Shown piece by piece: positions 1 to 20,521 of a DNA stretch of 20,521 nucleotides. Below the pieces are notes generated by a model. That model ran no database searches. It saw nothing but the letters and a program-made list of their open reading frames with translations, and was not told the origin of the DNA. A program made the position numbers and the translations under genes. Every line of letters begins with the position of its first letter. The first letter of the stretch is position 1. Source of the DNA: a virus; the IMG/VR virus record IMGVR_UViG_3300021962_000811, positions 1 to 20,521 of that record; one strand, given 5' to 3'.

Positions 1-2
1 AA

Positions 3-347
3 GATCTAACTAAAGAACAAACTGAAGTAAAATCTTTTCTATCTGATCTAGTAGATAGTCAAGGTGTTCCTGACGATAAGGGGCACTTATGGTATCCACT
101 AGAGCAGGAAGTAGATGGTTACCGTTCTTTGCAACGTCAACGCAAAGTTTCTCAATCTCTAGACATGTCTCAAGCCACAAAGATTCTTACAGAAAAGAAC
201 CTATATTCTCGTTGCTTTGAGATGCAGCCAGTTCTAAACGAGGATGAAGTAATGTCTTGTTTGTACGAAGGTTTGCTTACTGAGGAGGAGATTGATACGA
301 TGTTTCCTAAGAAAGTTGTCTGGGCCTTTATTCCTTCTAAATCGTAA
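3..347 (+). CDS. Conserved phage protein of unknown function, 5' end cut by window
   Basis: The frame is open from base 3 to a TAA at 345-347, so the gene enters from the left edge and at least 114 residues are visible. A TTG at 129 could be read as a start, but coding-like sequence continues upstream of it (an acidic stretch with LWYPLEQEVDGYRSL), so I treat the gene as truncated rather than starting there. The visible part is soluble and mixed-charge, with no membrane segment and no catalytic motif that I recognise. The end has an acidic helix (LTEEEIDTMF) followed by KKVVWAFIPSKS. It is followed after 8 bases by the MerR-like gene and heads the same unit as SSB and polymerase, so a role in phage DNA metabolism is plausible but only by position. 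Confidence 0.75.
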   Translation, partial: DLTKEQTEVKSFLSDLVDSQGVPDDKGHLWYPLEQEVDGYRSLQRQRKVSQSLDMSQATKILTEKNLYSRCFEMQPVLNEDEVMSCLYEGLLTEEEIDTMFPKKVVWAFIPSKS

Positions 348-355
348 GGTTAAAT

Positions 356-823
356 ATGAACGACGAAGTTGACAAGCTCTTTGAAAGCCTGGATGATTAC
401 TACCCTGGGTCAAAGCGCAAACGTCGTGCTCCAGACCCAAAAGCAAAACCAAGAAAAGTTTCTACACCAGGAACTTGGGATTCTGAACCTCAGGTAAAGA
501 CCCTCCCAAATGGAAAGGTGCTAGAATTGTTCAGTGCAGGATCTCTAGGACTTGCACTAAACAGACCGTTAGTTACTTTGAGGCTTTGGGAACGAAAAGG
601 TTATATTCCACGTGCACCTTATCGCCTAAAGTCAATGATTGTTAATGGTGTAAAGAAGCCCGGATGGCGGATGTACAGCAGAGCAATTGTCGAAGCAACT
701 ATCGAGAGCTTTCAATCTCGGGGACTTCTTGAAGCACCCAGGGTTGATTGGAATCGACATCAAGATCTATCAATTGAATTGATGGAGAAATGGACTAAGA
801 TTCACTCTCAAGAAACAACTTAA
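356..823 (+). CDS. MerR-type helix-turn-helix DNA-binding protein
   Basis: This is a 155-residue protein. Residues 1-50 are a charged, probably disordered tail with a basic patch (KRKRRAPDPKAKPRK). Residues 58-120 look like a MerR/excisionase winged helix: a first helix (AGSLGLALNRP), a recognition helix with the typical VTLRLWERKGYIP pattern, then an arginine and YSR before a last helix (AIVEATIESF). In MerR proteins this unit binds promoter DNA. Here the coiled dimerisation region and effector domain of full regulators are missing, as is usual for small phage DNA-binding proteins. It sits just before SSB and polymerase, so control of replication genes or a role in DNA binding during replication is possible. 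The target is not visible. Confidence 0.75.
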   Translation: MNDEVDKLFESLDDYYPGSKRKRRAPDPKAKPRKVSTPGTWDSEPQVKTLPNGKVLELFSAGSLGLALNRPLVTLRLWERKGYIPRAPYRLKSMIVNGVKKPGWRMYSRAIVEATIESFQSRGLLEAPRVDWNRHQDLSIELMEKWTKIHSQETT

Positions 824-868
824 TATGACCATCAACCTATGATCCATTGACCGAAAGGAGATACCCAA

Positions 869-1570
869 ATGGGTATCCGCATTGATAACGAAGCAACACC
901 TAATCTAGACTCATACGTGAGTGAAACACCTACACAAGAAGTTCTCGAAGAGATCTTCGCAGAAGAAGACGAGACAGAAACACCTGAACGTTCTTCTATT
1001 ATTCAAACTGGTTGGGCAGCAGCCAAAAAAGCTGTAGCTAAATCCAGTAAATCCTTCGCAACTGATTTCCGTTTTGACGAAGATGTCCAGCTAATCAAGT
1101 TCATTGGTAATGAGCCAATGACCTTTATGCAGCACTGGGTTAACCGTCCAGGAAAGAAGTCATTTATTAGCATTGGTGAGGGCGACCCGCTAATTGCTGT
1201 GGGCAGTAAGCCAGATCAAAAGTTTGCGTTTACTGTTCTCAACTTGTCTGATGAAGATCCACAACTTCAACTAATGGTTGTAGGTATTCGTCTATGTGGA
1301 CAACTTGAGAAGCTTGATTCAAATGCAAAAACTGGTCCACTCAACCGTCCAGATCTATACTGGGCTGTTAGCAAGAGCGGAACCGGCACAAAGACCTCTT
1401 ACACAATTAATCCTGTGAAAGAGCGCGACCTCGCTGAGGATTGGGGTATTGACCCTGTTGCAGCAGCTGAGCTAATTAAAACAATGAAGCCACTTGGACC
1501 AGAAGCACTTCACACTTCTACCAAAGCTGAACTTGCTGAAATTGCTCGAGAAATTGCATCAGCTAACTAA
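869..1570 (+). CDS. ssb: Phage single-stranded DNA-binding protein (OB-fold, gp32-like architecture)
   Basis: This is a 233-residue protein with a strong ribosome site (GAAAGGAG) 8 bases before ATG. Residues 10-45 are acidic and probably flexible. Residues 65-195 carry the pattern of phage SSB cores: a beta strand (DVQLIKFIGNEPMTFMQHWV), a segment ending FAFTVLNL, a strand LMVVGIRLCGQL, then YWAVSKSGTGTKTSYTINPV. The last matches the conserved 'G-x-G-x-x-T-x-Y' region of T4 gp32-type SSBs. In gp32 the middle segment carries zinc-binding cysteines; here the equivalent stretch (FISIGEGDPLIAVG) has none, so zinc is probably not used. It would coat single-stranded DNA during replication and recombination. 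The gene lies directly before polymerase. The assignment rests on pattern and context. Confidence 0.8.
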   Translation: MGIRIDNEATPNLDSYVSETPTQEVLEEIFAEEDETETPERSSIIQTGWAAAKKAVAKSSKSFATDFRFDEDVQLIKFIGNEPMTFMQHWVNRPGKKSFISIGEGDPLIAVGSKPDQKFAFTVLNLSDEDPQLQLMVVGIRLCGQLEKLDSNAKTGPLNRPDLYWAVSKSGTGTKTSYTINPVKERDLAEDWGIDPVAAAELIKTMKPLGPEALHTSTKAELAEIAREIASAN

Positions 1571-1653
1571 CCTCAAATAATCGTGCTGAGGGCTCATCTC
1601 TTGGTGTCTCCTTTTCTCTATGAGCCCTCAGCGCACCTAATCCAGGAGCGCTA
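1571..1653 (+). promoter_or_regulatory. Intergenic RNA hairpin between SSB and DNA polymerase
   Basis: Bases 1585-1597 (GCTGAGGGCTCAT) pair perfectly with 1620-1632 (ATGAGCCCTCAGC), giving a 13-bp stem around a 22-base pyrimidine-rich loop. A further GTG/CAC pair can form outside a two-base bulge. No run of T follows, so it does not look like an intrinsic terminator. The polymerase ribosome site (CCAGGAG) lies about 10 bases after the stem. The hairpin may be a processing or stability element, or may tune polymerase translation. Confidence 0.6.
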
Positions 1654-3630
1654 ATGAATATAATTACTACACAGGCACAACTATCTGAACTTGTTAAGGC
1701 GTATGAATCTGTTGATGCGTTTTGCTTTGACGTAGAAACGGTCGGAGATCACCGAGGAGATCCTCGTCAAAATATTGTTACTTGGATTGCATTAGCTACT
1801 TATGACCGCGTAGATGTAATACCTATGGGTCATCCAAACGGAGAATATCTACGTACCGAATACCCACTACTCCCTTCTGCAGTTGCTCGTGTAGCAAAGG
1901 GGCTAGAACTACGTGATTCTGACTACAGCAAAGACGAGCGTAAGGCCACTCGTATATTTGGCCCAGCACCTGAGCAGTTAACTGCGGGAGAAGTGTTTAA
2001 GGCTCTTAAGCCACTATTAACCAGCAACAAGGTAAAGGCTGGTCACAATCTTAAATTTGATCTACAAAGCGTATCTAAATACATCGGCGGTCTTCCAGCA
2101 CAGCCGTATGCATGCACCCTGAACGCCTCATTTATCTTAGATAACCAAAACCGTAACTCTTTAGGTTTAGATGACTGCTTACAGCGTGAGTTTGGCTATC
2201 ACATGGTGAAGGGTGTAGGAAAAGAAGTAGAGAAGCATAGCTTTGAAGAAGTTGCTACTTATGCGGGCCTAGATGCTGAATGGACCTGGAAGCTTTGGTT
2301 GAAGCTATCTAAGCAGTTAGACGCTGATGGTCTTCGAGGTATCTTTAATCTTGAAATGGATGTTCTAGATGTTATCTGCCGTATGGAGCTACGCGGAGCA
2401 GATATTGATGTCGATGAACTAGAGAAGTTAAAGGCAAACCTTGAAGTTCAACTTGAGACTACAAAGGCAACAATCTATAGGCTTGCAGGAAAAGCTTTTA
2501 ATATTAATAGTGTTCCTGAGAAACAAAAATTATTGTTCTCCCCTAAGAAAGATGGGGGTAGGGGTTTGAAGCCTAAGGTTTTAACCCCCGCAGGACAGAA
2601 GCGGGCTGATGAGGGTAAGCCAGCTTCTGTTTCTGACTTCTCTGTATCTGAACCTGCTCTACAAGGTTTGGCAGGTAAGGATCCACTAGTAGATGCTCTT
2701 ATTGAGTACTCTGATTTAAATAAGTTGTTGACTACCTATGTAATTCCATATCTAGGGGGAGACATAACTAGAACTCTTGCTGGTAAATCAAAAGTTACTG
2801 CAAAGAAAAGCTTGATGCTTAAGGGCCGTATTCATACTGACTTTGTTCAATATGGTGCGGAGACCGGCCGATTCTCGAGCCGTAATCCCAATTTGCAGAA
2901 TGTGCCGGCTCCGCACACACCTAATGGTAAGGCAATTCGTAATCTTTTTGTTGCTCCAGAAGGATATTCTTTGGTAGTTGCTGACTATTCTCAGATTGAA
3001 CCTCGTGTAATCGCTTCGTTTAGCCAAGACAGGATTATGTGTGGTGCTTACTTAAATGGCGAAGACATTTATACAACTATTGGAAATACCATGGGCGTTG
3101 ATCGTAAAGCTGGTAAAGTATTAGTTTTGTCCTTGGCTTACGGTGTTGGTCCAGATAAGATCTCAACATCTATCGGGTGTTCTTTAGCCGAGGCTAGGGA
3201 TTTATTAGATGACTTCGTATCTAAGTTCCCTTCTGTGGCTAGGTACAAGCGTCAGGTTATCAGTGAGAGCCGTAGGCAGGCTCCAATTCCTTTTGCCAGC
3301 ACTCTTTTAAAGCGTCGTCGTTATTTGCCTGATCTTCGTTCTAATGAGGTATGGAAGCGTTCAAGAGCTGAACGACAGGCTTTTAATACCGTAATCCAGG
3401 GGTCGGCAGCTGACATCATTAAGCTTGCTATGATTAGGGCTAATAAGATGATCCCTTCCGAGGCAAACCTTATCCTTACAGTGCATGATGAGTTAGTGAC
3501 GGTAACTCCTACTGAACTTGCTGAGGAAACTGCAGAGCAGATTAGGCAAGCAATGGAAGGCATTAACGCATTAACTGTTCCGTTACTTGCGGATATAACT
3601 ACTGTTAAACGATGGGGAGAAGCTAAGTGA
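1654..3630 (+). CDS. polA: Family A DNA polymerase with 3'-5' exonuclease
   Basis: This is a 658-residue replicative polymerase of the phage PolA type. The exonuclease domain (about 1-215) has Exo I with D26 and E28 (FDVET), Exo II with D136 (HNLKFD) and Exo III with Y203 and D207 (YAGLD), so proofreading looks intact. The polymerase domain (about 390-658) has motif A with D444 (ADYSQIEPR), motif B with R484, K488 and Y496, and motif C with H611, D612 and E613 (VHDE). There is no 5'-nuclease domain, as in T7-like enzymes. At the motif B position equal to E. coli F762 and T7 Y526 the residue is leucine (L492). Motif A has IEPR where E. coli has IELR. The next gene starts on a GTG overlapping this stop (GTGA). 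Confidence 0.97.
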   Translation: MNIITTQAQLSELVKAYESVDAFCFDVETVGDHRGDPRQNIVTWIALATYDRVDVIPMGHPNGEYLRTEYPLLPSAVARVAKGLELRDSDYSKDERKATRIFGPAPEQLTAGEVFKALKPLLTSNKVKAGHNLKFDLQSVSKYIGGLPAQPYACTLNASFILDNQNRNSLGLDDCLQREFGYHMVKGVGKEVEKHSFEEVATYAGLDAEWTWKLWLKLSKQLDADGLRGIFNLEMDVLDVICRMELRGADIDVDELEKLKANLEVQLETTKATIYRLAGKAFNINSVPEKQKLLFSPKKDGGRGLKPKVLTPAGQKRADEGKPASVSDFSVSEPALQGLAGKDPLVDALIEYSDLNKLLTTYVIPYLGGDITRTLAGKSKVTAKKSLMLKGRIHTDFVQYGAETGRFSSRNPNLQNVPAPHTPNGKAIRNLFVAPEGYSLVVADYSQIEPRVIASFSQDRIMCGAYLNGEDIYTTIGNTMGVDRKAGKVLVLSLAYGVGPDKISTSIGCSLAEARDLLDDFVSKFPSVARYKRQVISESRRQAPIPFASTLLKRRRYLPDLRSNEVWKRSRAERQAFNTVIQGSAADIIKLAMIRANKMIPSEANLILTVHDELVTVTPTELAEETAEQIRQAMEGINALTVPLLADITTVKRWGEAK

Positions 3631-4043
3631 AGCTATTTCGACGTAAGAAGAAAAAACTTTCAATTACGCAAGTACCTCTTACAGTCCTCATGCGTGAAAT
3701 TATCTACGATGCGATGCTTACTCCTACAGAGGGCATTGCTGAACTTATGGGATTACCCCCAATCTCTTCAGAGGTGGCTGAGATGGAGGAACAGGCTAGT
3801 CAAGATCGCCTTTCTAATATAGCCGGGTTACTTCCCTTTATAGACGCACATGCGGATATTGCGGCAAAGATTGCAACTTCAGCTTATATGCTTGATGAAG
3901 AGAACGATGAGGATATGGCTCCAGAGCAGATTGAGCAGCTTAATCATTTGTTTCGTATGGTGTCGCTATCCGCAGCAGTTTCCTGCGTATCAACTTTAGC
4001 AAATATAGGACTAATCGAATCAAGGGTGGCATCAGATGAGTAA
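3627..4043 (+). CDS. Small conserved phage protein of unknown function
   Basis: This is a 138-residue protein starting with GTG inside a GTGA overlap with the polymerase stop, which suggests coupled translation. The first 12 residues are strongly basic (KLFRRKKKKL). The rest looks alpha-helical, with an acidic middle (LDEENDEDMAPEQIEQL) and a more hydrophobic C-terminal helix (VSLSAAVSCVSTLANIGLI). That helix is probably part of a soluble bundle rather than a membrane segment. I do not recognise a family. The position between polymerase and RecA, with overlaps on both sides, suggests a partner in replication or recombination, but nothing in the sequence shows a specific activity. Confidence 0.75.
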   Translation: MKLFRRKKKKLSITQVPLTVLMREIIYDAMLTPTEGIAELMGLPPISSEVAEMEEQASQDRLSNIAGLLPFIDAHADIAAKIATSAYMLDEENDEDMAPEQIEQLNHLFRMVSLSAAVSCVSTLANIGLIESRVASDE

Positions 4044-4428
4044 TAGCAATTGGTGGGCAAAAAAATTAGGTACCCAATCACCTACACAAAATACTCCCCC
4101 AACTTCTCCTCCTTCTCCTAATGTGTACCGACCTCCTCAACAGAGCCCTAACATTCAGGTGTCTTATGATCAGCAACAAGATCAGTTAGTTACTCGTGCA
4201 CAGAGCGCGAGAGATGCTGAGCGTTGCCCAGGCTGTATGTCAGGAAACTACATGGCGCCAGTTGGCACTCAGCGCAAACGTTGTTATGATTGTGGGTATC
4301 CAATTGTCCAGTCAGGTACTGGAGCAGGCGGTACAGGTTCGTCTAGCAGTGGTCCAACGATTGCAGCTAAGCAGCCAAATCAAGGCGGAGGATTTAATCC
4401 AACAACAATCGTAGGGAGACTTGAGTAA
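4036..4428 (+). CDS. Zinc-ribbon protein with Pro/Gln-rich N-terminal tail
   Basis: This is a 130-residue protein overlapping the previous gene by 8 bases and ending one base inside the RecA start (TAATG). It has three parts. The start is a short aromatic-basic segment (NWWAKKLG) followed by a Pro/Ser/Gln-rich disordered stretch. The centre is a zinc ribbon with C64, C67 (CPGC) and C83, C86 (CYDC). The tail is Gly/Ser-rich and ends in TTIVGRLE. Such ribbons bind one zinc ion and often mediate nucleic-acid or protein contacts. Its lock-step position immediately before RecA suggests it works with the recombinase or replisome, but that is inference only. Confidence 0.75.
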   Translation: MSNSNWWAKKLGTQSPTQNTPPTSPPSPNVYRPPQQSPNIQVSYDQQQDQLVTRAQSARDAERCPGCMSGNYMAPVGTQRKRCYDCGYPIVQSGTGAGGTGSSSSGPTIAAKQPNQGGGFNPTTIVGRLE

Positions 4429-5489
4429 TGGTACTAAGCGCAGAAGCATTAAAAATTGCAGCAGGTATTAATAAGAAACTTGGAGCAAACACAGTTGTTC
4501 TTGCTGGAGAGGCACGACTATCTCAGCGCATTACGTCTGGTTCTCTAACGCTTGATGTTGTTCTTGGCGGAGGTTGGCCAATGAATCGTTGGGTAGAGCT
4601 AGTGGGCGAAGCATCGCATGGGAAGACAGCGATTGCTTTAAGAACTATTGCAGCTAACCAACAGATCAACCCTGACTTTACTGCCGTATGGATTGCGGCA
4701 GAAGACTTTGACTCAAAATATGCTGAGCTTTGCGGTGTAGATAACAGTCGTGTCTTACTTGTAGAAACTAACAGTATGGAGGACGCATTTGATTCGGTTA
4801 TTCAATTCATGGAAAGCAAGGCTGTTGATATGGTCGTTGTTGATTCACTTCCTGCCCTGGTTCCTAGTGCAGAGGATGAGAAGCACATGGAAGAATTCAC
4901 CGTTGGACGAGGAGCCCTCATCACCAACAAATTCTTCCGAAAAGTAGCCAGCGCTACTAAGCGAGACCTTATTGAGTCAGAGCGCCCAGTTCTTGGAATT
5001 ATGATCAATCAGTATCGTATGAAGATTGGTGTGATGCACGGAGATCCGCGTACCACCCCAGGTGGTCTGGGTAAGGACTATGCCTATAGTGTTCGTTGCG
5101 AAGTAAAGCGTGACGACTGGGTCGAGGTTGGTACCGGAGAAAGCAAGCGTCGTGTAGGTCAGACTATTCGAGTCAGAACTATTAAGAATAAGACTTTTCC
5201 CCCACAGCAGACTGCCTACCTAGACTTCTATTTTGCAGACGGTGGGGCTATTGATGCTGGCGGTTATGACACCGGAAAAGAGATTGTTGCCCTATCTATC
5301 CTAAATGGCATCGTAGAGCGCCGTGGAGGATGGATGTATTATGGTGACCGTAAGTGGCAGGGAGCTCAGGCTTTGATTGACTCCCTACGTGAGGAGATTG
5401 ATCTGCGAGAGGAGTTAAGTAAGGCCGTGCTAAGCACTATTAAGGCTCAGCCTATCTTGGCACTTCACGAGGACTCTAATGAAGAGTGA
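4428..5489 (+). CDS. recA: RecA-like recombinase
   Basis: This is a 353-residue ATPase of the RecA family. Visible signatures are Walker A at 60-67 (GEASHGKT), the RecA-type AAEDFDSKYAELCGVD segment with E92, Walker B ending at D139 (DMVVVDSLPALVP), and loop L2-like INQYRMKIGVMHGDPRTTPGG, which closely follows the bacterial RecA pattern. The C-terminal part (about 275-350) corresponds to the DGGAID...GIVERRGGWMYYG region of RecA. It would form filaments on single-stranded DNA and drive strand exchange for phage recombination-dependent replication or repair. It overlaps the next nuclease gene by 11 bases, fitting a recombination operon. Host-derived RecA is a less likely origin because the neighbours are all phage-type. 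Confidence 0.93.
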   Translation: MVLSAEALKIAAGINKKLGANTVVLAGEARLSQRITSGSLTLDVVLGGGWPMNRWVELVGEASHGKTAIALRTIAANQQINPDFTAVWIAAEDFDSKYAELCGVDNSRVLLVETNSMEDAFDSVIQFMESKAVDMVVVDSLPALVPSAEDEKHMEEFTVGRGALITNKFFRKVASATKRDLIESERPVLGIMINQYRMKIGVMHGDPRTTPGGLGKDYAYSVRCEVKRDDWVEVGTGESKRRVGQTIRVRTIKNKTFPPQQTAYLDFYFADGGAIDAGGYDTGKEIVALSILNGIVERRGGWMYYGDRKWQGAQALIDSLREEIDLREELSKAVLSTIKAQPILALHEDSNEE

Positions 5490-5796
5490 GGGACAAAAGC
5501 AATCTCTAAAGCATGAGAAAAGGTTAGCTAAGAAGATTGATGGCTCTAGGTCAGCAGCTTCTGGAGCTTTTTGGTCTCGTAAAGGAGATGTAAGGAACGA
5601 CGAACTTCTGATTGAGCACAAATGGACTGGCAAAAAGTCAGTAACCATTAAATCAGATGTTCTAAAGAAGATTACTACCGAGGCTATCCTAGATAGCCGT
5701 ATTCCGGTTTTAGGTCTTCATCTTGACGGAGAGAACTACGTAGTTTTAGTGGAGGAGGATTTCTTTGAACTTCGTAATTCAATCAAAGGTGGATAG
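5479..5796 (+). CDS. PD-(D/E)XK nuclease, Hjc-like Holliday junction resolvase type
   Basis: This is a 105-residue protein overlapping the end of recA. The active-site pattern is E13 in the first helix, D37 (KGDVRND), and E46 with K48 (LLIEHKWT), the order and spacing of small archaeal-type Holliday junction resolvases and related phage endonucleases. A serine-rich SRSAASGAFW segment precedes the aspartate, as in that family. The C-terminal part (IPVLGLHLDGENYVVLVEEDFFEL) supplies the remaining strands. It probably resolves branched DNA made by RecA. A second, unrelated-looking nuclease of the same fold lies at 8529. Function is assigned from motif and neighbours. Confidence 0.8.
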   Translation: MKSEGQKQSLKHEKRLAKKIDGSRSAASGAFWSRKGDVRNDELLIEHKWTGKKSVTIKSDVLKKITTEAILDSRIPVLGLHLDGENYVVLVEEDFFELRNSIKGG

Positions 5797-6126
5797 ATGG
5801 ATAACCCAGACGAGCCCAAGTGGGCTTGGAGATACGACGCCAAGTGTCGTGGGGAAGATACAGAAATATTTTTTCCTCCAAGAGACAAGGCTTTATACAA
5901 ACCAATAGCTGATAAGGCTAAAGCAATTTGTTGGGGACGAGACGGTCGACCGGCCTGTCCAGTTCGCAAAGAGTGCTTAAAAGAGGCTATTATAAACGAT
6001 GAGCTACACGGAATCTTTGGTGGTATGTCCCACAGAGAAAGAAATGCAGCTCAAAGAAAATATAAAAAACAAGGCTTAACATTAGACGAATGGATAGATC
6101 AGGATGGCAAGTACGGGCAAACCTAA
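5797..6126 (+). CDS. WhiB-like iron-sulfur transcription factor
   Basis: This is a 109-residue protein starting directly after the nuclease stop. WhiB-like hallmarks are a first cysteine (C17 in DAKCRG), an FFPPRD segment, three more cysteines (C45, C54, C60) in a helix running into LKEAI, and the glycine turn GIFGGMSHRER. WhiB proteins occur in Actinobacteria and their phages. They hold a 4Fe-4S cluster and act on promoters, usually through the main sigma factor. Here C45 and C54 are eight residues apart, while the common pattern is C-x2-C, so a loop of six extra residues (WGRDGRPA region) sits within the cluster motif. Phage copies can redirect host transcription or block septation; the role here is not visible. 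Confidence 0.9.
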   Translation: MDNPDEPKWAWRYDAKCRGEDTEIFFPPRDKALYKPIADKAKAICWGRDGRPACPVRKECLKEAIINDELHGIFGGMSHRERNAAQRKYKKQGLTLDEWIDQDGKYGQT

Positions 6127-6988
6127 GGGTGCACTAAAGGCATTTCTAGAAGCTAACAAACGAGATACTCGTTTGGTAGGCGCTATTGAGCGTCATTTAC
6201 TAGCAAAGCCTTTTGATTCTCGTAATATGGCTGTTCTACACCCTTCAGACATAATTAAACCTGAGTGGTGTCATTTAGCTTCCTATCACGCTTTATCGGG
6301 TAACTACAAAGAAGTTCGTGAGAAGCCAAACCTACGCCTTGCTTCTATTTTTGCTGAGGGACATTACATCCACGATAAGTGGCAGACCTGGCTTAAAGAA
6401 ATGGGAGTTCTATACGGTAAGTGGGAGTGCTCAGGTTGTGGCCCATCTGATTGGGAACTAGCCTCAGACTTAGATTTTACAGATAGCTGCGGAACTTTTG
6501 AGTACCGCGAAGTACCTCTACACAGCGCTAAGCATATGATCTCCGGACATTCAGATGGCTGGGTTAAAGGCTTGGGAGAAGATTTCCTAATTGAAATTAA
6601 ATCTATTGGGCCGGGAACCCTTAGATTTGAGGCTCCTGCACTTATCTCTCAGGCAGATGGGGATCTAGAGAAGGCTTGGAGGAATATTCGTGCACCGTTT
6701 AGGTCGCACCAACTTCAGGGCCAGGTCTACCTTCATCTAACCCATTTGATGGCTGAAGCTGGTGAGATCCCTTCAGCACCAAACGAGATTGTATTTATCT
6801 ATGAGCTTAAATCTACTCAAGATTATAAAGAATTTGTAGTTACCTACAACCCAGAATATACAAAAGATATCTTTGAGAGTGCTTTGGACGTTGCCTGGGC
6901 AGTTGACAACAAGCGCCCACCCATGTGTAATATTGACCCTATAAAGGGCTGCAAGCGTTGCGAGCCGTTTAGGGGGGAAGATGCCTAA
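6104..6988 (+). CDS. Cas4-like PD-(D/E)XK exonuclease with iron-sulfur cysteines
   Basis: This is a 294-residue protein whose start overlaps the WhiB gene by 23 bases. The nuclease core shows FAEGHYIHDKW (helix with H86 and H90), D151 (SGHSDGW), E164-x-K166 (LIEIKS) and a late HQLQGQVYLHL motif, typical of RecB/Cas4 exonucleases. C56 near the N-terminus and C275, C283 and C286 near the C-terminus match the four-cysteine pattern that holds the 4Fe-4S cluster in Cas4 and AddB-like nucleases. An extra CSGC pair (C109, C112) with C129 may form a separate metal site. It likely resects DNA ends to feed RecA. No CRISPR genes or arrays are present, so an adaptation role is not supported. Confidence 0.85.
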   Translation: MASTGKPKGALKAFLEANKRDTRLVGAIERHLLAKPFDSRNMAVLHPSDIIKPEWCHLASYHALSGNYKEVREKPNLRLASIFAEGHYIHDKWQTWLKEMGVLYGKWECSGCGPSDWELASDLDFTDSCGTFEYREVPLHSAKHMISGHSDGWVKGLGEDFLIEIKSIGPGTLRFEAPALISQADGDLEKAWRNIRAPFRSHQLQGQVYLHLTHLMAEAGEIPSAPNEIVFIYELKSTQDYKEFVVTYNPEYTKDIFESALDVAWAVDNKRPPMCNIDPIKGCKRCEPFRGEDA

Positions 6989-7151
6989 CTACGAATATAA
7001 GTGCACTACTTGTCAGGAGACTTTTGAAAGTTTTTTCCCGATTACAGATGGACCAGCTCCTGCAGTAGTCTGCGAGTGTGGTGGTGAAGGTTTTCGTAAA
7101 TACTCTAATTTTGGCATTCACCTAAAAGGCGGGGGATGGGGCGGACAATGA
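6981..7151 (+). CDS. FmdB-type zinc-ribbon protein, 56 residues
   Basis: This small gene overlaps the Cas4-like gene by 8 bases and the next gene by 4 (ATGA). The N-terminus MPNYEYKCTTCQETFE is the classic opening of FmdB-family zinc ribbons (MPxYEYxCxxCxxxFE). The second metal half is C31-x-C33 followed by GG, a CxCGG form rather than the usual CPxCG. After it come FRKYSNFGIHLKGGGW and a short tail, again like the family. FmdB-like proteins are found across bacteria and phages and their exact job is not settled. A regulatory or DNA-contact role is usually assumed. Confidence 0.85.
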   Translation: MPNYEYKCTTCQETFESFFPITDGPAPAVVCECGGEGFRKYSNFGIHLKGGGWGGQ

Positions 7152-7279
7152 TTAAACTACGCATCCCTAAATTAAAAAGTAAATCTAATTTAAAGCTAGT
7201 TTCATGTAGTCATTGTGGACGTGAGTTTTATATTGCTATTAAGAATGTTAGAATAAACAACTACTGCAATTACTGTTAA
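7148..7279 (+). CDS. 43-residue basic zinc-ribbon protein
   Basis: ATG at 7148 overlaps the preceding TGA (ATGA). The first 18 residues are lysine-rich (MIKLRIPKLKSKSNLKL), then a two-half zinc ribbon follows: C20, C23 (CSHCG) and C40, C43, with the last cysteine being the final residue of the protein. The layout is a minimal treble-clef or ribbon with a basic arm, suited to nucleic-acid binding. The overlap with a neighbour on one side and a good ribosome site for the next gene just after the stop support it as a real gene. Function unknown. Confidence 0.7.
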   Translation: MIKLRIPKLKSKSNLKLVSCSHCGREFYIAIKNVRINNYCNYC

Positions 7280-7288
7280 GGAGGGGTC

Positions 7289-7465
7289 ATGCATTTAGAG
7301 CGTACTGAAAACGGTATTACCCTTGATGGGTTACCCGTATATGTAGCAGATGATGATTTTATTGAGCATCTGATGGAGATGGGTTATGACGAGTACATCG
7401 AAGAAGATGATCTTCAAGATGAGTGGAACGCTTGGTTAAAGGAGAACTTAGATGAGTCCAATTGA
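7289..7465 (+). CDS. Acidic 58-residue protein of unknown function
   Basis: ATG at 7289 follows a strong ribosome site (AAGGAGGGG). The protein is very acidic, with runs such as ADDDFIEHLMEMGYDEYIEEDD and EWNAWLKENLDE, and has no cysteine or membrane segment. It overlaps the next gene by 14 bases. Small acidic phage proteins of this kind are often DNA mimics or inhibitors of host enzymes, but nothing here shows a specific target. The strong ribosome site suggests it is made in quantity. Confidence 0.7.
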   Translation: MHLERTENGITLDGLPVYVADDDFIEHLMEMGYDEYIEEDDLQDEWNAWLKENLDESN

Positions 7466-7949
7466 GTTAAAGGTAGCAGAGGCAAGTAGTAGAACTATTG
7501 CCGCTCTAAATACGCAGGGTATGACGGTAAACGGCAAATACAGTTATGACGCCCCCTCACTACCAGCAGATATAACTGAGCTTATGGAAGAGCAGGTTAT
7601 GGATCTGTATACCAAGTATGTCGCTTATCTAGAATTTATTAACTTACAGTTGTGGTGCGCTGAAGTAGATAAGGCAGAAGCAGATAAGAACTTGTCATTT
7701 GTTCGTGCACAGAAGCGTCTAGCGTTAAAAAAGAACGGCACTGCGGTTTCTATGATTGACGCCGAAATTGAAGTAGATCCTGACTACCGCACTAAAGCCG
7801 ATGCTTTACATGAGCTTTCTAACTATCATGGATTAATTCATATTATCTCTGAGCGCTTGTCTAAAGATATCTCTCTCATTAACCGTGAGATTACTCGCCG
7901 TGTAAATATTAATAAGGCAACCGGTAGAAGCAGTTGGTTGACACCATGA
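7452..7949 (+). CDS. Helical phage protein of unknown function
   Basis: This is a 165-residue protein beginning inside the previous gene and ending in an ATGA overlap with the dNMP kinase. It looks almost wholly alpha-helical. A helical segment follows LPADITELMEEQ, then come alternating charged helices (AEVDKAEADKNLSFVRAQKRLALKK) and a C-terminal stretch LIHIISERLSKDISLINREITRR that could form a coiled coil. There is no enzymatic motif. Size, charge pattern and position among recombination genes would allow a recombinase-mediator or scaffold role, but I have no sequence motif for that and treat it as unknown. Confidence 0.75.
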   Translation: MSPIELKVAEASSRTIAALNTQGMTVNGKYSYDAPSLPADITELMEEQVMDLYTKYVAYLEFINLQLWCAEVDKAEADKNLSFVRAQKRLALKKNGTAVSMIDAEIEVDPDYRTKADALHELSNYHGLIHIISERLSKDISLINREITRRVNINKATGRSSWLTP

Positions 7950-8545
7950 CCTGGGAACAAATGTCTTTATTTACCGATGAGGAGTTAGGCATATCTCCTA
8001 GCTATAACGTTATTGGTCTTACCGGTTACGCACAGTCCGGGAAAGATACCCTCGCATCTATCCTGGTAGAGAAGTATGGCTATAAAAGAATTGCCTTTGC
8101 AGACGCCATAAGAAACTTTTTATATGAAATTAACCCCATGGTTAGTTGCAGTCCTACAGGTTATTTAAAAGATTTAATTAATCTTGTTGGTTGGGATGCT
8201 GCAAAGCAAGAGCCGCAAGTACGCAGGTTGCTTCAAGACCTGGGTGTTGCTGCACGTAACATTATTGATTCAGATATCTGGGTTGAGGTCGCATTAAAGA
8301 ACATCGATCCAGATGATCGAGTAGTTATCACTGATGTTAGGTTTGTAAATGAGGCTGAACATCTACGCTCACTTGGGGGACAACTTTGGCGCGTAAAGCG
8401 TCTTGGGGTTGAAGCAGTAAATTCTCATATATCAGAGCATGAGCTAGACGGCTACAAAGTTGATCAAATCTTTATTAATAACGGGACCATTGATGATCTA
8501 CGGCTACTAGTACAGACCAGGATGAGTAATGCCTTCGCAGAGTAG
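7946..8545 (+). CDS. Deoxynucleoside monophosphate kinase (P-loop)
   Basis: I choose ATG 7946 (199 residues) over an upstream TTG at 7934 because it forms a clean ATGA overlap with the preceding stop. The protein has a P-loop at about residues 27-35 (GYAQSGKDT), followed by the LASILVEKYGYKRIAFADAIR pattern typical of phage dNMP kinases such as T4 gene 1. Later segments fit too: LLQDLGVAARNIIDSDIWV, then VVITDVRFVNEAEHLRSLGG (lid and base-binding region) and the ISEHELDG segment. It would phosphorylate dNMPs to dNDPs using ATP, supplying the polymerase. It overlaps the next nuclease gene by 17 bases. Confidence 0.88.
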   Translation: MTWEQMSLFTDEELGISPSYNVIGLTGYAQSGKDTLASILVEKYGYKRIAFADAIRNFLYEINPMVSCSPTGYLKDLINLVGWDAAKQEPQVRRLLQDLGVAARNIIDSDIWVEVALKNIDPDDRVVITDVRFVNEAEHLRSLGGQLWRVKRLGVEAVNSHISEHELDGYKVDQIFINNGTIDDLRLLVQTRMSNAFAE

Positions 8546-8879
8546 AAAACATCGTGGGTATAAATCTCAAGATATTCTTGCAGAAAAACTTGTCCTAGAA
8601 GGTTGGCCTTACGCTAAATCAACTGGCGCAGGTAGATCCGGAACAGACGTTACCGGAACTATCGGCATTGATTGGGAAGTAAAGGCTAGAAAAGATTTCA
8701 ACCCTAGCGCTGCTATAAAGCAGCTAAAAGAGCGTAGTGATGGAGAAACTCTTCCAATCGCTGTACTGCGCCTTAATGGCCAGGGACCAGCAAGTGTCGG
8801 GGATTGGCCTGCTGTTTTACGGCTAGATGACTTAATTAGGCTATTAAAAGAGGCTGGATACCCTGACTTAACTCCATAA
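8529..8879 (+). CDS. Second PD-(D/E)XK resolvase-like nuclease
   Basis: This is a 116-residue protein starting inside the kinase gene. Motifs are E19 in the first helix (LAEKLVLEGWPYAKST), D40 (RSGTDVTG), E50 and K52 (DWEVKAR), then a basic-helix region (AAIKQLKERS) and a strand LPIAVLRLNG. This is the core of small Holliday-junction-resolvase-like nucleases. The spacing differs from the nuclease at 5479, and the two proteins do not look like close copies. One may resolve junctions and the other cut another branched or single-stranded substrate. It is the last gene of the tightly packed replication block, as a 60-base gap follows. Confidence 0.78.
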   Translation: MPSQSRKHRGYKSQDILAEKLVLEGWPYAKSTGAGRSGTDVTGTIGIDWEVKARKDFNPSAAIKQLKERSDGETLPIAVLRLNGQGPASVGDWPAVLRLDDLIRLLKEAGYPDLTP

Positions 8880-8939
8880 ATAACGTACCTTGTTCCTTGG
8901 GTGGGCGACTAATAATCGAATCCAAAGGACTACAAACTC

Positions 8940-9224
8940 GTGATTGAAAAAGATACAACAGAAGAGCAGTTTTTACGTGTAAGTGCAGGTTCTAATGCAC
9001 AATCCGTAGGCTCTGCTATTGCTCATGCTCTTTATGAGCGCCCTCAAGTTAAGCTTAGGGCTGTAGGAGCATCCGCAGTAAATCAGGCTGTAAAGGCAAT
9101 TGCTATCGCTAGAGGCTATGTTGCCCCTAGAGGTCTTGACCTAAGCTGCCGACCAGGCTTTACCACCGTGGATTCACGGGACGGACAAATTTCAGCGATA
9201 GTCTTTACTATCAATGTAAGTTGA
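8940..9224 (+). CDS. SpoVS-like (Alba-fold) protein
   Basis: This is a 94-residue protein with a GTG start after an AAAGGA site. From residue 10 to the end it follows the stage V sporulation protein S pattern closely: LRVSAGSNAQSVGSAIAHAL, then VKLRAVGASAVNQAVKAIAI, then ARGYVAPRGLDLSCRPGFTTV, and a final strand AIVFTINVS. SpoVS in endospore formers affects septation and spore-coat timing; its small alpha-beta fold resembles nucleic-acid-binding Alba proteins, and homologues exist in non-sporulating bacteria and some phages. A role in binding nucleic acid or altering host cell division is possible. It is monocistronic-looking, with gaps on both sides. Confidence 0.9.
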   Translation: MIEKDTTEEQFLRVSAGSNAQSVGSAIAHALYERPQVKLRAVGASAVNQAVKAIAIARGYVAPRGLDLSCRPGFTTVDSRDGQISAIVFTINVS

Positions 9225-9250
9225 TATATTCTTTATATTAAGAGATCTCT
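9204..9250 (+). promoter_or_regulatory. Possible promoter and small operator before the 9268 gene
   Basis: The AT-rich gap after the SpoVS-like gene holds TTTACT (9204-9209) and, 17 bases on, TATTCT (9227-9232), a weak match to sigma70-type boxes. A perfect 10-base palindrome, AGAGATCTCT, lies at 9241-9250, where a repressor could sit. The match is modest and I offer it only as a candidate. Confidence 0.25.
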
Positions 9251-9267
9251 AAACAGTTAGGAACCCC

Positions 9268-9636
9268 ATGGCAAAAAGCTCAATCCCAAGCCCTGACGAG
9301 GCGCTTGCAGGTATGGCAAAGCAAGGTCGCCAGCCTATGATGAAAGAAGGACTTGGTTTCACCTCTCCTTCAGCATCACCTAAGGCAGGAACACTTGTAT
9401 CAAAGAAGAACACCGCAGCTGGCGATCCATCTGGAGCAAAGGGTGCACCTCGTTCAAATGTACAGGCCGCATTACCTGCTCAAGATCGTAATGGAGCTGC
9501 ATACTCAATCAAGGCTAGTTATACAAAGATGACCGATCCAGCTGCTGGACAAACCCAAGCAAATGGTCGAATCATTAAGACCGCTGTAAAGCGTGACCGT
9601 ACCAACTTTGATTCAGGAGCAGGCGCTTCTTACTAA
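9268..9636 (+). CDS. Small basic Ala/Gly/Ser-rich protein of unknown function
   Basis: This is a 122-residue protein with ATG preceded by AGGA. Composition is dominated by Ala, Gly, Ser, Pro and Lys with few large hydrophobics, so much of it is probably disordered. Recurring short patterns include the SPSASPKAG and GAKGAPRS stretches; the end is KRDRTNFDSGAGASY. In style it resembles the small basic proteins at 16692-18446, although I see no direct repeat. There is no cysteine, signal peptide or membrane segment. A structural or DNA-packing role is conceivable. It stands alone between a promoter-like gap and the 9653 palindrome. Confidence 0.7.
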   Translation: MAKSSIPSPDEALAGMAKQGRQPMMKEGLGFTSPSASPKAGTLVSKKNTAAGDPSGAKGAPRSNVQAALPAQDRNGAAYSIKASYTKMTDPAAGQTQANGRIIKTAVKRDRTNFDSGAGASY

Positions 9637-9652
9637 TTTCGTGTATGCTAGT

Positions 9653-9687
9653 TACTAGGTCTTAGAGGACTCCTCTAAGGCCTAGTA
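9653..9687. repeat. 35-base near-perfect palindrome
   Basis: Bases 9653-9669 (TACTAGGTCTTAGAGGA) are the reverse complement of 9671-9687 except at one position, where a G-U pair would form in RNA. Only one base separates the arms. No T-run follows, so a classic intrinsic terminator is unlikely. It lies between the 9636 stop and the ribosome site (AGAGGAGG) of the 9717 gene. A dimeric operator, a processing hairpin or a replication-linked cruciform are all open. Confidence 0.7.
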
Positions 9688-9716
9688 CTGCAATTGGAGC
9701 ATAAGAGGAGGCATCA

Positions 9717-9950
9717 GTGTCGCTACAAGATTTGTACGCAGAAGCAAAATCATTGGGAAGTATTAAGAATTGTATTGTGGGTCAGTGGGCCGCTACTCTT
9801 CCTGAAGAAGATAAAAAAGCATTTGAATTTGCTATGGAAGATGATGATTTAAGTACAAAAGATTTATTTTTATTGCTCCGTCGTGCCGGGGGCACGTTTG
9901 GCAAAACAGCTGTTCGTGACCACCGTAGAGGAGATTGTGTATGTCTTTAG
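9717..9950 (+). CDS. Small phage protein with HRRGDC tail, putative HTH DNA-binding
   Basis: This is a 77-residue protein with a GTG start following a strong AGAGGAGG site. It appears as a short helical bundle with acidic middle (LPEEDKKAFEFAMEDDDLSTKDLFLLLRRAGG) and ends with AVRDHRRGDCVCL. From memory, an arrangement of helices followed by 'HRxGxCxC' is common in small actinophage DNA-binding proteins, with the last helices acting like a helix-turn-helix (TKDLFLLLRRAGGTFGKTAVRDHRRG). It ends inside the ribosome site and start of the phosphoesterase gene, so the two are co-translated. The precise target is unknown. Confidence 0.7.
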   Translation: MSLQDLYAEAKSLGSIKNCIVGQWAATLPEEDKKAFEFAMEDDDLSTKDLFLLLRRAGGTFGKTAVRDHRRGDCVCL

Positions 9951-11119
9951 CAGATGATTATGATTCAATAATTCAAGCTGGTAATCAGGGTTCAGATAAA
10001 GCTAACAAAAATATTCCAGAAGCCTGGCGTCCTCGTTCTGAAATTGGAACTGATGGTGGCTTTATTGTTTCTACTCCTAGACCAGATGGTAATACTCCTG
10101 GCGCAGAAGAGATTCTTATAGAAGCAAAGCTTGATCCTGCTGAATGGACTGTGGTCTCTCACCGACGTTCTCGTTGGCAAACATTTAATGGTGATTGGTT
10201 AGAGTCATTTAGAGTTAATGTTGTACCCGCACAAAACTCTACTGCTCCTGATTATGATCTAGAGAAACTTCTTGAGGGAATTTCAAAGTGGAAACCTGGA
10301 AAGGTTTCAGAATTAACTGGGGACCTAACTGCTGTATATAGCGTTGGTGATACCCAGTATGGTAAGGATGACACCCCTGCAATTATTGATAGAGTTCTTC
10401 GTTCTTTTGATGAGGCTGTTGAGCATCATAAATATCTTGCTAAAAAATATAACATCGGGCAGATTGCTTTGCCTCAGCTTGGTGACTGCATTGAGGGTAT
10501 GACCAGCCAAAAAGGAAAGGTTATGGGACGTCATGATATAGGCGTTTCAGAACAGGTTCGAGTAGGTCGCCGTATGCTTCTTGCTCAAGTAAAGGCTATG
10601 TCCCCTCTAGCTGGAAAGATAATAGTTCCAGTAGTTCCAGGTAATCACGATGAGGTTCAACGTTTTCTAGTTGGTCGCCCAGAAGATTCTTGGCAGATTG
10701 ACGTTGTTGCTCAAGTAGAGGATATTTGTAAGGAAAACGAGTTCTTACATGATCGCGTAGAGTTTAGATATCCTGCATCAGATGACAGTACTCTTACAGT
10801 TAACCTAAGCGGGGTTATGTATGGTATGGCACATGGACATCAAGCTAGGGATATGGTTAAGTGGTGGAGTGGTCAGGTTATGGGCCGTTGTTCGGTAAAG
10901 GATGCGGACATTCTCAATGTCGGTCACTATCACCATTATCGATCACAGAATGTCGGACCACGCTTATTTATTCAGAATCCTTCTATGGACAATGGTTCAG
11001 CTTGGTTTAGAGATAAGTCAGGTTTAGATAGCGCACCAGGAATTATCTCTCTTGTTGTTGGTGCAGATGTAGATCCAAGACGTGAACTTGTAGTTCTTGG
11101 AGGACGAGAGTCTCGATAG
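9941..11119 (+). CDS. Calcineurin-like metallophosphoesterase
   Basis: I choose ATG 9941 (392 residues) over TTG 9935 because AGGAG lies 8-9 bases upstream of the ATG. The first 120 residues form a separate N-terminal region with WTVVSHRRSRWQTFNGDWLE, of a kind seen fused to phage phosphoesterases. The metallophosphoesterase motifs follow in order: GDTQ (D137), LGDCIEG (D182), GNHDE (N235, H236), HGH (298-300) and GHYHH (328-332). These bind two metal ions and hydrolyse phosphodiesters. Phage relatives sit near recombination genes and may act like SbcD/Mre11 nucleases, but no partner ATPase is in the window. A perfect terminator follows two bases after the stop. Confidence 0.88.
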   Translation: MSLADDYDSIIQAGNQGSDKANKNIPEAWRPRSEIGTDGGFIVSTPRPDGNTPGAEEILIEAKLDPAEWTVVSHRRSRWQTFNGDWLESFRVNVVPAQNSTAPDYDLEKLLEGISKWKPGKVSELTGDLTAVYSVGDTQYGKDDTPAIIDRVLRSFDEAVEHHKYLAKKYNIGQIALPQLGDCIEGMTSQKGKVMGRHDIGVSEQVRVGRRMLLAQVKAMSPLAGKIIVPVVPGNHDEVQRFLVGRPEDSWQIDVVAQVEDICKENEFLHDRVEFRYPASDDSTLTVNLSGVMYGMAHGHQARDMVKWWSGQVMGRCSVKDADILNVGHYHHYRSQNVGPRLFIQNPSMDNGSAWFRDKSGLDSAPGIISLVVGADVDPRRELVVLGGRESR

Positions 11120-11120
11120 T

Positions 11121-11153
11121 AAAAAACCCCCGGCTAATAACCGGGGGTTTTTT
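11121..11153. terminator. Bidirectional intrinsic terminator
   Basis: AAAAAACCCCCGG (11121-11133), a seven-base loop, and CCGGGGGTTTTTT (11141-11153) form a perfect 13-bp inverted repeat with a GC core and A/T ends. Read on either strand it gives a GC stem followed by a U run. It lies between the convergent phosphoesterase gene (plus) and the lysis operon (minus), and should stop both. Confidence 0.95.
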
Positions 11154-11154
11154 A

Positions 11155-11247
11155 TTAGTGTTCCGACCACCAAAACCCTAACAAAGTTATTGCTAAAAGT
11201 GTTACTAGGAATATCCCTTGAAAGGTTACGTGGGTTAGGTAGTACAT
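11155..11247 (-). CDS. 30-residue single-helix membrane peptide after the endolysin
   Basis: On the minus strand the endolysin stop and this start share one base (TAATG), and the reading frame runs 30 codons to a TAA at 11157-11155, ending right at the terminator. The peptide begins MYYLTHVTFQ; one hydrophobic helix of about 19 residues (FQGIFLVTLLAITLLGFWW) spans most of it, ending in SEH. It has the size and form of a membrane-active or lysis-timing peptide such as a small holin or antiholin, but no family is recognised. The exact fit between stop overlap and terminator is the best support that it is expressed. Confidence 0.6.
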   Translation of the reverse strand: MYYLTHVTFQGIFLVTLLAITLLGFWWSEH

Positions 11248-11813
11248 TAAAGTGGACGATTACACATCTGACATACAGCCGTAGCTGCTGTAGAAGTTGC
11301 AGGCTTAGCAGCACCCTTAAACTTAGGGCGACCAAAGCCAACAATTGAAATCATAACCTTCTTAGGGTTTTTCTTGTAAGCACGTAGCTTCTTAGAAACT
11401 TGACCGCCATTACGTTGGCTACCCTTTTCATCAGGGCTTGTGTTTCCCTCAATGCACCATACAGTTCCATCACCATTGTCTTTAATAACGATGCCAACGT
11501 GACTGATACGATCTACGCCATCTGATGGAAAATCAAAATAGGCAATGTCCCCTGGTTCTGGATCCGCAAGATCTCCGTCAATCCAAGCTCCGGCTTTCTT
11601 AAAGGCTGCTGCTCCACCTGGAGTGTAAACAGTATTGGGTACCTTTACGCCGGCTTCATTAGCGCACCAGTTTACGAAAGAGCCGCACCATGGCTGAAAG
11701 TTAGCCTTTGTGTAGGCACCGTACTTAGTTTCATTATCCTTAGGACCTTCAATAGTCCCTAGTTCTGCTGTTGCAACCTCAATAAGACGGGCTGCTGTTC
11801 CTTGATCTGCCAT
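11247..11813 (-). CDS. CHAP-domain endolysin
   Basis: This is a 188-residue peptidoglycan hydrolase. Catalytic residues are C43 (FQPWCGSFVNWC), H105 (ISHVGIV) and the E122/N124 region (IEGNTS), the standard CHAP triad order. The start has AAGGAGG and a TAATG overlap with the holin-like gene. After the catalytic domain (about 1-160) only a short Ala/Thr/Lys tail remains, ending CQMCNRPL; there is no recognisable cell-wall-binding domain. CHAP enzymes act as amidases or endopeptidases on cell-wall peptides. There is no signal peptide, so release should depend on a holin, and holin-like genes flank it. Confidence 0.93.
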   Translation of the reverse strand: MADQGTAARLIEVATAELGTIEGPKDNETKYGAYTKANFQPWCGSFVNWCANEAGVKVPNTVYTPGGAAAFKKAGAWIDGDLADPEPGDIAYFDFPSDGVDRISHVGIVIKDNGDGTVWCIEGNTSPDEKGSQRNGGQVSKKLRAYKKNPKKVMISIVGFGRPKFKGAAKPATSTAATAVCQMCNRPL

Positions 11814-12211
11814 TAGTTATCCTCCTTAGCCCAATCTTCATCAACTGGTTGTTCCTCTGGAACCTGTCCATCTGGCTTAGATACTGACGCTGCTGCATAA
11901 GAGATTGCTCCAGCAGAGCTAATAACGATATCTGTACCGTTTTGCTTAGCCTCTACCTTAAGATCTGATTCGCTCTTAGCTTTAGTATCTACTGCTGCAA
12001 AGGCCGCGTTAATTTCTTCTAGATCTAGCTTTCCGTCGTTCATAAAACCACGAGCTAGCTTTTCAACTACAGCTGCTACAGCTGTTAGACCAGCTACAGT
12101 TACTGCTGTGATAGTGTCTACACCTGCAATTGCTCCGGCACCAATAACTGATAGACCGCTAGCTGCAAAAGTAGCAACAATTCTTAATAAAATATTTCCG
12201 ATTGATTTCAT
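11813..12211 (-). CDS. Holin-like membrane protein with acidic C-terminal tail
   Basis: This is a 132-residue protein. Two hydrophobic helices lie at about 7-30 (LLRIVATFAASGLSVIGAGAIAG) and 32-50 (ITAVTVAGLTAVAAVVEKLA), with a short turn between them. A DGKLDLEEINAAF motif then follows, often seen in phage holins after the last helix, and the tail is acidic (VPEEQPVDEDWAKEDN). It starts in an ATGA overlap with the upstream two-helix gene and ends in a TAATG overlap with the endolysin. The role inferred is a membrane pore or timing protein that frees the endolysin. Confidence 0.75.
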   Translation of the reverse strand: MKSIGNILLRIVATFAASGLSVIGAGAIAGVDTITAVTVAGLTAVAAVVEKLARGFMNDGKLDLEEINAAFAAVDTKAKSESDLKVEAKQNGTDIVISSAGAISYAAASVSKPDGQVPEEQPVDEDWAKEDN

Positions 12212-12381
12212 TCCTCATCCTTAGGGTTACGAATTGGGTAGGTAACGGCCCAAGCAATCAATGTTCCAATAATTGCATAGCCAACGACAGTCTTTGCAGA
12301 TCCGTCTAGAACAACCCAGGCAATAAACATGCCTAACAATGTCCATAGCTGGTCAATCATGTCTTTAATGATCTTAATCAA
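12208..12381 (-). CDS. 57-residue two-helix membrane protein (putative holin/antiholin)
   Basis: TTG at 12381-12379 overlaps the stop of the large secreted protein (TTGA), with GGAG about 9 bases upstream; an internal ATG at 12360 would give 50 residues. The longer form begins MIKIIKDMIDQL. Helices follow at WTLLGMFIAWVVL and TVVGYAIIGTLIAWAVTY, separated by the turn DGSAK. The end is IRNPKDEE. The stop overlaps the next start (ATGA). A short two-helix protein placed just before a holin-like protein is a typical antiholin/holin arrangement, but either could hold either role. Confidence 0.7.
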   Translation of the reverse strand: MIKIIKDMIDQLWTLLGMFIAWVVLDGSAKTVVGYAIIGTLIAWAVTYPIRNPKDEE

Positions 12382-15050
12382 GGTCTACGTCTCCTAACGC
12401 CTTTGCTATCTCCAGAGGCACCACCGCCACCAGAACTTCCACCGCCTCCGCCTGTAGAACCACCTGTTGTGGTTGTAGTAGCAGAAGCTGCAATACCTAC
12501 TGCGTTAAGAGCGGCTTGACCCGCAATAACGGCAGCAACTACCATTTTTTGTGCTTCTTCACGTTCTTCGGGGGACATATCAGCACCAATACTTCCAAGT
12601 GCTTTCAGGGCTTGACCAGGGTCACTAAATAATTCGCCAATTAACTCCGCAGGGTTCTCTAGTAGCACGAGGGCTGCGGCAACGTCTGCTGTAATTATAA
12701 CCTCGTTACCGTTTTCATCCTTCCTAACCTCAACAGGAGTCTCTGGTGGAAGGTCCTTATACTCAAGGCCTGCCTCTTTAATAGCTTCAGCAGAGACTGG
12801 GCCTCCATTGGCTTCTGCAATCAAAGCTTCCGCCACAACCTCCTTTTCAGCCTCAGTTAATTTGCCATCTGCAAGGGCATCCGTTACAGCCTCTTCCACA
12901 GATGGTGTATCATCAGAGGATGATTCTTCTATCGGATTTTGTTGCTCTGGCTCTTGTGACTCTGGTTCTTGTTCTGGTTCCACAGGCAGTTCGGGTTCAA
13001 GGGGAACCTCGGGTTCTTCGATTGGTGTTTCGGGCTCTTCCGATTGTTGTGGGTCTTCTGTGGGTTCTGATGGCTCTTCTGTGGAAGGCTCAGTAGATGA
13101 AGTATCAGTTGAGTCATTTGTTGAATCAGCTTCGTCATCAGATGAAGGGTCAGTTGGAGTCTCAGGGTCAGTATCAGGAGTGGATGATTCCTCTTGAGAA
13201 GGCTCTTGTTCGGGCTCTTGAGGATTTGGAGAATCAGTAGATGGATCAGTTTGAGGAGTTGTGGAATCAGGAGTTGTTGAAGGCCCGTCAGATGGTGGAT
13301 TCGTGGATGGCTGAGGGTTCTGAGGACTTGTTGATTGAGAAGATTCTTGAGCAGGAGGAGTTGGATCGGGAGCAGGTGCAGGAGTCTGTTCGCCTTGCGA
13401 CCCAGACTGCTGTTGAGTCGCTTGCGAAGCTTCAGTTGCTGAAAGCGCAGATATTGTCGCAACAGTCTGAGAAACCACAGCAGTAGCGGTATCCGCTAAA
13501 GTATTTGCAGTAGCAACGGCGGTTGTTAGGTTTTCCTGAGCTGTTGTTAAGTTTGATTGCTCAGTTGTTAGGTTTGTTTGAGCCGTTGTTAGGTTTGTTT
13601 CTGCAGTTGTTTTTGCCTCTGTAAGAGTAGTAAGGGTTGCTACTGCCTCTTCTTTAACCTCTGTTTTATCAGTAACTACCGCTGTTTGGCTTTCAATTTG
13701 AGCCGCTAAAGTTTCGTTAGTTACATTTGTCATTGGTTTTACAGCAGTATTTGTTGCTTCACGAACACCAATACGAGGACCATTCCAAAGGTTAGTTGTG
13801 TTACCTGCAACTGTCGCTACTCCAGTCCATTCCCCAGAAGTAGGGTTTACGGTCATAGTCCAATTAACATTGGTAATAGGGCCATTTGCATCACCAAATC
13901 TGTGTAGATCCCAGTCCACAGCAAGTGTTGTTTCTGTAGTGGTTACTGTTATACCAGCACCTGTTCCGGCACTTTGGAAGTCAGATCCAAAGACTGAGAT
14001 GCTTGGGCCTTGGGGAAAGTCCCACCAGTTGAAGTCACCAGTACCGAAGGTAATAGTTGCCTTTGAGGTCACGTAGATCTGGCTAGCTGTTCCTTGACCT
14101 TCGTATACGGTGTTTCCCATTTTAATATCAAAAGGTGTTTGAATCTTTGTAGCAGCGTCCCACATGGCTGGAAGAGTTGTAGTTGTAACCGTTGGTGTTT
14201 CTGGAGCTACAGGGGCTACGTACCCCTCAGTTGTATATGTCTTGCTATCTGATGGCGTATTTTGAAGTTCTGTCAGAGTGTTTTGAGCATTTGTAAGGTT
14301 AGTTGTAGCCGTGGCAACAATGGCAGTTTGAGAGTCAACTGCGACTGTGGCTGTAGCAACGGTAGCTGTGGCTGACTCAACAATTGTTGTAGCGGTGGCA
14401 ACTACTGCTGTCTGAGATTCAACCGCTGTCTGAGCAGCTACTGCTGTTGCTGTAGCGGACTCTGCTGCTGAAATTGCGGTTTGTGCAGCCAAAATTGGTT
14501 CAGAAGCGGCAGAAATTACAGTTGCAGTAGAACTATCGATAGCTGTATTTAATGTTACAGTTGCAGTCGTAATTTTTTCCTGAACGGAGGCTACCGTTGG
14601 AGCTACTACTGCTGTTACCGTTTCTGATGGGGATTGTTGTTGGGTGGATACAGGGGCACTATCCTGAGAAGGAGAAGCTAGAACTGTATCGGAACTTGTG
14701 GATTGAGTCTGAAGAGAAGTTGAAGTGGTCTCAGGCGAAGGTGAAGACACAACAGTTGGACTTGGATCGCTGGGCTGCGAAGAATCAGGAGTGGGCGAAG
14801 GAGATGGTTCAGGGGAAGACACAGGAGTGGCCGAGGTCGAACTCGTACTGGAAGTTTGAGGGTCCGAAGTTACAGCAGAAGGTGCTGGACTTGGAGATGG
14901 AGCTGGATCAGTTGAGGTCGAAGACTGTGTGGAAACAGGACTAACAACCACCGTATCTACAGTGGTTTCGTCTGCTTTAGCTGAATTTTGTCCCAGAATT
15001 GATAGAAATAGTATGAGGATTAGTGCTGCGAATAGGCGCAGTGCAAGTAT
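12378..15050 (-). CDS. Large Ser/Thr/Pro-rich secreted protein with signal peptide
   Basis: The open frame runs 890 codons from an ATA at 15050; the first conventional start is a GTG at 14951 (857 residues). Upstream of the GTG the frame encodes a clear signal peptide: ILALRLFAALILILFLSIL, then GQNSAKA before DE, with an Ala-x-Ala cleavage site. AGGAG lies 6 bases before the ATA. Numbering from the GTG: a Ser/Thr/Pro linker (1-110), an Ala/Thr/Val helical repeat (115-235), a globular domain (260-400; MWDAATKIQTPFDIKMG, FNWWDFPQGPSISVFGSDFQ), NLTT heptad repeats (about 440-500), an acidic Pro/Glu/Ser linker (about 505-690), a helical region, and a Gly-rich tail ending RRRRP. It is probably displayed on or released from the host cell. 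Function unknown. Confidence 0.8.
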   Translation of the reverse strand: MLALRLFAALILILFLSILGQNSAKADETTVDTVVVSPVSTQSSTSTDPAPSPSPAPSAVTSDPQTSSTSSTSATPVSSPEPSPSPTPDSSQPSDPSPTVVSSPSPETTSTSLQTQSTSSDTVLASPSQDSAPVSTQQQSPSETVTAVVAPTVASVQEKITTATVTLNTAIDSSTATVISAASEPILAAQTAISAAESATATAVAAQTAVESQTAVVATATTIVESATATVATATVAVDSQTAIVATATTNLTNAQNTLTELQNTPSDSKTYTTEGYVAPVAPETPTVTTTTLPAMWDAATKIQTPFDIKMGNTVYEGQGTASQIYVTSKATITFGTGDFNWWDFPQGPSISVFGSDFQSAGTGAGITVTTTETTLAVDWDLHRFGDANGPITNVNWTMTVNPTSGEWTGVATVAGNTTNLWNGPRIGVREATNTAVKPMTNVTNETLAAQIESQTAVVTDKTEVKEEAVATLTTLTEAKTTAETNLTTAQTNLTTEQSNLTTAQENLTTAVATANTLADTATAVVSQTVATISALSATEASQATQQQSGSQGEQTPAPAPDPTPPAQESSQSTSPQNPQPSTNPPSDGPSTTPDSTTPQTDPSTDSPNPQEPEQEPSQEESSTPDTDPETPTDPSSDDEADSTNDSTDTSSTEPSTEEPSEPTEDPQQSEEPETPIEEPEVPLEPELPVEPEQEPESQEPEQQNPIEESSSDDTPSVEEAVTDALADGKLTEAEKEVVAEALIAEANGGPVSAEAIKEAGLEYKDLPPETPVEVRKDENGNEVIITADVAAALVLLENPAELIGELFSDPGQALKALGSIGADMSPEEREEAQKMVVAAVIAGQAALNAVGIAASATTTTTGGSTGGGGGSSGGGGASGDSKGVRRRRP
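13522..13605 (-). repeat. Four 21-base tandem repeats coding NLTT heptads
   Basis: Four imperfect 21-base units begin at 13522, 13543, 13564 and 13585, each opening GTTGTTA on the plus strand. On the coding strand they give four seven-residue units (NLTTAQT, NLTTEQS, NLTTAQE, NLTTAVA). The heptad length suits a coiled-coil stalk. Lower-order Ala/Thr/Val repeats of the same style occur further upstream in the protein. Confidence 0.85.
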
Positions 15051-15076
15051 TTTTTTCTCCTTCTATCTATGTTCAT
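15020..15076 (-). other. Signal-peptide start with A7 slippery run (frame junction)
   Basis: An ATG at 15076 opens MNIDRRRKK in a frame that meets a stop at 15022-15020. Its codons AGA AAA AAA contain seven A bases (15056-15050 on the minus strand). A shift by -1 there continues as ILALRLFAAL in the large-protein frame, giving a textbook signal peptide with a basic start. AGGAG (15061-15057) lies directly before the A run. Options are a -1 frameshift, transcript slippage, a rare ATA start, or one missing A in the sequence. Confidence 0.6.
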
Positions 15077-15146
15077 ACTTTAACATGACATGGTGTAATT
15101 TATGTATCATAGTTTCCCCTACATCTTATTTTCTTCGGGAGTTTTA
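15077..15146. promoter_or_regulatory. Divergent intergenic promoter region
   Basis: This AT-rich spacer separates the minus-strand lysis/secretion operon from the plus-strand block. On the plus strand TTAACA (15080-15085) and TATCAT (15105-15110) resemble promoter boxes but are 19 bases apart. The overlapping minus-strand TATGAT (15111-15106) could serve the other direction. A GGGAG site precedes the ATG at 15147. Two operons start away from each other here, so promoters must be near, but the exact boxes are uncertain. Confidence 0.4.
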
Positions 15147-15344
15147 ATGACACCACAAGACTGGGCAGCTTTTTGTCTAACAATTGCATCACTAATTGGT
15201 TCAGTTGCTATTATGGTTCGTTGGATGGTTAAACACTATCTAGCTGAACTTAAGCCAAATGGTGGTAGCAGTTTAAAAGATAGTGTCAATAGACTTGAAC
15301 AAAGAATTGATGATCTGTATACATTACTAGCAGAGAAAAAATAA
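15147..15344 (+). CDS. 65-residue membrane protein with coiled-coil tail
   Basis: I choose ATG 15147, preceded by GGGAG, over a longer in-frame start at 15102 that lies in the promoter-like spacer. One hydrophobic helix (about residues 7-28, AAFCLTIASLIGSVAIMV) follows a short polar start. Then come RWMVKHYLAELKPNGGSS and a predicted coiled coil (LKDSVNRLEQRIDDLYTLLAEKK). This resembles a group of small phage membrane proteins with one helix and a cytoplasmic coiled coil (XhlA-like in layout). It pairs with the holin-like protein that follows after 13 bases, so a lysis role is a fair guess. Confidence 0.75.
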   Translation: MTPQDWAAFCLTIASLIGSVAIMVRWMVKHYLAELKPNGGSSLKDSVNRLEQRIDDLYTLLAEKK

Positions 15345-15357
15345 TAAGGAGTAATAA

Positions 15358-15645
15358 ATGAAACTAGATCCAAAACTTGCAGCGGCCCTCGCATCATATG
15401 GTCGCTCTTTTCTAGCAGCAGCTGTAGCTCTATGGACTACAGGAAACACTGACCCTAAGGCTCTTGTAGCGGCCGGTTTAGCAGCTGTACTTCCAGTAGC
15501 GCTTCGTGCTTTGAATAAGAAAGACCCAGCTTTTGGCCTTGTAGCCAACCTAGCTCTTCCAGCCATCACAAAGCAGATAAACGATATCCTGGATGAGTCA
15601 AAGAAAAAGACCGCTAAGAAAGCCACAGCCAAGAAGACAAAGTAA
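15358..15645 (+). CDS. Small holin-like membrane protein with basic tail
   Basis: This is a 95-residue protein with AAGGAG before ATG. Hydrophobic segments at about 16-28 (RSFLAAAVALWTT) and 36-51 (LVAAGLAAVLPVALRA) are linked by a short GNTDPK turn. A weaker third segment (GLVANLALPAI) follows, then a strongly basic tail (KKKTAKKATAKKTK). The pattern, two short helices with a lysine-rich end, is common for holins of actinobacteriophages, although such proteins are also listed as unknown membrane proteins. Together with 15147 it forms a second group of small membrane proteins on the opposite strand from the endolysin. Confidence 0.7.
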   Translation: MKLDPKLAAALASYGRSFLAAAVALWTTGNTDPKALVAAGLAAVLPVALRALNKKDPAFGLVANLALPAITKQINDILDESKKKTAKKATAKKTK

Positions 15646-15654
15646 ACTTCTGAT

Positions 15655-16188
15655 ATGGCATCCTCACATCAGAATTGGCAGTACCTAGGAGCTAGCGGGT
15701 ACATAGGCGCTTACACCACCACAGGTGGTGGAGGCACGCCTATCGTACCTCGCAGCTCTATGGATTTCTTGCGTCTTGGTGTAGGTAGAACCCCTTCAGC
15801 AGAGTATCCAGATGGATATCTAGGCACTATCCGTTCTCGTAGAGATGATCGCGGTAACGGTACTGATACTGTTTTAGATTCTCTTAAGTCAAGACAAAAT
15901 CAAAGAGGATATCAACGCGGTGTTCATAAGGGTGAACGTATTGATCCAGGTCAATACATGTGGCCCGCAGCTTTAAAGCCAGATCGTAGAATTAAGATTG
16001 GTGCAGAGCTTACAGAAAACGATGGCTCATTAACTATGAATGTTCGTAGACATGCGCCTAAACAAGAGTTAGCTCCACGCCCACATCTGGTTAATGATGG
16101 TAAAGCAAATATCTCTTCAAACGTGCCTGCTGAATTTAATCCACGCATCGCACAGCAATTTGTACATTTACAACCAAGGTGGAAATAA
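15655..16188 (+). CDS. Phage protein of unknown function
   Basis: This is a 177-residue protein nine bases after the holin-like gene. The N-terminal part is Gly/Thr-rich (YIGAYTTTGGGGTPIVPRSS) with a loose DFLRLGVGRTPSAEYPDGYLG segment. The middle is Arg/Asp-rich (RSRRDDRGNG, KSRQNQRGYQRG), and the rest is polar and basic, ending in RIAQQFVHLQPRWK. There is no signal peptide, helix bundle or catalytic motif. It ends in a TAATG overlap with the next gene. The high polar and glycine content suggests an extended or virion-associated protein; that is a guess. Confidence 0.7.
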   Translation: MASSHQNWQYLGASGYIGAYTTTGGGGTPIVPRSSMDFLRLGVGRTPSAEYPDGYLGTIRSRRDDRGNGTDTVLDSLKSRQNQRGYQRGVHKGERIDPGQYMWPAALKPDRRIKIGAELTENDGSLTMNVRRHAPKQELAPRPHLVNDGKANISSNVPAEFNPRIAQQFVHLQPRWK

Positions 16189-16538
16189 TGCCGCAACAAG
16201 ATAGCGTTTATGATGTCACTAAGGGAAGACCTATTGTAGATAACGGTCCAGAGATTCGTTATGACTACATGGGGCCATTTGGCAGCGTACAAGAAGCCTT
16301 GCTAACTAGAGCGGTTCGCTCAGTAACTCTTCCAGCAATGATGATTCAGGATATTGTCCGCCCACCTCTTCCCCAGGTACAGCTATTCCCACCTAGATTT
16401 GGATATAGAACCCGTGAGCTTGGTATCCAAGATGTAATGAATGTTGACTCAGAGTTTCAGCCAACCCGTACAGACTTCAGCCAATCAGCCGGATCCTTCC
16501 AAGGAACCGGTCGAAATGTTAGCGAGTCAGTATGGTAG
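16188..16538 (+). CDS. Small phage protein of unknown function
   Basis: I choose ATG 16188 (116 residues) because it overlaps the previous stop as TAATG; an in-frame start at 16179 would lie inside the preceding gene. The sequence has a Tyr/Gly stretch (IRYDYMGPFGSVQEALLTRAVRS), a Pro-rich centre (IVRPPLPQVQLFPPRFGYRTREL) and a polar end (SQSAGSFQGTGRNVSESVW). No family is recognised. It overlaps the next small zinc-ribbon gene by 7 bases, so the three genes are translated as a set. Confidence 0.72.
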   Translation: MPQQDSVYDVTKGRPIVDNGPEIRYDYMGPFGSVQEALLTRAVRSVTLPAMMIQDIVRPPLPQVQLFPPRFGYRTRELGIQDVMNVDSEFQPTRTDFSQSAGSFQGTGRNVSESVW

Positions 16539-16702
16539 ACGCTATTAGTACTGAAACTATCTATGATGGTAGTGTTGAGTGTCCTAAATGTGGCCTATTT
16601 ATGACCCCAGTTGAAGCAATGTACACTGATGGTAAAATGTGTCCAAGCTGTCGTAATGGACTTTATGGCAAGCATATGAAACGAGCTATGAGTGAGCGCT
16701 AA
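16532..16702 (+). CDS. 56-residue zinc-ribbon protein
   Basis: ATG at 16532 lies inside the end of the preceding gene; the stop is at 16700-16702. The protein carries two metal halves, C17-x2-C20 (CPKCG) and C37-x2-C40 (CPSC), separated by 16 residues, then a basic end (RNGLYGKHMKRAMSER). The spacing fits a rubredoxin-like or treble-clef zinc site. It overlaps the next gene by 11 bases. As with the other mini zinc proteins here, binding of nucleic acid or of a larger complex is the likely mode. Confidence 0.75.
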   Translation: MVDAISTETIYDGSVECPKCGLFMTPVEAMYTDGKMCPSCRNGLYGKHMKRAMSER

Positions 16703-16979
16703 AACTGGTGGAAAAGCCCCACGTCGTTCGGTACCTCGTTCTTCAGCCGCCCCTAAAGCAACTAAGCCTAGAACAAAAGCAGAATCTTCTACACGCCAGG
16801 TGCGTACCCCAGAGTGGGATAGACGATCTTCTGGAAGATGGACAGGTGGTCAGGCCTACACACTAGCTCCAGGATCTGAGCAGGGTATGGCTCGACGTAG
16901 AAACACTAAAAAGTATGTAGCTAGAACCAAAAGAGTTATTCGCCCACGCATTCAAAAGCGCCCAAAGGCTGACAATTAA
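16692..16979 (+). CDS. Highly basic 95-residue protein
   Basis: GTG at 16692 lies within the zinc-ribbon gene. The protein is Arg/Lys/Pro/Ser-rich throughout (KAPRRSVPRSSAAPKATKP, RRRNTKKYVARTKRVIRPR) with only a short neutral centre (GGQAYTLAPGSEQG). No fold is evident, and the charge suits binding to DNA or RNA, for example a packaging-related or nucleoid-like protein. It is followed by a 24-base gap and the next lysine-rich gene. Confidence 0.68.
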   Translation: MSAKTGGKAPRRSVPRSSAAPKATKPRTKAESSTRQVRTPEWDRRSSGRWTGGQAYTLAPGSEQGMARRRNTKKYVARTKRVIRPRIQKRPKADN

Positions 16980-17003
16980 AGAAAATAGAGAGATACTGGC
17001 CTT

Positions 17004-17297
17004 ATGAAGACCGCAGTAGCCGCAGCCGGAGAAGGCCCAGAGAAGAAAAACTTTGGCGTGCCTGGATTAAAAAACTCCAAAGACTATAAGCCTACTTATG
17101 AGCGTAAAGAGAACCCAGCTAAAGCTAAGAAAGCTTCAGCAGGTGCCGGATCAGATGATGGTCCATCTAACCCTAAAAAGTCTTTAAATAAGGAGTTGGG
17201 GAAAAAAGCTCAGTATAAGGTTGTACCATTAAAGGTAAAGACTAAAAAAGATTTAGAGAAACATGCCCCAGCAAACAAGAAGGGTAGTAAAAAATGA
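17004..17297 (+). CDS. Lysine-rich 97-residue protein
   Basis: ATG at 17004; the sequence is dominated by Lys, Ala, Gly and Pro, with repeated AKKAS, NPKK and KVKTKK segments, and it ends NKKGSKK. A short less-polar piece (YKVVPLKVKT) is the only candidate strand. It ends in an ATGA overlap with the next gene. It is probably disordered and nucleic-acid-binding; no family is recognised. Confidence 0.68.
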   Translation: MKTAVAAAGEGPEKKNFGVPGLKNSKDYKPTYERKENPAKAKKASAGAGSDDGPSNPKKSLNKELGKKAQYKVVPLKVKTKKDLEKHAPANKKGSKK

Positions 17298-17473
17298 ATT
17301 CAGTACCTCGTAGAGAGAATGCCTCACAACGTGGAAGCTTTACCCACAGCGTTCGAGCTAAAGACGGTAGCTGGTCTGGTTCAGTAACCCCTATGGGAGC
17401 GACTTCGGCTGCTCATGCAAAGGGCATTATTGAACAAGATGGTAAATACGAAGTTACTACAGGTAAGGATTAA
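17294..17473 (+). CDS. 59-residue protein with VPRR start motif (first of three)
   Basis: ATG at 17294 overlaps the previous stop (ATGA). The N-terminus is MNSVPRRENASQRG, which resembles the next gene (MNFVPRREKV). The rest is small and polar: SFTHSVRAKDGSWSGSV, then TPMGATSAAHAKGI and IIEQDGKYEVTTGKD, which could be a short beta unit. It ends two bases before the next ATG. It was missed by the usual length cutoffs but has a good overlap at its start. Function unknown. Confidence 0.65.
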   Translation: MNSVPRRENASQRGSFTHSVRAKDGSWSGSVTPMGATSAAHAKGIIEQDGKYEVTTGKD

Positions 17474-17475
17474 CT

Positions 17476-17634
17476 ATGAACTTTGTACCTCGCCGTGAGA
17501 AAGTACGCAAAGGTTTTACATCTCCAAACGGAATTGCTTTACTTGCTAAGGCAGCTGGATCTAACAAGCCAGCAACTCAGCCTTCTTCAGTGAGAAAAGT
17601 AACTCCTCTTTATGATCAAGAAAAGGATAAATAA
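17476..17634 (+). CDS. 52-residue protein with VPRR start motif (second of three)
   Basis: ATG at 17476; begins MNFVPRREKVRKGF, close to the start of the preceding gene. A short helix-like piece (NGIALLAKAAGS) is followed by polar residues and the end TPLYDQEKDK. The stop forms a TAATG overlap with the 17634 gene. The shared start motif suggests either a duplicated short gene or a common docking signal. Confidence 0.65.
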   Translation: MNFVPRREKVRKGFTSPNGIALLAKAAGSNKPATQPSSVRKVTPLYDQEKDK

Positions 17635-17918
17635 TGGCAACTAATGAATCACGCTCACTTAATACCTCATTAAATGAGGGAGCAACTGACGGTAAATATC
17701 GTAAGGTACGTCCTAATACAACTGTTGCCGACCCTTCAACCGGTGACGACATTATGCGTGCTAACCGCAGCGGTCTAAACCCATACTGGAACTATGACTT
17801 TATTGAGCAGGAAGCGTCTGTAAAGGTCAACCCTTTGTCTAGCAAGTCGTCTAACTCTCGTCGTTCTCCTATGCCTGTTGCAGACATTGAGAACAATCAA
17901 ATGGGTGCTAACTACTAA
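17634..17918 (+). CDS. 94-residue polar protein of unknown function
   Basis: ATG at 17634 in a TAATG overlap. The sequence is Asn/Ser/Arg-rich (NESRSLNTSLNEG, SKSSNSRRSP) with an aromatic centre (GLNPYWNYDFIEQEASVKV) that may be a binding motif. It has no cysteine or hydrophobic helix and ends in DIENNQMGANY. It belongs to the run of small coupled genes of unknown function between the holin-like gene and the 417-residue gene. Confidence 0.68.
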   Translation: MATNESRSLNTSLNEGATDGKYRKVRPNTTVADPSTGDDIMRANRSGLNPYWNYDFIEQEASVKVNPLSSKSSNSRRSPMPVADIENNQMGANY

Positions 17919-17919
17919 A

Positions 17920-18231
17920 ATGGGGCTTTTTAATTTTGTACGGCCACGTAAATCAGTAACTGCCTCACGTGCAGACGGTGGTGCGGCAGCAGTCTCTGCG
18001 TTTGCACCTCCACGTGCAGGAGCACCTACGCGTCCTTTGCCAAAAGCAGTTCGCGGACAAAGACCGCCTTCAGGTGATCCAACTCCTCTTTCCTCAACAC
18101 GTGCTCCAGGTCCAATAGATCGTGGTAATTCACCACTTGCAGATGAACCAAGAACTGAAGCTTGGGGGGCAAAGATGGCCGGTATCCATAACACGGCTGG
18201 ATTTATAGGAAGTGATGGAAAGCGGCACTAA
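17920..18231 (+). CDS. 103-residue Pro/Ala/Arg-rich protein (third VPRR-like start)
   Basis: I choose ATG 17920, just after the previous stop, rather than the longer in-frame start at 17878. The N-terminus MGLFNFVRPRKSV echoes the two earlier VPRR genes (FNFVRPRK against MNFVPRRE). A Pro/Ala/Arg-rich middle follows (FAPPRAGAPTRPLPKAVRG, TPLSSTRAPGPID) and a short end with GAKMAGIHNTAGFIGSDG. It ends in a TAATG overlap with the next gene. Disordered; function unknown. Confidence 0.68.
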   Translation: MGLFNFVRPRKSVTASRADGGAAAVSAFAPPRAGAPTRPLPKAVRGQRPPSGDPTPLSSTRAPGPIDRGNSPLADEPRTEAWGAKMAGIHNTAGFIGSDGKRH

Positions 18232-18446
18232 TGGACGACATGGGCACACCATCTGACAAGCACCCTGCACACAGGGGGCTTAAGAATGCTGGCCATAAGT
18301 TTTTTGATCAAAATCTTTCTGATGCAGAGAACAGAGCCAGAAACGCTCATTTTGATACTGGCGCTTCAGAGCACTTAGGGGAGAATGTAGTGTCACTTGC
18401 TGCGTTTGCACGTAAAAAAGCGGCACGTAAACCTGAGGGGTACTAA
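18231..18446 (+). CDS. 71-residue protein of unknown function
   Basis: ATG at 18231 (TAATG overlap). A polar His/Lys-rich first half (DKHPAHRGLKNAGHKFFDQN) leads to an acidic-basic helix (LSDAENRARNAHFD) and a C-terminal segment with LGENVVSLAAFARKKAARKP, which could be a short amphipathic helix. It also ends in a TAATG overlap with the 417-residue gene, suggesting coupled translation. Confidence 0.68.
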   Translation: MDDMGTPSDKHPAHRGLKNAGHKFFDQNLSDAENRARNAHFDTGASEHLGENVVSLAAFARKKAARKPEGY

Positions 18447-19699
18447 TGGCTAATATGAGTTTTGAGGAGAGAGAGCAGCTCCCTGCCACCGTTCAAGTAC
18501 CAGAAAGAGAACCACGTAAAAAAGTAGAGCACACTACTTCCGGTTCTTACGCAGACAATACTGATTTATTAGATCCAATTCGTCGTCAAAGATACTACCC
18601 AGAACTTGGTTTACACGGATTAAAACAACACATTGACTGTGAGGCTACGGAGAGTGCTGACGGACACTCAGGCCCAGCAACTCATTTTATACAGATGCCT
18701 GGTGAAGGTGAAGATCAAAGAGAGGCGGTGTGTGCAGTCCACCATGCTCGCCTAACTCAAAAAGCTTTAGAATTAGGTAACTATGACATTAGTAGTACCC
18801 GCATACATCCAGATGATGTACAAAAACATTTAGCATTACGCGGAATTCAAGAGCGAGAAAAGCGTACATATATGGAGCGCAATCTTGTTCATCAAGGTTT
18901 GTCTGGAGAGGACGCTCTTTGGGATCGTACTTCTGAAGAACTTGGAAAAGGCGGGGGTTCCGGAGCAAGTCATTTAGAAGAAGTAAATGCTCGTAGAACA
19001 GAGTCTCAAAAAACCGATACTTTAGCGAGAGCTTTAGAACGCGCTAGAGAATCTGGTGGTCGTGCTACTCCAACACCTAAAATAGATGTAGACGGCACAG
19101 ATATGGATTTGGGAGAATCAAACGCCTATCTATCATCTATACGTCGTAAGTTAGACCCAGAAATTGAAGGTGCCCGAAAAGGTAACACTGCACATTATTA
19201 CATGGCAGGTGTTAAGAACCCTGAAGGAACAGAAGAGGGGGTTCCTAAATCAACCCGTAGATTTAATTTAAATAAGGCTGGCGTACCTAATCCTAAGGGT
19301 GGACGTAAAAAGAAAGACCGTTCTGTCCCATGGGATACAAGCAACGAGAACTTACCGGGCTATACCGAGGAAGAGATGATTGCCAATCCGGCTCTTCGTG
19401 CTTCTCAAGAGGCCCGTCTTGCTTCAGGAACTCCATTAGAAGGTATAAAGCCAAGAGGTTTTTCTAAGACTCATAATAAAGCAATTAAGGTTACTCTCAC
19501 CGGAATGGCTAAAGAAGCTCCAGAAGTGGGGATCATTGAGGCTTTTGCTAACAGGCGTCAGGCTCGTCAAGACAAAGAGACTACTAGTACTATGGCCTTA
19601 CATACAGAGGCAGAGCGTCTTAGAGGTATTGAGGCAGCTAAAACCGCTGATCGTGAATTACGCGGGGCAGCCTTCAGAGTAGGAACTGAAGAAAAGTAG
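18446..19699 (+). CDS. 417-residue protein of unknown function
   Basis: ATG at 18446 overlapping the previous stop. The protein is highly polar with Glu, Arg, Lys and Gly dominating. Near the N-terminus H62, C65, C96, H99 and H100 (HIDC, CAVHH) lie close enough to hold a metal ion. The middle has helical segments (DTLARALERARES), a possible cut or linker zone (GGRKKKDRSVPWDTSNENLPG), and the end has long charged helices (IEAFANRRQARQDKETTS, AERLRGIEAAKTADREL). I recognise no family. It is the largest plus-strand gene of the right-hand block; a virion or scaffold role is conceivable but unsupported. Confidence 0.75.
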   Translation: MANMSFEEREQLPATVQVPEREPRKKVEHTTSGSYADNTDLLDPIRRQRYYPELGLHGLKQHIDCEATESADGHSGPATHFIQMPGEGEDQREAVCAVHHARLTQKALELGNYDISSTRIHPDDVQKHLALRGIQEREKRTYMERNLVHQGLSGEDALWDRTSEELGKGGGSGASHLEEVNARRTESQKTDTLARALERARESGGRATPTPKIDVDGTDMDLGESNAYLSSIRRKLDPEIEGARKGNTAHYYMAGVKNPEGTEEGVPKSTRRFNLNKAGVPNPKGGRKKKDRSVPWDTSNENLPGYTEEEMIANPALRASQEARLASGTPLEGIKPRGFSKTHNKAIKVTLTGMAKEAPEVGIIEAFANRRQARQDKETTSTMALHTEAERLRGIEAAKTADRELRGAAFRVGTEEK

Positions 19700-19732
19700 T
19701 AGTAGGATATAGCCCTCACTATTGGAGGGACT

Positions 19733-20314
19733 ATGACTATACCTATTCTGGGTCAAGGCAATCAGCCTGCTGATCAAGGAACATACACAGAGATCAAGGA
19801 CGATGGTCCTAAGATTCGCCTGTTGTATTGCTATAACTGTAAGACCATTGAAGAGATTCCTGATTTTGAGGGTCATCCAGATGATGATGTAACTCTTCAG
19901 ATCTTAGTTGAACGTCATGAATCCGCTGGTGTTCCCCACACTGGTTTTCTATCTAAGATCGGAGTTAAGTTGTACTCCCGTCCAGAAGTTAAGAAACAAG
20001 TTATTGAAAATCTACGTAATCGAGTTGGTGGCGGCCTTGCTGACCTAGACCCTGATTACTACACAACAAAAGCAACTTTCTATGATGATGCAATGAAGTG
20101 TTACTCGGAACATTTGCGTCCTAAAGAAAGCTGTTATGATTGGCGTGCAAAGAATAAGCGCCTAGTTCCAAAGAACACAGCGGAGCTTCGTAAAGAAGCT
20201 GGGTTGATGAGTGCAGCAAAGTCTGCTGGAACTAACGTCTTTCTTTGTGATTTCTGCCCAGTAAAAACTTATTACGCAACCCAGCAGCGCAAAGCTGCAG
20301 GCCTATACGATTAG
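19733..20314 (+). CDS. Conserved phage protein with two cysteine-pair ends
   Basis: This is a 193-residue protein; GGAGGG precedes ATG. It begins with a short tail and then a zinc-like pair, C33-x2-C36 (LYCYNCKTIEEIPDFEG); a second pair, C172-x2-C175 (FLCDFCPVKTYY), lies near the end. Between them are C123 and C134 with several Tyr/Asp residues (DPDYYTTKATFYDDAMKCYSEHLRP). The two outer pairs could join in one zinc site. From memory, similar proteins occur in actinophages next to the gene that follows here. Function unknown; a virion-related or DNA-contact role is possible. Confidence 0.75.
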   Translation: MTIPILGQGNQPADQGTYTEIKDDGPKIRLLYCYNCKTIEEIPDFEGHPDDDVTLQILVERHESAGVPHTGFLSKIGVKLYSRPEVKKQVIENLRNRVGGGLADLDPDYYTTKATFYDDAMKCYSEHLRPKESCYDWRAKNKRLVPKNTAELRKEAGLMSAAKSAGTNVFLCDFCPVKTYYATQQRKAAGLYD

Positions 20315-20322
20315 GATATAAA

Positions 20323-20521
20323 ATGGAAAACGATAAAGTAGAAGAAACAACTTCAGATGCACCTAAGTTACTGACGGGTTTTGCAGTACTTGTTGGCATG
20401 GATGGTTCGGTATACGTAGAGCGTAATACTCAAGCTATTTCACTGCCCCTAGATAGAGAAGCAACTCTTATTGAGGTACGTCGCTATTGCTCTGAAATTC
20501 TTATAGATATTCAGGCTCAAT
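20323..20521 (+). CDS. Small phage protein, 3' end beyond the window
   Basis: ATG at 20323, eight bases after the previous stop; the frame is open to the window edge, giving 66 residues. The visible part has a polar start (MENDKVEETTSDAPKL), a strand pair (LTGFAVLVGMDGSVYVERN) and a helix (REATLIEVRRYCSEILIDIQAQ). It looks like a small alpha-beta protein; the pattern, a short sheet followed by an amphipathic helix, recurs in conserved actinophage proteins of unknown function. Confidence 0.7.
   Translation, partial: MENDKVEETTSDAPKLLTGFAVLVGMDGSVYVERNTQAISLPLDREATLIEVRRYCSEILIDIQAQ

Follow-up and report, generated by a model that had tools for sequence, protein, structure and literature searches.

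SpoVS is a core gene of the recombination module in a phage lineage, encoded behind a swappable junction-type nuclease and a conserved leader hairpin

Background

The SpoVS proteins of cells, such as those of Bacillus subtilis and Thermus thermophilus (structures 2eh1 and 2ek0), are recognized by the PF04232 profile and share with the viral protein analyzed here an Alba-like fold and an N-Q-x-x-K core. Alba proteins possess a DNA-binding lysine pair. In the available part of one article, SpoVS is placed in the Alba superfamily and described as nucleic-acid-binding (PMC11621453). The literature that we found, much of it in the form of partial texts, contains no binding assay of any SpoVS and nowhere states the molecular job of the protein. 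Furthermore, none of the titles found in the literature on SpoVS in phages and viruses and on Holliday junctions (a survey of mostly titles, with subscription journals mostly outside) proposes a role of SpoVS in recombination.

Viral spoVS is in print as an auxiliary metabolic gene (AMG), together with whiB in PMC6172770 and also in PMC8940887 and PMC9765229; as far as the available parts of these texts go, the 'sporulation AMGs' are the same genes, in viral contigs, that are found in the locus described below. Virome studies take phage spoVS as evidence of viruses manipulating sporulation. Judging from the same partial texts, spore formation is deduced from the name of the gene, in contrast to the present case, where spoVS is a core gene of a recombination module and the isolated relatives of the phage infect Streptomyces. 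Isolated phages of Nanopelagicales carry whiB, and SpoVS is not named in the available part of their description (PMC10202952); the word spoVS is also absent from the main text of a survey of sporulation genes in gut phages (PMC10294663). Among the closest known systems are the BRock-like Streptomyces phages (BRock, LuckySocke, Alone3, GiJojo and pSt2308), which encode a homologous DNA polymerase and a SpoVS with 54-57% identity to the one studied here. In LuckySocke, BRock and GiJojo, spoVS lies behind an annotated RuvC-like resolvase gene. These phages differ from our locus in that the nuclease upstream of spoVS has another fold and the hairpin signal in the spoVS leader is absent.

Identity and genomic context of the viral SpoVS

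The window, by which we mean the whole stretch of DNA analyzed, is a viral contig from IMG/VR, 20,521 bases long. Its assignment to an actinophage, made in the initial annotation, is well supported because the nearest isolates by DNA polymerase are the BRock-like Streptomyces phages (37-39% identity); these relatives have genomes of about 112-116 kb, and the window is therefore a fragment. The spoVS gene comes after a block of replication and recombination genes; behind it are two small genes and then a phosphoesterase of the exonuclease type, with extra small frames between some of the genes. In order, the main features are:

1654..3630, + strand: family A DNA polymerase (PolA) with 3'-5' exonuclease (PF00476, E 2.6e-90)
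4428..5489, + strand: RecA/UvsX-like recombinase (PF00154, E 7.2e-50; phrog_97)
5479..5796, + strand: second, PHROG-annotated 'Holliday junction resolvase' (phrog_2002, E 1.1e-20)
5797..6126, + strand: WhiB-like regulator (PF02467, E 1.4e-17)
6104..6988, + strand: Cas4-like/RecB-type exonuclease (phrog_2506, E 5.2e-31)
7452..7949, + strand: g13, conserved module protein without assigned function (HMM matches in loci L089, 2e-22, and L092, 2.5e-13; no PHROG match)
7934..8545, + strand: deoxynucleoside monophosphate (dNMP) kinase (PF21448, E 4.5e-19; phrog_139, E 3.7e-49)
8529..8879, + strand: PD-(D/E)xK nuclease, Holliday-junction-resolvase-like (Hjc-like), directly 5' of spoVS (phrog_244, E 1.6e-8)
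8880..8939, + strand: spoVS leader, of a conserved hairpin type
8940..9224, + strand: SpoVS, Alba-fold protein of 94 aa, GTG start (PF04232, 95.9 bits; AF2 model, pLDDT 89.2)
9268..9636, + strand: conserved downstream protein, found in 75 of 80 loci (the best 80 of at least 589 relatives; no PHROG match)
9935..11119, + strand: calcineurin-like phosphoesterase/exonuclease (phrog_284, E 3.1e-53)

This layout agrees with the initial description of spoVS as a gene isolated between gaps (60 nt upstream, 8880-8939, and 43 nt downstream, 9225-9267) next to a WhiB-bearing replication block, in which WhiB accompanies DNA polymerase A, RecA/UvsX, the Cas4-like exonuclease and the dNMP kinase. The downstream gap contains a perfect palindrome, AGAGATCTCT, at 9241-9250, which is present in all 18 complete gaps among the 20 downstream gaps compared. 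No tRNAs were found in a search of the window. Farther downstream, near a CHAP endolysin gene, the minus strand encodes an 857-aa protein (12378-14951) with an extremely high content of Ser, Thr, Pro and Glu and no PHROG match.

The SpoVS protein scores far over the curated cut-off of PF04232 (95.9 bits against 24, E 1.2e-27) and covers profile positions 2-82 of 83, which confirms that it matches SpoVS almost throughout. It also matches phrog_35646, 'sporulation protein' (E 7.2e-28), and its best match among solved structures is the T. thermophilus protein 2eh1 (E 1.5e-17, 46% identity). A six-frame search finds a single copy in the record. The GTG start codon is kept in 67 of the 68 loci that share the window's upstream nuclease type, the remaining one having TTG. 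The AF2 model, built on 40 aligned phage sequences, superimposes on 2eh1 with Z 16.3 and rmsd 1.2 Å over 85 residues. SpoVS structures (Z 16-17) are its first structural matches, followed by archaeal Alba/Sso10b chromatin proteins at Z about 10-11 and rmsd 2.0-2.5 Å (1udv, Z 11.2; 1h0x, Z 10.5; Foldseek E about 1e-4), which share the fold but only 10-20% identity over the aligned part. Among viral models, the top Foldseek match is an annotated SpoVS of an uncultured phage. The structural matches also include the RNA-binding Alba relatives 3wbm and Rpp20/25. Judging from the fold, the window SpoVS would bind nucleic acid, and its family suggests a dimer-type protein.

Conservation and phylogeny of SpoVS

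A first viral scan matched at least 599 stretches, at least 589 of which encode a SpoVS relative, and the best 80 were kept. Several scans combined with annotated phage regions yielded 213 viral loci, reduced to 135 by exact dereplication; 112 of these have two or more module genes in common with the window and are hereinafter called the supergroup, and the other 23 do not. Among annotated phages, 14 records match SpoVS, six of which are entries of Streptomyces BRock-like phages (BRock was deposited twice).

Scanning with RecA from locus L102 as the query gave a SpoVS-blind sample of 80 loci. All 47 RecA-chosen contigs with at least 6 kb downstream encode SpoVS, as do six shorter ones, the remaining 27 loci being short and without it; in each of the 53 contigs with SpoVS, a RuvC-like gene is located within 1.5 kb upstream. 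In addition, SpoVS is a single-copy gene in all 27 near-complete relatives (82-113 kb, picked from SpoVS loci). Because an identity table of SpoVS-chosen loci is biased towards SpoVS, identities were taken from the RecA-chosen set, where the conservation of SpoVS matches that of RecA (median identity between pairs of 78.8% for SpoVS, 78.1% for RecA, 62.6% for RuvC and 61.9% for WhiB) and SpoVS is under strong purifying selection (dN/dS of 0.139). SpoVS is a core gene of the recombination module of this phage lineage and not sporadic cargo; a sporadic AMG or moron is ruled out by its presence in 47 of 47 RecA-chosen contigs with room for it. Outside the supergroup, spoVS is found beside genes for Sak4, an SSB-like protein and a primase in L169 and before an SSB gene in L170; no recognized replication neighbor was found in LysYB1 and KLEB27-3.

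For the phylogeny, we used a careful tree of 102 rows and 94 columns. The number of columns is small and the bootstrap is not fully settled; the cellular rows are the nearest matches only, mostly from Bacillota. A single clade with support 100/100 unites the 52 supergroup rows with three rows of the Bacteroides-phage type. The branch leading to this clade measures 1.8 changes per column, and cellular SpoVS is separate from it: none of the 34 cellular-context rows and none of the 13 other phage rows fall inside. Viral SpoVS thus appears in this tree as a deep, virus-only clade of true SpoVS, and it does not group with structural or unrelated Alba proteins. A recent transfer from a cell is ruled out in that no sampled cellular SpoVS lies inside the phage clade. 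Among the best 80 matches listed, the nearest cellular SpoVS are mostly from Bacillota, with at most 57% identity.

The Cas4-like gene and g13 are also found upstream of spoVS in a Bacteroides phage (L089) and in a gut record of similar layout (L092), and the SpoVS of the Bacteroides phages with these two genes belongs to the same clade; the module therefore seems to extend across phages from two phyla. In L089, spoVS is followed by a QueC-like gene, and a similar protein is encoded behind it in L092, so that the recombination module may have genes for 7-deazaguanine modification of DNA next to it in these two. Several deposited records deserve a comment. L090 (MT836246.1) and L091 (MT835471.1), both deposited as 'Bacteriophage sp.', have a YmdB-like gene before spoVS and, by eye, housekeeping-type genes around it, and look like pieces of bacterial chromosomes. 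The SpoVS of L086 (MW302330.1, Stenotrophomonas phage TS-12) shows 81-89% identity to the 10 best contigs of one viral scan, which are also its partners in the tree; by eye, the neighbors of this gene are Bacillus-like, and the Stenotrophomonas host label may therefore be wrong.

In cells, spoVS sits behind YmdB (directly upstream in 54 of the 77 loci with room, among L173-L252), unlike phage spoVS, which follows a nuclease gene of the resolvase type and has a leader that hides the Shine-Dalgarno sequence. Of these 80 cellular loci, 54 have a RecA signature on the strand that encodes spoVS, the latter often lying a few kb downstream of recA, and a RecA-SpoVS neighborhood therefore exists in cells, too. 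In the available part of a co-evolution study, spoVS shares a polC-linked list with recA, recG and recU (PMC3814617).

The nuclease slot upstream of spoVS

By profile search, all 112 dereplicated supergroup loci encode a resolvase-type nuclease within 1.5 kb upstream of spoVS on the same strand. Three unrelated folds of the Holliday-junction-resolvase type occupy this position, namely PD-(D/E)xK (78 loci, 68 of them window-like and 10 of a second subtype), RuvC-like (17; phrog_159, E 5.9e-33) and endonuclease VII (17; PF02945, E 3.3e-27, and T4-type endonuclease VII in the PDB, E 2.4e-5). The distance from the nuclease stop codon to the SpoVS domain is at most 264 nt in 108 loci and longer in L115, L283, L286 and L294, and only one further match to a slot nuclease was detected elsewhere in 1.10 Mb (L095). 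In the window nuclease, the PD-(D/E)xK residues D40, E50 and K52 are invariant in 22 sequences; of the five PDB entries matched by its profile search at E<=10, four belong to Hjc or ST1444, with marginal E values of 0.028-0.74, and its AF2 model is unusable (pLDDT 48). On the tree of the Cas4-like protein (93 rows), the fold in the slot switches at least 6 times, or 8 times when the PD-(D/E)xK subtypes are counted.

The slot nuclease is not equivalent to 'the' resolvase of these phages. The phrog_2002 'Holliday junction resolvase' is present in all 27 near-complete relatives, and given this invariance the swappable nuclease may serve a different purpose. Endonuclease VII (PF02945) is encoded in 12 of the 27 genomes, in 6 at the slot and in 6 away from spoVS, and phrog_159 in 10, always at the slot; the 23 SpoVS loci that, after dereplication, do not belong to the supergroup contain none of the slot nucleases. 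For these reasons, we refer to a swappable junction-type nuclease slot.

It is conceivable, although we doubt it, that spoVS is an ordinary gene of the replication region and that the nucleases were swapped by homologous exchange in the adjoining genes without any functional tie to it. The genes flanking the slot are conserved on both sides and close relatives differ in its content (L101/L107 versus L103/L104), and the slot and gene order could be inherited synteny, not partnership. What this explanation does not predict is that the replacements are junction-type nucleases in 112 of 112 cases and that a related spoVS leader is kept across two nuclease types.

The spoVS leader

The gap 8880-8939 can fold into a hairpin, CCUUGGGU...AUCCAAAGGA (about 8895-8928), with the Shine-Dalgarno sequence AAGGA (8925-8929) in the 3' arm. 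Taken alone, the window leader folds only mildly better than shuffled sequences (z -0.58, not significant). RNAalifold on MAFFT alignments gave no structure for the RuvC group and a weak 6-pair structure for the PD-(D/E)xK group because the stems vary in length, and the model structure was therefore named by hand from one sequence (L306). From 22 leaders of the RuvC type we built a covariance model, whose search over 62 sources, the window included, produced 49 matches at E<=1, all of which end between -15 and +3 of a spoVS start codon; these include loci of the PD-(D/E)xK type (E 0.0004 to 0.27). The window leader itself has no match at E<=1, and its near-identical relative L002 is detected at E 0.042. 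Changes on both sides of a pair were counted in 41 cells, versus 22.3 +/- 3.2 in shuffled controls (0/500 reaching this value) and no more than 26 when the structure was slid, in an alignment fitted to the structure of the model, which favors that structure.

The Shine-Dalgarno sequence is predicted to be paired with a probability of 0.79, versus 0.45 in shuffled sequences, in the window's PD-(D/E)xK-type group, and is above shuffles in 19 of 19 leaders there, in 34 of 38 leaders of the RuvC freshwater type ('freshwater' and 'soil' being working group labels) and in 7 of the 8 from the endonuclease VII group taken together with its PD-(D/E)xK neighbors. In the BRock-like phages, the signal is absent (0.53 versus 0.60 shuffled; 4 above shuffles among the 7 scored, of 9 leaders), and terminator-like hairpins and TATAAT-like sites are seen by eye. 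In the window, no known RNA family was detected, and no sigma-70 promoter was found before spoVS in 8500-8940. Thus, a conserved hairpin that hides the Shine-Dalgarno sequence, with compensatory changes and specificity for one gene, exists across the relatives, the copy in the window being below the threshold of the model. SpoVS is probably controlled at translation by itself, and we infer autoregulation.

The leader model was also run on 23 genomes, with matches at E<=1 in 21 of them, the best match being mostly the spoVS leader; G006 and G007 have a better weak match elsewhere, and G010 has a weak match elsewhere only. Weak extra matches occur in several genomes; an RNA regulon was rejected as an explanation of those examined, in G006, G007 and G034, which look like chance matches to ribosome-binding sites. 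There is no convincing second copy of the leader in the searched genomes and therefore no visible RNA regulon. This result weighs against the idea that SpoVS is mainly an RNA-binding protein that acts on the translation or decay of its targets, namely the leader as well as further transcripts of phage or host, and that its adjacency to the nuclease is simply inherited. The conserved leader directly upstream, the RNA binders among the Alba relatives and the YmdB gene that so often precedes cellular spoVS all fit such a regulator, which we nonetheless regard as unlikely given that, besides the single leader, replication genes adjoin spoVS in unrelated phages as well.

Predicted function of viral SpoVS

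Being core in the recombination kit, encoded behind a junction-cutting enzyme and equipped with its own leader, SpoVS is probably a DNA- or RNA-binding helper of replication. The explanation toward which we lean, with some reserve, is that viral SpoVS is a small Alba-fold, nucleic-acid-binding protein that belongs to the core set for recombination-dependent replication and acts with the nuclease and under leader-controlled translation. Under this model, SpoVS most likely would coat or bend replicating or branched phage DNA (or RNA) and would assist or protect the substrates of the junction-cleaving nuclease encoded just upstream; we infer a cooperation of the two proteins. The amount of SpoVS would be set at translation, with the leader hairpin hiding the ribosome-binding site, and in the simplest version, free SpoVS would bind the hairpin of its own leader and shut off its own translation.

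A more far-reaching proposal, which we make tentatively and hold to be the less probable one, is that viral SpoVS is a dedicated recombination cofactor, the counterpart in bacterial viruses of an Alba chromatin protein, that works with whatever junction nuclease its phage encodes and represses its translation through the hairpin, sporulation being a late side role in Bacillota.

The initial annotation had suggested that SpoVS and WhiB are paired modulators of host development or division, and the corresponding scenario, in which they block or redirect host cell division or differentiation during infection, draws on the effect of spoVS genes on sporulation in Bacillus (PMC8510167, in its available part), on the PHROGs category of SpoVS ('moron, auxiliary metabolic gene and host takeover'), on the soil and marine virome papers that, in their available parts, name spoVS and whiB as sporulation AMGs, and on the shared block, but seems improbable given that SpoVS belongs, as a single copy, to the core of the recombination module and to a deep phage-only clade with no recent pick-up from any sampled cell, that its constant neighbor is a junction-type nuclease and not a developmental gene, that WhiB is encoded 2.8 kb upstream and separated from spoVS by the genes for the Cas4-like exonuclease, g13, the kinase and the nuclease, and that the one actinobacterial control genome, Corynebacterium glutamicum, shows WhiB and no SpoVS. 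Probably, SpoVS is not an effector of sporulation or septation in these phages, the known hosts of whose isolated relatives are Streptomyces.

If viral SpoVS indeed serves recombination-dependent replication, a common 'sporulation AMG' marker would be an ordinary phage recombination gene, and the ecological inferences drawn from it would need correction. Should the dedicated-cofactor proposal be true, the older job of the SpoVS family would be DNA recombination. Phages of Streptomyces lividans would provide a genetic system for the molecular job of SpoVS, and the leader is a candidate self-regulating RNA.
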